From the NCBI GenBank assembly GCA_017577575.1, contig PKRG01000008.1, positions 44,341 through 108,340 on the forward strand: 64,000 bases of DNA, read 5' to 3'. Made by a program: the position numbers and the translations under genes. How positions within the stretch are numbered: the first letter of the stretch is position 1; each line of letters starts with the position of its first letter. The notes under the pieces are model-generated. The model was not told the DNA's origin. It searched no databases and saw nothing but the letters and a program-made list of their open reading frames with translations. Shown here piece by piece: positions 1 to 64,000 of this stretch. Source of the stretch: Acidimicrobiia bacterium (lineage in GTDB: Bacteria > Actinomycetota > Acidimicrobiia > Spongiisociales > ZC4RG35).

Positions 1-934
1 GCCGGGGCACTTCCATCTCGCCCACTATCTCCCACGCCCCGTCGACGAGGCACTCGATCGAGCCGATGGTCCGTTCGGGCTCTTCGCCTCCCGCCACACA
101 CGGGATGCCGTCGACGGCCGTCGCCGCGAATCCTCCTCGGGCGTGGTTGAGAGACGGCCCTTCTCGCCATTCGCCGTCCTCGAGCACCTCGACGGTCGCC
201 TTGTTGGTGTCGAGGGTCGCGAGTCGGCCTCCGATGGCGTACACCCGGTCGCCCACCGCGGTGGCGGCCAGATGCTCCCGTGGCTCCGCCAGTTCGGGGC
301 CGACAGTCCACTCGACCGCACCGGCTTCGAGGATCTCGGTCGTGGCCAGCTGCTCGTAGTCGGGTCCCACGCCTCCGATGGCCATCAGGCCGTCTCCGAT
401 GGATACCAGGCCCATCGCTCCCCGGGGTGTGACGAGCGCCGGTTCGGGACGCCATTGCTCCTCGCCCGGTCCGAGACTCCACACCTCGGAAGTTGGCGCA
501 TATCCGAAGTGGGTCTCCTGGAATCCACCGACGAGGTACATGCGGTCTCCGAGCACCGCCATCCCGGTGTGGTGCACTCCGGTGGGCAGCGACGGGCCAG
601 ACTCCCACGAGTCGGTGGCCGGGTCGTAGAAGTAGGTGTTGTCGTTGAATCCGTTAGCCCCGTACATCCCCCCGGCCACCACGATGCGGCCGTCCCAGAG
701 CGCGCTCGCCATCTCGAGTAGGGCCATCGGCAAAGGAGCGGCCCGGTTCGCCAGGACGGTGGTGGGAGGAGTGGTGGCTGGCGCCGTGGTTTCAACGCTC
801 GTCGTAGGCTGGGGTACGGGAGCCGTGTTGGACACGGAGCCGCTCGGGGCACACGCGGCCAGCAAAGCGGCCGTCGCGAGGAGGGACGAAAAGAGCCGGC
901 GGGGGCCGTGGGCTGAAGAAGGGCAGGCGAACAC
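1..934 (-). CDS. Kelch-repeat lipoprotein (3' end outside window)
   Basis: This frame is open from a GTG start to the window edge, about 311 residues, so the C terminus is missing. The N terminus is a lipoprotein signal: a basic stretch, a hydrophobic core and the lipobox LLAAC. A Thr/Pro-rich linker (motifs TTSVETT, TTPPTTV) follows, then repeated kelch units of about 50 residues with the double-glycine pattern (VVAGGMYG, YLVGGFQE, AIGGVG, YAIGGRL). Kelch repeats fold as beta-propellers and usually bind proteins or glycans, so the product is probably a surface-anchored propeller with an unknown ligand. Two GTG codons lie in tandem. The second (934) is 6 nt from an AGGAGG and is preferred over 937. 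Confidence 0.85.
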   Translation of the reverse strand, partial: MFACPSSAHGPRRLFSSLLATAALLAACAPSGSVSNTAPVPQPTTSVETTAPATTPPTTVLANRAAPLPMALLEMASALWDGRIVVAGGMYGANGFNDNTYFYDPATDSWESGPSLPTGVHHTGMAVLGDRMYLVGGFQETHFGYAPTSEVWSLGPGEEQWRPEPALVTPRGAMGLVSIGDGLMAIGGVGPDYEQLATTEILEAGAVEWTVGPELAEPREHLAATAVGDRVYAIGGRLATLDTNKATVEVLEDGEWREGPSLNHARGGFAATAVDGIPCVAGGEEPERTIGSIECLVDGAWEIVGEMEVPR

Positions 935-1107
935 CACTCTCCTCCTGTCCTCGGTCGACGAAGAGACTATCCGATCGTTTACGTCCGGGCCGGGACAGTC
1001 GGTTCGCCCAAGAGTGTCCCAGCGCTCCGGTGGGGTCGGGTCATGTTGCCTGGTTCTGCCGTCTCGCCTCCGGAATGCACCGGAGAGGTGGACGAGCGGC
1101 CCCCGCC

Positions 1108-1135
1108 GATCTGAGCCTCTCTTTGGGCTCAGATC
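1108..1135 (-). terminator. Perfect 10-bp hairpin at the 3' end of the DHFR-like gene
   Basis: GATCTGAGCC (1108-1117) and GGCTCAGATC (1126-1135) form a perfect 10-bp stem with an 8-nt loop that includes the stop codon of the gene at 1129. There is no U tract in either direction. It could be a U-less terminator between the two minus-strand genes or a 3'-end stabiliser. Confidence 0.5.
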
Positions 1136-1674
1136 CGATAGCGCAGATAGGTGAACCCTCCCGAGAATCCCCGTTCTTCGATCAGTTCGAGATCAGCGCG
1201 CAGCCCTGCAGGCAGGGCCTTCTTCCCCCCTCCGACGAGGATCGGCACCACGAAGAGTCTGATCTCGTCTACCAACCCCTGGGCCAGCGCGTGGCTGGCG
1301 AGTTCCGCTCCGCCGATGGCGATGTCGGCGCCGGCGTCTTCTTTCATCTGTTGGACCGCGGCCGCGTCGAACTGGCGCTCGACGCGGGTCTTCTCGCTCG
1401 ATACATCTTCCAGCGTTCGAGAGAAGACGATCTTCTGCGCCGATCGCCAGATCTCGGCGTAGTCTTCGGCGACCGGCTTGAGGCCCTCTGCCGTCTCCCA
1501 AAAGACCATGGTCTCGTACATGCGGCGCCCGTAGAGGTACGTGCCCACTGATCTCTCGAGGTCGTTGACGAAGGCGTGGACCTCGTCGTCCGGTTCCGCC
1601 CAGTCGAACTCGCCGTCAGTGTCTTCGACGTAGCCGTCGAGGGACGTGATCGTCGTGTAGATCAGCCGTGCTAT
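1129..1674 (-). CDS. Dihydrofolate-reductase-like protein (RibD C-terminal family), apparent AUA start
   Basis: The 181-residue reading belongs to the RibD-C/DHFR-like superfamily of NADPH-binding reductases often called YwjB/YyaP-like. Seen: N-terminal strand ARLIYTTITSLDGYVEDTDG, YLYGRRMYETM near residue 45, ADIAIGGAELASHAL, and the C-terminal VDEIRLFVVPILVGGGKKAL. The first ATG/GTG/TTG in frame is GTG at 1548, which would delete about 42 residues including the conserved first strand. Upstream the frame is open to TGA codons near 1746 with no ordinary start. The best start is ATA at 1674-1672, placed 5-6 nt after an AAGGAG, where the family normally has Met-Ala-Arg-Leu. The substrate is unknown; these proteins seldom act as true DHFR. 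The gene is either translated from AUA or inactivated by an ATG-to-ATA change. Confidence 0.8.
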   Translation of the reverse strand: MARLIYTTITSLDGYVEDTDGEFDWAEPDDEVHAFVNDLERSVGTYLYGRRMYETMVFWETAEGLKPVAEDYAEIWRSAQKIVFSRTLEDVSSEKTRVERQFDAAAVQQMKEDAGADIAIGGAELASHALAQGLVDEIRLFVVPILVGGGKKALPAGLRADLELIEERGFSGGFTYLRYRI

Positions 1675-1817
1675 CTCTCGTCTCCTTGGTCGATTCTCGG
1701 GTCGGTGTTCGTTCCGTATCTGATCGACGACAGAGGCCTCTCTGATTCATCGATTTCATCGATCCGGCACCGAAACAGCCGGTATGGTTCGACCGAGGGT
1801 GGCGAGGAGGTCTTCTC

Positions 1818-2837
1818 GTGAGAGTTCTGGTCACTGGGGCGTCGGGGTTCGTCGGTGCCCACGCCGTTGCGGCGATGCAGGCGGAGGGGCACCAGGTCCG
1901 AGCGTTCGTCCGATCTCCCGACAAGTTGCGTAACGCCCTCGAACCGGTCGGCGTCGAAGTCGACGACGTAGTTGCCGGCGACGTGACGGATCGGAGCGCG
2001 GTCGAAGGAGCAGTGGCGGGCTGCGACGCCGTGGTGCACACAGCCAACATCTACTCCTACGACACCCGTCTCGCCGCCGACATGTGGCGGGTCAATGTCT
2101 CAGGAACGGATCTGGTGCTGGATGCGGCGCTCGCCGCCGGATGTGACCCGGTGATCCACGTCTCGTCGATGGTGGTCCTCCTGCCCTGCGAAGGCCCGAT
2201 TCCCTCGGACCCGCATCTTCCCCATGCAAAGAGTCGGGACCCCTATGTCGACTCGAAGAAGGCGGCCGAAGCAGTGGCCAGGCGCCGCCAAGCGCGAGGT
2301 GAACCGGTCGTGACCGTCTATCTCGGGTCGGTGTGGGGGCCACACGATCCCGGAGCCGGCGAGATGGTGAAGATCGCCCGTCTCTTCTTGAACTCGCCCG
2401 TACCGTTCGGTCTCCCGGGGTCGATCGGAATAGTCGATGTGCGCGCCGCAGGACGCCTGCTGTCGTCGCTGCTCGAGGCCGGTCGGGGGCCGCGGAGGAT
2501 TCTGTTCGGAGGACGGACGTTGCGATGGAAGGAGCTCGGGCGAATGGTGATCGACGCTGCCGGCGCCAGGCCGCGGCCCTTTCTCTACACGCCCTATCCG
2601 GTGGCGGTCGTCACCGGGCGCGTGTTCCAGGCGATCTCGCGGGGGACCGGCAGGGAATCACTCATCCACGCGGGAGGGCCGTGGGTCGTCCGGCACTGGC
2701 AGCCCAGCGACGACTCCGAGGCGATCGCCATGATCGGCTCGGTCCCTCCCGTCGAGGAAACCATCACCGAAGCGACCCGATGGATGGTCGAGTCCGGCCT
2801 GGTGAAGGGAGCTCAGCCGGTGGGGCCCAACGGCTGA
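1818..2837 (+). CDS. NAD(P)-dependent epimerase/dehydratase (extended SDR)
   Basis: A 339-residue extended short-chain dehydrogenase. The Rossmann nucleotide motif TGASGFVGAHAV is at residues 7-18, ADV-type GDVTDRSAVEGAV near 55, and the catalytic pair appears as Y-x-x-x-K in DPYVDSKKAAEA around residue 143. Close relatives act on dihydroflavonol-like, sugar or 3-beta-hydroxysteroid substrates, and the sequence alone does not choose among them. The GTG start is supported by a GAGGAGG 7 nt upstream. The 3' end overlaps the convergent membrane-protein gene by 25 nt. The final residues look variable and may not be functionally important. Confidence 0.85.
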   Translation: MRVLVTGASGFVGAHAVAAMQAEGHQVRAFVRSPDKLRNALEPVGVEVDDVVAGDVTDRSAVEGAVAGCDAVVHTANIYSYDTRLAADMWRVNVSGTDLVLDAALAAGCDPVIHVSSMVVLLPCEGPIPSDPHLPHAKSRDPYVDSKKAAEAVARRRQARGEPVVTVYLGSVWGPHDPGAGEMVKIARLFLNSPVPFGLPGSIGIVDVRAAGRLLSSLLEAGRGPRRILFGGRTLRWKELGRMVIDAAGARPRPFLYTPYPVAVVTGRVFQAISRGTGRESLIHAGGPWVVRHWQPSDDSEAIAMIGSVPPVEETITEATRWMVESGLVKGAQPVGPNG

Positions 2838-3607
2838 AGCCGGAGGCGGTTGCCCAGCTTCCATCCCACCAGGCCCAGCGCCAGACCCACGAGAGCGGCG
2901 ACGACGAGAGCGACGCGGGCTACCGGAACCAGAGACACGACGCTGTTCCCGGTGGAGGCGATGCCGTCGAGACGATCGACTGCCTCCTCGTAGCGCTCGA
3001 CGCTCGCTCTGACTTCCTCCAGGTCGGACGCCACCTCGTCGACCTGTTCGGTCAAAAGGCGCGTGTCGGTGGCGCTCGCCCGCAGCTCTTCGGCCAGAGC
3101 ACCGAGGCTGTCGCCCTGGGCGGCGATCGTCTCCGGCAGACCCTCGAGCTGCGCCTGGACCTCACCGAACGCATCGCCGAGCGGCACCTGGGGGCGGTAC
3201 TCGACTCCCAAAAAGCTGAGCGTTCGCATCGTGTCGTCGATGACGTCCGCGGTGTCGATCAGGGCGGGGAGAGCGTCGCGAAGAGCGGTCAGGGACTCGG
3301 GGATCTGGGTCGTCGTCAGTTCGGCGACTTCGTCGAGGACCTCGGCCGCCCGGTCGGCGGAACCCGAGAGCCGGTCGGTCATGCCGCTCAGGGTGCCGAG
3401 GGCTCCTCCTGCTTCACCCAACGTGGCGTCGATCGCCTCCAGTAGATCGCGGGACGGCTCCGCAGCCTCTTCGAGCTGAGGAGCGGCGGAGAAGACCGAC
3501 TCGACCACGTCGAGCGCGATCCAGCCGGCTACGGCCGCAGCCAGGGAGACGACCGCCACCAAGGCGGCGCCGATCTTCACGAGGTTGGCAGCAGAGAGCC
3601 GTTGCAT
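2813..3607 (-). CDS. Membrane protein with two terminal TM helices and a long coiled coil
   Basis: I do not recognise a named family. The 264-residue product has one hydrophobic helix near the N terminus (about residues 8-35, rich in Ala/Val) and one near the C terminus (about 230-252). Between them lie about 190 residues of acidic, heptad-like sequence poor in proline (for example EEVRASVERYEEAVDRLDG), typical of a coiled coil that would sit outside the membrane. The topology resembles coiled-coil proteins of methyl-accepting or MCE-associated type but lacks their signatures. It diverges from the ABC exporter starting at 3731 with a 123-nt spacer and overlaps the 3' end of the SDR gene. An ATG farther upstream would add about 159 residues with no protein-like character, so 3607 was chosen. 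Confidence 0.7.
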   Translation of the reverse strand: MQRLSAANLVKIGAALVAVVSLAAAVAGWIALDVVESVFSAAPQLEEAAEPSRDLLEAIDATLGEAGGALGTLSGMTDRLSGSADRAAEVLDEVAELTTTQIPESLTALRDALPALIDTADVIDDTMRTLSFLGVEYRPQVPLGDAFGEVQAQLEGLPETIAAQGDSLGALAEELRASATDTRLLTEQVDEVASDLEEVRASVERYEEAVDRLDGIASTGNSVVSLVPVARVALVVAALVGLALGLVGWKLGNRLRLQPLGPTG

Positions 3608-3730
3608 CCATCTCCGGGACAGGCAGAAGTGGAAACGAACGCTACCCAACGCCGACGATTCGAAAACGGCAGGGTTTGGGGATCTCGGCGGCCGGGAAGG
3701 TTGGGATGCCAACAGAAGGGAAGAGGGGGT

Positions 3731-4687
3731 TTGGAACACACCATCGACGCGTCTGCCGTCACCAAGATCTACGAATCGAGCGGTGTCGGCGTTCGCGACA
3801 TCGACCTCCGCGTCCCGACCGGGTCCATCGTCGGCCTGATCGGGCCGAGCGGATCCGGCAAGACGACCACCGTCCGCCTCCTCACCGGGCTGCTGTCTCC
3901 CGACAGCGGAGAGATCCGTGTCTTCGGGATGGATCCCGTCGGCTTCGACGCCGCCACCCGGTCCCGTATCGGCTATCTGCCCCAGCAAGCGGCCATATAC
4001 CCGGCTCTCACCGTCGACGAGAACCTCGATTTCTTCGCCGCCATGCACGGCCTGCGGGGCCGCCGACGCCGCGAGAGGCGCCACCTCGTCCTGGAGTTCG
4101 TCGAGTTGGCGGACGCCAGCTCACGCCGGGCCGGCGAGCTCTCCGGGGGGATGCAGCGGAGGCTCGGCCTCGCCGCGGCGTTGGTCCACCGGCCGGAGTT
4201 GCTGTTCCTGGACGAGCCGACCGCCGGCATCGACCCGATCCTGCGCGCCACCGTGTGGGAGACCCTCTCCGAGCTGCGGGAAGACGGTCGCACCATCGTG
4301 CTCACCACCCAATACGTCTCCGAAGCCGCCTACTGCGATTTCGTGGCGGTGATCTCGGAGGGGCGGCTCGTCGAGTGGGGCAGCCCCGAGGAGCTCCGCC
4401 GCCGTGCCTTCGGCGGTGAGATGGTGGACGTGGTCTTCGCCGACCGCGTTCCCTGGGCGGTCGTCGACCGGCTAGCCGGGGCGGTGGGCGCCGAGCACGT
4501 CGAGAGCATCGGCAGCCGCTCGGTGCGGATCACCGTGGAGGACGCCGGCTCCGCCATACCGATCCTGGCGGCGGCCGCCACCGAAGCCGGGGCGGAAGTG
4601 ACCGAGACCGACCAGGTGGTCCCCGAATACGACGACGTGTTCGTCCGCATCATCGATCGGCATCGTGTCGAGGAGCCCACGGCATGA
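3731..4687 (+). CDS. ABC-2 type exporter, ATP-binding subunit
   Basis: A 318-residue nucleotide-binding protein of the CcmA/drug-exporter class. Walker A GPSGSGKTTT near residues 37-46, Q-loop YLPQQAA, signature LSGGMQRRLGLA, Walker B LLFLDEPTAGID and a Gln-containing switch region (TTQYVSEA) in place of the usual His. A C-terminal extension of about 90 residues (from VDVVFADRVPW) fits the DUF4162-like tail of this class. Upstream in-frame sequence back to 3602 is not protein-like, so a TTG start behind a GAAGAGG stretch is preferred. It is coupled to the permease gene by an ATGA overlap. The substrate is unknown; daunorubicin/linearmycin-type exporters are the closest comparison. Confidence 0.88.
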   Translation: MEHTIDASAVTKIYESSGVGVRDIDLRVPTGSIVGLIGPSGSGKTTTVRLLTGLLSPDSGEIRVFGMDPVGFDAATRSRIGYLPQQAAIYPALTVDENLDFFAAMHGLRGRRRRERRHLVLEFVELADASSRRAGELSGGMQRRLGLAAALVHRPELLFLDEPTAGIDPILRATVWETLSELREDGRTIVLTTQYVSEAAYCDFVAVISEGRLVEWGSPEELRRRAFGGEMVDVVFADRVPWAVVDRLAGAVGAEHVESIGSRSVRITVEDAGSAIPILAAAATEAGAEVTETDQVVPEYDDVFVRIIDRHRVEEPTA

Positions 4688-6168
4688 GGGCGCTGTCGAC
4701 CGTGTTGGCGTTCGCCGGCAAAGAGATGCGGCAGGTGCTGCGCCAGCCCAAGCTGATGGCCGTGCTCATCCTGGGCCCCTTCCTTATCCTCGGCTTGTTC
4801 GCCGCCGGGTTCCAGGCGACGCCGCCGCCGCTGCGGACGCTCGTGGTGTTGCCTGAGGGCTCGGAGCTGGAGTCGTCGATGCCCCAGATCGCCGAGCAGA
4901 TCGGATCCGAGATCGAGCTCGTCGGCACCCTCGGAGACACCGGCGAGGCGAGACAGCGCCTCCTCGACGGAGAAGTGGACCTGGTGGTCGAGGCTCCGGC
5001 GGACGCCGCCACGACCGTTCGCAACGACGAGCAGGCTACCGTGGTCGTCTACCACAACCGTCTCGACCCGTTCGACCGCGCCTACATCACCGTTGCCGCC
5101 CAGTCGGCGGTCGACGAGCTGAACCGGATGGTGTTGGCCCGGGTCGCCGCCACCGCCCAGGACAGGGCCGGTGAGTACGAGGAGGCCATCCCCACCGCCC
5201 GCCAGGCCATGGGCACCATGGCCACCGCACTGCGTGAGGGCGACGAGGCCGGAGCCCGTGAAGCCCAGTCGCAGGCAGTTGACTCGCTCACCCTCGCCGA
5301 ACAGCAGCTCGGGCTGACCGCCGACTTCTTCCTGGGCGTGGACGAGACCGCAGGCTCCAGCGCGGCCACACTGGGCGAGCGGGTCGGCTCGAGCCGGGGC
5401 GAAGTCGAGAGCATCGACTCCTCCGACCCGGCCGCCGCCGACCGGGCCGAACGCATGGAAGGCGAGCTCGCCGAGTTGGAAGCCGCCATCGCCGAGTTCC
5501 GGTCGGTCTCGCCCCAGGTCCTCGTCCAGCCGTTCGTTGCCGACACCGAGCTGGCGTCGGGGATCGACGTGCCCCTCACCGCCTATTACTCACCAGGGGT
5601 GGTGGCCGTGCTCCTCCAGCACGTGGTGCTGACCTTCGCCGCCCTGTCGGTCGTGAACGAGAGGTCGACCGGATCCACGGAGCTCTTCCGGGTGGGGCCG
5701 GTGCGGCTGGGTGAGTTCCTCGCCGGGAAGTTCCTCGGCTACGCGGTGCTCGGGTCGGTCGTCGCTGCCGCTCTCATCGCCGTGGTGGTGTTCGCGTTCG
5801 GCACGCCGATGGCCGGGTCCTGGCTGTGGGCGGCCGCGGTGCTCGCCTTGACGATGGCCGCCTCGTTGGGGCTCGGGTTCGTCATCGCCGCCGCCGCCAA
5901 CACCGACGCTCAGGCGGTGCAGTTCTCGATGATGGCTCTGTTGTTCACCATCTTCTTCAGTGGCATGGTGGTCTCGCTGAGCCGGCTCGCCGATGGGGTG
6001 CGCCAGATCGCCTACCTTTCGCCCGCCACCGCGGGGACCACGGCCCTCCAGGACGTGATGTTCCTCGGCAACGAGCCAAATGCCCTGGCTCTGGCCGTGC
6101 TCGGCGCCTACGTCGTCGTGAGCTTCGGAATCGCCTACATGTGGCTGCGCCGGCGACAGGTTGCGTGA
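4684..6168 (+). CDS. ABC-2 type exporter, permease subunit
   Basis: A 494-residue membrane subunit of the ABC2_membrane_3 type. One N-terminal TM helix (about 20-42) is followed by a roughly 270-residue extracytoplasmic region with long helical stretches (around 130-270), then five or so TM helices from about residue 300 to 490 (for example GVVAVLLQHVVLTFAALSVV, FLGYAVLGSVVAAALIAVVV). The first 40 residues carry the usual RQVLRQPKL-type cytoplasmic start. ATGA overlap with the ATPase gene indicates a two-gene exporter. The large external domain suggests export of a lipid, peptide or antibiotic rather than an ion. Confidence 0.87.
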   Translation: MRALSTVLAFAGKEMRQVLRQPKLMAVLILGPFLILGLFAAGFQATPPPLRTLVVLPEGSELESSMPQIAEQIGSEIELVGTLGDTGEARQRLLDGEVDLVVEAPADAATTVRNDEQATVVVYHNRLDPFDRAYITVAAQSAVDELNRMVLARVAATAQDRAGEYEEAIPTARQAMGTMATALREGDEAGAREAQSQAVDSLTLAEQQLGLTADFFLGVDETAGSSAATLGERVGSSRGEVESIDSSDPAAADRAERMEGELAELEAAIAEFRSVSPQVLVQPFVADTELASGIDVPLTAYYSPGVVAVLLQHVVLTFAALSVVNERSTGSTELFRVGPVRLGEFLAGKFLGYAVLGSVVAAALIAVVVFAFGTPMAGSWLWAAAVLALTMAASLGLGFVIAAAANTDAQAVQFSMMALLFTIFFSGMVVSLSRLADGVRQIAYLSPATAGTTALQDVMFLGNEPNALALAVLGAYVVVSFGIAYMWLRRRQVA

Positions 6169-6169
6169 G

Positions 6170-6592
6170 TCAGTTCCTCGCCGATTTCCAGGACACGGAC
6201 ACCTCGATCGAGGTGGCGCCGCTGGGCTCAGTGCGGAGCGCTTCCACCCTCCACGCGTCGGCCGTCTCCGTCGGGAGGGCGGGCAGGCGCCGGGGGCAGC
6301 GGCGTGCCGAGCCGTCGACCTCGCAGTTCTGGAACGAGCCGAGGACCTGATACCTGATCCCGCTCGGAGGGATCAGGAAGACCTCGACGTTGTCGGGCTG
6401 CTCCAAAGGCAGCTCGATGAGGATGTCGAGGCTGTGGCTCTTCGGGTCGAACGCCAGCAACTGGCCGACAGCCTCGGTGGCGCCGTCCTCGAACTGCAGC
6501 CGGGCCGTCGAGCGCTCCCCGAACGGGTCGACGGTCATGGGCCCCGTGCACGCCAGGGCCAAGAACGCGAGGGCCAGCGTGAGGCGTGCCAT
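6170..6592 (-). CDS. Small predicted lipoprotein
   Basis: A 140-residue product with a short lipoprotein signal (MARLTLALAFLALACTGPM; lipobox LALAC). The rest is a beta-rich soluble domain with two cysteines (QNCEVDG, RRCPRR) that may form a disulfide. I do not recognise a family. The stop is 2 nt from the 3' end of the convergent ABC permease gene. The ATG lies only 1 nt after GGAGG, too close for good pairing. A TAGGCT hexamer 10 nt upstream suggests a very short or absent leader. It is 53 nt downstream of the acyl-CoA dehydrogenase gene and could share its transcript. Confidence 0.6.
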   Translation of the reverse strand: MARLTLALAFLALACTGPMTVDPFGERSTARLQFEDGATEAVGQLLAFDPKSHSLDILIELPLEQPDNVEVFLIPPSGIRYQVLGSFQNCEVDGSARRCPRRLPALPTETADAWRVEALRTEPSGATSIEVSVSWKSARN

Positions 6593-6645
6593 CCCTCCAC
6601 GCAGCCTACTCGCCAGCGCATCGGCGGGTCGGGCAGACCCCGCTT

Positions 6646-7497
6646 TCAGTCGTAGGTGTAGAACCCCCGGCCGCTCTTCCGGCCCAGCATCCCGGCTTCC
6701 ACCATGCGGGTGAGGAGCGGGGGAGAGGCGTACAGCGGCTCCTTGTACTCCTCGTAAAGCACGTCGGCGACGAGCTTCATGGTGTCCAACCCGATGAAGT
6801 CGCACAGCTCCAGCGGCCCCATCGGGTGGTTGGCGCCGAGCTTCATCCCGGTGTCGATGTCCTCGGCGGAGGCGTGGCCCGCCTCGTACATCCGGATGGC
6901 GCCCAGGAGATAGGGGACGAGCAACAGGTTGACGACGAACCCCCCGCGGTCCTTGGCCCGGATGACGGTCTTGCCCAGCTCGTCGCGGGCGAACTCCTCG
7001 GCCCGCTGCTCCACTCCGGCGTCGGACAGGGGAGTGGTGACCAGCTCGACGAGCCCCATCACGGGGACCGGGTTGAAGAAGTGGAGGCCGACGACGTGAT
7101 CGGGCCGCGAGGTGGCGGACGCCAGTCGGGTGATGGGGATCGACGAAGTGTTCGAAGCGAGGATGGCATCGGCGTCGGCGACGACCTCGTCCAGGTTCCG
7201 GAAGATCTCCTTCTTCAGGTCCTCGTTCTCGGTCACCGCCTCGATGACGATCTGGCGGTCGGCCTGGTCGGACCAATCGGTCGAGAACGTGATGCGGGAG
7301 AGCGCCGAACCGGCCGCCTCCTGGTCCAGCTTCCCCCGGGAGACGGCCCGGTCGAGTGACTTCTCGATCCGACTGCGAGCGGCCTCGGCTGCCTCGGGCG
7401 ACACCTCGTGGACTACGACATCGCATCCGGCGAGAGCGGCCACCTCGGCGATCCCGGCGCCCATCTGGCCGCCACCGATCACACCAACACGTTCCAC
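6646..7497 (-). CDS. 3-hydroxybutyryl-CoA dehydrogenase
   Basis: A 283-residue protein of the usual size for the single-domain-pair bacterial enzyme that oxidises (S)-3-hydroxyacyl-CoA with NAD(P). The Rossmann motif GVIGGGQMGAGIAEV is at residues 5-19. The conserved ASNTSSIPIT, the catalytic region GLHFFNPVPVMGLVELV with its active-site His, and the C-terminal dimer domain with LGANHPMGPLELCDFIGLD are all present. The GTG start follows AAGGAGC by 6 nt. Longer readings to 7587 add non-conserved residues. It stands alone, divergent from the OsmC gene, without other beta-oxidation genes nearby, so it could serve fatty-acid or butyrate/PHB metabolism. Confidence 0.92.
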   Translation of the reverse strand: MERVGVIGGGQMGAGIAEVAALAGCDVVVHEVSPEAAEAARSRIEKSLDRAVSRGKLDQEAAGSALSRITFSTDWSDQADRQIVIEAVTENEDLKKEIFRNLDEVVADADAILASNTSSIPITRLASATSRPDHVVGLHFFNPVPVMGLVELVTTPLSDAGVEQRAEEFARDELGKTVIRAKDRGGFVVNLLLVPYLLGAIRMYEAGHASAEDIDTGMKLGANHPMGPLELCDFIGLDTMKLVADVLYEEYKEPLYASPPLLTRMVEAGMLGRKSGRGFYTYD

Positions 7498-7640
7498 CGC
7501 TGCTCCTTCTGTAGGTTCTCTGGGTCCCAGAGAGTCGCACACGCCGTGCCGGCGTTCAAAGTCCACTCGGTTCCTCGTGGCGGGCAACGCCGGGCGTTCG
7601 GCTACCTTGCGGATGTAATCGAGACGGAAGGAGACGGAAC

Positions 7641-8069
7641 ATGGCTCTCGACAGCACCGCCCGCGCCCACTGGGAGGGCGACCTCTTCTCCGGTTCCGGC
7701 ACGGTCAGCCTCGACACCGGCGCCGCCGGTCCCCTCGAAGTGAACTGGAAGGCCCGGGCCGAAGAGCACGGGGGGATCACCAGCCCCGAGGAGCTGATCG
7801 CCGCCGCCCACGCCACCTGCTACTCGATGGCCCTCTCCAACACCCTCGCCAAGGCCGGCTATCCCCCGGCGAGCCTCGACGTGGAGGCCACGGCCACTTT
7901 CGTGCCCGGCACCGGCATCACCCAGATCGTGCTGCGTCTCGACGCCGACGTCCCCAACATCGGAGAGGACGAGTTCCAGCAGGCGGCCCAGACCGCCAAA
8001 GACAACTGCCCGGTCTCCAAGGCCCTGGCCGGCAACGTGGAGATCTCCCTGGAGGCGAACCTCCGCTGA
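7641..8069 (+). CDS. OsmC/Ohr-family peroxiredoxin
   Basis: A 142-residue OsmC-type thiol peroxidase. The two reactive cysteines are visible: Cys60 in AAHATCYSMAL on the central helix and Cys123 in DNCPVSKAL. This is the arrangement that reduces organic hydroperoxides through a disulfide intermediate. An N-terminal strand pair WEGDLFSGSGTVSLDTG and the GGITSPEELIA loop also match. GGAAGGAG lies 6-7 nt before the ATG, and TACCTT about 35 nt upstream is a possible -10. No OhrR regulator lies next to it. The stop is 10 nt from the convergent oppF gene. Confidence 0.92.
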   Translation: MALDSTARAHWEGDLFSGSGTVSLDTGAAGPLEVNWKARAEEHGGITSPEELIAAAHATCYSMALSNTLAKAGYPPASLDVEATATFVPGTGITQIVLRLDADVPNIGEDEFQQAAQTAKDNCPVSKALAGNVEISLEANLR

Positions 8070-8079
8070 AACCCTTCGC

Positions 8080-9168
8080 TCAGGAGGGCGGGGTCTGCTG
8101 GCCCATGGCCCGCGGCCCCGCCCTGAGCAGACAGGCGGCGAGGTGGTTGTCCGACTCCGGGACCTGCATCAGTTGCGGGTCCTCGACGTCGCAGAGGCCC
8201 ATCTGTGCGATCGGACAGCGGGGGTGGAACCGGCACCCCGACGGGGGGTCGATGGGGGAGGGGATCTCCCCCCGAGGCATCGGCTGGGTCCGCCGGTGCT
8301 TGGGGTCGGGCACCGGGACGGCGTCGAGCAGCGCCTGGGTGTAGGGATGGGCGGGGGACCCGTACACCGACTTGAGCGGCCCCACCTCGACGATCCGGCC
8401 CAGATACATGATGGCGATCCGGTCGCACACGTACTTGGCGGTCGCCAAGTCGTGGGTGATGAAGAGGTAGGTGAGGTCGAACTCGTCCTTCAACCTCATC
8501 ATCAGGTCGAGCAGGGCAGACCGGACCGACACGTCGGCCATGGCGATCGGCTCGTCGGCGACGATCAACTCCGGCCGGGTGACCAGGGCGCGGGCGATGA
8601 CGATCCGCTGCCGCTGGCCGCCGGATATCTGGTGGGGGTACTTGTCGGCGTAGTTGGTGGGCGGGTTCATGCCCACCGCCTCCAGCATCTCCAGCACCCG
8701 CTTACGGCGCTGTCCCTCGCTCAGGTTCGGCTCGTGGATCTCCAGCGGATGGGCGATGGCCTGGCCGATCGTCATCCGGGGATTCAGCGAGGCCAGCGGG
8801 TCCTGGAAGATGATCTGCATGCGGGAGCGGAGCCGGCGCATCTCGTCCGGCGAGAGTTGGGACAGGTCCATCCCGTCGAAGAAGACCTTGCCCTCGGTGG
8901 GCTCGAGCAGGTTCAGGACCAGGCGTCCCACCGTCGACTTGCCGGACCCCGACTCGCCGGCGAGCCCGAACACCTCGCCGCGTCGGATCTCGAAGTCGAC
9001 GCCGTCCACGGCCCGCACCGCCGGCTGCTCGCCGCGGTTGAACAGCGAGGCGAGGAACCCCGACTGGAGCGGGAAGTACTTCTTCACCCCGCGCACCTCG
9101 ACGAGCGGCGGGCCCGCCTCGATGCGGTGGGTGGGCGTGGCGACTTGCTCGAGTCTGCTCTCAGGCAC
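8080..9168 (-). CDS. oppF: Oligopeptide ABC transporter ATPase, OppF-like
   Basis: A 362-residue ATPase of the peptide/nickel importer family, last gene of a five-gene opp operon. Walker A GESGSGKSTVGR, the family segment IIFQDPLASLNPRMTIG, signature ISGGQRQRIVIARAL, Walker B ELIVADEPIAMADVS and the H-loop FITHDL are intact. The C-terminal OppD/F tail carries the cysteine motif SGCRFHPRCPIAQMGLCD, usual for a small iron-sulfur or metal site in this family. The ATG overlaps the end of oppD by 8 nt. The Walker B glutamate is followed by PIAMADVS instead of the common PVSALDVS, a mild D-loop change. Confidence 0.92.
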   Translation of the reverse strand: MPESRLEQVATPTHRIEAGPPLVEVRGVKKYFPLQSGFLASLFNRGEQPAVRAVDGVDFEIRRGEVFGLAGESGSGKSTVGRLVLNLLEPTEGKVFFDGMDLSQLSPDEMRRLRSRMQIIFQDPLASLNPRMTIGQAIAHPLEIHEPNLSEGQRRKRVLEMLEAVGMNPPTNYADKYPHQISGGQRQRIVIARALVTRPELIVADEPIAMADVSVRSALLDLMMRLKDEFDLTYLFITHDLATAKYVCDRIAIMYLGRIVEVGPLKSVYGSPAHPYTQALLDAVPVPDPKHRRTQPMPRGEIPSPIDPPSGCRFHPRCPIAQMGLCDVEDPQLMQVPESDNHLAACLLRAGPRAMGQQTPPS

Positions 9169-10174
9169 CGATGGCCACCTTCTGCGGATGCGGATGATGG
9201 AGCCAACACGCCACCCGGGTGTCCTCGGAGGCGCCTTCGGGCGGCGCGAACGGAGGGTCGTAGATCGGGCAGACCTCCTCCATCATGTAGGGGCAGCGGG
9301 GGTGGAACCGGCAGCCCGGTGGAGGCGAGCTCAGGTCGGGAGGTGAGCCCTCCATCTTGTACAGGGCGCCGCTGTCCAGCTCGATGTTCGGCACCGACTT
9401 CAGCAGCCCTTCCGTGTAGGGATGGAGGGGCTTTTCGAAGACCTGGTTCACGTCGCCGATCTCCACCAGCTTGGCGGCGTACATCACCGCCACCCGGTCG
9501 GCGACCTCGGCGACCACGCCGATGTTGTGGGTGATCAACAGGATCGTGAGGTTGAACTCGTCGCGCAGCTCCTTGAGCAGATCGAGGAACTTCGCCTCCA
9601 CGATCACGTCGAGGGAGGTGGTGGGTTCGTCGGCGATCACCAGATCGCAGTTGAGGGCCAGGGCGAGGGCGATCATGACCCGCTGGCGCATGCCTCCCGA
9701 CATCTGGTGCGGGTAGTCCTTGACCCGCTCCCGGCGGATGCCGAGCCGCTCCACCAGCTCCTCGGCCCGTGCCCTCGCCTCCTCTTCGGTCCACTCCGGC
9801 TCGTGGGTGAGCATCGTCTCGGTGAGGTGCTCGACGATGCGCTGGACCGGGTTGAGCGAGGTCATCGGGTCCTGGAAGACCATGCCGAGGCGGCTGCCTC
9901 GCAGGTCACGCATCTGGCGCTCGCTCAACTCCATCAGGTTCTGGCCGTCGAACCACAGCTCGCCGGAGGTGATGCGAGCCGACCCGTTGCGGAGGCGCAT
10001 CATCGCCTTGCCCAGCGTCGACTTGCCCGAGCCGGACTCGCCGACCAGACCGAGGATCTCGCCCCGGCGGATGTCGAGGGAGACGTCGTCGACGCCTTTG
10101 ACCACACCGTGGCGGGTCTCGTACTCGACGGTCAGGTTGCGGACTGAGTAGAGGATGTCGGAGGAAGTAGCCAT
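9161..10174 (-). CDS. oppD: Oligopeptide ABC transporter ATPase, OppD-like
   Basis: A 337-residue partner ATPase. It contains Walker A GESGSGKSTLGK, VFQDPMTSLNPVQRI, signature MSGGMRQRVMIALAL, Walker B DLVIADEPTTSLDVI and switch histidine LLITHNIG. The C-terminal cysteine cluster PGCRFHPRCPYMMEEVCP is present, as expected for OppD/DppD proteins. The ATG directly follows the stop of oppC, indicating translational coupling. It pairs with OppF to form the heterodimeric motor that drives OppB-OppC. Confidence 0.93.
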   Translation of the reverse strand: MATSSDILYSVRNLTVEYETRHGVVKGVDDVSLDIRRGEILGLVGESGSGKSTLGKAMMRLRNGSARITSGELWFDGQNLMELSERQMRDLRGSRLGMVFQDPMTSLNPVQRIVEHLTETMLTHEPEWTEEEARARAEELVERLGIRRERVKDYPHQMSGGMRQRVMIALALALNCDLVIADEPTTSLDVIVEAKFLDLLKELRDEFNLTILLITHNIGVVAEVADRVAVMYAAKLVEIGDVNQVFEKPLHPYTEGLLKSVPNIELDSGALYKMEGSPPDLSSPPPGCRFHPRCPYMMEEVCPIYDPPFAPPEGASEDTRVACWLHHPHPQKVAIGA

Positions 10175-11455
10175 TCAGCGATCTCGCAGCTTCGGGTTGA
10201 GGATCTCGGTGAGGCCTTCACCGAGCATGGTGAACGCCAAGACGACGAGCATGATCGCCAGCCCCGGGAATGTGACCAGCCACCAGGCGGTCTGGATGAA
10301 CTCCTGGCCGCGGGCGATGTCGATGCCCCAGTCGGCGGTGCTGGGCGGCAGCCCCAAGCCCAGAAACGACAGGCCCGCCCCGGTGATGATGGCGTCGGCG
10401 ATGTTGACCGAGAAGATGATCGACACCGACGGGATCACGTTCGGGTAGATGTAGCGGCGCAGGATCGTGCTCGGCTTGGCACCGATCGAGCGGGCCGCCT
10501 CCACGTACACCTCCTGTTTCACCGACAGGGTCTGGCCGCGGACGATCCGGTAGTACGTGGGGATGTAGAGGACGGCGATGGCGATGATCACGTTCAGGAT
10601 CGATGGGCCGAGCACCGCCGTGATCGCGATCGCCAGGATCAGCCCCGGGAAGGCGTAGAGGCTGTCCATGAAGACCGTCATCACCCGGTCGATCTTGCCT
10701 CCGGCGTAGCCGGCGACGAGGCCCAGGGGGACGCCGAGGAAGAGGGCGACCAGGGAGGCGCTGAAGCCGATGATCAGGGCGACACGCGTGCCCCAGATGA
10801 GGCGGGAGTAGACGTCCTGGCCGATCTGGTTGGTGCCGAGCAGGAAATCACCGGCGGAAGCGACCCCACCGCTGATGTCCGAGGGTGCGTCCAGGTCGGG
10901 GAACTGGCCGGCGGCCTCCTCGTACTGCACCGAGCTCAGAACCGCGGCGAACGCCTCGCCTTCCTGGACCGCCTGCAGCACCTCTTCGACGGTGTCGTAG
11001 CGGCGGATGTTGGGTCGGAGCCGCAGGCCGCTGTCCGATTCCTGCAGCTCGTCGTCGAGCAGGGCGGCCTGCTCACGCAGGGCGCCGGCGGTGGGCGCTC
11101 CCCGCAACACGGCGATCGGCGGGCGGGAGACCTCGTCGTCGGGCCCCGTCGCCAGGTCCTCCAACGTCGACAGGCCACTGTCGGCTCGGACGATCAGGAG
11201 CGGCAGATCGGGCGTCTCTCCCGGCGCCAGAAATCGCGGGCCGACCTGCTCGTGGGGGCCGTAGGGAGCGAACCACTGCGGGAACAGGGCGACCACGATG
11301 AAGGCCAGGACCATCACGCTCGAGATCGCCACGAACCACCAGTCGGCGCCGTACCACTTGCGCGCCCGGAGGAGCCGGCGGACGAACCCGACCCGGGCGA
11401 GCTCCTCCTCCCACTGGGGGACGGCGGTCTCTTGGTCCTGGACTGGCAGATTCAT
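10175..11455 (-). CDS. oppC: Oligopeptide ABC transporter permease OppC with an inserted periplasmic domain
   Basis: At 426 residues this is about 120 longer than typical OppC. Residues 20-65 are the usual N-terminal cytoplasmic part and first TM helix ending QWFAPYGPHEQ. The canonical sequence resumes at about 203 (FLLGTNQIGQDVYSRLIWG) and continues through five TM helices with the EAA-loop region YVEAARSIGAKPSTILRRYI. Between them, residues about 83-197 form an inserted domain in the first periplasmic loop. Its segments LLIVRADSGLSTLEDL, PIAVLRG, RRYDTVEEVLQAVQEGEAFAAVL and SSVQYEEAAG resemble one lobe of a family-3 solute-binding protein. The reading frame is intact across it. It ends directly at the ATG of oppD and follows oppB by 2 nt. 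Confidence 0.92.
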   Translation of the reverse strand: MNLPVQDQETAVPQWEEELARVGFVRRLLRARKWYGADWWFVAISSVMVLAFIVVALFPQWFAPYGPHEQVGPRFLAPGETPDLPLLIVRADSGLSTLEDLATGPDDEVSRPPIAVLRGAPTAGALREQAALLDDELQESDSGLRLRPNIRRYDTVEEVLQAVQEGEAFAAVLSSVQYEEAAGQFPDLDAPSDISGGVASAGDFLLGTNQIGQDVYSRLIWGTRVALIIGFSASLVALFLGVPLGLVAGYAGGKIDRVMTVFMDSLYAFPGLILAIAITAVLGPSILNVIIAIAVLYIPTYYRIVRGQTLSVKQEVYVEAARSIGAKPSTILRRYIYPNVIPSVSIIFSVNIADAIITGAGLSFLGLGLPPSTADWGIDIARGQEFIQTAWWLVTFPGLAIMLVVLAFTMLGEGLTEILNPKLRDR

Positions 11456-11457
11456 GG

Positions 11458-12555
11458 TCAGTACCTGACTCGGGGGTCGACGAGCGAGTAGACGATGTCC
11501 ACCGCCAGGCTGATCAGGGCGACGAGCATGGCGAACATCGTGATCACGCTCTGGACGGCGGTGTAGTCACGCGAAGAGATCCGCTGCACCAGGTACTGGC
11601 CCATCCCCGGCCACGAGAACACGGTCTCGGTGAGGACGGCGCCGGCGAGCAGGATGGCGACCTGGAGGCCGAGGAGCGTGATCACGGGGATGATGGCGTT
11701 CTTCAGGGCGTGGCTGCCGACGACTATGCGCTCGCGGATCCCTCGGGCGCGTGCCGCCCCGATGTATTCCATCTGCAGCGTCTCGATCACGTTCACGCGG
11801 GTGAGGCGGAGGAAGACGCCGGACAGGATGAGGCCCAGGGTGACCACCGGCAAGACGAGGTGGGAGAGCGACGACCACAGGGCCGCCCAGTTGCCGGTGA
11901 TGATGGCGTCGAGCCACAGGATGTTGGTGGTCCTCTCCAGCGTCGTGGCGATCACCGGGTCGATGCGCCCGGCGATCGGAGTCCAGCCGAGGCGGACCCC
12001 GAAGACGAGCTGGAAGATCAACCCCAACCAGAAGACCGGTATCGAATAGATGACCACCGAATAGAGCCGCAGCGCGTAGTCGAACGGTCGTTTGCGGCGG
12101 GCGGCGGCCAGGGTGCCGCCGACGATCCCGATGAGCAGAGCGAGCCCGGCGGCGGGGATCACGAGCTCCAACGTGGCGGGGAACCGCTCGCTCATCTCGT
12201 CGATGATCGGGCGACGGCCACCAGTGAGGGAGTTGCCGAAGTCCAGGGTGACGATGTCACCCAGGAACCTTCCGTACTGGACGATGAGCGGGTCGTCGAG
12301 GCCCAGCTGTTCCCGCATCCGGGCGACGGTCTCGGCGCTTCCTTTCGGTCCCAGCGACGAGCGGACCGGGTCGCCGGGCAACACGCGCATCACGAAGAAG
12401 ACCAGGCTGGCCAGGATGAAGACCATCGGGATGAGGAGCCCGATGCGGGTGAGGATGTAGCGGCGGAGGCCGGCGGAGCCGCGCACGAAGATGTACGCCA
12501 GCCCGATCAGCGCCGGGATTCCGATGATCAGGAAGATCAGTGCGAGGGGGGACAA
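11458..12555 (-). CDS. oppB: Oligopeptide ABC transporter permease OppB
   Basis: A 365-residue permease. Beyond the standard OppB core (RRYILTRIGLLIPMVF, RVLPGDPVRSSLG, GNSLTGGRRPI, the EAA motif EYIGAARARGIRERIVVGSH, and the C-terminal TM helices) it has an extra hydrophobic helix at the very N terminus (PLALIFLIIGIPALIGLAYI). The start is TTG after a purine-poor stretch. If that start is wrong, the extra TM could be shorter. The gene lies 69 nt downstream of oppA, with a strong hairpin between them. Confidence 0.92.
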   Translation of the reverse strand: MSPLALIFLIIGIPALIGLAYIFVRGSAGLRRYILTRIGLLIPMVFILASLVFFVMRVLPGDPVRSSLGPKGSAETVARMREQLGLDDPLIVQYGRFLGDIVTLDFGNSLTGGRRPIIDEMSERFPATLELVIPAAGLALLIGIVGGTLAAARRKRPFDYALRLYSVVIYSIPVFWLGLIFQLVFGVRLGWTPIAGRIDPVIATTLERTTNILWLDAIITGNWAALWSSLSHLVLPVVTLGLILSGVFLRLTRVNVIETLQMEYIGAARARGIRERIVVGSHALKNAIIPVITLLGLQVAILLAGAVLTETVFSWPGMGQYLVQRISSRDYTAVQSVITMFAMLVALISLAVDIVYSLVDPRVRY

Positions 12556-12583
12556 GACGATCGACTCGGATCGATGGGTGGTT

Positions 12584-12612
12584 CGTGGGGCGGGCCTGAG
12601 GCCCGCCCCACG
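12584..12612 (-). terminator. Strong hairpin in the oppA-oppB spacer
   Basis: The arms CGTGGGGCGGGCC (12584-12596) and GGCCCGCCCCACG (12600-12612) pair perfectly over 13 bp with a 3-nt loop. On the minus strand the hairpin sits 12 nt after the oppA stop and about 29 nt before oppB. There is no T run. Such elements commonly protect the binding-protein mRNA or attenuate the permease genes, giving excess OppA. That role is inferred. Confidence 0.65.
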
Positions 12613-12624
12613 ATCTTACGCCCG

Positions 12625-14352
12625 TCAGTTCTCGGACAGAACGGAGTAGTAGAACTCCAGGTTCGGGCCGATGTTGAGGGTCTCGGGGCTCGCGTACTCG
12701 TCGGAGCCGGAGACACCGTCCCGGGGCACGACGTGCTCGGTCTCGAAGTAGATCGGCAGCGTCACCACCAGGTCGGCGTAGATCTCCTGGATCTCCTCGT
12801 AGAGAGCGGCCCGGGCGTCCTCGTCCTGCTCGACCGAAGCCTCGTTGAGGAGGTCGACGAGCTGGGCGGCCTGATCGTTGATCGGCTCACCCTCGGGCGA
12901 GGTCACCATCGTGCCGAGACCGCCGTTGAACACGAACGGCTCGAGGTAGTTCGACGAGTCCGGGAAGTCGAAGAACCAGCCCAGGACGCCGCCGGGGTAG
13001 GCCTCGCCGCCCGTGAGGGCCGTCACGTAGGTGCTCCACTCCTGCGGCTGCAGGGTGACGTCGATGACGCCGGTGGCCTCCAGCTGCTGCTCGATGAGCT
13101 GCATCCAGTCGGCCGTGGCGGCACCGTAGTGCTCCGGCGGATACCACAGCTCGAGCTCGAGCGGGTTGTTCTCGTCGTAGCCGGACTCGGCCAGGTAGGC
13201 GCGGGCGGCGTCGAGGTCCGGGCTCTGATACATCTCGTCGAAGATCTCGGTGGCACCGATGAAGCCCGGCGGGACCATCGAGTACAGAGGCTCGACCTGG
13301 CCACCGTAGACCACGTCGACGATCTCGTCGCGGTCGATGGCCGACGCCACGGCCTTGCGGACGTTGATGTCGTCCATCGGCTCGATGGCGTAGTTGAGGA
13401 TCAGGTACCGGATCGAGCCACCCTCGATGGCGCCGATCGTCAGGCCCTCGGCGCCTTCGAGCTCGCTGACGAGCTCGGCGCCCAGGATGCGCCAGGCGAT
13501 GTCGATGTCGCCGTTCTGGACGGCCAGGGCCATCGTCTGCGGGTCCGAGAAGTAGCGGATGATGATCCGATCGACCTGCGGCTGGAGCTCACCCGTGTAG
13601 TTCGGGTTCGGCTCGAGCACGGTCTGCTCGCCCTGGGTGTACTCGGTGATGTACCAGGGGCCCGTCCCGTGGACCGGCGCCTCCGGGAAGGTGACGCACT
13701 CGTCAGCCGGGAACGTGTCCGGGTGGGCGGGCAGGAAGGCCGCCGTCGCCAGCAACTGGGGGAAGTAGGCGACCGGACGGGTCAGCGTGAACTGCAGCGT
13801 GCTCGAATCCAGCGCCTCGATGCTCTCGAGGAACGGGGTCGCCAGAGCGTTTGCGACGCCGTTCGGGCAGTCGGGGCCGATGGTGAGCAAGCGGTTCAGC
13901 TGCTCGGCGTACATCTCGGCGGTCAGCTCGGTGCCGTCCGAGAACTGGACGCCTTCACGCATCCGCACGGTGTAGACCAGTCCGTCCTCGGACACCTCCG
14001 GCATCTCCTCGGCGAGGCCGGTCGTCAGCTCCAGCTCGCCGGGCCGCCACCGCAGCAAGCCCTCGTTGATGTTCTTGAGGAGCTCCCAGTCGTGGATGGC
14101 GTAGGCGTCGGCGGGGTCGAGCGAGGCGATCGTGTCGGTCGTGCCGATGATGATCGTCCCGTCGGCCTCGCCGGCCGGCGCGCCAGTGGTGTCGGGCGTC
14201 TCCGCCGCCGTGGTCGACGTGGTGTCGCCCTCGGTGGTATCGGGGACGGTGGTATCACCCGCGGTCGTGGCAGTCGTGTCCTCGGTGGTGCCGCCGGTGC
14301 AGGCAGCCAACACGAGGACGAGCACCGCCACCACGGATATCCATCGTTTCAT
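12625..14352 (-). CDS. oppA: Peptide ABC transporter substrate-binding lipoprotein OppA
   Basis: A 575-residue family-5 solute-binding lipoprotein. The signal peptide ends in VLVLAACTGG. A Thr-rich, acidic linker of about 45 residues (many TT and DTT repeats) holds the domain away from the membrane. The SBP_bac_5 fold follows, with TIASLDPADAYAIHDWEL near residue 75, VYTVRMREGVQFSDGTEL, and RKAVASAIDRDEIVDVVYGG. The ATG is preceded by AGAAGGAG. It is first gene of the oppABCDF operon. The ligand is not determinable from sequence: oligopeptides are the default, but family members also bind nickel, opines or sugars. Confidence 0.94.
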   Translation of the reverse strand: MKRWISVVAVLVLVLAACTGGTTEDTTATTAGDTTVPDTTEGDTTSTTAAETPDTTGAPAGEADGTIIIGTTDTIASLDPADAYAIHDWELLKNINEGLLRWRPGELELTTGLAEEMPEVSEDGLVYTVRMREGVQFSDGTELTAEMYAEQLNRLLTIGPDCPNGVANALATPFLESIEALDSSTLQFTLTRPVAYFPQLLATAAFLPAHPDTFPADECVTFPEAPVHGTGPWYITEYTQGEQTVLEPNPNYTGELQPQVDRIIIRYFSDPQTMALAVQNGDIDIAWRILGAELVSELEGAEGLTIGAIEGGSIRYLILNYAIEPMDDINVRKAVASAIDRDEIVDVVYGGQVEPLYSMVPPGFIGATEIFDEMYQSPDLDAARAYLAESGYDENNPLELELWYPPEHYGAATADWMQLIEQQLEATGVIDVTLQPQEWSTYVTALTGGEAYPGGVLGWFFDFPDSSNYLEPFVFNGGLGTMVTSPEGEPINDQAAQLVDLLNEASVEQDEDARAALYEEIQEIYADLVVTLPIYFETEHVVPRDGVSGSDEYASPETLNIGPNLEFYYSVLSEN

Positions 14353-14378
14353 CGTGTCTCCTTCTAGGTGACGAGAAA

Positions 14379-14398
14379 CTCCGAGCGAGATCTCGGAG
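14379..14398 (-). promoter_or_regulatory. Hairpin in the oppA leader region
   Basis: CTCCGAG (14379-14385) and CTCGGAG (14392-14398) form a 7-bp stem with a 6-nt loop. Flanking GGTGA (14367-14371) and TCACC (14402-14406) can extend it as outer arms. It lies between the LigD-like gene's stop and the oppA ATG, so it may be a leader element of oppA or a terminator of the upstream gene. Confidence 0.4.
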
Positions 14399-14441
14399 GT
14401 TCACCAGAGAAGGCTACTCATGCAAGACGGTGAACCGAACG

Positions 14442-15338
14442 TCAGCGCTTGCGCCCGAACCGGTCGAACGGCTCGTCGGCCCCGACATCGTGCTCGGCGG
14501 CGAGGCGGGCGACGGCTTCGAGATCGAGTGATGCTGCGGCGGGCCAGGGGTCGTCTGTGCCGAGGCGCTCCGGCGCGTCCCTGATGGTCCACCTCCGGGG
14601 GTCGGTGTCGTCGAGCTCCTCCCAGGAGATGGGCATGGCGACCGGGGCCCCCGGGCGGGGCCGGAGAGACCACGGGCAGACCGTCGACTGCGCCCAGCGG
14701 TTGCGGAGCCAGTCCACGAACACCCGGCCCGCCCGGTCCTTCTTCGAGAACGCGGTGGTGGTCGCCTCCGGGTGGCGGGCGGCGACCACGCCGGCCAGCA
14801 GTCGGGCGGCGTGGCCGACGGCGTCGAAGTCGTGGTGGGGCTCGATCAGCGCCACCACGTGGTAGCCGCTGGAGCCGGTCGTCATCAGTCCGGGAGAGAG
14901 GCCGACGTCTTCCATGACCTGGCGCGCCGCCCGCGCCGCTTCCCTGGGCGGCTCGCCGCCCTTCGGGGGGTCGAGGTCCAGGACGAGACGGTCGGGCCGG
15001 TCCAGGTCGGGCAGCCGGGAGGTCCAGATGTGGAACGTGATCGTGTTCTGGTTGACCAGGTAGACCAGATCGTCGACGGAGTCGCACGACGGGTGCACCG
15101 TCGTGCCGCCTTCCTTGGGGACTTCTATCCGCTCGATCGATTCGGGGAAGTACTCCGGGGCGTTCTTCTGCATGAACCCCGACTCTTCGATCCCGCTCGG
15201 GAATCGCTGCAGCGTCAGCGGCCGACCCCGCAGGTGGGGCAGCATCGCATCGGCCACGGCCCTGTAGTAGTCGACCACCTCGCCTTTGGTGATCCCGTCC
15301 TGTGGGAACAGGACCTTCTCCGGATGCGACACCTCCAC
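14442..15338 (-). CDS. LigD-type DNA polymerase/primase domain protein (stand-alone)
   Basis: A 298-residue single-domain protein of the archaeo-eukaryotic primase superfamily, equivalent to the polymerase domain of bacterial LigD. Recognisable family segments are SHPEKVLFPQDGITKGEVVDY at the N terminus, the metal-binding DLD in RLVLDLDPPKG, TGSSGYHVV, and RVFVDWLRNRWAQSTVCPWS. The reading lacks the nuclease and ligase domains of full LigD, and no ligase or ku gene is adjacent. Such separate PolDom proteins (PolD1/D2-like) are common in Actinomycetota and are linked to non-homologous end joining and repair synthesis. A GTG start overlaps a small hairpin (15338-15355), and a second in-frame GTG at 15332 is also possible. 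Confidence 0.9.
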   Translation of the reverse strand: MEVSHPEKVLFPQDGITKGEVVDYYRAVADAMLPHLRGRPLTLQRFPSGIEESGFMQKNAPEYFPESIERIEVPKEGGTTVHPSCDSVDDLVYLVNQNTITFHIWTSRLPDLDRPDRLVLDLDPPKGGEPPREAARAARQVMEDVGLSPGLMTTGSSGYHVVALIEPHHDFDAVGHAARLLAGVVAARHPEATTTAFSKKDRAGRVFVDWLRNRWAQSTVCPWSLRPRPGAPVAMPISWEELDDTDPRRWTIRDAPERLGTDDPWPAAASLDLEAVARLAAEHDVGADEPFDRFGRKR

Positions 15339-15362
15339 CTGCCCATGTTGGCAGGTCCTGGT

Positions 15363-16634
15363 TCAGAGGAACCGGGCGAGGTACTGGCGCTTCTTGCCGA
15401 CCCGTATCACGAGGGTGGTGGCGGTGGCGAGATCCTGGGGGCCGACCACGCGGGCGGAGTCGGTGATCGGCTCGTCGTTGACCCGGACGCCTCCCTGCTC
15501 GATGAGCCTGCGGGCCTCGCTGTTGCTCTTCGACGCGCCGACACGGGTCATGAGGTCCAGCAGGCCGATGCCCGCCTCCAGCTCGGAGCGGGGGATCTCG
15601 GCGGTGGGCGCCTGCTCGAACGCCATCGCCAGCACCTCGTCGCTGAGCTGGGACACCGGGGCGTCTCCGAACAGCACCGCCGTGGCCTGCTCGGCGGCCC
15701 GCAGCCCCTCGTCGCCGTGGACGATCCGGGTGGTCTCGGCGGCGAGCTTCCTCTGACCCATGCGGGATCCCGGGTCGTCGGCGTGGGCCCTGGCGATCTC
15801 CTCGATCTCTTCGATCGGGAGGAACGTGTACATCCGCAAGAACCTCTCGACGTCGCGGTCGTCTGTGTTGAGCCACCACTGGTAGTACTGGAACGGCGAC
15901 GTGAGGTCGGGATCCAGCCAGGGGGCGTTGCCGGCCGACTTGGAGAACTTCTTGCCGTCGGACCCTTCCACGAGCGGCCAGGTGATGGCATGCACCTGGG
16001 CTCCGTGGCGGCGGCGGATCAGGTCGACACCCGACAGGATGTTCCCCCATTGGTCGGACCCTCCGCCCTGCAGGGTGCAGCCGTAGGTCCGGTAGAGGTA
16101 GTCGTAGTCGAAGGCCTGGAGCAGCGTGTAGCTGAACTCCGTGTAAGAGATCCCCTGCTCGCGGTCTTCCATGCGGCGCCGGATCGCCTCCCGGGAGATC
16201 AGCTGGTTGACCGAGAAGTGCTTGCCGATCTCGCGGAGGAACTCGAGGACGGTGACGTCTTTCGTCCACTCGTAGTTGTCGACGAGGATGGCATCGGACA
16301 TGTCGAGGACCCGCCCGAAGTCCCGGCGGATCCCCTCCAGGTTGCGCTCCACCTCCTCGTCGGACATCAACGCCCGCTCCTCGTCGCGGAAGGATGGGTC
16401 GCCGATGCGCCCGGTGGCGCCGCCGGCCAAGGCGATGGGCCGGTGGCCGGCGCGCTGCAGCCAGGCCATCACCATCAGGCCCGCCAGGTTGCCGACGTGG
16501 AGCGACGGGGCGGTCGGGTCGAAGCCGACATAGAAGGTCCGTCTGCCCGTGGCCAGGTGCTCGACGAGGCTCGCCTCGTCGGTGTGGTCCTGGAGCAGGC
16601 CCCTCTCGCGCAGGGTCTCGATGGGATTCGACAT
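15363..16634 (-). CDS. tyrS: Tyrosyl-tRNA synthetase
   Basis: A 423-residue class I synthetase that charges tRNA-Tyr. The HIGH-equivalent is PSLHVGNL in YVGFDPTAPSLHVGNLAG. The tyrosine-binding DYDYLYRTYGCTLQGGGSDQWGN block is intact, and the KMSKS-equivalent is KFSKS in GKKFSKSAGN. The C terminus holds an S4-like RNA-binding domain (SEARRLIEQGGVRVNDEPI). The ATG at 16634 is preferred over the upstream GTG (16646), because a TACCGT hexamer 10 nt upstream would place the transcription start close to it. It is divergent from leuS with a 116-nt spacer that holds no T-box. Confidence 0.95.
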   Translation of the reverse strand: MSNPIETLRERGLLQDHTDEASLVEHLATGRRTFYVGFDPTAPSLHVGNLAGLMVMAWLQRAGHRPIALAGGATGRIGDPSFRDEERALMSDEEVERNLEGIRRDFGRVLDMSDAILVDNYEWTKDVTVLEFLREIGKHFSVNQLISREAIRRRMEDREQGISYTEFSYTLLQAFDYDYLYRTYGCTLQGGGSDQWGNILSGVDLIRRRHGAQVHAITWPLVEGSDGKKFSKSAGNAPWLDPDLTSPFQYYQWWLNTDDRDVERFLRMYTFLPIEEIEEIARAHADDPGSRMGQRKLAAETTRIVHGDEGLRAAEQATAVLFGDAPVSQLSDEVLAMAFEQAPTAEIPRSELEAGIGLLDLMTRVGASKSNSEARRLIEQGGVRVNDEPITDSARVVGPQDLATATTLVIRVGKKRQYLARFL

Positions 16635-16750
16635 TGGCGATTCCACGGTAGTGGCCGATGCAACACCCCTCTGCCGGCGGTGGTCGGGCCGGGCAGGGGC
16701 GGAACCGGCTTCCTCGGCCCGAAGCGCCCCGAGTACCCTTTGGCGGGAGC

Positions 16751-19174
16751 ATGTACGACTTCCAGAAGATCGAAGCGAAGTGGCAGGAGCGCTGGGCGGA
16801 CTCCGGCGTGTTCGAAGTCGAAGCCGACCCCTCGCGCCCGAAGTTCTACAACCTGACGATGTACCCCTACCCGTCGGGGGCGCTCCACCAGGGTCACGTC
16901 CGCAACTACACCTACGGCGACCTGCTGACCCGCTACATGACCATGCGGGGATACAACGTGTTGTCTCCGATGGGCTGGGACAGCTTCGGTCTTCCCGCCG
17001 AGAACGCGGCGATCGCCACGGGTGTCCATCCCCGGATCAACACCGAGAAGCAGATCGCCCGGATGTCGGAGCAGATCCGCCGGCTGGGGGCGATGTACGA
17101 CTGGCGCCGCGAGATCGCGTCCCACCATCCCGACTACTACCGGTGGGACCAATGGCTGTTCCTGAAGCTGTTCGAGCGCGGCCTCGCCTACAAGGCGGAG
17201 GCGCCCGTCAACTGGTGTCCCAACGACCAGACGGTCCTGGCCAACGAGCAGGTCGTCGACGGCCGCTGTGAGCGGTGCGGCCACGAGGTCATCCGCCGCA
17301 ACCTGAGCCAGTGGTTCTTCAAGATCACCGACTACGCCGAGCGGCTGCTCGCCGACCTGGACCAGCTGGAGCACTGGCCCGAGCGGGTCCGCGTCATGCA
17401 GCGCAATTGGATCGGGCGGTCGGAGGGCGCGCTGTTCACCATGCAGGTGGACGGCCTGGACGCCAGCTTCGATGTCTTCACCACCCGCCCCGACACCATC
17501 TTCGGGATGACGTTCGCGGTGCTGGCTCCCGAGCACCCGCTGGTGGACCGGCTCGTGGCGGGCACCGAATACGAGGCCGAGGTGCGCGCCTATCAGGAGA
17601 AGGCGGCGAAGGAGAGCGAGATCGACCGGATGGCGGAGGGTGACAAGACCGGTGTCTTCACCGGCCGCTACGCCGTCAACCCCGTCAACGACCGGCGCGT
17701 CCCCATCTACATCGCCGACTACGTCCTGATGGGCTACGGCACCGGAGCCATCATGGCCGTGCCCGGCCAGGACCAGCGCGACTGGGACTTCGCCGAGAAG
17801 TACGGGATCGACATCATCCGCACGGTGGAGCCTCCCGCCGATTTCGACGGCAAGGCATACGTCGGCGAAGGGCGAGTGATCAACTCCGGCTTCCTCGACG
17901 GCCTCGACATCGAGACCGCCAAGGAGCGGATGATCGCCTGGCTGGAAGAGAAGGGGATCGGCCGCCGCCAGGTCCAGTACCGCCTGCGCGACTGGCTCAT
18001 CAGCCGCCAGCGCTACTGGGGGTGCCCCATCCCGATCGTGCACTGCCCGGATTGCGGCCAGGTTCCGGTTCCCGAGGACCAGCTGCCGGTCGAGCTGCCC
18101 GATGTCGAGGACTACGCCCCCAAGGGACGCTCACCTCTGGCGGCGCTGGACTCGTTCGTCAACACGACGTGCCCGAACTGCGGTGGCCCCGCCCAGCGGG
18201 AGACCGACACGATGGACACGTTCGTCGACAGCTCCTGGTACTTCCTGCGGTTCACCGACGCCCGCAACCAGGATCAGATCTTCGACCCGGAGAAGGCGGC
18301 CTACTGGATGCCGGTCGACCAGTACATCGGCGGCATCGAGCACGCCGTCCTGCACCTGCTGTACTCGCGGTTCATCACCAAGGTCCTCTTCGACATGGGC
18401 CTGTCGCCGGTGGAGGAGCCGTTCGCCCGGCTGTTCACCCAGGGGATGATCCGCCTGGGCGGCGCCAAGATGTCGAAGTCGAAGGGCAACATCGTCGACC
18501 CCCTCGACCTGCTGGCCTCCCACGGCGCCGATGCCCTGCGCCTGTACCACCTGTTCATGGGCCCGCCCGCCGAGGACGCCGACTGGGACGAACACGGCAT
18601 CGACGGCACGTCCCGGTTCCTGGACCGGGTGTGGCGCCTGGTGACAGGCGAGTTCGGGGAGCCCACCGACCGGGAGGAGAACGAGTCCGACCGGGCGGTG
18701 ATCTCCGAGACCCACCGGGCCATCAAGAAGGTCACCGAGGACATCGAGCGCTTCGCTTTCAACACGGCGGTGCCCGCGCTGATGACGCTCGTCAACACCC
18801 TCGTCGACTACGTCCGCCAGGGCGCCCGACGGGAGACGTTCGACTACGCCGTGGAGAAGCTGTTGCTGCTGCTGTCGCCGATGGCCCCCCACATCGCGCA
18901 CGAGCTGTGGGAGCGGACCGGCCACACGACCATGCTCGCCACCGAAGCGTGGCCCGAGTACGACCCCGAGCTGGCCAAGCTCGAGGTGGTGACCATGGTG
19001 ATCCAGGTCAACGGCAAGGTGCGGGACCGGGCCGAGGTCGACGCCTCGATAAGCGCCGACGACGCCGAGCGCCTGGCGCTCGAGTCGCCCCGCATCAAGG
19101 AGTGGATCGGCGACGGCGAGGTGAAGAAGGTGATCAGCCGCCCACCGCGGCTGGTGAACATCGTCGTCGGGTGA
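16751..19174 (+). CDS. leuS: Leucyl-tRNA synthetase
   Basis: An 807-residue class Ia synthetase. The HIGH motif is HQGH in [17 protein letters not shown]. The CP1 editing domain (about 220-420) has [21 protein letters not shown] and [20 protein letters not shown]. Zinc-type cysteine pairs CPDCG and CPNCG are present, and the KMSKS loop is intact in [15 protein letters not shown]. The anticodon-binding and C-terminal domains are complete. An upstream ATG at 16658 would add 31 non-conserved residues. The start at 16751 follows GGCGGGAG and the -10-like TACCCT (16734-16739). The last codon overlaps the GTG of the next gene. Confidence 0.96.
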
Positions 19175-19557
19175 TCCGGGCCTCCGCCCTCCTCGGGCCT
19201 TTCGACACCGCCGAGGTGAGGCGGCTGCTGGCCCCGGTCCGGCCCGAAGAAGTCGACATCCGCCTGCTGCCGCGTTCGCTCCAGCGCGTCGTGCCGCGAT
19301 GGGTGGCGGCCGTCACCACGCCGTGGGCGGTGTACGTCCGGCCGCAGGCGCTGACGAGCGGAGACGAGGCCATCGCCCGGCTCGTCGTCCACGAGCTCGT
19401 CCATTGGCGCCAGTGGCGCACCCTGGGGGTCGTCGGGTTCCTGCGCCGCTACGTCGGCGACTACCTGCGGGGCCGCATGCGGGGCCTGGACCACCGCTCG
19501 GCCTACCTCGAGATAGGCCTCGAGCGGGAGGCGACGGAAGCGGCCCGAAGGGTCTGA
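19171..19557 (+). CDS. Small HExxH putative metalloprotein
   Basis: A 128-residue product whose GTG overlaps the leuS stop (GTGA), so it is translationally coupled. The centre holds [15 protein letters not shown], an HExxH-type zinc motif, followed by [12 protein letters not shown] and a C-terminal [10 protein letters not shown]. Proteins with this arrangement (a short HExxH helix plus a downstream Glu-containing helix) resemble DUF4157/minigluzincin-type domains. It lacks a signal peptide and TM helix. Catalytic activity is not established, and coupling to leuS probably reflects gene packing only. Confidence 0.75.
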
Positions 19558-19571
19558 CCGGTTCGCCCGGC

Positions 19572-20378
19572 CTATTCGATGACGACACCGTCGAGGTCGG
19601 GTGCCTCCGGGTACTCGAGGCCCAGCCCTTCCATCACTCCGACGACGATCTCTCCGATCGCCAGCTTGCGGTACCACTTGCGGTCGCCGGGGATCACGTA
19701 CCAGGGGGCGAACTCCGTCGAGGTTCGGCCGAGCATCTCGGCGTAGGCGGCCATGTAGTCGTCCCACTTCTTCCGGGTCTCGATGTCGCCGGGGTCGAAC
19801 TTCCAGTGCTTGCCGGGGTCGTCGAGACGGGCCTGCAGGCGCTCCGCTTGCTCTTCTCTCGAGATGTGGATGAAGAACTTCACGATGGTCGTGCCCTCGT
19901 CGGAGAGCATCCGCTCGAACTCGACGATGTGGTCGTAGCGCTTCCGCCATCGCTCCTCGGGGGCGAGGCCGTCGACCCGGACCACGAGCACGTCCTCGTA
20001 GTGGCTGCGATTGAAGATCACGATCTCCCCGTCGCCCGGCACATGGGGGTGGACTCTCCACAGGTAGTCGTGGGCCAGCTCCCGGGCCGTGGGCTTCTTG
20101 AACGAGGCGACCCGGACGCCCTGGGGGTTCATCCGGCCGAACACGTCCCGGATCGTCGAATCCTTCCCGGCGGTGTCCATCGCCTGGAGCACGGCCAGGA
20201 GACGATGGCCCCCGTCGGCGTAGAAGAGCTCCTGGAGCTCGGCGAGCCGCGCCGCCAGCACCTCCACCCGTCTCTTGCCCTCCTCCTTGCCTCGGTCCCA
20301 GCCGACGTCGGAGCGGGTCGGCCACGAGGCCAGGTCGACGGAGGTGCCGGGAGTGACGCGGAAGGCTTCGAACGACAT
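19572..20378 (-). CDS. Polyphosphate kinase 2 family protein (polyphosphate:nucleotide phosphotransferase)
   Basis: A 268-residue single-domain PPK2. It transfers phosphate between polyphosphate and nucleoside mono- or diphosphates. Walker A is MDTAGKDSTIRDVF (about 68-81), the segment MNPQGVRVASFKKPTA follows, and the Walker B/lid region is IVIFNRSHYEDVLVVRV. GKDSTI and FNRSHYE are the pattern of the AMP/ADP-using branch (class II/III) rather than the GDP-using class I. The ATG at 20378 lies 7 nt after a TAGGGT hexamer with no Shine-Dalgarno, indicating a leaderless transcript. A start 18 nt farther upstream is possible but less likely. Confidence 0.92.
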   Translation of the reverse strand: MSFEAFRVTPGTSVDLASWPTRSDVGWDRGKEEGKRRVEVLAARLAELQELFYADGGHRLLAVLQAMDTAGKDSTIRDVFGRMNPQGVRVASFKKPTARELAHDYLWRVHPHVPGDGEIVIFNRSHYEDVLVVRVDGLAPEERWRKRYDHIVEFERMLSDEGTTIVKFFIHISREEQAERLQARLDDPGKHWKFDPGDIETRKKWDDYMAAYAEMLGRTSTEFAPWYVIPGDRKWYRKLAIGEIVVGVMEGLGLEYPEAPDLDGVVIE

Positions 20379-20385
20379 GGCCGAA

Positions 20386-20391
20386 ACCCTA
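20386..20391 (-). promoter_or_regulatory. -10 element for ppk2 (leaderless)
   Basis: TAGGGT on the minus strand ends 7 nt before the ATG at 20378. This spacing recurs at several genes in the window. Confidence 0.5.
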
Positions 20392-20477
20392 CCCACAGGG
20401 GTCTGGTCGTCGCCCGCCCGGTTCGGTAGAAGGAGAGGTGCAGCGCACGGGACGAGGGAGCTGCGCGAAGGAGGCCC

Positions 20478-21029
20478 ATGGACCGGCGCTGGCTGCCGGC
20501 GGGAGCGTTGGGGCTCGCCGCCGTCGTGGCGGGGGTGTGGTGGGGCAGAGGCCTCGCCGCCCCGCCCGTTCCGCCCCCGCCTGCGGCACAGACCGCTGCC
20601 TCCTCGACCGCCGCCCCCTCACTGGTCGTCCACGTCTCCGGGTGGGTGCAGCGGCCGGGCCTCGTCACGGTGCCCGACGGGTCGAGGGTGGGCGACGTGC
20701 TGGCGGCAGCCGGGGGCGTGCGTCCGGGGGCGTCGCTCGACGGCGTGAACCTCGCCCAGCCGGTCGTCGACGGCCAACAGGTCGTCGTGCCCGGGCCCCA
20801 AGGGGCCGGTGGCGGCGCCGTCGCCGCCGACGACGGGCGCGTTCACCTCAACACCGCCACCCCGGCCGAGCTCGAGACGCTGCCCGGGGTCGGCCCGGTG
20901 CTGGCGGAGCGGATCGTCGCCCATCGGGACGCGCGCGGCGGCTTCGACCAGGTCGAAGACCTGCTCGAGGTGCCCGGCATCGGCGAAGCCAAGCTGGCCG
21001 ACCTGCGGGATGCCGTCGCCGTTCCGTGA
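20478..21029 (+). CDS. comEA: ComEA-type DNA-binding competence protein
   Basis: A 183-residue protein with one N-terminal TM helix (about 6-26), a Pro/Ala-rich linker, an SLBB domain (VVHVSGWVQRPGLVTVPDGSRVGDVLAAAGG, in parts from about 49 to 110) and a C-terminal (HhH)2 domain beginning VHLNTATPAELETLPGVGP. This is the usual actinobacterial ComEA layout: it binds incoming double-stranded DNA at the membrane. AAGGAGG lies 5 nt before the ATG. ComEC follows with a 20-nt overlap. Confidence 0.93.
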   Translation: MDRRWLPAGALGLAAVVAGVWWGRGLAAPPVPPPPAAQTAASSTAAPSLVVHVSGWVQRPGLVTVPDGSRVGDVLAAAGGVRPGASLDGVNLAQPVVDGQQVVVPGPQGAGGGAVAADDGRVHLNTATPAELETLPGVGPVLAERIVAHRDARGGFDQVEDLLEVPGIGEAKLADLRDAVAVP

Positions 21030-23220
21030 AACCCTCGGGGTGGAAGGCCGCACGTGGGCCGTCGTGGCGGTCGGCGCCGCCACCTGGGCGGGAGCCGCCG
21101 CCGCCCGCTGGTGGGGAGGCGCCGCCATCGTCGCCGTCTTCGCCGCTGGTGCGGTCTTGGTCGCCGCCTTCGGCTGGCGGCCGGTGATCGGCGCCGTCGT
21201 AGTCGCCTCTCTGGCCGGCTGGTGGTCCGGCCACGGCTCCGCCGTCCGGGAACAGGCGATCCTGTCGCACGAGACCCCCGCCGGGCAGGCTGATCTCGGC
21301 GTCCGCCTCCTCACCGACCCGCGGCAGGGCGACTTCGGCTGGCACGCCTTGGCCGTCGCCGACCCGCCGGAGCCGGGGAGGCCGGCGGCGGTCCCGATGC
21401 TGATCGGCTCTACGGAGCCGCTGCCCGGGGTCGCCGGAGACCGCCTGACGATCGAGGGATGGCGGAGCGGGCGCCGCGGCACGGTCCGGGGCGCCCCCTA
21501 CTCCGGGGTGGTGACGGTGGAGGCGGTGACGGCGGTGGAGTCACCCCGGGCGTGGTGGTGGGCGGCCGGCAACGGGGCCCGTCGGCGGGTGCTGGATCGC
21601 CTCCGAGGCCGCGGGCCGGTCCGGGCACTCCTCGCCGGGTTCCTGGTCGGAGAGACGGGTGACGTCCCGGACGCGGACATGGAGGCGATGAGGCGGGCGG
21701 GCCTGTCCCACCTGGTCGCCGTGTCCGGCTCCAACGTGTCGCTCTTCTTGACCCTCACCGTGATCGCACTCGGCCCGCTCGGCGCCGGCCCCCGGAGAAG
21801 GGCCGCACTGGGGCTCGCCGCGCTGGTGGTCCTCGTCGTTGCCACTCGATGGGAGCCGTCGGTGGTCAGGGCGTCGATCATGGCGGCGCTGCTTCTCGCC
21901 GGGAGGGTGGCAGGGTGGGCGCTCGACACTCCGACGGCTCTTGGCGTCACCGTGTCGTGTGCCGTCGTGGTCTCAGGCGAGCTGGCCACCGACGTGGGGT
22001 TCGCCATGTCGGTGCTGGCCACGGCGGGCGTGGTGGCGGGCTCGGCTCTCCGACCCCGGGCGTTCCCCCGTCCGATCGGAACCCTCGTCGGCGCCACCTG
22101 CGGCGCCCAACTGGCGGTCGCTCCCGTGGCCCTCACCGTCTTCGGGTCGGTCCCTCTGCTGGCGCCTCTCACCAACCTGGCGGCCATCCCCATCGTGTCG
22201 GCCGCCACCGCGTTGGGGGCGGTCGGCATCGCCACCGGCCTCGACCCCCTCGTCGACCTGGCGGCCGTCGGCGCGGCCGCCGTGCTGGCTATCGCCCGCG
22301 TCGCCGCCGCATGGCCTCAAGTGGGCTGGACAGGGCTGATCGGCGCGGTGGCGGCGGTGGCGTGCCTCCGGAGCCGCTGGCGTCCGGGTGTGGCCCTGGC
22401 CATCGCCGGGATCGTCGCTTGGTCGGTGGTGCCGACCTCCGAGCTCCCCCGCCCGGGGGCCGTCGTCCTCGACGTGGGGCAAGGTGACGCCGTCTTGGTG
22501 GCGTCGGGCGGCGGCGCGACGATGCTGGTCGACGGTGGACCCGAGCCGGGGGCCCTCGACCACAAGCTCCTCGCCTACGGCGTCGGCCGCCTCGATCTCG
22601 TCGTCCTCACCCACGTCCACGCCGACCACGCCACCGGCCTGGAGGCGGTGTTGGGCAGGAGAGAGGTGGGGGAGGTGTGGCTGCCGTCACCGCCCCACGA
22701 GACTCCCGCCTCGGTCCGGGTAGCAGAGCTGGTCCGCGAGCTCGGTGTCCCTTGGCGTCACGCCCCGGTCGGCGAACGGCTCGTCCTCGACGACCTGGTC
22801 ATCGAGGTGCTGGGGCCGAAGCGCCGGTACGCCTCGCCGAACGACCAGTCCGTCGTCCTCCGGGTGACCGGGCCCGGCGGCGCGCGCCTGCTCCTGACGG
22901 GGGATGTCGAGAGGCACGCCCAGGCAGACCTCGCCGGCGTCCGGGCCGAGGTGCTGAAGGTCCCCCACCAGGGAGCGGCGACGTCGGACCTCGAATGGCT
23001 CGCCTCCGTCGGGGCTCGCCTCGCCGTCGTCTCCGTCGGCCCCAACGACTACGGGCATCCCGCACCCGAGGTGATCGCCGCCCTGGAATCTGCGGGCGCC
23101 GTGGTCCACCGCACCGACCAGGCAGGCGACGCGGTCATCGACCTGGCGGCCGACGTTGACGATCTGGCACCGGACGCCGAAACTCCCCGGCATGTTCCGA
23201 GGGGAGTTGACGGCGGGTGA
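21010..23220 (+). CDS. comEC: ComEC/Rec2 DNA-uptake channel with metallo-beta-lactamase domain
   Basis: A roughly 736-residue inner-membrane protein expected to pass single-stranded DNA into the cytoplasm. N-terminal TM helices are followed by a soluble OB-like segment, the Competence domain with many TM helices (motif SHLVAVSGSNVSLFLTL), and a C-terminal metallo-beta-lactamase domain. The last has DVGQGDAVLV and the metal motif HVHADH in VVLTHVHADHATGLEAV. The ATG at 21010 overlaps comEA; GTG at 21040 is an alternative without a clear ribosome site. The last ~30 nt overlap the start of the pterin-binding gene. No pilus or comEB genes are in the window. Confidence 0.92.
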   Translation: MPSPFRETLGVEGRTWAVVAVGAATWAGAAAARWWGGAAIVAVFAAGAVLVAAFGWRPVIGAVVVASLAGWWSGHGSAVREQAILSHETPAGQADLGVRLLTDPRQGDFGWHALAVADPPEPGRPAAVPMLIGSTEPLPGVAGDRLTIEGWRSGRRGTVRGAPYSGVVTVEAVTAVESPRAWWWAAGNGARRRVLDRLRGRGPVRALLAGFLVGETGDVPDADMEAMRRAGLSHLVAVSGSNVSLFLTLTVIALGPLGAGPRRRAALGLAALVVLVVATRWEPSVVRASIMAALLLAGRVAGWALDTPTALGVTVSCAVVVSGELATDVGFAMSVLATAGVVAGSALRPRAFPRPIGTLVGATCGAQLAVAPVALTVFGSVPLLAPLTNLAAIPIVSAATALGAVGIATGLDPLVDLAAVGAAAVLAIARVAAAWPQVGWTGLIGAVAAVACLRSRWRPGVALAIAGIVAWSVVPTSELPRPGAVVLDVGQGDAVLVASGGGATMLVDGGPEPGALDHKLLAYGVGRLDLVVLTHVHADHATGLEAVLGRREVGEVWLPSPPHETPASVRVAELVRELGVPWRHAPVGERLVLDDLVIEVLGPKRRYASPNDQSVVLRVTGPGGARLLLTGDVERHAQADLAGVRAEVLKVPHQGAATSDLEWLASVGARLAVVSVGPNDYGHPAPEVIAALESAGAVVHRTDQAGDAVIDLAADVDDLAPDAETPRHVPRGVDGG

Positions 23221-24007
23221 GCACCGCCTCGAGTTCGGTGACGTCACCTACGTGATGGGCGTGATCAACCTGTCTCCCGAGTCGAAGAACGCCCACACGA
23301 TCGCCACGAGCCCCGAGGAAGCCCGCTCGCTCGCCGACCGGTATCGCAGCTGGGGGGCGGACGTGATCGAGGTGGGCGGGCAGTCCTCCCACTACGACAA
23401 CCCCACCCTCGGGGTCGAGGAGGAGACGAAGCGGGTGGTCCCGTCGATCGAAGCGCTCGTCGCCGACGGGCACATCGTCGCCGTGGACACCTGGAAGCCG
23501 AAGGTCGCCGAGCGTGCCATCGAGGCCGGCGCCGCCATCGTCAACGACACCGGGGGCCTGCGATCCGCCGAGATGCGCCGCGTCCTCACGTCCTCCGACG
23601 CGGCGGCGATCGTCGTGTACGTGGAAGGCGACGACCCCCACTCGGTGGGCGAGGTGACGATCAGGCCGGACAAGACGGAGGCGATGGTCGAATCCTTCCG
23701 CCACCTCCTCGACGGGCTCGACCCGTCGCTGCGTGCCCGCGTCCTCGTCGACCCGGGCATCGCCATCAACTATCGCGGCGACTACCGCGCCTATACCCGG
23801 TTCCAGCTCGACGTCATCCGCCGGAGTGCCGCGTTCTCGGTGCTGGAGCGGCCGCTCGTCGTGCCGATCCCCCGCAAGGCGGACATCCACTGGGTCGGCG
23901 CCTACATCACGTTGGCGTTGGAGTACGGAGCCGACATGATCCGTGTCCACGACGTGGCCGTTGCCGCCCGTCTGGTCCGCCTGTGGGAACGGGAAGTGGA
24001 TCGTTGA
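23192..24007 (+). CDS. Divergent dihydropteroate-synthase-like (pterin-binding) protein
   Basis: A 271-residue TIM-barrel of the pterin-binding family. The layout follows dihydropteroate synthase: VMGVINLSPES in place of the usual N-x-TPDSF loop, WGADVIEVGGQSS in place of D-x-GGESTRPG, IVAVDTWKPKVAERAIEAGA, IVNDTGGL, VDPGIAI, and C-terminal MIRVHDV. Several catalytic loops differ. The SRKSF segment that holds the catalytic lysine appears as VPIPRKADIHW, and the pABA loops are altered. It may be a second, non-canonical paralogue (compare FolP2-type proteins) or an enzyme with another substrate. It overlaps comEC and is TTGA-coupled to PH-domain genes, not to other folate genes. Confidence 0.75.
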   Translation: MFRGELTAGEHRLEFGDVTYVMGVINLSPESKNAHTIATSPEEARSLADRYRSWGADVIEVGGQSSHYDNPTLGVEEETKRVVPSIEALVADGHIVAVDTWKPKVAERAIEAGAAIVNDTGGLRSAEMRRVLTSSDAAAIVVYVEGDDPHSVGEVTIRPDKTEAMVESFRHLLDGLDPSLRARVLVDPGIAINYRGDYRAYTRFQLDVIRRSAAFSVLERPLVVPIPRKADIHWVGAYITLALEYGADMIRVHDVAVAARLVRLWEREVDR

Positions 24008-24468
24008 ACGAGACCGAGCGATTGGAGCCGCTGGGCGAGAACGCCCTGAAGGTGCGGCGGTGGCGGGTGGCGATCGGCACCCTCGCCTCCCTCGTCGTCA
24101 CCGTGGGCGGCGTGCTGTTCGTGACGACCATCGGGGACCCGCCCGCCTGGCTGTGGGCGGTCCCAGCGCTCTGCGCGGCGGTGGGCGCCGTCTCGTGGTG
24201 GTGGGCAGGGGTGGACTACGCCCGCTGGGGCTGGCGGCTGACGCCCGAGCTGTTCGAAGTGCGGCGAGGGGTGGTGTTCCGACGCCAGCACCTCGTCCCC
24301 CGAAGCCGCATCCAGAACGTCACCACCAAGGGCGGGCCGCTCCAGCGCCGCTTCGGGGTGCTCACCCTCGCCGTGCACACCGCCGGGTCGCGCACGAAGA
24401 ACGTCGAGGTCCGGGACATGGCAGCCGAACACGCCCATGAGATCCGCCGGCGCCTGGGTTTGGCATGA
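24004..24468 (+). CDS. PH-domain membrane protein (YdbS-like)
   Basis: A 154-residue protein with two adjacent TM helices (about 23-70) followed by a bacterial PH domain (bPH2): FEVRRGVVFRRQHLVPRSRIQNV and LQRRFGVLTLAVHTAG. The TTG start overlaps the previous stop (TTGA). A GTG 21 nt upstream is an alternative. Paired YdbS/YdbT proteins are frequent in Firmicutes and Actinomycetota and are thought to form a membrane complex of unknown role. Confidence 0.85.
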   Translation: MNETERLEPLGENALKVRRWRVAIGTLASLVVTVGGVLFVTTIGDPPAWLWAVPALCAAVGAVSWWWAGVDYARWGWRLTPELFEVRRGVVFRRQHLVPRSRIQNVTTKGGPLQRRFGVLTLAVHTAGSRTKNVEVRDMAAEHAHEIRRRLGLA

Positions 24469-25919
24469 CCGAAGAGCTCCCCGCCATGCCCTCCGACGAC
24501 GGAGCCGGCCGCGGCGACTCCGAGACCGACGGCTGGCGACGGCTCCACCCCCTGACCATCCTCAAGGAGATCGGCTCGCTCGCCTGGGCCATCGTCGCCG
24601 CCTTGGTCCTCGACTTCCAGCCCGCCGACGTGCCCGGCATCTGGGAGGAGGCCGACGTGGCCATCGCCGTGGCGGTGTTCGTCTACGCCCTCGCCCGGTA
24701 CTTCTTCACCGCCTACCGCGTCACCCCGACGTCTCTCGAGCTGCGTCGGGGTGTGTTCGTGAAATCCCTCCAGGTCATGCCGCGGGACCGTGTCCAGTCG
24801 GTGGGCGCCAACGCCGGGTTCATCGGCCGCCTCTTCGGCGTCACCACCGTCGAAGTCTCCGCCGCCGACGCCGAGGACATCCAGTTGGGATTCGTCTCCG
24901 AAGAGGACGCCGAAGCGCTCCGCCGCGTTCTGGAACGAGGCGCCACCGGCTCCGGCGACGGAGAGGGAGAGGAAGCGACGGCGGCAGAAGTGGTCGCCAT
25001 GCTGCCGCTGTCGCGCCTCGTGTTGTTCGGCGTCACGGACACGGCGCTGCTGGTCGGGGCGGTGGCCGTGGTGGCGGGCCTCGCGATCGGCGTGGCCACC
25101 CGGCAGTATTGGATCCCCCTCCCGGTGCTCGGCGCCTTGGCCTGGCCCACGATCCGCGCCTTCGGGTTGGTCGGATTCCGCTCCACCATCGAGCAGGACC
25201 GCCTGAGGGTCCAGGCCGGGATCCTGGGCCGCCGGCACACCGAGTCCCCCCTCGAGCGGATCCAACTCGTCCAGGTCCGGCGCCCGCCCCTGAGGAGGAT
25301 GTTCGGCTACGAGACCGTGACGATGGTCACCGGCGACATCGGCGTGTCTGCCGAAAACATGAACCTGACCGGGTTCGTCGCCCCGCTGGTCCCCATCGGG
25401 CAGTGGAAGGTGGTCGCCGAGCGGCTCCTGGGGCCGGTGGCGCTCGACGAGGAGGACCTGGCGAGGTCGTCGCGTCTCACGATCCGGCGGGCGGTCCTTC
25501 GCGGGCTGGTGGCGGTGGCGGTGGTGGCGGCGGCCGTCGGCTGGATCGGATGGGCATTCGCCCGGGCCGCGTGGGTGGGAGCTCTCGTGGCGGCGGCCGG
25601 GACGGTGGCCGCCGTCGCCTACGCGCGCGCCCGGTGGCGGATACTCGGATGGGCCCTGGACGACCGGCACCTGATGTTGCGCCGAGGCGTGTTCGACCGC
25701 CGCCTCACGATCGTTCCCGTCCACAAGGTCCAGGACGTGACGATCCGAGCCACTCCTTTCCAGCGTCGCCTCGGACTCGCCACCGTCGACGTCGACACCG
25801 CCGGGCTGTCGCTGTCGGGAAGCGTGCTGGCGGTCGACCTTCCCGTCGAACAGGCCCGGTACCTGGCCGACCGTCTGGCGGAGACGGCGGCACGGGTCGC
25901 CCTCCCCGACGGGGTGTGA
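24465..25919 (+). CDS. Multi-PH-domain membrane protein (YdbT-like)
   Basis: A 484-residue partner of the preceding protein, coupled by ATGA. It contains three copies of a two-TM-plus-bPH2 unit. Copy 1 has SLELRRGVFVKSLQVMPRDRVQSV, in part, near residue 87; copy 2 has RLRVQAGILGRRHTESPLER near 245; copy 3 has HLMLRRGVFDRRLTIVP near 402. Each is preceded by a pair of hydrophobic helices. An acidic insert (about 160-175) separates copies 1 and 2. The function is unknown; the internal triplication suggests a scaffold at the membrane. Confidence 0.85.
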   Translation: MTEELPAMPSDDGAGRGDSETDGWRRLHPLTILKEIGSLAWAIVAALVLDFQPADVPGIWEEADVAIAVAVFVYALARYFFTAYRVTPTSLELRRGVFVKSLQVMPRDRVQSVGANAGFIGRLFGVTTVEVSAADAEDIQLGFVSEEDAEALRRVLERGATGSGDGEGEEATAAEVVAMLPLSRLVLFGVTDTALLVGAVAVVAGLAIGVATRQYWIPLPVLGALAWPTIRAFGLVGFRSTIEQDRLRVQAGILGRRHTESPLERIQLVQVRRPPLRRMFGYETVTMVTGDIGVSAENMNLTGFVAPLVPIGQWKVVAERLLGPVALDEEDLARSSRLTIRRAVLRGLVAVAVVAAAVGWIGWAFARAAWVGALVAAAGTVAAVAYARARWRILGWALDDRHLMLRRGVFDRRLTIVPVHKVQDVTIRATPFQRRLGLATVDVDTAGLSLSGSVLAVDLPVEQARYLADRLAETAARVALPDGV

Positions 25920-25939
25920 GCGTCGACCGGTAGATGGTG

Positions 25940-25945
25940 TAGGTT
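25940..25945 (+). promoter_or_regulatory. -10 element for holA (leaderless)
   Basis: TAGGTT ends 6 nt before the holA ATG, and there is no Shine-Dalgarno in between. Transcription would begin at or next to the start codon. Confidence 0.6.
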
Positions 25946-25951
25946 GGCGCC

Positions 25952-26935
25952 ATGTCCCTGATCGCCGTGACCGGCCCTTCCAACCCTGGTCCGGGCGAGC
26001 GCGAAGAGATGCTGGAGGCCGCCCGTCAGGCCCTCCTCGAAGAGGGCATCGAGCCTGCCGACATCGTGCGCATCGACGTTCCGGGCCGCGGGGCAGGAGA
26101 GGACGGCGAGGGGACGCTGCGGGCAGAGCTGGAGCCGGTGGTCCCGATCCTGCAGTCGGGCTCGCTCTTCGGCGGGCGTCAGGGGCTGCTCGTCGTCGAC
26201 GCCCACAACCTCCAGGTCGCCGAGGCCGAGATCCTCGCCGACCTCGTCTCCAACCGCGACCCCGAGGCGGTGGCGGTCGTGTTCGTATCGGGAGGCAAGC
26301 TCCCCAAGCCGCTCGCCGACGTGGCCAAGAACGGGGGGAGGGCGGTCACCATCGCCAAGATGTGGGAGCGGCAGGCGATCGCATGGGCCGAAGAAGAGAT
26401 GAAAAAGCGCGAGCTCGACGCGGAGCCAGAGGCAGCCGCAGCTCTGGTGCAGCGATTCGGGACCGACACCGCCGCCATGTCGCGGGCCCTCGACCAGCTC
26501 CGCGAGCACAGAGGAAAGATCACGCCGGCGCTGATCCTCGACTGGTTCAAGAACCGGCCTGACGAGCCGCTGTTCCTCTACATCGACGCCATAGAGAAAG
26601 GGCGGGCGGGAGAAGCGCTGAGACGGCTGGGGGATTTCCTGACCCACGGCCATCCGCTGCAGGTGATAGGAGCGCTCGACAACGACCTGCGACGCCGGGT
26701 GCTGGCGGCGGCGGCACCCGACCTGGAGACGCTCGCGCAGTGGATCGGAGCCAAGCCGTCGGATCGGAGGGCCGAGAGGCTGTGGAGGAACCGGGGGAGA
26801 GTGGCCGAGTCGGCCCTGCGGCGGGCCCAGGAGGCGATCCTGAGGGCGGACCGGGTGCTGAAGTCGCACCCAGAGGACAGCCACCGCGTGACCATGGAGC
26901 GGCTCACGGTGGCGCTGTGCCGCTGGTACTCGTAG
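25952..26935 (+). CDS. holA: DNA polymerase III delta subunit
   Basis: A 327-residue clamp-loader subunit that opens the beta sliding clamp. The sequence shows the delta pattern of a degenerate AAA+ domain (LQSGSLFGGRQGLLVVDA, VVFVSGGKLPKPLADVAKNGG) and a C-terminal helical collar (FLYIDAIEKGRAGEALRRLGDFL, HPLQVIGALDNDLRR). The position next to rpsT and lepA is the common bacterial arrangement. The gene ends 3 nt from the convergent rpsT stop. Confidence 0.92.
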   Translation: MSLIAVTGPSNPGPGEREEMLEAARQALLEEGIEPADIVRIDVPGRGAGEDGEGTLRAELEPVVPILQSGSLFGGRQGLLVVDAHNLQVAEAEILADLVSNRDPEAVAVVFVSGGKLPKPLADVAKNGGRAVTIAKMWERQAIAWAEEEMKKRELDAEPEAAAALVQRFGTDTAAMSRALDQLREHRGKITPALILDWFKNRPDEPLFLYIDAIEKGRAGEALRRLGDFLTHGHPLQVIGALDNDLRRRVLAAAAPDLETLAQWIGAKPSDRRAERLWRNRGRVAESALRRAQEAILRADRVLKSHPEDSHRVTMERLTVALCRWYS

Positions 26936-26938
26936 AGG

Positions 26939-27202
26939 TCAGGCCGACTGCAGGGTGCGGAGACGGGCGGCGAGGCGGGACTTCTTGCGCGCCGCCGTGT
27001 TGGGCTTGAAGACGCCCTTCGTCACAGCCTTGTCGATCTTCTTCTGGGCGTACCGGAAGAGCTCGTCGGTCGGCTCGCCCGCCTCGGCGGCCGCCAGCAC
27101 CTTCTTGATGGCGGTCTTCACCTCGGAGCGGATCGACTTGTTGCGCAGACGCCGCTTCTCGTTCTGGCGGTTGCGCTTGATCTGTGACTTGATGTTGGCC
27201 AT
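26939..27202 (-). CDS. rpsT: 30S ribosomal protein S20
   Basis: An 87-residue, strongly basic protein with the full S20 pattern: [20 protein letters not shown] at the N terminus, [13 protein letters not shown] and a C-terminal [20 protein letters not shown]20 is a primary binder of 16S rRNA. GAGGTTTC about 9 nt upstream may act as ribosome site. It is divergent from lepA and convergent with holA. Confidence 0.97.
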
Positions 27203-27317
27203 GTGTTCAGAAACCTCGTTGTACGTCGGCAGATCTCAAAAGGCTGGAAAAGTGATCGCGCCGACACGAGACACGGCCGGCGGGAGGCCCCAAAGATAGC
27301 AGCCGAGCCGCGGCGGG

Positions 27318-27323
27318 TACAAT
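27318..27323 (+). promoter_or_regulatory. -10 element upstream of lepA
   Basis: TACAAT, 5 of 6 matches to TATAAT, lies 27 nt before the GTG of lepA in the lepA/rpsT spacer. This gene therefore has a short leader, with GCGGAGG inside it. Confidence 0.5.
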
Positions 27324-27350
27324 GCGGAGGCTCGTCGTCCCCCCGAGTTC

Positions 27351-29139
<1,789 letters not shown>

Positions 29140-29153
<14 letters not shown>

Positions 29154-30318
29154 CCCCACCACCGTCAGGCCCGACTCCCCGGAACTCGCCGACTCCGCCG
29201 CCTCTGCCGCCACCGCCTACGTCCACGTCCCGTTCTGTGCCCGAGTCTGCCCGTACTGCGACTTCGCGGTCGTGGCGGGCCGTGACGAGCTCATGGGCCG
29301 CTACACCCGCGCCCTCGCCGCCGAGGTGGGCATGGCCCGAGACTGGCGGCCCCTCGACGCGCTGTACTTCGGCGGGGGGACGCCGAGCCGCTTCGGCAGT
29401 CAACGGCTGGCGGGAGTGGTGGAGGCGATCCGGCGGCGCTTCCAGTTGGCGCCCGGCGCCGAGGTCACGCTCGAGGCGAACCCCGAGGACTGGACGCCGC
29501 AGCTCGCCGCCGAGCTGGTGGCGGCCGGCTTCACCCGGGTGTCGTTCGGGGCGCAGTCGTTCTCGACGCCCGTGCTCCTGGCCCTGGGCCGCCGCCACCT
29601 CCCGCCCGACGTCATCGCCGCCGTCACCGCAGCCCGTACGGAGGGGTTCGCCTCGATCAACCTCGACCTGATCTTCGGGACCCCCGGCGAGACGATCGAG
29701 TCGTGGCGGGAGACGGTCGAGGCAGCCATCGCCCTGGAAGTCGACCACGTGTCCTGTTACGCCCTCACGGTCGAGAAGGGCACCCCTCTCAGCCGGGCAG
29801 TGGCCCGGGGCGCCCCCGCTCCCGACCCCGACCTCCAGGCCGACCAGTACGAGCTCGCCGCCGAGCTGTTGGCCGCCGCCGGGTACGTGCGCTACGAGGT
29901 CTCCAACTGGGCGCGGCCGGGCCACGCCTGTCTGTACAACCTGGCGGTCTGGGCCCAAGGCGAGTACGAGGCGTTCGGCAACGGCGCCCACGGTTTCCGC
30001 CACGGCGCCCGGTTCCGCAACATCCGCCGCCTCGACGCCTACCTGCAGAGAGTCGAGGAGGGAGAGCTTCCCCGGGCGGGAGAGGAGCCGGTATCGGGCT
30101 GGGACGCCGAACTGGATCGCATGTTCGTCGGCCTGCGCCGGGCCGCGGGTGTCGCCGACGGTCCCGGGGTGGAGGCTTTCCTGGGGTCGGAGGAGGGTCG
30201 ACGCCTCCTCGAACTGGGGGTGGTGGAGCACGCCCGAGGACGGCTCCGGGTGACCCAGCCGTTGCTCACCGACGCCGTCGAGCGGGCGGTCCTGTCGTTG
30301 ACGCCCCGAGGACCGTGA
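29140..30318 (+). CDS. hemW: HemW-type radical SAM protein
   Basis: A 392-residue radical SAM protein. The cluster cysteines are Cys33, Cys37 and Cys40 in [13 protein letters not shown], where canonical CxxxCxxC is followed by Asp-Phe. Further family segments are [40 protein letters not shown] and [14 protein letters not shown]. HemW homologues were formerly called coproporphyrinogen oxidase (HemN), but lack its fourth-position cysteine and act in haem delivery. The position after lepA is conserved. The GTG overlaps lepA by 14 nt. Confidence 0.93.
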
Positions 30319-30348
30319 TCAGACGTCCGAACTCGTCCGGTCTCTGGC

Positions 30349-30354
30349 TACCCT
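30349..30354 (+). promoter_or_regulatory. -10 element for hrcA (leaderless); no CIRCE
   Basis: TACCCT ends 6 nt before the hrcA ATG. The CIRCE operator (TTAGCACTC-N9-GAGTGCTAA) normally bound by HrcA is not seen in the 42-nt spacer here nor in front of dnaJ. Confidence 0.55.
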
Positions 30355-30360
30355 GACCTC

Positions 30361-31353
30361 ATGTTGGAGGACCGCCGCCAAGAGATCCTCCGCACCCTGG
30401 TCGAGGAGTACATCAAGACCGGAGAGCCGGTCAGCTCGCGCACGATCGCCGAGCTCTCCAACCTGGGCGTGTCCGCTGCCACGATCCGCAACGAGCTGGC
30501 CGCCCTCGAGGACGACGGCTACGTGGTCCAGCCCCACACGTCGGCAGGCAGGGTGCCGACCGCCAGCGCCTACCGGTACTACGTCGATCATCTGGGTCCG
30601 TCTCGCCTGCGGAGCGCCACGCAGGCCAAGATCGCCAGCTTCTTCGACTCGGTGCAGCTCGAGCTCACGAAGCTACTCAAGGCCACGAGCCGCCTCCTCG
30701 CCGACGTCACCCAGCTCCCTTCGGTGGTCGTCGCCCCGTCGGTGGTCGGCGAGCGCATCCGCGACGTCCACCTGGTGCACCTCACACCCGAGGTGATCCT
30801 GACCATGGTCATCAGCGAGAACGGCCGGGTCGTCCAGGACAAGTTGCGCCTCGACGCTCCCATCTCCGCCGACGAGCTCGAGGAGGTCGAAGAGGTCGTC
30901 ACCCAGGCGGCGGTCGGGGTGCGAATCGGGTCCAAGGTCGAGATCGACCCCAAGCGGCGGGAAGCGCTGACCAGCCGGGTCCGGGAAGCCAGCGACGCGG
31001 TGATCCGTGTCGTCGACAACGCCGCCGCCAGCGGCTCCGACGTGTTCGTGGGCGGCACCCAGCAGCTGGCCAGCGTCTGGGAGGACCTCTCAGAGGTCCA
31101 GCGGGTGCTGGAGGTCGTCGAGCGCGAGGCGATGATCCTCAACATCCTCGCTCGCGCCCCCGGCACATCAGTCCTGATCGGCGCCGAGCTGCCCGTCACC
31201 GATGTCGACATGGCCGTCGTGTCCGGGACCTACGAGGCCGGCACCGCCTCCGGCCGGGTCGGGGTCATCGGGCCGATGCGGATGAACTACCGGAGGGTCA
31301 TCTCCGCGGTCGAAGAGGTCTCACGAGAGCTCGAAGACCGCATCCAGCAGTGA
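30361..31353 (+). CDS. hrcA: Heat-inducible transcription repressor HrcA
   Basis: A 330-residue repressor of heat-shock genes. N-terminal winged-helix: RQEILRTLVEEYIKTGEPVS, in parts, then ELSNLGVSAATIRNELAALEDDGYVVQPHTSAGRVPT, quoted here only as landmarks between residues 28 and 65. The GAF-like dimerisation domain and the inserted HrcA domain follow to residue 330. It sits 39 nt before dnaJ, as in most Actinomycetota. grpE and dnaK are not in the window. Confidence 0.94.
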   Translation: MLEDRRQEILRTLVEEYIKTGEPVSSRTIAELSNLGVSAATIRNELAALEDDGYVVQPHTSAGRVPTASAYRYYVDHLGPSRLRSATQAKIASFFDSVQLELTKLLKATSRLLADVTQLPSVVVAPSVVGERIRDVHLVHLTPEVILTMVISENGRVVQDKLRLDAPISADELEEVEEVVTQAAVGVRIGSKVEIDPKRREALTSRVREASDAVIRVVDNAAASGSDVFVGGTQQLASVWEDLSEVQRVLEVVEREAMILNILARAPGTSVLIGAELPVTDVDMAVVSGTYEAGTASGRVGVIGPMRMNYRRVISAVEEVSRELEDRIQQ

Positions 31354-31379
31354 ACTTCCCCACGAATCTCGCCGTCCCG

Positions 31380-31385
31380 TAACCT
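31380..31385 (+). promoter_or_regulatory. -10 element for dnaJ (leaderless)
   Basis: TAACCT ends 7 nt before the GTG of dnaJ. No Shine-Dalgarno lies between them. It gives dnaJ a promoter separate from hrcA. Confidence 0.5.
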
Positions 31386-31392
31386 TCCGTCT

Positions 31393-32493
31393 GTGGCAGT
31401 CGACTACTACGAGGTCCTGGGCGTCTCCCGCGACGCCAGCCCCGAAGAGATCAAGAAGGCCTTCCGGCGGCTGGCACGCAAGTGGCACCCCGACGCCAAC
31501 AAGGAAGACCCCGACGCCGAGGCGAAGTTCCGCCAGATCGCCGAGGCGTACGAGGTCCTGAGTGACCCCGAGAAGCGGCGGCGGTACGACCAGGGAGACA
31601 CGATCGACCTCGGCGACCTGTTCGCCGGCGGCTTCGCCAACCTGGACGAGATCCTCCGCTCCGTCTTCGGGGAGGGCTTCGGCGACCCGTTCGGTTTCGG
31701 CTCCTCCAGCCGGCGCCAGGCCCGCGGGCGCGACGTCGTCACCCGGGTCGAGGTCACCCTGGAAGAGGCCGCGTTCGGAACGGAGACCCAGGTGTCGTTC
31801 CGGGCCGATCGGCGTTGCCCCGAATGCGACGGCCAGGGCACCGCCCCGGGCACGAGTCGCATCACCTGCGGCACCTGCGGAGGCGCCGGCCAGGTGCGCA
31901 TGGCCCGGCGGTCCCTGCTGGGCACGATGATGTCGGTCACCACCTGCCCCGACTGCCGCGGCGTCGGCACGGTCGTGGAACGACCTTGCCCCAACTGTGC
32001 CGGGCGGGGAGTCGCCGAAGGAGAACAGAAGGTGACGGTCCAGATCCCCGCCGGCGTGAGCACCGGCACCCGCCTGAGGCTGTCCGGCCGCGGCGAGCAG
32101 GCCCCGTTCGGGGGGAGCGCCGGGGACCTGTTCGTGGAAGTCGTCGTCGCCCCCGACGAGCGGTTCCGCCGCGAAGGCGACGACCTGATCTATCACGCCC
32201 GCGTGGGGCTGGCCGAAGCCGCCCTCGGCACCGAAGTCGAGGTGCCGCTCTTGGGCGGCGGGACGACGACGGTGGAGATGCCTCCAGGTACCCAGCCGGG
32301 ATGGGTGACGCGCATCCCCGGCGAGGGCATGGGTCGCCTGGGCAGCCGGGGAAGGGGCGATCTGGTAGTGGTCGCCGACGTCGTGGTCCCCGTCGACCTG
32401 ACACCCGAAGAAGAGGAGCTGTTGCGGCGGTTCGCCGAGCTCCGCGGGGAGAAACCCCGCCAGCCCAGCCGCTGGCGGCGCGCCCGCCGCTGA
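31393..32493 (+). CDS. dnaJ: Chaperone DnaJ
   Basis: A 366-residue type I J-protein. The J domain is at 1-70 with the HPD tripeptide in [11 protein letters not shown] Gly/Phe-rich stretch ([20 protein letters not shown] in part, [10 protein letters not shown]) follows. The zinc region has four CxxCxGxG repeats: [24 protein letters not shown] and CPNCAGRG. Two C-terminal substrate-binding beta domains complete it. The C-terminal dimerisation tail is short. TGATG overlap with rsmE. Confidence 0.95.
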
Positions 32494-33137
32494 TGGGCCG
32501 CCACGTCCCTCACGTCCTGGCGGCGGACGGATGGGAGGGAAGCGTCCTCCCACTCACCGCCGACCAGACCCACCATCTGCGCCGCGTGCTCCGTCTCGTC
32601 GATGGCGAGGAGGTGTCGTACACCGACGGCGCCGGGCGGATCGGCCGCGGCCGCCTCACCGGCGACGGTGTCGAGCGGGGAGAGGAAACGACGGTGCCGC
32701 GGCCGATGGGCCTCACGCTGGCGGTCGCTCCGCCCAAGTCGAAGGACCGGGCCCGCTTCGTCGTCGAAAAACTGGCAGAGCTGGGCGTCGCCCGCCTGCT
32801 GTGGGTGAGGACCCGCTTCACCGAGGGCCGGCCACCCCCGGCGGCCAAGTCGAAGGCCTGGGCCGAGGCCGCCCTTGAGCAGAGCAGGGGAGCGTGGCTG
32901 ATGGATATCGGTCAATGCGCTCTCTCCGACCTCGACCCCATCGGCCTCGTCGTCGCCGACCCCGAGGGCAAGGAGCCGCAGACGGAGGTGAAGACGCTCC
33001 TGATCGGCCCCGAGGGAGGCCTGGACCCCTCCGAGATTCCCGTCGGCGCCGAGGCGGTGTCGTTGGGCCCGACCATCCTGCGGGTGGAGACGGCGGCCGT
33101 GGTCGGAGCGGCCGTGCTCGGGCGAAGACGACGTTGA
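32493..33137 (+). CDS. rsmE: 16S rRNA (uracil(1498)-N(3))-methyltransferase RsmE
   Basis: A 214-residue SPOUT methyltransferase. N-terminal PUA-like part: LTADQTHHLRRVLRLVDGEEV. The SPOUT knot carries LLIGPEGGLDPSEI and VSLGPTILRVETAAVVGAAVL, the AdoMet-binding pattern of RsmE. It is slightly shorter than the usual 240 residues, with a compact middle. The ATG shares an A with the dnaJ stop (TGATG). A location just after dnaJ is common. Confidence 0.92.
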   Translation: MGRHVPHVLAADGWEGSVLPLTADQTHHLRRVLRLVDGEEVSYTDGAGRIGRGRLTGDGVERGEETTVPRPMGLTLAVAPPKSKDRARFVVEKLAELGVARLLWVRTRFTEGRPPPAAKSKAWAEAALEQSRGAWLMDIGQCALSDLDPIGLVVADPEGKEPQTEVKTLLIGPEGGLDPSEIPVGAEAVSLGPTILRVETAAVVGAAVLGRRRR

Positions 33138-33223
33138 CCTACGGTATACGACGTTGGGCGAGGTCGTTTCCCCTTCCGAAATGTGAGGAGCGACTTCTAC
33201 ACTTGGCCTGCTTTCCCGGCCTC

Positions 33224-34206
<983 letters not shown>

Positions 34207-34210
<4 letters not shown>

Positions 34211-36825
34211 GACGACCGGGGGTCCTCCGGCTGGCCGTCATCGTGGCCACGACCGTCGCCGCGTGGGGCGTCCTCGCCTTCGGCGGCTCCACCGAGAATC
34301 CCGACGCGCTCCAACCCGGCGACATCGCCGCCCGCGACTACGAGGTCGTCAGGGAGGGCTACGTCCTCAACCAGGTGGCCTACGAGCAGGCCCAGGAGGC
34401 GGCACGGGCGTCGGTCGATCCCGTCCTCGTCTCCCGGCCCGAAACCGAAGACGCCGTCCTCGACCGTATCGACGCCTTCTTCGCCGACATCGAGGCCGCC
34501 GTGCGCGGTGACCTCGCCGAGACCCCGTCCACCGCCCCCGGCGACGTCCCCCCAGACACCAGCACCACCGTGCCGCCGGAGACCACCACGACCACGACCG
34601 TCCCGGAACAGGAGAGCCAGGAGGAGACTGGTGAGGCGCCGCCCGACACAACGGTCCCCGAGACCACCGTCCCCCAAGGCGAGGTCCTGGTCGAGGGTTT
34701 CGTGTTCATCGACGCCAACGGTGACGGCGTCTTCGATCCCGAGCTCCCCGAGGACGCCGGTCCCAACGACATCGCCGACGTGCCCCTCCCCGGGGTGGGG
34801 GTGACCCTCCAGTCGTCGGGGCGCTCGAACGTGGCCGAGACCGGCCCCACCGGCAACTTCGCCGCCCCCGTCACCGAAGGCGAGATCACAGTCACGCTCA
34901 GTTTCGAGAATCGCAGGTTCCCGGAGTTCGAGGTCACGGCCGGCGAGCTCGTCCAGGAGCTCGAGTGCTACAGCGACTGTGCCATCGAAGACGTCGGGCT
35001 CGTGCCCAAGATGGCGTCGGTGGAGGACGTGGTGGCGGCCATCGGGCCGACCACGGTCGTCTCCGACGAGACGATCGCCACCCTCGCCGCCATCGCCCGC
35101 GAGGACGTCGTCCGCACGGCCGCCGGCGGCCAGTCGCACATGGCGCAGGTGCAGCAGGCCGCCATCACCCACGCCCAGAGCCTGTTCGGGCAGAGGGTGC
35201 TCGAGACGGCAGACGCCGGCATCGGCATCTCCCTGGAAGAAGCCCGCAACCGGGCGCTCGAGCAGCCGCCTCTCGTCTACTACACCGACACCAACTTCCG
35301 GGACGAGGCCGCCGGGCGGGCAGCGGGCGACATCGTCGCCAACTTCATCCTCCCCAACTGGGCGGTGGACCAGGAGGCCACCGAGCAGGCGGCCGAGGAA
35401 GCAGCCAACGCCGTCCCCCGCGAGGACTTCGAGGTGTTCTTCCGGGAGGGTGAGATCATCGCCACCCAGGGCACCCGTCTCACCCAGCTCCAGATCGACG
35501 CCATCCGCCAGACCGGCGGGCTGTTCGACCCCATCCAGCGCGGCGGCGGCCTCCTCGCCGTCCTCTCCCTGCTGAGCGGCATGCTCGCCCTCTACCTGAA
35601 CCGGTTCCGGCCCGAGTTCTGGGGGAAGCCGCGGATGGTCGCGCTGCTCGGGATCCTGATCGTGATGGCGGCGGGGGCGGTCAGGGGCACCACGGTGCTC
35701 GCCGACGTCTCCTCGTGGTACGTGATGCCGGCGGTGGCGTTCGGCCTCATGACCGCGGTCCTGTTCGACTCCCGGATCGCCGTTCTCATGGCGCTTTCGG
35801 TGGCGATCCTCGCCGCCGTCGGCACCCGCGACCCGGGAGTGGCGGTCTATTCGCTGATGGCGACGATGGCTCCGATCCCGTTCGTGTCTTCGGTCTCGAC
35901 CCGGCGCGCGTTCCGCAACGCCGCCGTGTTCTCCGCCGCCGCCGCGGCGGTGATGGCCGCCGGCATCTCGTGGTTCTTCCACGTCGGGCCCGAGGACGAC
36001 ACGTTCCTCGCCGTCGGCACGTCGGCCGGGTGGGCGTTCGGCGTCTCCTTGGTGGCCGCCCTCGTCGGCCTCGCCCTGCTGCAGTTCTTCGAGTCGGCGT
36101 TCGACATCACCACGACGCTGGCCTTGCTCGACCTCACCGACCGCAACCACGAGGCGCTCCAGCTCCTCCAGGAGAAGGCATTCGGGACCTTCAATCATTC
36201 GCTCATGGTCGGAACGCTCGCCGACGCCGCCGCCCGTGCCATCGGCGCCGACCCTCTCCTCGCCCGCGCATCGGCCTACTACCACGACCTGGGGAAGACG
36301 GAGAACCCGACGATGTTCATCGAGAACCAGTTCGGGATCGCCAACCCCCACGACGAGATGTCGCCGGAGGAGAGCGCCGAGGTCATCCGCCGCCACGTCA
36401 CCGACGGCCTCAAGCTCGCCAAGAAGTACAAGATCCCCTCCCAGGTCGCCGAGGCGATCGTCTCCCATCACGGGGACGGGATCATGCGCTACTTCTACGA
36501 GAAGGCCCGGGAAGTGGATCCCGGGGTCGACCCCGACCTGTTCCGCCACGTCGGCCACAAGCCCCGCACGGCGGTCACGGCCATCGTCATGCTGGCCGAC
36601 GCTCTCGAGGCGTCCTGCCGGGCGGTCTTCCAGCACGAAGAGCCAACTCCGGACGCCATCGAGAAGGTCGTGAACCGAGTGATCGACGAGAAGATCAACG
36701 ACGGGCAGCTGTCGGAGTCGCCTCTGACGCTGGCGCAGATAACCCAGCTGCGAAAGGCCTTCCTCAGTTCATTGGTCGGCCACTACCATCAACGTATCGT
36801 CTACCCGAACTTCCCAGGTAGCTGA
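34207..36825 (+). CDS. 7TM-HD phosphodiesterase (PgpH family) with SdrD-B-like insertion
   Basis: An 872-residue membrane protein, about 150 longer than typical PgpH. N-terminal TM (about 8-26) and extracellular 7TMR-HDED region; then an insertion: residues ~103-157 are a Thr/Pro/Glu linker (TTVPPETTTTTTVPEQ) and ~158-265 resemble an SdrD B-type beta-sandwich (GFVFIDANGDGVFDPELPED, LPGVGVTLQSSG, ETGPTGNFAAPV). The HDED region resumes near 267 (ASVEDVVAAIG). About seven TM helices (443-650) precede a cytosolic HD domain with FNHSLMVGTLADAAARAIG, YYHDLGKTENP, ASHH-type IVSHHGDGIM and TAIVMLADALEA. The family hydrolyses cyclic di-AMP in other bacteria. The position phoH-PgpH-ybeY is a known arrangement. 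Confidence 0.9.
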
Positions 36826-36910
36826 CACACCACATGGACGATCCTGCCAGTCGAAGACCCCGGGCCGGCACAGGAGCCGGCATCCCGACCGTCCCCGCCG
36901 GTGATCCGCC

Positions 36911-37375
36911 ATGAACGTATTCGTGGCGGACGAACAATCCGAACCGGTCGATGTCGCCGCCATCCGCGACCTCGTGGCGACGGTCCTCTCCGCCGAAGGC
37001 TGTCCACCTCAAACCGAGGTGTCGGTCATCCTCGTCGGTGACGAGGAGATGGCCGGCTACAACCGCCGCTTCCTCGACCGCACTGGCCCCACGGACGTCA
37101 TCTCGCTTCCGATCGAAGAGCTGCGGCCGGGCCACCCTCCGGGCGGCTCCAACGGAGGCCCTCCTCCCATGCTCGGTGACGTGATCCTCTCCCCGGCCTA
37201 CATCAAGCGCCAGGCGGAGGAGCTGGGGGAGAGCTTCGAGGACGAGCTAGCGCTGATGGTCGTACACGGCGTCCTCCACCTGTTGGGCTACGAGCACGAC
37301 ACCGACGAGGACGCCCGCACGATGGAGCAGCGGGAGGCGGAGATCCTCCGCTCGGTAGGGAGAAGGCGCCGGTGA
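36911..37375 (+). CDS. ybeY: rRNA maturation endonuclease YbeY
   Basis: A 154-residue UPF0054 metalloprotein. The zinc motif HGVLHLLGYEHDTDEDA (H-x3-H-x5-H) is intact, as is DVISLPIEE and LGDVILSPAYIKRQAEE. It processes 16S rRNA 3' ends and assists 70S quality control. The 85-nt spacer from the 7TM-HD gene shows no obvious promoter. GTGA overlap with the CBS gene. Confidence 0.95.
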   Translation: MNVFVADEQSEPVDVAAIRDLVATVLSAEGCPPQTEVSVILVGDEEMAGYNRRFLDRTGPTDVISLPIEELRPGHPPGGSNGGPPPMLGDVILSPAYIKRQAEELGESFEDELALMVVHGVLHLLGYEHDTDEDARTMEQREAEILRSVGRRRR

Positions 37376-38541
37376 ATCTGTTGACGGGCCTGCTCGCCGT
37401 GGCCGCCTTGCTGGTGGCCGCCTGGATCCGCGCCGCCGGGACGGCGGTCAGCCAGATCCCCCGCGCCGACGCCCACCACGACGCCGCCGAAGGCAAGCGG
37501 GGGGCGCGCATCGTCGCCAGCCTGCTCGACGACCGGCCTCGGATCCCACCGTCGGTCGGCATCGTCTGCAGCGTGCTCCTAGTCGTCGCCACCGTCCTGG
37601 CCATGGCGGCGATGGATCGGGTGATGTCACCGCTGGTGTTGGCGGCTCTCGTCGTGGGGGTGGTGGCGGTGGGGGACGTGCTGCCCCGGCTGGCCGGGTT
37701 CGCGCAGCCCCGCCCCATCGCCTACGCCTCGGCCCATCTGTTGAATCTCGTCGTGCGGGTGGGTGGCTGGGCGGCGGAGAAGCCGCCGGAGGACAACGGC
37801 AACGGCGCCGACGACTCCGAGGAGGAATCCGACGAGGGTGAGCTGGCGATGATCTCGTCGGTGCTGCGCTTCTCCGACACCGTGGTCCGCGAGGTGATGA
37901 CCCCTCGGCTCGACATGGTCACGATCCCCGCCGACGCCACTACCGAGGAGATGGCGGCCGCCGCCATCGAACACGGCTTCTCCCGATTCCCGGTCACCGA
38001 CGGAGACGACGTCGTAGGCGTCCTCCTCGTCAAGGATCTGCTGCCCGGCCTCACCGGCCGGAACGGAGAGGCGACTGCCCGGTCGCTGATGCGGCCCGCG
38101 GTGTTCGTCCCCGAGGTGAAGCCGGTCTCCGAGCTGCTGACCGAGATGCGCGCCAACAAGACCCACATGTGCATCGTCGTCGACGAGTTCGGTGACATCG
38201 CCGGCCTCGTCACGATCGAGGACCTCCTCGAGGAGCTGGTCGGAGAGATATCCGACGAGACCGACGAAGAGGAGATCTGGGTGGAGCCGCTGGGGGAGGG
38301 GACGTGGCGGATAGATGCCCGCCTGCCCGTGGAGGAGCTCGCCAGGCTCCTGCAGACGGAGCTGCCGGAAGGCGACTGGGACACCGTCGGCGGCCTGATC
38401 CTGGGCCTGGCGGAGCGGGTCCCGGAGGAGGCGGAGTCCTTCGTGGTGGATTCCGCCCGGCTCGAGGTCACGCGGATGCAGGGCCGCCGCGTCGCCGAGG
38501 TCAAGGTCACCGCGGTCCCGGCCGAAGAGGGGGAAGGATGA
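37372..38541 (+). CDS. HlyC/CorC-type CBS-domain membrane protein
   Basis: A 389-residue protein with an N-terminal DUF21-like membrane part (about 1-130, four hydrophobic helices), an acidic linker (GADDSEEESDEGE), two CBS domains (MTPRLDMVTIPADAT and EFGDIAGLVTIEDLLEELVG as landmarks) and a C-terminal CorC/HlyC transporter-associated domain (WRIDARLPVEELARLL). Relatives take part in Mg/Co transport. The membrane part is less conserved than in CorC/YfjD. GTG start in overlap with ybeY; ATGA overlap with era. Confidence 0.9.
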   Translation: MNLLTGLLAVAALLVAAWIRAAGTAVSQIPRADAHHDAAEGKRGARIVASLLDDRPRIPPSVGIVCSVLLVVATVLAMAAMDRVMSPLVLAALVVGVVAVGDVLPRLAGFAQPRPIAYASAHLLNLVVRVGGWAAEKPPEDNGNGADDSEEESDEGELAMISSVLRFSDTVVREVMTPRLDMVTIPADATTEEMAAAAIEHGFSRFPVTDGDDVVGVLLVKDLLPGLTGRNGEATARSLMRPAVFVPEVKPVSELLTEMRANKTHMCIVVDEFGDIAGLVTIEDLLEELVGEISDETDEEEIWVEPLGEGTWRIDARLPVEELARLLQTELPEGDWDTVGGLILGLAERVPEEAESFVVDSARLEVTRMQGRRVAEVKVTAVPAEEGEG

Positions 38542-39443
38542 AGTCGGGTTTCGTCTCCGTCGTGGGACGGCCGAACGTCGGCAAGTCGACGCTCGTGAAC
38601 CGGATCGTCGGCCGCAAGGTGTCCATCACCTCGTCGCGTCCGCAGACGACCCGGTCTGCGATCCGGGGTGTCTACACGCAGCTCGGAGCCGACGGCGAGC
38701 CGGAGTACCAGATAGTGTTCGTCGACACTCCTGGCCTGCACCGCCCCCGCACCGAGTTGGGCTCGCGCCTGAACCGCCTGGTGTACGGTTCGCTGGCGGA
38801 AGCCGACGCCGTCGTCTTCGTGCTCGATGCCACGGCCCCGATCGGGCCCGGCGACCGTCTCATCGCCGAGCGCCTCAAGGAAGCGGAGACGCCGGTGATC
38901 GTCGCCTTGAACAAGACCGACGCCGCTTCCCGCGCCGAGGTGGTCTCCCAGCTCGCCGAAGCGGGCGAGTGGGACTTCAGGGCGTACGTTCCGATCTCCG
39001 CCCTGGAAGGAGCCGGGATCGGCGAGCTGATCGGAGAGATCGTGCCGATCCTGCCCGACGGGCCGCTCTACTACCCGCCCGACCAGTGGAGCGACCAGCC
39101 CGAATCGGTGGTCATCGCCGAGATCATCCGGGAGAAGTTCCTGGAGCGCCTCCGGGAGGAGCTGCCGCATTCGCTCCTCGTGCGCGTCGAAGAGATCGAG
39201 GAGCGGGAGGACGGCTTGCTCACGATCTACGCCGACGTCATCGTCGAGCGGAAGAGCCAGAAGGGCATCGTGATCGGAAAGGGCGGATCGCTCCTGAAGG
39301 TGGCGGGATCGGAGGCTCGCGCCGAGCTGGAAGCACTGTTCGGGACGAAGGTGAACCTCCAGCTGCAGGTCACCGTGGAAAAGGACTGGCAACGCCGCCC
39401 GGCCCTGCTCGACCGCCTCGGCTTCCAGGAAGTCCCGGGGTGA
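38538..39443 (+). CDS. era: GTPase Era
   Basis: A 301-residue ribosome-assembly GTPase. G1 VVGRPNVGKSTLVN, switch SSRPQTTRSAIRGV, G3 VDTPGLHRP, G4 ALNKTDA, and the C-terminal KH domain with GIVIGKGGSLLKVAG. It binds 16S rRNA near the anti-Shine-Dalgarno end. The ATG overlaps the CBS stop; the next gene begins in a GTGA overlap. Confidence 0.96.
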   Translation: MKSGFVSVVGRPNVGKSTLVNRIVGRKVSITSSRPQTTRSAIRGVYTQLGADGEPEYQIVFVDTPGLHRPRTELGSRLNRLVYGSLAEADAVVFVLDATAPIGPGDRLIAERLKEAETPVIVALNKTDAASRAEVVSQLAEAGEWDFRAYVPISALEGAGIGELIGEIVPILPDGPLYYPPDQWSDQPESVVIAEIIREKFLERLREELPHSLLVRVEEIEEREDGLLTIYADVIVERKSQKGIVIGKGGSLLKVAGSEARAELEALFGTKVNLQLQVTVEKDWQRRPALLDRLGFQEVPG

Positions 39444-40060
39444 GCGGCGTGAGCGACGTCGCCGCCGCCACCGAGCTCGCCGACCTGGCCGCCGCCGACC
39501 GTCTCGCCGAGGCCAACCTCCTGCTCGCCCGCTCCCATCGGCCAGTCGACACCGAGTCGGTGATGGGCCGCATCTCAGAGCTCGCCGCCCGGGTCGAAGG
39601 GACCGACCACCTGGCCCTGCGGAGGGTGATCGCCATCGCCGAGGGGATCGGCGGCAACGTCGACGACTACGACGCCTTGGACAACCACTTCCTCGACAGC
39701 GTCCTGGCCACCCGAAGGGGCATACCGATCTCGCTGTCGGTGCTGTGGATCGAGGTGGGGCGACGGGCGGGCATCGAGATGCAGGGGGTGGGCATGCCCG
39801 GCCACTTCCTGGTGTACGCCGGAGGCCAGCTCGTCGACCCGTTCCACTACGGGGAGGCGATCGGCTTCGACGAGGCGGCGCTGCTCGTGGCGGAAGCCCT
39901 CGGGGGCCCGCCCCGGGCCGACCGCAGCTGGTTCGAGCCCGTCGACGGCCCCCAGATAGTCCGCCGCATGCTCCGCAACCTGGAGCGGCTGTACGAGCAG
40001 CGAGGAGACGGGCGGCGCCTGGAGTGGGTCGCTGCCTGCCTGGAGGCTCTGGCCGCCTAG
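39440..40060 (+). CDS. SirB1/transglutaminase-core-2 family protein
   Basis: A 206-residue protein with the Transglut_core2 pattern DYDALDNHFLDSVLATRRG, PISLSVLWIEVGRRAG, GVGMPGHFLVYAGG and DPFHYGE. Like other SirB1 proteins it has Ser where classical transglutaminases have the catalytic Cys, but keeps the His and Asp. The usual C-terminal TPR-like part is short. Function is unknown. It is translationally coupled to era by GTGA; a second GTG at 39449 is possible. It overlaps the 3' end of the convergent PCD gene by 4 nt. Confidence 0.82.
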   Translation: MSGVSDVAAATELADLAAADRLAEANLLLARSHRPVDTESVMGRISELAARVEGTDHLALRRVIAIAEGIGGNVDDYDALDNHFLDSVLATRRGIPISLSVLWIEVGRRAGIEMQGVGMPGHFLVYAGGQLVDPFHYGEAIGFDEAALLVAEALGGPPRADRSWFEPVDGPQIVRRMLRNLERLYEQRGDGRRLEWVAACLEALAA

Positions 40061-40335
40061 GCCAGGCGGTCGATCCGGTCCGCCAGCTCCAGGTCCTTTT
40101 CGGTGACGCCTCCCTCCGAGTGGGTCGACAGCCGCAGCGTCACTTCGTTCCAGCGGATGCCGATGTCGGGATGGTGGAACGCCTTCTCGGAGACGAGGGC
40201 TACCTGGGTGACGAATCCCATCGCTTCGGTGAAGTCGGCGAACTCGAAGGTCCGCACGATGGCGTCGCCGTCTCGGCCCCAGCCGGGGTGGCGGTCCAGG
40301 AACTCGCCGATGCGCGCCTCGTCGACGGTGGCCAT
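40057..40335 (-). CDS. Pterin-4a-carbinolamine dehydratase
   Basis: A 92-residue PCD/DCoH-type protein. The catalytic region FVTQVALVSEKAFHHPDIGIRW holds the HHP...W pattern of the active site (residues about 42-62), followed by NEVTLRLSTHSEGGVTEKD, quoted as landmarks. The enzyme dehydrates 4a-hydroxytetrahydropterin. No aromatic amino acid hydroxylase is nearby, so a pterin salvage or moco-related role is possible. Its start codon is 17 nt from the divergent DinB start. Confidence 0.93.
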   Translation of the reverse strand: MATVDEARIGEFLDRHPGWGRDGDAIVRTFEFADFTEAMGFVTQVALVSEKAFHHPDIGIRWNEVTLRLSTHSEGGVTEKDLELADRIDRLA

Positions 40336-40352
40336 GACCCGATAATGCCACG
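40336..40352. promoter_or_regulatory. Bidirectional leaderless promoter between PCD and DinB genes
   Basis: Only 17 nt separate the two divergent ATG codons. The plus strand reads GATAAT (40341-40346), 6 nt before the DinB ATG at 40353. The minus strand reads CATTAT (RC of 40342-40347), 6 nt before the PCD ATG at 40335. The two -10 boxes overlap almost completely. There is no room for a Shine-Dalgarno on either side. Confidence 0.6.
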
Positions 40353-40850
40353 ATGCCCGAGCCTCTACCCCAGGATCCGCCGCTCGCCGGTGACGAGGCG
40401 GTGATGCTTACTTCGTTCCTCGACTACTTCCGGTCGGTGATGATCCGGAAGGTCGAGGGAGTGGACGACGAGAAGCTCCGCTGGTCCCCGGTTCCGTCCG
40501 GGACGTGCCTGGGCGGGCTGATCAAGCACCTCGCCTACGTCGAGAGGTACTGGTTCCAGTCGGTGTGGGCGGGCCGCGAGGTGGCCTTCCCGTGGACCGA
40601 CGACGACCCCGACGCCGACTTCCGTCTCGATCCGGACGACACCGCCGACAGCCTCATCGACTTCTACCGGCAGGAATGCGACGTCTCCCGCCAGATCGCC
40701 GCCGCCAGCGCCTTGGACGACACCGTGACGACGCCGAGAGGCGAGATCAGCATGCGGTGGATAGTCGTGCACATGATCGAAGAGACCGCTCGCCACTGCG
40801 GCCACGCCGATCTGATCCGAGAGCTCGTGGACGGGGCGGTAGGCGACTGA
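40353..40850 (+). CDS. DinB/DUF664 family protein
   Basis: A 165-residue four-helix-bundle protein of the DinB superfamily, DUF664 branch. The metal-ligand histidines are visible as GLIKHLAYVERYWF, VVHMIEETARHCGHAD (two His). Actinobacterial members include mycothiol-dependent S-transferases and isomerases. The substrate cannot be read from sequence. It is transcribed from the shared promoter with the PCD gene and stands 53 nt before recO. Confidence 0.88.
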   Translation: MPEPLPQDPPLAGDEAVMLTSFLDYFRSVMIRKVEGVDDEKLRWSPVPSGTCLGGLIKHLAYVERYWFQSVWAGREVAFPWTDDDPDADFRLDPDDTADSLIDFYRQECDVSRQIAAASALDDTVTTPRGEISMRWIVVHMIEETARHCGHADLIRELVDGAVGD

Positions 40851-40903
40851 GCTCGGGGACGTGCCGGGCCCGCGCCGGCCCGTGCGATACCCTGAGGAAA
40901 CCC

Positions 40904-41620
40904 ATGGCGATCCGCAACGACCAAGGCATCGTCCTCCGCAGCTACCCGTTCGGCGAGGCCGACCGGGTCGTGGTGCTCCTCAGCCCCAACCGGGGGAAGC
41001 TGCGCACGGTCGCCAAGGGGGTCCGCAAGACGACCAGCCGCTTCGGAGGGCGCCTGGAGCCTTTCACTCACGTGGACCTCGTCCTCTACGAGGGAAAGAA
41101 TCTCGACACGATCACCCAGGTCTCGATCATCGAGGGGTTCCCGCGGCTGCGGGCCGACCTCGACCGGGTGGTGGCGGCAGGGAGCATGGTCGAGGCGGTC
41201 GACGCCGTCGCCCAGGAAGACGAATCCTCCCTCCGCCTCTTCCTCCTGCTCCAGCGGGGCCTGCGCGCCCTCGACTCGGGGGTGGTGGGCCGCCAACTGA
41301 TCACGTCCTTCCTGCTGAAGCTCGCCGACGTCGTCGGGGTGGCGCCGGCTCTCGAGGCCTGCGCCGCGTGCGGGCGGCCCGAGGAACTGGCCACCTTCTC
41401 CTTCTCCAGCGGCGGCGTCCTCTGCCAGCGCTGTCGCGGCGACCGGGGGATGAAGCTGCGGCCCGGTCTCACCGAGTACCTGGCCGCACTCGAGCGCGCC
41501 GAGTTCACCGACCTGCCGGAGGCGGAGCCGTCGCTGGTCTCTGACGCGATGGGGGTCGCCCGCCGGTTCGTCGAATACCACCTGGACCGGTCCCTGTCCT
41601 CACTGGCGGTGCTGGGGTGA
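40904..41620 (+). CDS. recO: DNA repair protein RecO
   Basis: A 238-residue recombination mediator. N-terminal OB fold (GIVLRSYPFGEADRVVVLLS, GKLRTVAKGVRK), a helical C-terminal part and a zinc site with CAACGRPEEL and VLCQRCRGD. It loads RecA on SSB-coated single strands. A TACCCT hexamer (40888-40893) lies 10 nt before the ATG with GAGGAA in between. GTGA overlap with uppS. Confidence 0.94.
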   Translation: MAIRNDQGIVLRSYPFGEADRVVVLLSPNRGKLRTVAKGVRKTTSRFGGRLEPFTHVDLVLYEGKNLDTITQVSIIEGFPRLRADLDRVVAAGSMVEAVDAVAQEDESSLRLFLLLQRGLRALDSGVVGRQLITSFLLKLADVVGVAPALEACAACGRPEELATFSFSSGGVLCQRCRGDRGMKLRPGLTEYLAALERAEFTDLPEAEPSLVSDAMGVARRFVEYHLDRSLSSLAVLG

Positions 41621-42372
41621 GCCTCGACCTGTCCGGAGTCGACCTCGAGCGCGTTCCCCGCCACGTCGGGCTCATCCTCGACGGCAACGGGCGGTGGGCC
41701 AACGCCCGCGGCCTTCCCCGGACCGCCGGCCACCTCGCCGGCGAGGCTGCACTGTTCGACACCGTCGAAGGCGCCCTCGAGCTCGGCATCGAATGGGTGA
41801 CCGCCTTCACGTTCTCGACCGAGAACTGGAGCCGCTCGGAGGAGGAAGTCGAGTTCCTGATGTGGTTCAACGAGGACCTGCTCCTCCGCCGCCGCGACGA
41901 GCTCCACGCCCAGGGCGTGCGGATGCTGTTCGCCGGGGACATGGACGACCCCCGCATCCCCGACCGCAACCGCCGTCACATGGCCGAGGCGGCGGAGATG
42001 ACCGCAGGCAACGATCGCTTGAACCTGGTCTTCGCCTTCAACTACGGGAGCCGCCGCGAGATCGCCCGAGCTGCGGCGGCGATCGCCGCCAAGGCCGCCG
42101 CCGGCGAGATCGACCCCGAGGAGGTGGACGAGGACACGGTCGCCGCTCACCTGTGGGTCCCGGACATGCCCGACGTCGACCTCGTCATCCGCTCGTCGGG
42201 CGAGCACCGGCTGTCCAACTTCCTCCTGTGGCAGTCGGCGTATGCCGAGTTCTATTTCCCGGGGATCCTGTGGCCGGACTTCAACCGCCACCACCTGGTG
42301 GAGGCGGTGCGGGAGTACCAGGCCCGGGACCGGCGGTTCGGGTCCGCCCGCGACGCCGTCGGCGGTAACTGA
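41617..42372 (+). CDS. uppS: Isoprenyl (undecaprenyl) diphosphate synthase
   Basis: A 251-residue cis-prenyltransferase. HVGLILDGNGRWANARGL carries the DGNGRWA catalytic motif, TVEGALELGIEWVTAFTFSTENWSR follows as landmark, and the C-terminal RSSGEHRLSNFLLWQSAYAE (residue 190 region) is intact. It makes the lipid carrier for peptidoglycan and other glycans. GTG start overlapping recO. Its stop is 4 nt from the convergent response-regulator gene. Confidence 0.95.
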   Translation: MSLDLSGVDLERVPRHVGLILDGNGRWANARGLPRTAGHLAGEAALFDTVEGALELGIEWVTAFTFSTENWSRSEEEVEFLMWFNEDLLLRRRDELHAQGVRMLFAGDMDDPRIPDRNRRHMAEAAEMTAGNDRLNLVFAFNYGSRREIARAAAAIAAKAAAGEIDPEEVDEDTVAAHLWVPDMPDVDLVIRSSGEHRLSNFLLWQSAYAEFYFPGILWPDFNRHHLVEAVREYQARDRRFGSARDAVGGN

Positions 42373-42375
42373 GGG

Positions 42376-43035
42376 TCAGCCGCCTGGCTTGACCAGGCCG
42401 CTCTCGTAGGCGGCGATCACGAGGCCGGCGCGGTCGTGGACCCCCAGCTTGGTCATCGTGCGGTTGACGTGGGTCTTGACGGTGGCCGGGCTCAGGTAGA
42501 GCTCTTCTGCGATCTCGGAGTTCGACATGCCCTCGGCGACGAGGGCCAGGATCTCTTTCTCCCGCTCGGTCAGGCCGTCGAGGAGCTCCGCCCGGCCAGT
42601 GTTGAGGCTGTCGGCGAACGTCTCCAGCAGCCGCCGGGTGACGGCGGGAGCCAAGAGGGCGTCGCCGGCCGCCACCACCCGGATGGCCTTGCGCAGGTCA
42701 TCGGGCTCGACGTCTTTCAAGAGGAAGCCGGCGGCCCCGACCTTCAGCGACTCGAAGATGAGCTCGTCGTCGTCGAAGGTGGTGAGCATGATCACTCGGG
42801 TGTCCGACAGGCCGGGGTCGGCGACGATTCGCCGCGTCGCCTCGATCCCGTCCATCTCCGGCATGCGGATGTCCATCAGCACGACGTCGGGCCGGAGGCG
42901 TCGCGCCTCGGTCACCGCCGCCCGGCCGTCGGCCACCTCGCCGACCACTTCCATGTCTTCGGTGCGGCGGATGAGCTGGGACAAGCCGGCGCGCACCAGC
43001 GTCTGGTCGTCGACGATCAGGACTCTGATGCTCAC
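42376..43035 (-). CDS. NarL/FixJ-type response regulator
   Basis: A 219-residue transcription regulator. Receiver domain with the phosphoacceptor Asp55 (VVLMDIRMPEMDG), the acidic pair DD at 9-10 and conserved Lys in FLLKDVEPDD. The C-terminal LuxR HTH is GLTEREKEILALVAEGMSN followed by EIAEELYLSPATVKTHV. GTGA overlap links it to the sensor kinase upstream. Target genes are unknown; the cupredoxin gene farther upstream is a candidate. Confidence 0.94.
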   Translation of the reverse strand: MSIRVLIVDDQTLVRAGLSQLIRRTEDMEVVGEVADGRAAVTEARRLRPDVVLMDIRMPEMDGIEATRRIVADPGLSDTRVIMLTTFDDDELIFESLKVGAAGFLLKDVEPDDLRKAIRVVAAGDALLAPAVTRRLLETFADSLNTGRAELLDGLTEREKEILALVAEGMSNSEIAEELYLSPATVKTHVNRTMTKLGVHDRAGLVIAAYESGLVKPGG

Positions 43036-44183
43036 CTTGGGATCCTCGCTGCCACCCTGAACCCGCCGTCCTCCAGCGGGCCCGCCTCCAGTCTGCCTCC
43101 CAGCGCCTCGGCCCGCTCCCGCATCCCCCGGATGCCGTGGCCCTCGGCGAAGTCGCCTGCTCCTTTGCCGTCGTCTGTGACCTCGACAGACACCTCGTCG
43201 GGGCCGTGGACCACGGCCACCTTCGCCTTGGCGGCGCCCGAGTGACGGATGATGTTGGTCAGCGACTCGCGCACGATCGAGGCGACGACGATCTCGGTCT
43301 CGGTGTCGGCGGGGGCGCCCTCCACCTGCAGGTCGACATCGAGGCCGTGGATTCCCGCCACGAGGTCTTCCAGGTCCGGTGGGGTGGTGGGATGGGACCT
43401 GAGGCTGCCCACCGTCTCCCGCAGCTGGCTGATGGCATCCGACGTGGCGGCGATGATGGCCCGAATCGAACGGCGGGCCTCGTCGGTGTCGGTCTCCAGC
43501 ACCTCCTCGGCTACCCGGGCCTGCACGCCGATGCCCGCCAGCGAGTGGGCGACGATGTCGTGGATCTCCCGGGCGATGTGGAGGCGCTGCTCTGACAGGC
43601 GGGTGCGGGCCACGGCGTCGCGTTCGGCGGCCACCGCCCGTTCCCGCTCTCGGATCTCGCGTTCGAGGAGGCGGTGGTTGAGGATCATCGCCCCCGCCAG
43701 GATCACCGTCACCGCCACGAAGATCTCGGTGACGATGTCGGACACGACCGCCAGCACGTCGCCCTCGGGCTCGAAGACGAACCGCCAAAACGAGGAGCCG
43801 GCGACCACGCCACCCGCCACCCAGCTCGCCGCCTTCCAGCGGCCGAGCAGGGCGGCATTGAAGAGGGCCGGGGCGATCGGCCATGTGGCCCCGACGGCCC
43901 CGAAGCCTTGGATGTAGTAGACGGCGAGGATGGCGAGGCTGGCGTAGAGAACGAGGAGCGGGTACTTGCGCCGCACCAACAGCAGCGCTCCCATCAGGAT
44001 CATCAGCCCGTAGGCGCGCCAGTCGGGTGGGCGGGCCTCCGCCTCCCAGGGGGTCGCCACGCGCAGGCACAGAGCGCCCGCCACGACTACCGCGGCGAGC
44101 GCATCTGTCAGCCATCGACGGGCGGCGGTCCTCTCCACCCCCGTCACGTTATCCATGCCGGGTCTCGTCGGCTCAGACTCCAT
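43032..44183 (-). CDS. NarL-system sensor histidine kinase
   Basis: A 383-residue HisKA_3 kinase. Four or five TM helices cover about residues 25-168. The dimerisation helix has the phosphorylatable His208 in REIHDIVAHSLAGIGV, and the ATPase domain has ESLTNIIRHSGA and DDGKGAGDF...GHGIRGMRERAEALGG. There is no separate input domain, so the sensing part is the TM bundle, as in the DesK/LiaS-like classes. AGAGGCGG precedes the ATG at 44183, which overlaps the cupredoxin stop by 11 nt. A later ATG at 44156 lacks a ribosome site. Confidence 0.92.
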   Translation of the reverse strand: MESEPTRPGMDNVTGVERTAARRWLTDALAAVVVAGALCLRVATPWEAEARPPDWRAYGLMILMGALLLVRRKYPLLVLYASLAILAVYYIQGFGAVGATWPIAPALFNAALLGRWKAASWVAGGVVAGSSFWRFVFEPEGDVLAVVSDIVTEIFVAVTVILAGAMILNHRLLEREIRERERAVAAERDAVARTRLSEQRLHIAREIHDIVAHSLAGIGVQARVAEEVLETDTDEARRSIRAIIAATSDAISQLRETVGSLRSHPTTPPDLEDLVAGIHGLDVDLQVEGAPADTETEIVVASIVRESLTNIIRHSGAAKAKVAVVHGPDEVSVEVTDDGKGAGDFAEGHGIRGMRERAEALGGRLEAGPLEDGGFRVAARIPR

Positions 44184-44535
44184 CCGCCTCTACGACAGTG
44201 ATCGTGCCCTTCATGAACGGGTGCGGGGCGCAGAAGTACTCGTAGGTTCCCGCCTCGTCGAAGGTGTGGGTGAACGTGCCTTCCGCCTGGAGAGGGCTCT
44301 CGAAGTCGTCGAACACCACGTTGTGCTCCATCGGGGCGTCGTTCCAGACCCAGGTCACCGTCGTTCCCTCCACGATGGTCACCGTCCCGTTCTGGAACTC
44401 CATGTCTTCGATCGTGATGACCGAGTCGTCCACCGGGGCGGCGGCAGCCGCCTGCGATGGGCCGTCGCCGTCGGTGTCGACACAGGCGGTCAGTGCCACG
44501 GCGGCAGCCGCGACCAGCAGGGCGAGTCTTCTCAT
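44173..44535 (-). CDS. Cupredoxin (plastocyanin-like) lipoprotein
   Basis: A 120-residue periplasmic-face blue-copper protein. Lipobox LTAC18 ends the signal peptide. The type 1 copper ligands are His71 (PMEHNVVF), Cys102, His105 and Met108 (YEYFCAPHPFMKG). These proteins shuttle electrons to terminal oxidases, nitrite reductases or similar. AGGAG lies 7 nt before the ATG. It precedes the sensor kinase gene in the same direction and may be in its operon. Confidence 0.93.
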   Translation of the reverse strand: MRRLALLVAAAAVALTACVDTDGDGPSQAAAAAPVDDSVITIEDMEFQNGTVTIVEGTTVTWVWNDAPMEHNVVFDDFESPLQAEGTFTHTFDEAGTYEYFCAPHPFMKGTITVVEADGV

Positions 44536-44555
44536 GGGGAATCTCCTCTCGGTTC

Positions 44556-44963
44556 TCATTCCTTGGCGAGAAGGGCGATCGACAGGTAGGCGCCGAACAG
44601 GGCGATGCCCAGCGGGACGTGGAAGTGCAGGAAGCGGACGTAGCCGAACCCGATCTGCATCATCACTCCCACCCAGGCGAGCGTCGCCGCGCCCGCCACC
44701 CATCGCTTCGCCTTCGCGGCTCGGATGGCGAAGACGACGACGACGAGTGACAGCGTCGCCAGCACCGGCATGGCCACGAGGGAATGGACGGCGAGCGCGG
44801 CGCCGATCCCTTCCAGGTAGGTCCCGGCGGAGGCTCCCTGGACCAATACCAGGGAGGCCATGACGGCCGAGAGGACCCGGGTCGTCCGAAGGGCCCTCGT
44901 GCCGGGGGCCTCTCTGGCCGGGCGGTGGGTGGGGTCGTGTGGCGTGGCTGTCGTTTCTCGCAT
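44556..44963 (-). CDS. Four-TM membrane protein of unknown function
   Basis: A 135-residue product with a basic N-terminal tail and four predicted TM helices (about 30-132). Conserved-looking polar positions are [13 protein letters not shown] (His in helix 2) and [12 protein letters not shown] (two His between helices 3 and 4), which could bind haem or copper. I do not recognise the family. A TACGTT hexamer ends 7 nt before ATG 44963, so this start is preferred to GTG 44969. The gene ends 20 nt before the cupredoxin start, suggesting a joint role in electron transfer. Confidence 0.75.
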
Positions 44964-44970
44964 GGCCACG

Positions 44971-44976
44971 AACGTA
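44971..44976 (-). promoter_or_regulatory. -10 element for the 4-TM protein gene (leaderless)
   Basis: TACGTT on the minus strand ends 7 nt before the ATG at 44963. It would drive the 4-TM, cupredoxin, kinase and regulator genes. Confidence 0.45.
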
Positions 44977-45104
44977 CGGGGCGGCAGGTTCGGGGTCGTC
45001 CTCCGCCCGATGGCATCTCGGTACTCCCGCCGTGGTATCCCCCGACGGGGCCCCTCAGGGTCGGTATGGGGGGATCTCCGGACGGGGATGGTGGCGCCGG
45101 CCCC

Positions 45105-45110
45105 TACACT
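45105..45110 (+). promoter_or_regulatory. -10 element for glyS
   Basis: TACACT lies 14 nt before the glyS ATG, giving a leader of at most a few bases. There is no space for a T-box riboswitch. Confidence 0.5.
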
Positions 45111-45124
45111 TCACCGTTCCAACC

Positions 45125-46432
45125 ATGACTGTTTCTCTCGAGACCATCGCCAATCTCGCCAAACGCCGCGGCTTCGTGTTCCAGTCGTCGGAGATCTACG
45201 GAGGCATCCGCTCCGCCTACGACTACGGACCGGTCGGCGTCCTGATGCTGCGCAACGTGAAGGACCAGTGGTGGAAGTCCATGGTCCAGTGCCGGGGTGA
45301 CGTCGTCGGGCTGGACTCGGCGATCATCCAGGCGCGGGCGGTGTGGAAGGCCTCGGGCCACGAGGACGCCTTCACCGACCCGCTCGTCGAGTGCCGGAAC
45401 TGCAACGCCCGCCACCGTCTCGACAAGCTCGAGGATCCCGACCAGTGCCCCAACTGCGGCAAGCGGGGCACGTTCACCGAGCCGCGCCAGTTCAACCTGA
45501 TGTTCAAGACGCACACCGGCCCGGTGGAGTCCGACGACAACCTGGTGTACCTGCGTCCCGAGACCGCCCAGGGCATCTTCATCAACTACGAGAACGTGCG
45601 GCGCACCAACCGGATGAAGCTGCCGTTCGGCATCGCCCAGGTGGGCAAGAGCTTCCGCAACGAGATCACTCCCGGGCAGTTCGTGTTCCGCACCCGGGAG
45701 TTCGAGCAGATGGAGATGGAGTTCTTCTGCCGCCCGGAGGAGGCGCCCCGCTGGTTCGACTACTGGCAGGAGGAGCGCTTCAGGTGGTACACCGACCTGG
45801 GGATGCGGGAGGAGAACCTCCGTATCCGCCCCCACGACCCCGATGAGCTGTCCCACTACTCGGCGGGCACCGTCGACATCGAATACGCATTCCCCTGGGG
45901 ATGGGACGAGCTCGAGGGCATCGCCAACCGGACCGACTACGACCTGCGCGCCCACTCCGAGGCGTCCGGTGAGGACCTGAGGTACTTCGACCAGGAGACC
46001 AACGAGCGCTTCTTCCCCTATGTGATCGAACCGGCGGCCGGGGCTACCCGGACCATGTTCGCCTTCCTGATCGACGCCTACCACGAGGAGGAGGTGAACG
46101 GAGAGCAACGGGTCGTCCTCAAGCTCGACCCCCGTCTGGCTCCGTACCAGGTGGCGATCCTCCCGTTGTCGAAGAAGCCGGAGCTCACGGAGCCGGCGTC
46201 GAAGATCGCCGACTCGCTCCGCAGCGAGTTCATGCTCGAATACGACGAGACGCAGTCGATCGGCCGCAGATACCGGCGCCAGGACGAGATCGGCACGCCG
46301 CTCTGCGTCACGTACGACTTCGACTCGATCGAGGACCATTCCGTCACGATCCGCCACCGCGACACCATGAAGCAGGAGCGGGTCTCGATCGACCGCCTCG
46401 CCGAGGCGCTGCGAGACGCCCTGAAGAACTGA
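45125..46432 (+). CDS. glyQS: Glycyl-tRNA synthetase (single-chain, eukaryotic/archaeal type)
   Basis: A 435-residue class II synthetase acting as a homodimer. N-terminal [19 protein letters not shown]; a zinc-type insert with CRNCNARH and CPNCGKRG; motif 2 region [13 protein letters not shown] and [30 protein letters not shown] and [16 protein letters not shown]; motif 3 in [14 protein letters not shown]. An anticodon-binding domain closes the protein. A frame-open extension upstream to 44939 is not family sequence. The gene is followed by a 17-bp hairpin. Confidence 0.96.
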
Positions 46433-46453
46433 CCGGGGGCCTCTAGACCGTTT

Positions 46454-46496
46454 TGTGGTCCGGAACCGGCGCTGACGCGGCCGGTTCCGGACCACA
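46454..46496 (+). terminator. 17-bp perfect hairpin after glyS
   Basis: TGTGGTCCGGAACCGGC (46454-46470) and its exact complement (46480-46496) enclose a 9-nt loop, starting 22 nt after the glyS stop. Flanking TTT/GAA extends it imperfectly. The A-rich base (AGAAT) after it is not a T run. It probably ends or stabilises the glyS transcript, ahead of the dnaG promoter. Confidence 0.7.
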
Positions 46497-46532
46497 GAAT
46501 GGCTCACCCGCCGGATCGAGCGGGGGCCTCCT

Positions 46533-46538
46533 TATCAT
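46533..46538 (+). promoter_or_regulatory. -10 element for dnaG-rpoD (leaderless)
   Basis: TATCAT (5 of 6 to TATAAT) ends 6 nt before the dnaG GTG. There is no Shine-Dalgarno. Confidence 0.6.
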
Positions 46539-46544
46539 CTGGAC

Positions 46545-48260
46545 GTGGTCTTCTCCCGTGACGACATCGACAGGGTCCGCCAGGCGACGGATCTGGTGGA
46601 GTTGTTCGCTGCCGTCACCAAGGTCAAGCGGTCGGGGCGCTCCTACATGGCGATCTGCCCCTTCCACCAGGAGAAGTCCCCGTCGATGTCGATCGATCCG
46701 GCCAAGGGCGTGTACCACTGCTTCGGCTGCCAGAAGTCGGGTGACGTGTACACGTTCGTCCAGGAGACCCAGGGCCTCGACTTCAACGAAGCGGTCGAGG
46801 AGCTGGCCCGCCGGGCCGGGATCCACATCGAGTCGGACCCGGGTGCCGATCGTCAGCGGGGACGCCGTGCCGCGCTCCACGAGGCGGTGCGGCGGGCCAT
46901 CGAGGTGTACCACCAGCGCCTCAAGACCGCCCCTGACGCCGGCCCGGCCCGCAAGTACCTCCGCGGGCGCGGCTACGACGCCGACGTCGTCGAGGAGTAC
47001 AAGCTGGGCTGGGCCCCGGAGGCGTGGGATACGCTCGTCAAGGAGCTGCGGGCGGCGGGGATCCCCGACCGGGTCATGGTCGAGGCCGGCCTGGCCCGAA
47101 GGGGAAGGGGCGGCCGGCTCTACGACTACTTCCGGGGCCGGGTGATGTTCCCGATATACGACCTGAGAGGCGACCCGGCCGGGTTCGGCGCCCGCCTTCT
47201 CGGCGGGGACGGCGCCAAGTACCTCAACTCGCCCGACTCCGCCATCTACAACAAATCCCGGCTCCTCTACGGCCTGGACAAGGCCCGCACCGCCATCGCC
47301 CGCAGCGGCCGTTCCGTCGTCGTCGAGGGATACACCGACGTCATCGCCCTCCACCGGGCGGGAGTGCCCGAAGCCGTCGCCACCTGCGGGACCGCCCTCA
47401 CCGAGGAGCACTTCGACCTGTTGCGGCGTTTCGCCGACCGCGTGGTGCTGGCCTTCGACGCCGACGAAGCCGGCACCGAGGCGGCTCGGCGCACCTCGGA
47501 GCTGGAGGCTCCGGTGCGGCTGGACCTCGACATGCGGGTCGCGGTCATGCCCGACGGCGGTGATCCCGCCGACATCGTGCAGGCGGGCCGGGCGTCGGAG
47601 GTGCTGGAGGCGATCGAGCAGTCCCGCCCGCTCCTCCAGTTCCGTCTCGAGCGGGAGGTCGCCGGGCTCGACCTGTCCGAGCCAGAGGCGAGGGCGCGAG
47701 CGCTGCATTCGGCGGCGACGCTGGTCGCCCGCATCATCGATCCGATCGCCCGCCGCGAGTACGAGCGGTTCGTGGCCCGCCTGGTCGGAGTCGACCTCGA
47801 GACGGTGGAAAGAGCGACCGACGACATTCGCCGTCCGACGGGCCAGCGGCCCCGGCCCACCCGGCCGGCGACTCCCCGCCGGAGGCTCGAATCGGATTTC
47901 CTGCGGGTGATGATCGCCAATCCGCCGGGTGCCGACGAGATCAGATCCGACATTTTCCAAGAGCCCGACCTGAAGAGGGTCGCCGAGGTGCTGGAGGGTG
48001 CCCGCCGCCCCGACGGAGGTGCGGTCGACGTGGCCGCCCTCGACCTCCCCGACGACCTCCGCAGCCTGGTCATGGCCCACGCGGTGGAAGGGACGCCCGA
48101 TTCGGCCGCCGAGCTGATCGAGAGGGCGAGGATGCTGCGCATCGACGCCGAGATCGACCGGCTGGAGGCGCTGGTCGCGGCGACGGATCCGTCCCAAGAG
48201 GAGTATTCACGCGCCTTCGAACGATTGATAGCTTTGCAACGAGAGAAACGGCAAGGATGA
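46545..48260 (+). CDS. dnaG: DNA primase DnaG
   Basis: A 571-residue primase. The CHC2 zinc finger uses Cys38, His41, Cys59 and Cys62 ([19 protein letters not shown]). The RNA-polymerase domain has the Toprim motifs [13 protein letters not shown] and [11 protein letters not shown]. The C-terminal helicase-binding part (after ~430) is weakly conserved, as usual. GTG start with a -10 box just upstream; ATGA overlap with rpoD. Confidence 0.96.
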
Positions 48261-49384
48261 GCGAAGCAGTCGAGCAGGTCATCTCGTCCCTCACGAAGCG
48301 GGGCCGCCAGCGCGGCTTCCTCACGATGGCCGAGGTGCAGCAGGAACTGGAAGACGCCGAAGCCCCGGAGGAGTCGTTCGAGTCGGTCCTCGACACGCTG
48401 CGGGGCCAGGGGATCAAGCTGACCGAGGAAGGCCCTGAAGTCGAAGTCGACCTCTCCGAGGTGAGCGAGACCGCGGTCTCCGACCCGGTTCGCATGTACC
48501 TGAACGAGATCGGCCGCTACAAGCTGCTCACCGCCCAGCAGGAGGTCGAGCTGGCGATGGCTCTCGAGGCGGGACGGCGGGCACAGGAACGGCTCGACAA
48601 CGAGGAGCTGTCCGACGAGGACGTCGCCGTCCTCCGCCAGATGGTGGAGGAGGGCGAGAAAGCCCACCGCCGCCTGGTCGAGGCGAACCTGCGCCTGGTC
48701 GTGTCGATAGCCCGCCGTTACGTGGGCCGGGGCCTGGCGATGCTCGACCTGATCCAAGAGGGGAACATGGGCCTGATGCGGGCCGTCGAGCGGTTCGACT
48801 ACCGCAAGGGCTTCAAGTTCTCCACCTACGCCACCTGGTGGATCCGCCAGGCGATCTCCAGGGCCATCGCCGACCAGGGCCGCACCATCCGCATGCCCAT
48901 CCACGTCCTCGACGTCGTGAACAAGCTGCGACGGGCTCGCCGTGACCTCGCCCAGGAGCTGGGCCGTGACCCGACGGTCGACGAGCTGGCCGCCGACCTG
49001 GACCTGCCCCCGGAGCGGGTCGAGGAGCTGATGCGCTTCGCCCAGGACACGGTGTCGCTCGAGACGCCGGTGGGGGAGGACTCCTCGGGCACGCTCGGTG
49101 ACCTCGTCGAGGATCCCGACGGCGAGAAGCCGATCGATGCGGCCACCTTCGCCAGCCTCCAGGACCAGCTCGCCCTCGCCCTCGAAGGGCTGAGCGAACG
49201 CGAGCGCGAGGTGCTGATCATGCGCTTCGGGCTCGCCGACGGGAAGATGCGCACGCTGGAGGAGGTGGGTGCGGCGTTCAACGTGACCCGGGAGCGGGTC
49301 CGCCAGTTGGAGATGAAGGCGCTGGCCAAGCTCCGCCACCCCGACAAGTCCCAGCGGCTGGCGAGCTTCCTCGAAGAGGGGTGA
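48257..49384 (+). CDS. rpoD: Primary RNA polymerase sigma factor RpoD/SigA
   Basis: A 375-residue group 1 sigma factor. A short acidic region 1.1 (1-75) is followed by region 1.2 ([20 protein letters not shown]), region 2 with [20 protein letters not shown]-type DNA-melting sequence ([20 protein letters not shown]), region 3, and region 4 with [19 protein letters not shown]. The dnaG-rpoD order is the common macromolecular-synthesis arrangement without rpsU. The preference for extended TAnnnT -10 boxes seen here fits this type of sigma. Confidence 0.97.
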
Positions 49385-49408
49385 ACGTCCCCGGCTGAGG
49401 CGCCGCGC

Positions 49409-49414
49409 CATACT
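49409..49414 (+). promoter_or_regulatory. -10 element for the M24 gene (leaderless)
   Basis: CATACT ends 6 nt before the ATG at 49421. Confidence 0.45.
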
Positions 49415-49420
49415 TCCGGG

Positions 49421-50593
49421 ATGCGCGTCGACGCCCACGGCCAACGCATCCCGCTCTTCGATCGGGGCGTCTACCGGCGCCGCCGGGAGCGGGCGGCGGC
49501 GGCCCTGCAGGAGGCCGGCCTCGACGTCCTGGTCGTCACCGCTCCCGAGAACATCTACTACCTCACCGGCTTGGACCACTTCGGCTACTTCGCCTTCCAC
49601 ATGCTCGTGATGGCGGCCGACGCCGACCCGGTGCTGGTGGCCCGCCGGATGGAGCAGTTGACGATCTCACGGGACGTCGGCGACATCGAATTCCGCGGTT
49701 ACGGCGACGACGAGGACCTGGCCCGCCTCTGCTCCGAAGTCGTCGGTTCTGTGACCCCGCGACCACAGAGGATCGGCATGGAGCTGGCGAACCTCTATCT
49801 GATCCCCGCCGTCGCCCGTGCCATCCAGGAGCGGTTCGACGGCGCCGAGGTGGTCGACGCCACCGAGCTGATCACAGGGCTGCGGCTCGTCCAGTCGCCC
49901 GAGGAGCTGGAAGTCACCCGCCGCGCCGCCGCCGTGACCGACGCCATGATGCAGGCCGCCGTCGCCACCGCGGCCGCCGGCGTGACCGAGCGGGAGGTGG
50001 CGGCGGCGGCCCTCGAGGCGATGATGGAGGCGGGGGGCGAGCCGCCGGGATTCTGGCCGTTCGTGCGCTCCACCAGCCGGCTCAACGAGGACCACACGAC
50101 CTGGACGGACTACGCGTTGAAGGAGGGCGACGCCCTCTTCCTCGAGATGTCGGGCTCCGTGGGCCGCTACCACGCTCCGATGGGGAGGGTCGTGTTCATC
50201 GGCGACGTGCCCAACGGCTCGGAGTACGTGGCCGGCGTGTGCCTGGAGGCGTTCGAGGCGGCCCGAGAGGCGGTCCGGCCCGGTGTCGAAGCGGGCCGGG
50301 TGTACGCCGCCTGGCAGGACGTCCTGGACCGAAACGGGCTGGCCCACTACCGCCGCCACCACTGCGGATACCTCACCGGCATCGGGTTTCCTCCCAGCTG
50401 GACGGGAAACGGCATCCCTCGGGCGTTGCGCGACGGCTCCCGGATGCGCCTGGCGGCAGGCATGGTCTTCCATCTGATGTCGTGGACGATGGGGACCGGC
50501 CAGGGCGACTACTTCGTGTCCGATCCGGTGGTGGTCACCCCGAACGGAGGGGAGAGGCTCAGCCGGACACCGCAGGATCTCGTGGTGAAGTAG
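49421..50593 (+). CDS. M24-family protein of the creatinase/ectoine-hydrolase type
   Basis: A 390-residue pita-bread-fold protein. N-terminal creatinase domain (ENIYYLTGLDHFGYFAFHM), C-terminal M24 domain. The dimetal ligands of aminopeptidases are not kept: the first region reads LFLEMSGSVGRYHAPMGRV where D-x-G and D-x-T would be expected, then HHCGYLTGIGFPPSW, and GMVFHLMSW has His instead of Glu. The E-M-S-G...RYHAP pattern is that of metal-free hydrolases such as creatinase and DoeA (ectoine hydrolase). It is thus unlikely to be a Xaa-Pro peptidase. No ectoine genes are next to it, so the substrate is open. Confidence 0.83.
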   Translation: MRVDAHGQRIPLFDRGVYRRRRERAAAALQEAGLDVLVVTAPENIYYLTGLDHFGYFAFHMLVMAADADPVLVARRMEQLTISRDVGDIEFRGYGDDEDLARLCSEVVGSVTPRPQRIGMELANLYLIPAVARAIQERFDGAEVVDATELITGLRLVQSPEELEVTRRAAAVTDAMMQAAVATAAAGVTEREVAAAALEAMMEAGGEPPGFWPFVRSTSRLNEDHTTWTDYALKEGDALFLEMSGSVGRYHAPMGRVVFIGDVPNGSEYVAGVCLEAFEAAREAVRPGVEAGRVYAAWQDVLDRNGLAHYRRHHCGYLTGIGFPPSWTGNGIPRALRDGSRMRLAAGMVFHLMSWTMGTGQGDYFVSDPVVVTPNGGERLSRTPQDLVVK

Positions 50594-50607
50594 CCCGTCG
50601 GGCCTGG

Positions 50608-50613
50608 CATGAT
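50608..50613 (+). promoter_or_regulatory. Possible -10 element (leaderless)
   Basis: CATGAT ends 6 nt before the ATG at 50620, matching the spacing at other starts though weakly the consensus. Confidence 0.35.
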
Positions 50614-50619
50614 GGCGCC

Positions 50620-50877
50620 ATGCGGTTTCGAGCGGGACTGATCATCGGCGGAGCCGTGGGCTACGTCCTCGGCGCCCGCGCCGGGCGTGAGCGCTACGAC
50701 CAGATCGTGCAGGCGACGAAGAAGCTGCGGGAGCACCCGGCGGTCGCCCAGCTCACCGACCAGGCGGTGGGTCTCATCGATGCCGGACGCCACGTCATCG
50801 CCGGCGGTCTGTCGGCGGGCGGGCGGGGCTTGCGTGCCGTCGCCGAAGACGACCGCTCGCACCGCCGCACCTCCTAG
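50620..50877 (+). CDS. YtxH-like small membrane-associated protein
   Basis: An 85-residue protein with a short hydrophobic N-terminal helix containing Gly repeats (AGLIIGGAVGYVLGARAGRERYD), typical of YtxH-type proteins, and an amphipathic rest. The role is unknown. It is common in Actinomycetota next to housekeeping genes. Confidence 0.75.
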   Translation: MRFRAGLIIGGAVGYVLGARAGRERYDQIVQATKKLREHPAVAQLTDQAVGLIDAGRHVIAGGLSAGGRGLRAVAEDDRSHRRTS

Positions 50878-50905
50878 CTCGGTTCGGGCCGCCGCCCGGT
50901 GCTGG

Positions 50906-50911
50906 TACGCT
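50906..50911 (+). promoter_or_regulatory. -10 element for tRNA-Asn
   Basis: TACGCT ends 10 nt before the mature tRNA 5' end. Confidence 0.45.
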
Positions 50912-50921
50912 GGAGGGTCCT

Positions 50922-50994
50922 TCCGGGGTAGCTCAATCGGCAGAGCAGCGGGCTGTTAACCCGTTGGTTGTGAGTTCGAGTCTCACCCCCGGAG
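50922..50994 (+). tRNA. tRNA-Asn (anticodon GTT)
   Basis: A 73-nt cloverleaf. Acceptor stem TCCGGGG/CCCCGGA with discriminator G; D arm AGCTCAATCGGCAGAGC; anticodon arm GCGGG-CTGTTAA-CCCGT, where the loop centre is GTT; T arm GTGAGTTCGAGTCTCAC. CCA is not encoded. A rho-independent terminator follows. tRNA genes are frequent integration sites, and accessory genes begin just after this one. Confidence 0.96.
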
Positions 50995-51021
50995 CTCTCG
51001 CATTCGAGCCGGATCGAAAAA

Positions 51022-51055
51022 GACCTGCCGTGACGCCACGGCAGGTCCTTCTTTT
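51022..51055 (+). terminator. Rho-independent terminator after tRNA-Asn
   Basis: GACCTGCCGTG (51022-51032) and CACGGCAGGTC (51037-51047) form an 11-bp stem with a 4-nt loop, followed by CTTCTTTT. This is the best canonical terminator in the window. Confidence 0.85.
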
Positions 51056-51096
51056 CGCTTGGAGGCCCACCCGGTGGGCTTCTTCCTTGCCCTGTC

Positions 51097-51130
51097 TATA
51101 AGTAAATGCTTAAATAAGCAATAACTTACA
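51097..51130 (+). promoter_or_regulatory. AT-rich palindrome before the ArsR gene (probable operator)
   Basis: The centre TGCTTA-AA-TAAGCA is perfect, and outer half-sites TAAGT and ACTTA extend it with three mismatches. It is one of the few AT-rich spots in the window and lies 15-48 nt before the regulator's start. The size and symmetry fit an ArsR-family dimer. Autoregulation is inferred. Confidence 0.6.
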
Positions 51131-51144
51131 CAGAGGAACCGCTG

Positions 51145-51489
51145 TTGCAGCCGACCGACCGACTGAGCGTCGTCTTTTCAGCTCTGGCCGACCCCACCCG
51201 GCGCGACATCCTGGAACGGCTGTCCAGGGCGAGCGCCACCGTGGGGGAGTTGGCAGCCAACTACGACATGAGCCGGCCCGCGGTCTCCCAGCACCTCGCC
51301 GTCCTCGAACGGGCGGGGCTCATCGAACGGGTCGCCCGGGCGCAGTGGAGGGAGTGCCGGGTCCGGCGGGATGGCTTCGACGAGGCGGCAGCCTGGCTAG
51401 CGCGGCAACGAGCCGCATGGTCCGAGCGCTTCGACCTCCTCGAAGAGCACATTCGACGCCAACGCACGGAGAAGAAGGAGACCGAATGA
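51145..51489 (+). CDS. ArsR-family transcriptional regulator
   Basis: A 114-residue winged-helix repressor: FSALADPTRRDILERLSRA, VGELAANYDMSRPAVSQHL with recognition helix, and VLERAGLIERV. No cysteine pair for metal sensing (CxC) is present. It belongs to the group paired with SRPBCC/AHSA1 genes, and one follows by ATGA overlap. TTG start preceded by AGAGG at about 8 nt. Confidence 0.9.
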   Translation: MQPTDRLSVVFSALADPTRRDILERLSRASATVGELAANYDMSRPAVSQHLAVLERAGLIERVARAQWRECRVRRDGFDEAAAWLARQRAAWSERFDLLEEHIRRQRTEKKETE

Positions 51490-51635
51490 TCGACCTGACC
51501 GCCGGGTTCACCCTGGTGAGGGAGTTCCCGGCCACACCGGAGGAGCTCTGGCGCTTCTGGACCGATCCCGCCGAGGCGACCCACTGGATGCACCCTCGGG
51601 GTTGTTCGGCCGCCTGTCGGCTCGAGACAACGTGA
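51486..51635 (+). pseudogene. SRPBCC/AHSA1-domain gene cut after ~40 codons
   Basis: The first 39 residues (TLVREFPATPEELWRFWTDP, then ATHWMHPRG) match the start of an AHSA1/SRPBCC protein, usually about 150 residues. After HPRG the frame enters the LivG-like sequence and stops ten codons later. The rest of the gene is missing. The start overlaps arsR by ATGA, the normal arrangement for this pair, so the 5' side is intact and the break at about 51600 is real in this sequence. Confidence 0.8.
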
Positions 51636-52066
51636 CTGCGGTCGCCCGGCCCGATGATTTGGACGTCGACGAGTTCGCCGACGAGTGCCTGGGTTGGCTC
51701 GATCTCATCGAGCTCGCCGATGTGCCCGCTGGCGAGTTGCCCTATGGCCTGCAGCGACGGCTCGAGATCGCCCGGGCCCTGGCGACTCGTCCGCGGTACC
51801 TGCTCCTCGACGAGCCGGCGGCGGGGCTCAACGACGTCGAATCCGCCGACCTCGAGAAGCGGATCCGTCACATAGCCAAGGATTCCCGCTTCGGGTGCGG
51901 AGTGCTGATCATCGACCACGACATGCGACTCATCACGTCGGTCTGCGATCGTCTCACGGTCCTCGCCAATGGCCGCACGATCGCCGACGGGTCGCCGGAC
52001 GAGGTCCGCAACCAACCCGAGGTGGTCGAGGCATATCTAGGCAAGAGGAAGGAACCAGGAACGTGA
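51602..52066 (+). pseudogene. LivG-like ABC ATPase lacking its N-terminal half
   Basis: About 154 residues corresponding to the C-terminal two thirds of a branched-chain-amino-acid type ATPase. The reading begins LFGRLSARDNV, which aligns to the position after the Q-loop. Signature is present as LPYGLQRRLEIARAL, Walker B as YLLLDEPAAGLND and the H-loop as LIIDHDM. The Walker A and Q-loop parts, about 75 residues, are absent, so ATP binding should fail. Its stop overlaps the GTG of the next gene (GTGA), the mark of a former intact operon. No livF/H/M genes follow. Confidence 0.85.
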
Positions 52067-53241
52067 GTTACCACTACGGGATCATCGGCGCCGGCCGGCA
52101 GGGTGTGGCTGCCGCCTACGACCTCGCCCTGCGCGGCGAGGCGGCCTCTATCACGTTCGCCGACCAGGACGAACGGACGGCGCGCCAGGCTTCCGAGCTG
52201 CTGTCCTCGCTCGTCGATGGAGTGAAGTCTGGCTTCGTCCGGCTCGACGCCACAGACCCGGCGGCCGTTCGCGAGTTCATGGCGGACCTCGACGGTGTCC
52301 TCGGTGCCGCCAGCTGGCGGCTGAACGTCGGCCTCACCGACGCCGCCGTCGACGCCCGCACCCACTTGGCCGATCTGGGGGGCAACTCGGAAGTGGTGTG
52401 GGAGCAATTCGAGCGCTCCGACGCCGCGCGCGAAGCGGGCATCGCCATCGTCCCCGATTGCGGTCAGGTCCCAGGGACCGGGGCGAACCTCCTGGCGCTA
52501 GTGGCGAGCCGGTTCGACGCGGCCGACACGGTCGTGCTGTACGACGGCGGGATCCCCCTCCACCCCGAAGATCCCTGGAAATACAAGTTGACCTTCAACA
52601 TGGACGGCCTCACCAACGAGTACTGGGGTCACGCCCACTACCTGATCGACGGAGAGCCGGTGGACGTTGAGGTCTTCGACCCCGCCGAATACGAGACCCT
52701 CGAATTCGAGCGCTTCGGCACGCTCGAGGCGTTCCCGACTTCCGGCGGCCTGACCACCGTTTCCCGGACTCTCCGGGGGAAGGTGCGCACACTGAAGAAC
52801 AAGACTCTTCGCTACCCGGGTCACGTTGCCCAGTTCAAAGCGTTCAGAGACGCCGGGTTCTTCGACGAGACCCCGGTCGAAGTCGACGGGGTGGAGGTGA
52901 TTCCCCGACACGTTTTCCACGCCCTGATCGAACCGAAGATCCGGGCTCCGGAGGGGTTTCGGGACGTGATCGTCAACCGGGTGGTAGGCACCGGGGAACG
53001 GCACGGCCGCCGGGAGCGCATAACCCTCGACGTCATCGTCGACAAGCCCGAGGACCTGCCGTTCACGGCGATGCAGGTGGCCACTGGATGGCATGCGGCG
53101 ATCATCCTCCATCGCATGGTGCGGGGCATGTGTGGGACGGGTGCGGTGGAGGTGGAGAACGCCATCGACGGCGATCTGCTCCTCGACGAGTTCCGCCAAC
53201 GGGGCTATCAGATCGACGAGCGGGTCGAGGCGCTCCCGTAG
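52063..53241 (+). CDS. Lysine-6-dehydrogenase-like protein (saccharopine dehydrogenase family)
   Basis: A 392-residue NAD(P) oxidoreductase. N-terminal Rossmann fold YGIIGAGRQGVAAAYDLAL, then VLGAASWRLNVGLTDAAVDA, and VPDCGQVPGTGANLLAL, the pattern of lysine 6-dehydrogenase and related saccharopine reductase-type enzymes. The central catalytic domain (GGIPLHPEDPWKYKLTFNMD as landmark) follows. The expected product from lysine is allysine/piperideine-6-carboxylate, but other amino acids cannot be excluded. GTG start with AAGGAACCAGGA upstream. It is coupled to the LivG remnant, suggesting an original amino-acid uptake/oxidation unit. Confidence 0.82.
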   Translation: MSYHYGIIGAGRQGVAAAYDLALRGEAASITFADQDERTARQASELLSSLVDGVKSGFVRLDATDPAAVREFMADLDGVLGAASWRLNVGLTDAAVDARTHLADLGGNSEVVWEQFERSDAAREAGIAIVPDCGQVPGTGANLLALVASRFDAADTVVLYDGGIPLHPEDPWKYKLTFNMDGLTNEYWGHAHYLIDGEPVDVEVFDPAEYETLEFERFGTLEAFPTSGGLTTVSRTLRGKVRTLKNKTLRYPGHVAQFKAFRDAGFFDETPVEVDGVEVIPRHVFHALIEPKIRAPEGFRDVIVNRVVGTGERHGRRERITLDVIVDKPEDLPFTAMQVATGWHAAIILHRMVRGMCGTGAVEVENAIDGDLLLDEFRQRGYQIDERVEALP

Positions 53242-53266
53242 GGACTGTGGCACTTGGCGTGGTTCG

Positions 53267-53304
53267 CCTCACGGGCTAGACCGGAAGGCGACACCCCCGT
53301 GAGG
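53267..53304 (+). promoter_or_regulatory. Inverted repeat masking the ribosome site of the CapA-like gene
   Basis: CCTCACGGG (53267-53275) and CCCGTGAGG (53296-53304) form a 9-bp stem with a 20-nt loop. The 3' arm contains the GAGG of the Shine-Dalgarno for the GTG at 53312, so the folded RNA would hide part of the ribosome site. It may equally end transcription of the dehydrogenase gene. Confidence 0.5.
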
Positions 53305-53311
53305 TGGAAAG

Positions 53312-54271
53312 GTGAAGTTGGCCTTGGCCGGAGACACGATGCTGGGCCGGGCCGTCGCTCACGCCATCGAGACCCGGTCGGCGGCGGCGATCGTCCATCC
53401 CGCCGTCATCGACGCCGTCGCCGACCACGACCTCTTCTTCCTCAACCTCGAGTGCTGCATCTCGACGCGGGGGGAGCGCTGGCCCGATCCCCGCAAACCG
53501 TTCTTCTTCCGGGCCCCGCCCGCGGCCGTGGAGGTCCTGACCCGTCTCGGCGTGGACTGCGTCACCCTCGCCAACAACCACGCCCTCGACTACGGCTACG
53601 AGGCGCTCCTCGACACCATCGACCACCTGACGACCGCCGGCATCGCCGTGGTCGGGGCCGGAGAGGACCTCGCGTCCGCGCGGCGGCCACGGACCCTCGA
53701 AGCCGGCGGCACACGGCTGACGGTGGTCGCCTTCTCCGATCACCCCGCCGACTTCGCCGCCGGGCCGGAAACACCCGGCATCGCCTATGCGGATCTCTCC
53801 GGCGGCGTGCCGGAGTGGGTGCGGAAGGCCGTCGTCGAGTCGGCGGACCCGGTGCTCGTCACCCCCCACTGGGGCCCCAACATGACCGAGGAACCGGTGC
53901 CGAGTGTCCGTCGGGCGGCACGCCAACTGGTGGACGCCGGGGCGACGCTGGTGGCCGGTCACTCGGCCCACGTCTTCCACGGGGTCGCCGGACGGGTCAT
54001 CTACGACATGGGCGACTTCGTCGACGACTACGCCGTCGACCCGGTGCTCCGCAACGACCTCGGGCTGGTGTTCCTCGTCGACCTGGGCCCGACGGGGCCG
54101 GGGCGGATCGAAGCCATACCGATCGCCCTCGACTTCTGCCACACGCGCCTGGCGACAGACGACGAGGTGGATTGGATCGAGCGCCGGTTGCGACGGGCTT
54201 GTGCCGCCATGGGAACGGCAGTCACCCGGACCGGTGACCGGTTCCTGATCGAAGCCGCCGGCGGGCCCTAG
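53312..54271 (+). CDS. CapA-like metallophosphoesterase-fold protein
   Basis: A 319-residue protein of the PgsA/CapA (poly-gamma-glutamate synthesis) family, calcineurin-like fold. LALAGDTMLGRAVAHAI at the N terminus, FFLNLECCIS, TLANNHALDYGYEALLDTI, VTPHWGPNMTE and LVAGHSAHVFHGVAGRVIYD, IYDMGDFVDD are the metal-binding landmarks. Members outside capsule operons have unknown substrates. It lacks a signal peptide or TM helix, so it is likely cytosolic. GTG start with GAGGTGGAAAG. The stop overlaps the convergent baeRF gene by 4 nt. Confidence 0.88.
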   Translation: MKLALAGDTMLGRAVAHAIETRSAAAIVHPAVIDAVADHDLFFLNLECCISTRGERWPDPRKPFFFRAPPAAVEVLTRLGVDCVTLANNHALDYGYEALLDTIDHLTTAGIAVVGAGEDLASARRPRTLEAGGTRLTVVAFSDHPADFAAGPETPGIAYADLSGGVPEWVRKAVVESADPVLVTPHWGPNMTEEPVPSVRRAARQLVDAGATLVAGHSAHVFHGVAGRVIYDMGDFVDDYAVDPVLRNDLGLVFLVDLGPTGPGRIEAIPIALDFCHTRLATDDEVDWIERRLRRACAAMGTAVTRTGDRFLIEAAGGP

Positions 54272-55395
54272 CTCGTGAAGGGGTACCTGAGGATCGCCGC
54301 CAGCTCGCCTCCGCCGGGGACGTCTTGGCGGCGCACCGCCACGATCCGCCCGCCGTTCATCCACACCCGGCGGGCGATCTCGTCGACCACCGAGTAGGCG
54401 GAGGCGTCGTCGACCTCGGCGAACTCGACCGCCCCCTCGTCGTCGACGAAACCCGGCACCACGGCGTCGATGTCGACGAACAGCGTGTCCACCATCCCGA
54501 ACGTCGCCGCCCGGGCGATGTTGGCGACGTCCGTGCCGGCCCGGCCCTCGGCCATCCTGCGCTCGAAGATGTCGACGAGGGCGGCGAGCTGGATGGCATA
54601 GAGCTCGTCGAGGATCGACCGGGCCCGCTCCGCCAGCTCGGTGTCGGGGGTGTCTTCGGGATTCCCCTCTATCCCCGTGGCGGCGAGGAAGGGATAGCGG
54701 CTCACCGAGCGGTATATCGACTGCAGCGGCTCGGCCGCGGCGAGGATCAACGGCACATCCTGGCCGGCGGTCGCCGATCGCACCGCGTCGTCCACGCGAC
54801 GGCAATAGACGCGGAGATGGCTCCGTTCAGCCATGGAGCTCTGGGTCTTGCCCCTCGGCGCGCGGTCGTCGACATGCGCTATCGGCACCGAGTCGGCCAC
54901 ACCTTCCGGCAGCTCGCCCAGTTCGACCTCGGAGGGGCCGCCCTCCGGCAGCACTTCCAGCAGCTTCACCGAGTTCTGGGAGATGGCGAGCACCAGGGCC
55001 ACCTGGGGGAAGGTGATCGACCGGAGCAGGGGACCGAGGTGGAAGCGGTCGGCGACGTCGACGATCTCGGTGAGGCGGTTCGGCAACCGGTAGGTCACCA
55101 GCCATGCGGGCGTCGCGAACACAGCCAGGCTCCTCGCCTGGTACCGCCAGAAGAAGTCGTCCTCGACCAGGTCGGAGAACTGCTCCTCCACGGCGGCGAC
55201 GACGCGCTTCTCGGTCCCGGCCTCTTCGAGCTGGCTGACCGCCTCGTCGACGAGGTTCTTGAGTGCGATTCGTTCCGCCTGCCCCGGGCTGACCGGGTCG
55301 GTGGGCAGATAGACGGACACGCAAGTCTCGCCGACCGTGTCGAAGAGCCGGCTGACTTGGTCGTGGGTGGGTATGTCGACGTGGAGTGGCATCAC
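54268..55395 (-). CDS. eRF1/Pelota-like protein (baeRF family)
   Basis: A 375-residue protein with the three-part layout of bacterial archaeo-eukaryotic release factor-like proteins: an N-terminal domain starting HDQVSRLFDTVGETCVSVYLPT, a middle domain (FPQVALVLAISQNSVKLLEV), and a C-terminal L7Ae/eRF1-3-like domain (from about residue 260: LVDIFERRMAEGRAGTDVANI, with TFGMVDTLFVDID). No GGQ peptide-release motif is seen. The family is proposed to act at ribosomes in rescue or in countering such factors; experimental data are scarce. GAGGAG precedes two tandem ATG codons. It is last gene of the run from 59189, 25 nt after rtcA. Confidence 0.78.
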   Translation of the reverse strand: MMPLHVDIPTHDQVSRLFDTVGETCVSVYLPTDPVSPGQAERIALKNLVDEAVSQLEEAGTEKRVVAAVEEQFSDLVEDDFFWRYQARSLAVFATPAWLVTYRLPNRLTEIVDVADRFHLGPLLRSITFPQVALVLAISQNSVKLLEVLPEGGPSEVELGELPEGVADSVPIAHVDDRAPRGKTQSSMAERSHLRVYCRRVDDAVRSATAGQDVPLILAAAEPLQSIYRSVSRYPFLAATGIEGNPEDTPDTELAERARSILDELYAIQLAALVDIFERRMAEGRAGTDVANIARAATFGMVDTLFVDIDAVVPGFVDDEGAVEFAEVDDASAYSVVDEIARRVWMNGGRIVAVRRQDVPGGGELAAILRYPFTS

Positions 55396-55420
55396 ATCTC
55401 CTCGTTGGCGTGTGGCCGGG

Positions 55421-56461
55421 TCATGATTGGACCAGCACCCCGGCCTCGGTCTGTTCTGTGGCCAGCCCCGAGCGGAAGAACTTCCGCAGGACGGCCAGGT
55501 TCGTTTCGAAGTGGGAGGTGGGCGAGGAGGTGAGGAACCGGCTTCCCGGCGCCCGCACCAGAGGGAGCAGCAGCTGGTCGGCGAGGTGCGGCCCGACCGG
55601 TGCCCCCGCCTCCAGATACCGTTCCACCTGGTCGGCCACCTCCGCAGCCACCTCCTCGGCGGGCAGACCGCGGCGGCCGAAGCCCGTGAACACCTCGGTG
55701 ACGTGGTCGCATTCGACGGCCACCAGGACCGCGTTCCCGGGCCCGTCGGCTTCCATCTCCTCGGCGATGAGCGACTCGGGAGGCAACGCCAGCCGCCTCT
55801 GCAGGACCGCCAGCTCCCGATGGGCGATCGACAACGGCAGCCGAGAAACGACCGCCCGCGCCCGCATCGAACGCACCGAGCCGCGCTCGGTCAGCTCGAG
55901 AGGTCTCCAGCCAGCTGGCCGAATCGTGGCGATGATCCGCCCACCACCCGCCGGATGGAATCCGGGCCGCTCCAGTTGGACGTCGGCGTCCACCCCCATC
56001 CGGCGCAACAGCGGCAAATACGCCGACTCCAGGAACTCGAACGGTGGGGCGCCGAGGTTGTGGGTCCCGCCGGTGACCGTCACCGTGGAAGGCCCACCGG
56101 CTTCGGCGAGCGGCAAGAGCACGGTCTGGAGCACGAGTGTGGCGCTTCCCGCCGTGCCGACGTCGAAACCGTATTCTCCCGCCTGCACCCGTCCGGGACG
56201 GAAGACCAGCCGCCCCGAGTGGAGGCGGGCCCCCTCCACGGATGCATTCGCGATCTCGGCGGCGGCGCGTACGGCGGTGAGATGCTGGGCGAGCAGGCCG
56301 GGGCGACGCCGATTCGCCCGGATCCTCGTGATCTCGAACGGGGTCCCGGTCAAAAGCGACGCCGCCAGGGAGGTGCGCAGGATCTGGCCGCCTCCCTCTC
56401 CGGCCGAGCCGTCGACGAGGATCGGCTCGTCACGGACGCGTTCTTCTGCGGGTGTCGGCAT
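55421..56461 (-). CDS. rtcA: RNA 3'-terminal phosphate cyclase
   Basis: A 346-residue RtcA. It converts RNA 3'-phosphate to a 2',3'-cyclic phosphate using ATP. The signature DGSAGEGGGQILRTSLAASL at residues 15-34, PFEITRIRANRRRPGLLAQH, GTHNLGAPPFEFLE and the nucleophile histidine in VGPHLADQLLLPL, are intact, as is SHFETNLAVLRKFF at the end. No rtcB or rtcR is in the window. ATG at 56461 is preceded by AGAGGGAA; a GTG at 56482 would overlap the B12-gene stop. Confidence 0.93.
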   Translation of the reverse strand: MPTPAEERVRDEPILVDGSAGEGGGQILRTSLAASLLTGTPFEITRIRANRRRPGLLAQHLTAVRAAAEIANASVEGARLHSGRLVFRPGRVQAGEYGFDVGTAGSATLVLQTVLLPLAEAGGPSTVTVTGGTHNLGAPPFEFLESAYLPLLRRMGVDADVQLERPGFHPAGGGRIIATIRPAGWRPLELTERGSVRSMRARAVVSRLPLSIAHRELAVLQRRLALPPESLIAEEMEADGPGNAVLVAVECDHVTEVFTGFGRRGLPAEEVAAEVADQVERYLEAGAPVGPHLADQLLLPLVRAPGSRFLTSSPTSHFETNLAVLRKFFRSGLATEQTEAGVLVQS

Positions 56462-56481
56462 GGGCACTTTCCCTCTACCCA

Positions 56482-58098
56482 CTAGTCGAGCATCGCGATC
56501 CGTGTGGCTTCGTCGAGTTTGTCTCCGGTCTCGGGGTGCACGGCGTCACAGCCGCCGTCCACGACGGTGACGGTGGCGCCTCGTGCGGCCGGGTTGCTGA
56601 CCAGGTACGGGGCGTCGAACAGGCCGGTCCGCACCACCGCCCCCAGTTGCTCGGCGTCGCCTTCCATCGCCCCAGGGAACCGTTCGGCTACGACGTCGAG
56701 CAGGTACTCTGCCTCCTCGATCAGTCGGTCCCGCCTGGCGGCGACTGCGGGGTCGGCCAGCGGGTCGGGTAGGCCGAGCAGCGCGTCGTCCACGACCTGG
56801 CGCACCAGGGTGCAGGACGTGATGAGCTCGTCCGCTTCGATGGCGTGGTCGGCCTCCGTGTGGCCCACCACGTGGAGGATGTCGGGCTCGAGCGCCATGG
56901 CGGTCCGGGTGGCGGAGGCGAGCTGGCCTAGAGCCCGCACCTCATCGGACGGCAGCGAGAACAGTCCCGCCCGTAGCTCGCGCAGCACCGTCAGCCCGCT
57001 GGCGCGCCGTTGGACGACGGCGTGCATCGCCTCCATCTTGGCGATGTCCATCGCCGGCGAGATCCCCGCCGGGGTGTTGAGCATCATCTGGAGCACGTAG
57101 GTGTCGACTCCGGCCGCCGCCGAGAGTCGGGCCGCCAGCCCGGCGGCTGCCACCTGGATCGTGTCCGAGGCGGCGCGCAGGCCCCACTGGTTCTGGTCGT
57201 TGCGCTCCACCGGGATGCCGTTGGCGGCGCTCCAGGAGACGAGCTCCTGGTTCTCGGCGATCGCGTCCTCGAGGGACCTCTCGGAGCGGCCATCCAGCTC
57301 CGAGTACCAGAACACGGGGATCGCACACCAGGCGTTGCGTATGGTCTCGTGGAGCATCCGGCCGAACCGGACCAGGTCGTTGGTGCCGGCGTAACAGCGG
57401 AGGAGCGGGTAGTTGCCCCGCTGGGCCGCTTCGTATAGGAGCCGGAAGTCGTCGGGGGTGCGGACGGGGACACCTCCGGCGCCGTCCTGGGAGGGGTCCA
57501 TGCGCTCGGGGCGGAAGAAGTGCTCCTGGGCGTTCTGGTCGGGTGCCAGCGAGATGACGTCGACGACTCCGGCTTCGGCGATCCTTCGGATCCCCTCGGC
57601 GGTCCGCTCCAGCGACGGGAGGCCGAAGTGATGGCGTATCAACGGACGCCGCCCGCTCATGCGACGCCGAGACAGCAGGTCCCGCGGGCGCTCCGTCGTC
57701 GACTCGGCCGCGTTCTCTTCGCCGGTCAGCCATTCGTCGATGTCCTCGTCGGGGCGGTCCCCGAACACGCGGTCGAACACACCGGACCGGCGGGCGACCT
57801 CGGCCACCGGAGACGGACCGCCGAACCAGGTGCGGATCCCGCTGAGCCCCTCGCGGCGGAGAGCGGCGTCGAGCTCGCCGAAGAGTCTCTCGGCCGCCTC
57901 CGGTGTGAGCCGATACGACACGGCCAGGATCTCGGGTCGCTGTCGCTTCGCCTCTTCGACCAGCCGCTCGACGGGGGTGGCGGGGCCCAGGAACACGGCG
58001 CGGTACCCGTGGCGACGGCACGCCGCCAGGAAGTTGAGGATCCCGGCGACGTGGACGCAGTCACCGATCGCGGCGCCGAGGACGAGCTTTTCGGTCAT
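56482..58098 (-). CDS. Cobalamin-binding domain + TIM-barrel protein (mutase/methyltransferase-like)
   Basis: A 538-residue protein. Residues 1-115 look like a B12-binding Rossmann domain: IGDCVHVAGILNFLAA near the N terminus, ILAVSYRLTPEAA and TWFGGPSPVAEVA. The histidine motif is D-x-x-H-x-x-G, one residue longer than canonical D-x-H-x-x-G. Residues ~150-420 resemble the TIM barrel of glutamate-mutase-E-like enzymes (VISLAPDQNAQEHFFRPER, CYAGTNDLVRFGRMLHETIR, ERNDQNQWGLRAASDTIQVA). The C-terminal part is helical (ASATRTMALEPD region). The reaction is not determinable. ATGA overlap with the octopine-dehydrogenase-like gene. Confidence 0.7.
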   Translation of the reverse strand: MTEKLVLGAAIGDCVHVAGILNFLAACRRHGYRAVFLGPATPVERLVEEAKRQRPEILAVSYRLTPEAAERLFGELDAALRREGLSGIRTWFGGPSPVAEVARRSGVFDRVFGDRPDEDIDEWLTGEENAAESTTERPRDLLSRRRMSGRRPLIRHHFGLPSLERTAEGIRRIAEAGVVDVISLAPDQNAQEHFFRPERMDPSQDGAGGVPVRTPDDFRLLYEAAQRGNYPLLRCYAGTNDLVRFGRMLHETIRNAWCAIPVFWYSELDGRSERSLEDAIAENQELVSWSAANGIPVERNDQNQWGLRAASDTIQVAAAGLAARLSAAAGVDTYVLQMMLNTPAGISPAMDIAKMEAMHAVVQRRASGLTVLRELRAGLFSLPSDEVRALGQLASATRTAMALEPDILHVVGHTEADHAIEADELITSCTLVRQVVDDALLGLPDPLADPAVAARRDRLIEEAEYLLDVVAERFPGAMEGDAEQLGAVVRTGLFDAPYLVSNPAARGATVTVVDGGCDAVHPETGDKLDEATRIAMLD

Positions 58099-59189
58099 GA
58101 GCCGTACCCGTAGCTCGCTACCTGGCGGATCTCCGCCGGGCTCAACCCGGCCAGACCCAGGCGCTCCAGAGTGCGCCCTCTGCTCCAGAAGTTGGTCTGG
58201 TGGACGATCCCCGCCAGGGTGATCACCGACTCGATCGCCCGGGGGTTCAGGCCGAATTGACGCCCCGCCGACGCCATCGGCACCATGCTCATCGGGACGT
58301 CCTCGAGCATGTAGCGGTTCTCCATCGTCGGAGGCGCCGAAATCCCCCGGTAACCCTCGTTCGCCTGGATCGCCTCGTAGAGGTCCCGTCCTTGGGCCCG
58401 GTACGCCACCATCAGCCAGTCACGCATCGAGCGCACTTCGACGCCGAGCAGGTTGGCGACGGCCATCCGCTCCCGGTCCACCGCTTCCAGCACGTGGGAC
58501 ACGCCCGGGCTCACGCCGTCGATGTAGAACTCGAAGCGTCCCTGGGTGTTCTCGATGCGAGCCGTGTTGAACAACGTGATCGCCGGGTGCACCACCGCGC
58601 CGACGTTGGCGAAGCTCGTGTCGAGGGTGCACTCGGTGGGTTGGAACTGGGGATACCAGGGCTCGAGTCGGGCGATCACCTCTTCGGTTCGGGTGCAGGG
58701 GATGGCCGCGACGGGCACGGATCGCTTCACGCGCATGATCCGTGACTGGGCGGGACCGGAGCTGCGGGAGGCGAAGATGAAGGTTCCGGCTTCGGCTACG
58801 ACGACCCCGTCGGGAGCGCCTTGGTCCAGAGCTTCGTGGAGGAACTCGAGAGCGCCGAAGGTGCGACCCGGGTTGAGCACGACGATGTGGCCGTCGCGCA
58901 GGTGCGGGGCGCACTTGCGGGCGACGTCTCGGTGCCCGAATGCCGGAACACACACCATCACCAGCGTGGCGCCGGCCAGCGCCTCCCCGATGTCCGATGT
59001 CACCAGTCGGATCTTCCCGAATCCCGTGATCTCGCCTTCCAGGTCGACCCCGCCACGGTCTGCCACCTCGGCGACGTGTTCGGGGGTGCGATTCCACAGC
59101 ACCACGTCGGCTCCGAGCCGCCCCAGGTCACCGGCGAGGGCACGGCCGGCATGGCCTGCGCCCAGCACTGCTATCGATCCGTTGCTCAT
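58095..59189 (-). CDS. NAD/NADP octopine/nopaline dehydrogenase family protein
   Basis: A 364-residue opine-dehydrogenase-type enzyme. N-terminal Rossmann IAVLGAGHAGRALAGDLG, middle VVLNPGRTFGALEFLHEAL, VVVAEAGTFIFASRSSGP, and the C-terminal Octopine_DH domain with the catalytic His in NVGAVVHPAITLFNTARIE. The family reduces an imine between an amino acid and a keto acid, or oxidises it. AAGGATC lies 7 nt before the ATG. First gene of a minus-strand run with the B12 protein, RtcA and baeRF. Confidence 0.88.
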   Translation of the reverse strand: MSNGSIAVLGAGHAGRALAGDLGRLGADVVLWNRTPEHVAEVADRGGVDLEGEITGFGKIRLVTSDIGEALAGATLVMVCVPAFGHRDVARKCAPHLRDGHIVVLNPGRTFGALEFLHEALDQGAPDGVVVAEAGTFIFASRSSGPAQSRIMRVKRSVPVAAIPCTRTEEVIARLEPWYPQFQPTECTLDTSFANVGAVVHPAITLFNTARIENTQGRFEFYIDGVSPGVSHVLEAVDRERMAVANLLGVEVRSMRDWLMVAYRAQGRDLYEAIQANEGYRGISAPPTMENRYMLEDVPMSMVPMASAGRQFGLNPRAIESVITLAGIVHQTNFWSRGRTLERLGLAGLSPAEIRQVASYGYGS

Positions 59190-59484
59190 CTCGATCCTTT
59201 CACTGCGCCGAGGCTCCTCGCGGGACGCCTCCTCAGACGCCACCTTTCCGGTTCCAATGGCGTGAACGGATCGGATGGCTGACCCGGGTTCCTTCTCGGG
59301 CGCTTCCTTCCATGTGCCGTCTCGCCGCTCACAGCCCCTTTTCAAAGACTGTGCCTCCGGGCGTTCGCCTTGTTGAGGGCCTAAGGTCCTGGAGAGGGGA
59401 GGGCCTTCCGCAGTTCCGGGCAGAGATCGGGTCTGGTGCCCCTGGCGGGATCGCCGATCCGGGTTGGAGACTCCCACGAGAGAC
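59190..59484. other. Divergent spacer between the ODH-like and PRT-hydrolase genes
   Basis: No gene of convincing character is visible in these 295 nt on either strand; open frames are shadows. It should hold the two divergent promoters. TAAGGT near 59381 is one candidate -10 on the plus strand. Confidence 0.5.
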
Positions 59485-60762
59485 ATGTTCAGGGACAGGA
59501 CGGAAGCCGGCCGCCGGCTGGCGCAGCATCTCGGGCATCTCAGAGACGAAGACGTCGTCGTGCTCGGTCTCCCCCGCGGCGGTGTCCCGGTCGCCTACGA
59601 GGTGGCGCGGGCCCTCGACGCTCCACTCGACGTGATCGTCGTTCGCAAGCTCGGCTTTCCATCCCAGCCCGAGCTGGCGATGGGGGCGATCGGCGAGGAC
59701 GGTGTCCGAGTCCTGAACGAGGCGTTGGTGACTCCCGAGGTCGCCTCGTCCCCAGCGTTCGCCGCCGTGGAGACGCGAGAACGGCACGAGCTGGCGCGAC
59801 GGGTCGAGATGTTCCGCCGGGGACGGCCCCGGGTGCCCCTGGAGGGGCGAGTGGCCGTGATCGTCGACGACGGGATCGCCACCGGCTCCACCGTCAGAGC
59901 CGCTGCCGAGGTCGCCCGGGCGCTGGGCGCCCGACGCGTGGTGGCCGCGGCGCCGGTCGCTCCCCCGGAGGTGGAGCGGAGGCTCGGTGCGTCCGTCGAC
60001 GAGGTGGTCGTGGCGGAAAGGCCAGAGGTCTTCTTCGCCATCGGCCAGTTCTACGCCGACTTCCGGCAGGTCTCGGACGCCGAGGTGGCCGAGCTGCTCG
60101 GTCGGGCCGCGTCCGAAGGCGATGCGTCTAGGGCTGCGATCGACACCGAGATCGACGTGGAGGGCGCCGGCCACCGCCGCGGTCACCTGACCATCCCCCA
60201 GGAAGCGATGGGGCTGGTCGTGTTCGCACACGGGTCGGGAAGCAGCCGCCACAGCCCCCGCAACCGCGCGGTCGCCCGGGCCTTGAACCGGGCCGGGTTG
60301 GGCACGTTGCTCTTCGATCTGCTGACCCCGGAGGAGGGCCAAGACCGGGATCGTGTCTTCGACATCCCGCTCCTGGCAGAGCGGCTGGTCGACGCCTCAC
60401 GCGGGGTGATCCGGGAATGGCCGGATCTCCCGTTGGGGCTTTTCGGGGCGTCGACGGGAGCGGCGGCCGCCTTGGTCGCCTCGGTGGAGATGGACAACTC
60501 GGTTCGAGCCGTCGTGTCCCGGGGTGGAAGGCCCGACCTGGCGGCTTCCCACCTGCGGCGGGTCACGGCGCCGACGCTGCTCGTCGTCGGCGCCAACGAT
60601 CCCGTCGTCTTGGACCTGAACCGCCAGGCCCAGGCCGAGCTGCGTTGCGAGAACCGTCTGGAGGTGGTCCCCGGGGCGGGACACCTCTTCGAGGAGCCCG
60701 GGACGCTCGAGCGTGTCGCCGAGCTCGCCATCGGGTGGTTCTCGGACCACCTGGCCCCCTAG
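59485..60762 (+). CDS. Phosphoribosyltransferase / alpha-beta-hydrolase fusion protein
   Basis: A 425-residue two-domain protein. Residues 1-210 are a type I PRTase with VLGLPRGGVPVAYEVARAL, KLGFPSQPELAMGAIGEDG and the PRPP loop VAVIVDDGIATGSTVRAA. Residues ~225-425 are a dienelactone-hydrolase-like alpha/beta hydrolase with FAHGSGSSRHSPRNR, nucleophile elbow FGASTGAAAAL, and the late motif PGAGHLFEEPGTLE with the catalytic His. This exact fusion is widespread in environmental bacteria; its substrate is unknown. ATG with GAGAG upstream; TTG at 59464 is an alternative. Confidence 0.88.
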   Translation: MFRDRTEAGRRLAQHLGHLRDEDVVVLGLPRGGVPVAYEVARALDAPLDVIVVRKLGFPSQPELAMGAIGEDGVRVLNEALVTPEVASSPAFAAVETRERHELARRVEMFRRGRPRVPLEGRVAVIVDDGIATGSTVRAAAEVARALGARRVVAAAPVAPPEVERRLGASVDEVVVAERPEVFFAIGQFYADFRQVSDAEVAELLGRAASEGDASRAAIDTEIDVEGAGHRRGHLTIPQEAMGLVVFAHGSGSSRHSPRNRAVARALNRAGLGTLLFDLLTPEEGQDRDRVFDIPLLAERLVDASRGVIREWPDLPLGLFGASTGAAAALVASVEMDNSVRAVVSRGGRPDLAASHLRRVTAPTLLVVGANDPVVLDLNRQAQAELRCENRLEVVPGAGHLFEEPGTLERVAELAIGWFSDHLAP

Positions 60763-60788
60763 GCGGCGTGTCATCCACCTGGGGCTGT

Positions 60789-60896
60789 CTACTCCGCGCC
60801 TGTGTCTGAGTGCTCGTCGGCGGGAACCACCCTGCCGATAGCGACGATGCGGCGGATGTCCTTGGAAGAGGCCGGGTTGACGATGAGGCCGATCAT
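60789..60896 (-). pseudogene. Remnant of an ATP-NAD-kinase-like (AcoX-type) gene
   Basis: A 35-codon frame starts MIGLIVNPASSKDIRRIVAI, the typical first strand and loop of predicted ATP-NAD kinase/AcoX-like proteins (pattern I-x-NPASG-x-DIRR-L-V-A). After about 28 residues the similarity ends and a TAG follows. A full gene would need over 300 residues. It lies between the PRT-hydrolase and RCC1 genes and is not long enough to be functional. A coincidental short frame is possible but the match to a conserved motif is specific. Confidence 0.5.
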
Positions 60897-60938
60897 CCGG
60901 TCGGCAGTCTACGGAGCGGGCGCGAGCCCGGCCCGGCG

Positions 60939-63857
60939 TCACCCGGGGCCCGGCAAGACGTAGGCGGGGAGCTCCTGGACCACTCCGGGGGAGGCGTCCC
61001 GCCCGAGCTGCTGGTCCCAGTTGGCCCCCCAGCACAAGACGGCCCGCAGATCCGTCAGCGCGCAGGTGTGCGAGTCGCCGGCGGCGAGCTGGACCACCCC
61101 TTCCAGGGGGGTCGTCCCGGACGGATCCATCACATACCTGGGAAGGGGTGAATCCGATCTATCCCCGGTACCCAGCTGGCCATCCACCCCTTGACCCCAA
61201 CACACGGCTTCCTCGGATTCGAGCCGGGCACAGGTGTGGTTGGTTCCGGCTGCGAGAGACGTGACCCCGGCCAGCGGGGCGGTGCCCTCGGGGTTCCTCA
61301 CTTCGACGAGCTGCGGTTGGATTTCGCCGGTACCGGCTCCCAGCTGCCCGGCGATGTCCGACCCCCAACACAGGACCCGTCCGTCTTCGGTCGAGGCACA
61401 GCTGTGGCTGGCTCCGAGGCTCAGGTCCGTGACCCCGGTGAGAGGACCGTCCGTGTCGAGGACCGGCTGCGCCGTCGGGACGGGTGCGCTCGAAGCGCCG
61501 GTGCCCAGCTGGCCCTGGAAGTTGTTGCCCCAGCAGTAGACGCTCGTGTCGGAGACGGCGCAGGCGTGCGCCGCGCCCGCCGCCACCAGAGTGACATCGG
61601 TCAGCGGGCTCGTCCCGTCCGGGCCGAGGACCCGGGTCGGGAGGGGCGAGAACCCCGCCGTCTCGCCGTTGCCGACCTTCCCCTGCGAGTGGTTGCCCCA
61701 GCAGTAGACGTCGCCGGGATCGACGATGGCGCAGGCGAACTGGTGACCGACCGCGATATGGGTCACGCCCTCCAGCGGTCCTTCGCCGTCCGGGTCCAAG
61801 ACCGGTTGGGGAACCGGTGCTGGAGCCGTGTCCGTGGATCCGTTGCCCAGCCGTCCATCGAATTGGGCTCCCCAGCAGTAGGCATTCCCATCGGTGGTCA
61901 GGGCACAGGTGTGCCCGTCACCGCCGTCGATCTGCGCCACCGCCGTCAGAAGTCCCTCGCCCTGGGGGGCGACGACGGCGGCGGGCAGCGCAGCCTTGGG
62001 GCCGAGGTCGCCCCCTGTCTGGCCGTTCCCTATCTGGCCGGTGTTGTTGCGACCCCAGCAGTAGACCCGGTCTCGGGGATCGAACAACCCGGTGGCGACG
62101 CAGGTGTGGGCCCACCCGGCACCGATGTGGAGCGGGGCGTAGACGTCGTAGTAGAGGTCCGCGCTCACCTCTGCCGCCGGGTCCTCCGCGTCCCTCACCG
62201 TGACTCGAATCGGGTCCTGGAAGGGTGAAGCGTCCTTGATCGCCGGATCGGCGGGGTCGTTGACGATGGCGCCGTCGTCCTCGTCGAAGACGAGCCCTTC
62301 GGGCAACCCGGTCACGGCCCACTCGTACGATCCGGACCCGCCGTAGGCGGCGAGGGTGGCCCGATACGACTCGAGCGACCGGAGGGTCGGAAGCGACGGA
62401 GTGAGCAGTCTCAATGGGGGCTCACCTTCGAGCGGCGACCCGGGGACGACCCGCGTCGGCCGAGTCGCTTCGGTGCCGAAGCCGGTGTCGCCTTTTCCGA
62501 CTTGCCCCGCCCAGTTGCCGCCCCAACACCACACCCGCGAGCTCGTGTCGATTCCGCAAGTGTGGAACTCGCCGGCGTCGAGGGTGGCGAACGCGGGCGC
62601 AGCCAAGACCGGGAACGGTTCGTGGAGCTCGTTGCCCATCGTCCCGATCCCGAGCTGGCCGTAGTTGTTGGAGCCCCAGCACAGCGCCGAGGTTCCCTCG
62701 AGCGCACAGGTGAAATGCCCGTCGCTTCCCACGACCTCGTCGAACAAGTGGGCTCCCGGCAGTCGGGTGGGACCGGAGACGGGATCGTCGTGGTCGAGAC
62801 CCAGCTGTCCCGATTCGTTCTCGCCGAAACACCACGTGGCGCCGGTGTCGTCGATGGCGCAGGTGTGGTTCTGGCCGGTGGCGATGGAGACGAAGTCCAC
62901 GTCGGATTCGACTCTCACCGGTGAGACCGCCCGCGGCTCGCCGATGGCGCCGAGCTGACCGTGGGAGTTGCGCCCCCAACACCACGCTGCGCCTGTTGCG
63001 TCGACACCGCAGACGTGGCTTCCGCCGACGGCCAGGTCGACGACCTCCAGACCGGAGCCGACCAGCTGCGGCTCGTCCCGGGAGGTGTCGTAACCCGAGG
63101 TGCCGATTCCGAGTTGTCCGTCGAGGTTGCTCCCCCAGCACCAGACGAGGAGGTCCGAGTCGACGGCACAGTTGTAGGCGAATCCGCTGTCGATGGCGAC
63201 GAACTCGTGGTCGCCGCTCACGGGAACCGGGACGGGGCTGCCGGTGGGGCGGTCGCCGCTGCCCAGCTGCCCGGCGTCGTTCTTGCCCCAGCACCACGCG
63301 CGGCCGCTCGCGTCGAGCGCGCAGGTGTGCTCCCCGCCTGCGGTGATGGCGGTGAACACCTGGTCGGAGAGGACCCGTACCGGCTTCGCGGAGTGCTCCA
63401 GTCGCCAACCCTCACCGAGTTGGCCATGGGTGTTGTCTCCCCAGCACCAGGCGGCGCCTTCCTCGTCGAGCGCACACGAGTGGTAGGCGCCGGCGGCCAC
63501 GGCCACGGGTTTGGTGAAGGAGAGGGCGATGGTGGCCGTAGTCGCCGAACCCGCCGCGTCGGTCACGGACACCGTCAGAGCCTGGTCCCTGGTCTCGCCC
63601 ACGGGGAGGGCATCGACATCGAGGGAGACGGATCCGTCGGTTCGCACGTCGAGCCACGCTGGGCCGGCTTCGACGGTCCAGCGGTACGGAGGCACGCCGT
63701 CGGTCGCTTCGAGTCGCGCCTGGTACTCGGTGGTGAGAAGCGGGATGCCGCTGAGCTGCTCCGTCACGATCCTCAAGCCGGCCTCACCGGGCGGGGCGGT
63801 GGTCGGTGGTGGGGGCGTAGGGGGTGTGGCGGGGGGGGGACCAGGGGGGGCGTCCAC
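60939..63857 (-). CDS. RCC1-repeat secreted-type protein (two seven-repeat blocks)
   Basis: At least 972 residues; the true N terminus, probably a signal peptide, is lost in unreliable sequence beyond 63857. Order: Pro/Thr-rich linker; Ig/He_PIG-like domain (about 28-115, PPYRWTVEAG); seven RCC1 repeats each with the pattern GxxHTCAL...WCWG.N..GQLG; a second He_PIG-like domain (about 475-560, GSGSYEWAVTGLPEGLVFDED); seven more RCC1 repeats to the end. Every repeat carries a pair of cysteines (C-A-x and W/Y-C-W-G). RCC1 repeats form seven-bladed propellers, so two complete propellers are predicted. A role in adhesion or in binding a surface polymer is possible. Confidence 0.85.
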   Translation of the reverse strand: MDAPPGPPPATPPTPPPPTTAPPGEAGLRIVTEQLSGIPLLTTEYQARLEATDGVPPYRWTVEAGPAWLDVRTDGSVSLDVDALPVGETRDQALTVSVTDAAGSATTATIALSFTKPVAVAAGAYHSCALDEEGAAWCWGDNTHGQLGEGWRLEHSAKPVRVLSDQVFTAITAGGEHTCALDASGRAWCWGKNDAGQLGSGDRPTGSPVPVPVSGDHEFVAIDSGFAYNCAVDSDLLVWCWGSNLDGQLGIGTSGYDTSRDEPQLVGSGLEVVDLAVGGSHVCGVDATGAAWCWGRNSHGQLGAIGEPRAVSPVRVESDVDFVSIATGQNHTCAIDDTGATWCFGENESGQLGLDHDDPVSGPTRLPGAHLFDEVVGSDGHFTCALEGTSALCWGSNNYGQLGIGTMGNELHEPFPVLAAPAFATLDAGEFHTCGIDTSSRVWCWGGNWAGQVGKGDTGFGTEATRPTRVVPGSPLEGEPPLRLLTPSLPTLRSLESYRATLAAYGGSGSYEWAVTGLPEGLVFDEDDGAIVNDPADPAIKDASPFQDPIRVTVRDAEDPAAEVSADLYYDVYAPLHIGAGWAHTCVATGLFDPRDRVYCWGRNNTGQIGNGQTGGDLGPKAALPAAVVAPQGEGLLTAVAQIDGGDGHTCALTTDGNAYCWGAQFDGRLGNGSTDTAPAPVPQPVLDPDGEGPLEGVTHIAVGHQFACAIVDPGDVYCWGNHSQGKVGNGETAGFSPLPTRVLGPDGTSPLTDVTLVAAGAAHACAVSDTSVYCWGNNFQGQLGTGASSAPVPTAQPVLDTDGPLTGVTDLSLGASHSCASTEDGRVLCWGSDIAGQLGAGTGEIQPQLVEVRNPEGTAPLAGVTSLAAGTNHTCARLESEEAVCWGQGVDGQLGTGDRSDSPLPRYVMDPSGTTPLEGVVQLAAGDSHTCALTDLRAVLCWGANWDQQLGRDASPGVVQELPAYVLPGPG

Positions 63858-64000
63858 GGCGGCCAGGGCCCGGTGGGGGGGGGCGGGGATCTGTCCGCGG
63901 GGGGCAGAGTCGGCGGGGGGGAAGAGGGGCGTGGGGGGGGGGGTTGGGCGCCGGGGGGGGGCGCGGGCGTGTGGGGGGGGGGGGGCGCGCGGTGGTACGG
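63820..64000. other. G-homopolymer-rich contig-end sequence
   Basis: Runs of 7-15 G occur at least ten times in 180 nt, unlike the rest of the window, and the RCC1 gene frame breaks here. Probable sequencing or assembly artefact. Codon frames in this stretch should not be trusted. Confidence 0.7.

What the first reader, a model, noticed from the sequence alone, without database searches (positions are those of the whole stretch)
54268..59189. Four-gene run: opine-dehydrogenase-like, B12 protein, RtcA, baeRF
Seen: four minus-strand genes with an ATGA overlap, a 20-nt gap and a 25-nt gap, an operon-like layout. Known: RtcA modifies RNA 3' ends; baeRF proteins are eRF1/Pelota relatives without a settled function; octopine-dehydrogenase and B12-mutase families are metabolic. 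Inference: a metabolic pair is co-transcribed with an RNA-end enzyme and a ribosome-acting factor. No RtcB, RtcR or ligase accompanies RtcA. If the order recurs in other genomes, it suggests a link between cobalamin metabolism and translation rescue or RNA repair that I do not know to be described.
Basis: partly seen in the sequence, partly recalled or inferred. Interest (0 to 1): 0.72.

Follow-up and report, generated by a model that had tools for sequence, protein, structure and literature searches.

The report
Composite operon: two unrelated gene pairs
Four neighbouring bacterial genes really do form an operon-like run, but two of them are a metabolic pair found together in many phyla without the others, and the other two (an RNA-end enzyme and a ribosome-hibernation-type protein) belong to a stress and RNA-repair neighbourhood that is only partly new.

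Summary
The run is real: ODH and B12 genes overlap by 4 nt, then gaps of 20 and 25-28 nt. The four-gene order was found in no other genome searched. The opine-dehydrogenase-like and B12 genes are a self-standing module: 79 of 80 B12 loci from many phyla carry the dehydrogenase, none carries RtcA or a baeRF of this type, and 30 have an asparagine-synthase-like gene directly downstream. RtcA is nearly absent from the class sample (of 395: own genome, one divergent and two marginal matches) and was probably acquired. The baeRF is a distant homologue of Balon, a ribosome hibernation factor whose genes are already reported near RtcB. Two flanking genes tie the RNA half to a recurring Rtc neighbourhood: a PGA_cap-family gene (53312-54271), seen elsewhere beside RtcB or RtcA, and a phosphoribosyltransferase-hydrolase (59464-60762), seen elsewhere near RtcB. 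The own RtcB and archease lie on another contig. The best reading is an operon-like stretch in which a metabolic pair sits inside an RNA-repair and hibernation island. A cobalamin-translation link is not supported; a PGA_cap-Rtc-baeRF association is the most interesting remainder.

The parts
58095..59189 (-). Opine (octopine/CENDH-like) dehydrogenase gene, first gene of the run
   Evidence: PF02317 1.3e-42; closest solved structure 1bg6, N-(1-D-carboxylethyl)-L-norvaline dehydrogenase, E 5.5e-72 over residues 5-357; present in 79 of 80 B12 loci
56482..58098 (-). Cobalamin-binding, glutamate-mutase-like protein; 4-nt overlap with the dehydrogenase gene
   Evidence: PF02310 1.4e-11; B12-binding in 45 of 45 alignment members (window plus 44 loci), MutE family at E<=0.1 in 21 of 45; His16 and Gly19 at least 90% conserved
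55421..56461 (-). RtcA, RNA 3'-terminal phosphate cyclase (ATG start; GTG at 56482 possible)
   Evidence: NF003246 418 bits over cut-off 352, TIGR03399 356 over 250; E. coli RtcA structures, E about 5e-85, residues 19-342
54268..55392 (-). baeRF / Balon-type ribosome-associated protein
   Evidence: PF18855 3.6e-41 and PF18851 3.5e-38; match over residues 16-370 to 8rd8_B, E 2.8e-12, 8RD8 being a deposition of the Balon paper; no GGQ
53312..54271 (+). PGA_cap-family protein, convergent with baeRF (4-nt overlap of the two ends); recurrent neighbour of Rtc genes elsewhere
   Evidence: PF09587 1.3e-57; PGA_cap genes beside or near RtcB or RtcA in G001, G012, G700, G416, G432
59464..60762 (+). Phosphoribosyltransferase-alpha/beta-hydrolase fusion, divergent from the run
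   Evidence: PF00156 9e-16 plus hydrolase families; homologues within about 6 kb of RtcB in 12 of 61 RtcB loci

Best explanation
The run is a composite operon of two functional units. Unit 1 (ODH + B12 protein) is a stand-alone, probably mobile metabolic module: a one-chain glutamate-mutase-like cobalamin enzyme rearranges an amino-acid carbon skeleton, and the opine-type dehydrogenase performs NAD(P)-linked chemistry on its substrate or product. Family membership and pairing are shown; the reaction is inferred. Unit 2 (RtcA + Balon-type baeRF) belongs to a stress neighbourhood flanked by a PGA_cap-family protein and a phosphoribosyltransferase-hydrolase. The baeRF would occupy the A site of idle ribosomes, and RtcA would turn 3'-phosphates of cleaved RNA into 2',3'-cyclic phosphates, so that the RtcB-archease pair encoded elsewhere can reseal them. 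This is inferred from homology. Co-transcription would follow from position, not from a shared pathway.
For: ODH in 79 of 80 B12 loci from many phyla, with RtcA and baeRF in 0 of 80; 30 of 80 have an asparagine-synthase-like gene directly downstream. RtcA in 0 of 59 relatives; in the class sample of 395 own, one divergent and two marginal; 4 clear other carriers and 2 marginal of 396 in the phylum sample. baeRF matches Balon over nearly its whole length. baeRF beside RtcB-archease in G001, G416 and G432. PGA_cap in 4 of 61 RtcB loci (one weak) and 2 of 5 other RtcA loci, against 0 of 55 baeRF loci away from RtcB; PRTase in 12 of 61 against 2 of 55 (Fisher p 0.007 for PRTase, 0.07 for PGA_cap, not corrected for relatedness). 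Balon genes reported near RtcB (PMC10901736, passages).
Against: baeRF and RtcA were seen adjacent only in this genome. Of 23 phylum-sample genomes (own included) with a PF18855 baeRF and a listed RtcB place, only 2 have them together. In G008 and G022 the ODH-B12 pair abuts RtcB, so all three pair-bearing genomes in the sample of 60 have an Rtc gene beside it, which a purely positional story must call a single ancestral insertion or a coincidence; L024, without an Rtc gene, speaks for coincidence. The baeRF of G001 matches baeRF families 3 and 7, not 11. The Balon-type equivalog cut-off is not reached (134 of 330 bits). The PGA_cap difference is not significant by itself.
Confidence: 0.62

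Rival explanations
1. Everything is chance neighbourhood: the pair, the acquired RtcA and the baeRF happen to be adjacent and share no process, not even RNA repair with hibernation.
For: The four-gene order was seen only here; RtcA is sporadic; tight co-directional spacing is common in this window, 18 of 34 pairs; baeRF and RtcB are together in only 2 of 23 phylum-sample genomes with listed places.
Against: PGA_cap and PRTase genes like those flanking the run recur near Rtc genes, and baeRF recurs beside RtcB-archease in 3 genomes.
Confidence: 0.25
2. One reading: cobalamin-dependent metabolism is functionally tied to RNA repair or translation rescue, for instance by making a metabolite or an RNA modification needed by the Rtc system or the hibernating ribosome.
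For: Pair next to RtcA in the window and next to RtcB in G008 and G022.
Against: 77 of 80 pair loci hold no RtcA, RtcB, archease, baeRF, PRTase or PGA_cap; two of the three exceptions are G008 and G022 themselves and the third (L089) has only a PGA_cap gene about 2 kb upstream. The seven other actinobacterial pair loci (L024, L026-L031), one of them 70% identical, are among the 77.
Confidence: 0.05
3. The RNA half is a defence or counter-nuclease system (RtcA with a ribosome-acting factor, by analogy with PrfH-RtcB), spread by horizontal transfer.
For: Sporadic RtcA; release-factor-RtcB pairs are proposed conflict systems (PMC6514570, passages).
Against: No mobile-element or defence family among the 11 window proteins scanned with Pfam; the baeRF lacks GGQ and resembles a hibernation factor, not a release factor. 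No PADLOC scan was made.
Confidence: 0.07

Closest known systems
Balon (AOC03_06830) ribosome hibernation factors / baeRF families 8 and 11
   Same: Near full-length alignment to the Balon chain 8rd8_B; no GGQ; Rtc genes as neighbours here and in some relatives
   Different: Below the NCBIfam Balon-type equivalog cut-off; neighbour is RtcA instead of RtcB or RaiA
rtcBA RNA-repair operon of enterobacteria
   Same: Bona fide RtcA; RtcB present in the genome
   Different: RtcB is on another contig, next to an archease-like gene; no RtcR was seen at the locus; RtcA sits with a baeRF and a metabolic pair
DosR-regulon genes Rv2629 (Balon homologue), Rv2630, Rv2631 (RtcB) and Rv0571c (phosphoribosyltransferase) of M. 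tuberculosis
   Same: The same kinds of gene are in one dormancy regulon there (PMC5309233, passages; Rv2629 as Balon homologue PMC10901736; Rv2630 being an archease is recalled)
   Different: Compared by gene content from papers only; RtcA and the B12 pair were not named there in the passages seen
N-(1-D-carboxylethyl)-L-norvaline dehydrogenase (1bg6) and octopine dehydrogenase
   Same: ODH matches 1bg6 over residues 5-357
   Different: Paired with a cobalamin protein; substrate unknown
Glutamate mutase (MutS + MutE), D-ornithine 4,5-aminomutase
   Same: B12-binding domain; weak MutE similarity in the C-terminal part
   Different: Single chain, B12 domain at the N-terminus; the window protein is below the MutE cut-off

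Membership tests
RtcA (RNA 3'-terminal phosphate cyclase) | Family model above curated cut-off | tested here: met
   NF003246 418.5 over 352 bits; TIGR03399 355.6 over 250
RtcA (RNA 3'-terminal phosphate cyclase) | Nucleophilic histidine (E. coli His309, label recalled) | tested here: met
   The histidine of the CHLLTN stretch of 3kgd aligns with the histidine of SHFETN in the window protein; that this is His309 is recalled
rtcBA(R) RNA-repair operon | rtcA adjacent to rtcB | tested here: not met
   RtcB at G000:C11, window is C55
rtcBA(R) RNA-repair operon | rtcR beside it or in the genome | tested here: inconclusive
   No RtcR among the neighbouring genes scanned; the genome was not searched for it
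baeRF / Balon hibernation factors | baeRF Pfam model above cut-off | tested here: met
   PF18855 141 bits over 27.2
baeRF / Balon hibernation factors | NCBIfam Balon-type equivalog cut-off | tested here: not met
   NF052287 134 bits, cut-off 330; so Balon-like, not filed as the Balon equivalog
baeRF / Balon hibernation factors | Absence of a GGQ release motif | tested here: met
   No GGQ in the translation
baeRF / Balon hibernation factors | Binding to the ribosomal A site | not testable with these tools
   Needs cryo-EM or sedimentation
Octopine/opine dehydrogenases | PF02317 domain plus NAD-binding domain | tested here: met
Glutamate-mutase-like cobalamin enzymes | B12-binding domain with conserved lower-ligand His (H-x-x-G, motif recalled) | tested here: met
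   PF02310 in 45 of 45; H16 and G19 in the list of at least 90% conserved positions
Glutamate-mutase-like cobalamin enzymes | MutE catalytic barrel | tested here: inconclusive
   16 bits, cut-off 26.6, in the window protein; E<=0.1 in 21 of 45 members, best 3.6e-9; no PDB match to the barrel; structure prediction not available
Conserved four-gene operon as proposed | Same order in other genomes | tested here: not met
   0 of 59 relatives, 0 of 80 B12 loci

The most novel reading that the evidence does not exclude
In these Actinomycetota a modular RNA-repair and ribosome-hibernation island exists whose parts recombine around RtcA or RtcB-archease: a Balon-type baeRF, a PGA_cap-family protein acting as an RNA-end phosphoesterase rather than in capsule synthesis, and a phosphoribosyltransferase-hydrolase. 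In this window RtcA stands where RtcB stands elsewhere, giving a baeRF-RtcA unit.
Probability: 0.22. Interest if true: 0.6.

Novelty: new variant of a known kind. Interest (0 to 1): 0.36.

Why it matters
It separates two things that looked like one. A widespread cobalamin-opine pair (often with an asparagine-synthase-like partner), for which my paper searches listed no description, is worth biochemistry of its own. The RNA half adds RtcA, PGA_cap and PRTase as testable partners to the reported Balon-RtcB neighbourhood. It also shows that a tight gene run in one genome is no evidence of a shared pathway.

Tried and rejected
The four-gene conserved operon was tested by four searches of the same 60 genomes (own plus 59 relatives) and rejected. 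A general baeRF-RtcB linkage in the phylum was tested: only 2 of 23 baeRF genomes with a listed RtcB place have them together, so it is not general for this baeRF type. One search cut its list of places, and 8 further baeRF genomes have only weak RtcB-like matches whose places were not shown. Searches scored only the best few candidates per genome, so second copies may be missed. Promoter and terminator scans found nothing (uninformative here). A plasmid search with RtcA gave 74 records, all below 60% identity, so no donor. PDB search of the B12 alignment did not reach a barrel. Literature: searches for an opine-cobalamin-asparagine-synthase system (1 paper, 8 of 17 listed), for Balon or hibernation with RtcA (10 of 83 listed, RtcA count 0 in those ten) and for PGA_cap with Rtc genes (10 of 80 listed) showed no paper that joins these; unlisted papers were not seen.

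Limits: alignment A2 holds the window and 44 of 80 B12 loci; L031, whose B12 gene is broken by a frame change, is among the 36 left out. The 61 RtcB loci (own genome included) are not a random sample: relatives, genomes picked earlier and the top of the phylum list, with several from one genus. The 55 baeRF control loci leave out the window, the three loci with RtcB, and 8 of the 51 places that were not fetched. Loci are cut at contig ends. Gene calls in GC-rich loci are from simple scripts.
Full report
Observation. The window is G000:C55:44341-108340 of a 2.87-Mb, 57-contig genome. baeRF carries a GAGGAG, and RtcA an AGGGAAAG, just upstream of the start codon. GC content of the four (0.675-0.705) is close to that of the window (0.69). 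Such spacing is common here: 18 of 34 co-directional neighbour pairs in the window lie 30 nt or less apart by a simple caller.

The metabolic pair. In 59 relatives the pair is found in 2 (G008, G022; one genus; 68-75% identity). A scan of 84,980 species genomes with an alignment of three B12 proteins, using only two short peptide patterns, found 92 relatives, 80 kept, in actinobacterial, Bacteroidota, Thermoanaerobacter/Tepidanaerobacter, methanogen, Planctomycetota, Armatimonadota, Spirochaetes and other records. ODH is in 79 of 80 loci, the exception (L058) beginning at the contig edge; in 75 it lies directly upstream on the same strand. RtcA and baeRF are in 0 of 80. In 30 of 80 an asparagine-synthase-like gene follows directly, in L033 it precedes directly, and in L093 it lies about 2 kb upstream. 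Of these 32 proteins, 15 show MAGI and 7 MCG at the start, so the glutaminase cysteine is often missing (its role is recalled). The B12 protein has a B12-binding domain in 45 of 45 alignment members, and similarity to the MutE chain of glutamate mutase in 21 of 45 at E 0.1 or better. ODH is closest to N-(1-D-carboxylethyl)-L-norvaline dehydrogenase 1bg6. Two searches of the paper library for such a system showed none in what was listed. So the pair is the conserved unit. In the seven other actinobacterial loci (L024, L026-L031) it has no Rtc, baeRF, PRTase or PGA_cap gene nearby; by eye their neighbours differ, except that L026 and L031, and L028 and L030, share some.

RtcA. It is a standard RtcA. 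It is present in 0 of 59 relatives. The class sample of 395 holds the own genome, one divergent match (G588, 36% identity) and two marginal ones. In 396 phylum genomes 7 match: own, G432, G065, G205, G416 clearly (G416 in pieces at a contig edge), and two marginally. Horizontal acquisition is the likely reason (inference). RtcB is in the genome on C11, with an archease-like gene beside it.

baeRF. Best Pfam families are baeRF 11 and 8. The only solved structure matched at a significant E-value is 8rd8_B (E 2.8e-12, residues 16-370), named in the PDB list as a chemotaxis protein; 8RD8 is one of the depositions of the Balon paper. The NCBIfam match to the AOC03_06830 (Balon) family stays below its cut-off. 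There is no GGQ. Helena-Bueno et al. 2024 (PMC10901736; passages read; author name recalled) report Balon genes in stress operons, most often next to RaiA, and name RtcB among common neighbours. Burroughs and Aravind 2019 (PMC6514570; passages; author names recalled) link baeRF to HPF and PrfH to RtcB. RtcA was not named with baeRF in the passages I read.

A recurring Rtc neighbourhood. Two genes beside the run that the finding does not list proved informative. A PGA_cap-family gene (53312-54271, +) meets baeRF end to end, and a phosphoribosyltransferase-hydrolase gene (59464-60762, +) diverges from ODH. In G001 (same family) the order is PGA_cap, baeRF, archease, RtcB. In G416 it is baeRF-archease-RtcB on one contig and RtcA-PGA_cap on another. 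In G432 it is baeRF, RtcB, archease, PRTase on one contig, and PGA_cap about 2 kb from RtcA on another. In G027 RtcB abuts the PRTase. In G012 PGA_cap lies about 0.5 kb from RtcB, and in G700 1.6 kb. Pfam confirms PGA_cap in G001, G012, G416, G432 and G700, and archease in G416, G022 and G005. Counted with HMMs built here, on six-frame translations: 61 RtcB loci (662 kb) hold archease in 52, PRTase in 12, PGA_cap in 4 (G607 weak, 56 bits), baeRF in 3, B12-ODH in 2. Fifty-five baeRF loci (622 kb) hold RtcB in 0, RtcA in 0, PRTase in 2 and PGA_cap in 0. Fisher p is 0.007 for PRTase and 0.07 for PGA_cap, with related genomes counted apart, so these are indications only. Counter-evidence: of 23 phylum-sample genomes (own included) with PF18855 baeRF and a listed RtcB place, only 2, both of family f28, have them within 5 kb. 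Among 9 relatives with both genes, only G001 does. M. tuberculosis keeps Rv2629 (a Balon homologue), Rv2630, RtcB (Rv2631) and a phosphoribosyltransferase (Rv0571c) in one dormancy regulon (PMC5309233, passages); that Rv2630 is an archease and that Rv0571c has the fusion architecture are recalled.

What stays unexplained. In G008 and G022 the B12 gene ends stop to stop with RtcB. With the window, all three pair-bearing genomes in the sample of 60 have an Rtc gene next to the pair. This may be one ancestral insertion into the Rtc neighbourhood.

Conclusion. Shown: layout, families, pairing of ODH with B12 across phyla, absence of the four-gene order elsewhere in what was searched, recurrence of PGA_cap and PRTase near Rtc genes. 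Inferred: one transcript, horizontal origin of RtcA, Balon-like action of the baeRF, reactions of the pair. The finding is best read as a composite operon; its RNA half is a variant of the reported Balon/Rtc stress neighbourhood.

Noticed in passing
L023-L102 (e.g. L035:11669-13003): The ODH-B12 pair is followed directly in 30 of 80 loci by an asparagine-synthase-like gene; of 32 such proteins 15 show MAGI and 7 MCG at the start, so the glutaminase half may often be inactive.
   Followed up: partly
L039, L052, L062, L064, L067, L078, L082, L083, L101: A D-Ala-D-Ala-ligase-like gene (by eye, no family scan) lies near the pair in 9 loci of Firmicutes-type records (cluster 3).
   Followed up: no
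L003:71-1492 and L004:3124-4545: In two genomes of a sister genus RtcB abuts the B12 gene, convergent, with archease beside RtcB.
   Followed up: partly
window 51486-52066: A short AHSA1-like start (by eye) runs into a truncated branched-chain amino-acid ABC ATPase (154 aa, C-terminal part only): a deletion scar or an assembly join.
   Followed up: no
window 60939-63857 (-): A 972-aa protein with 11 RCC1 repeat stretches lies next to the PRTase gene.
   Followed up: no
L031:7683-9190: The B12 gene of one Acidimicrobiaceae MAG is split by a frame break near 7980-8105.
   Followed up: no
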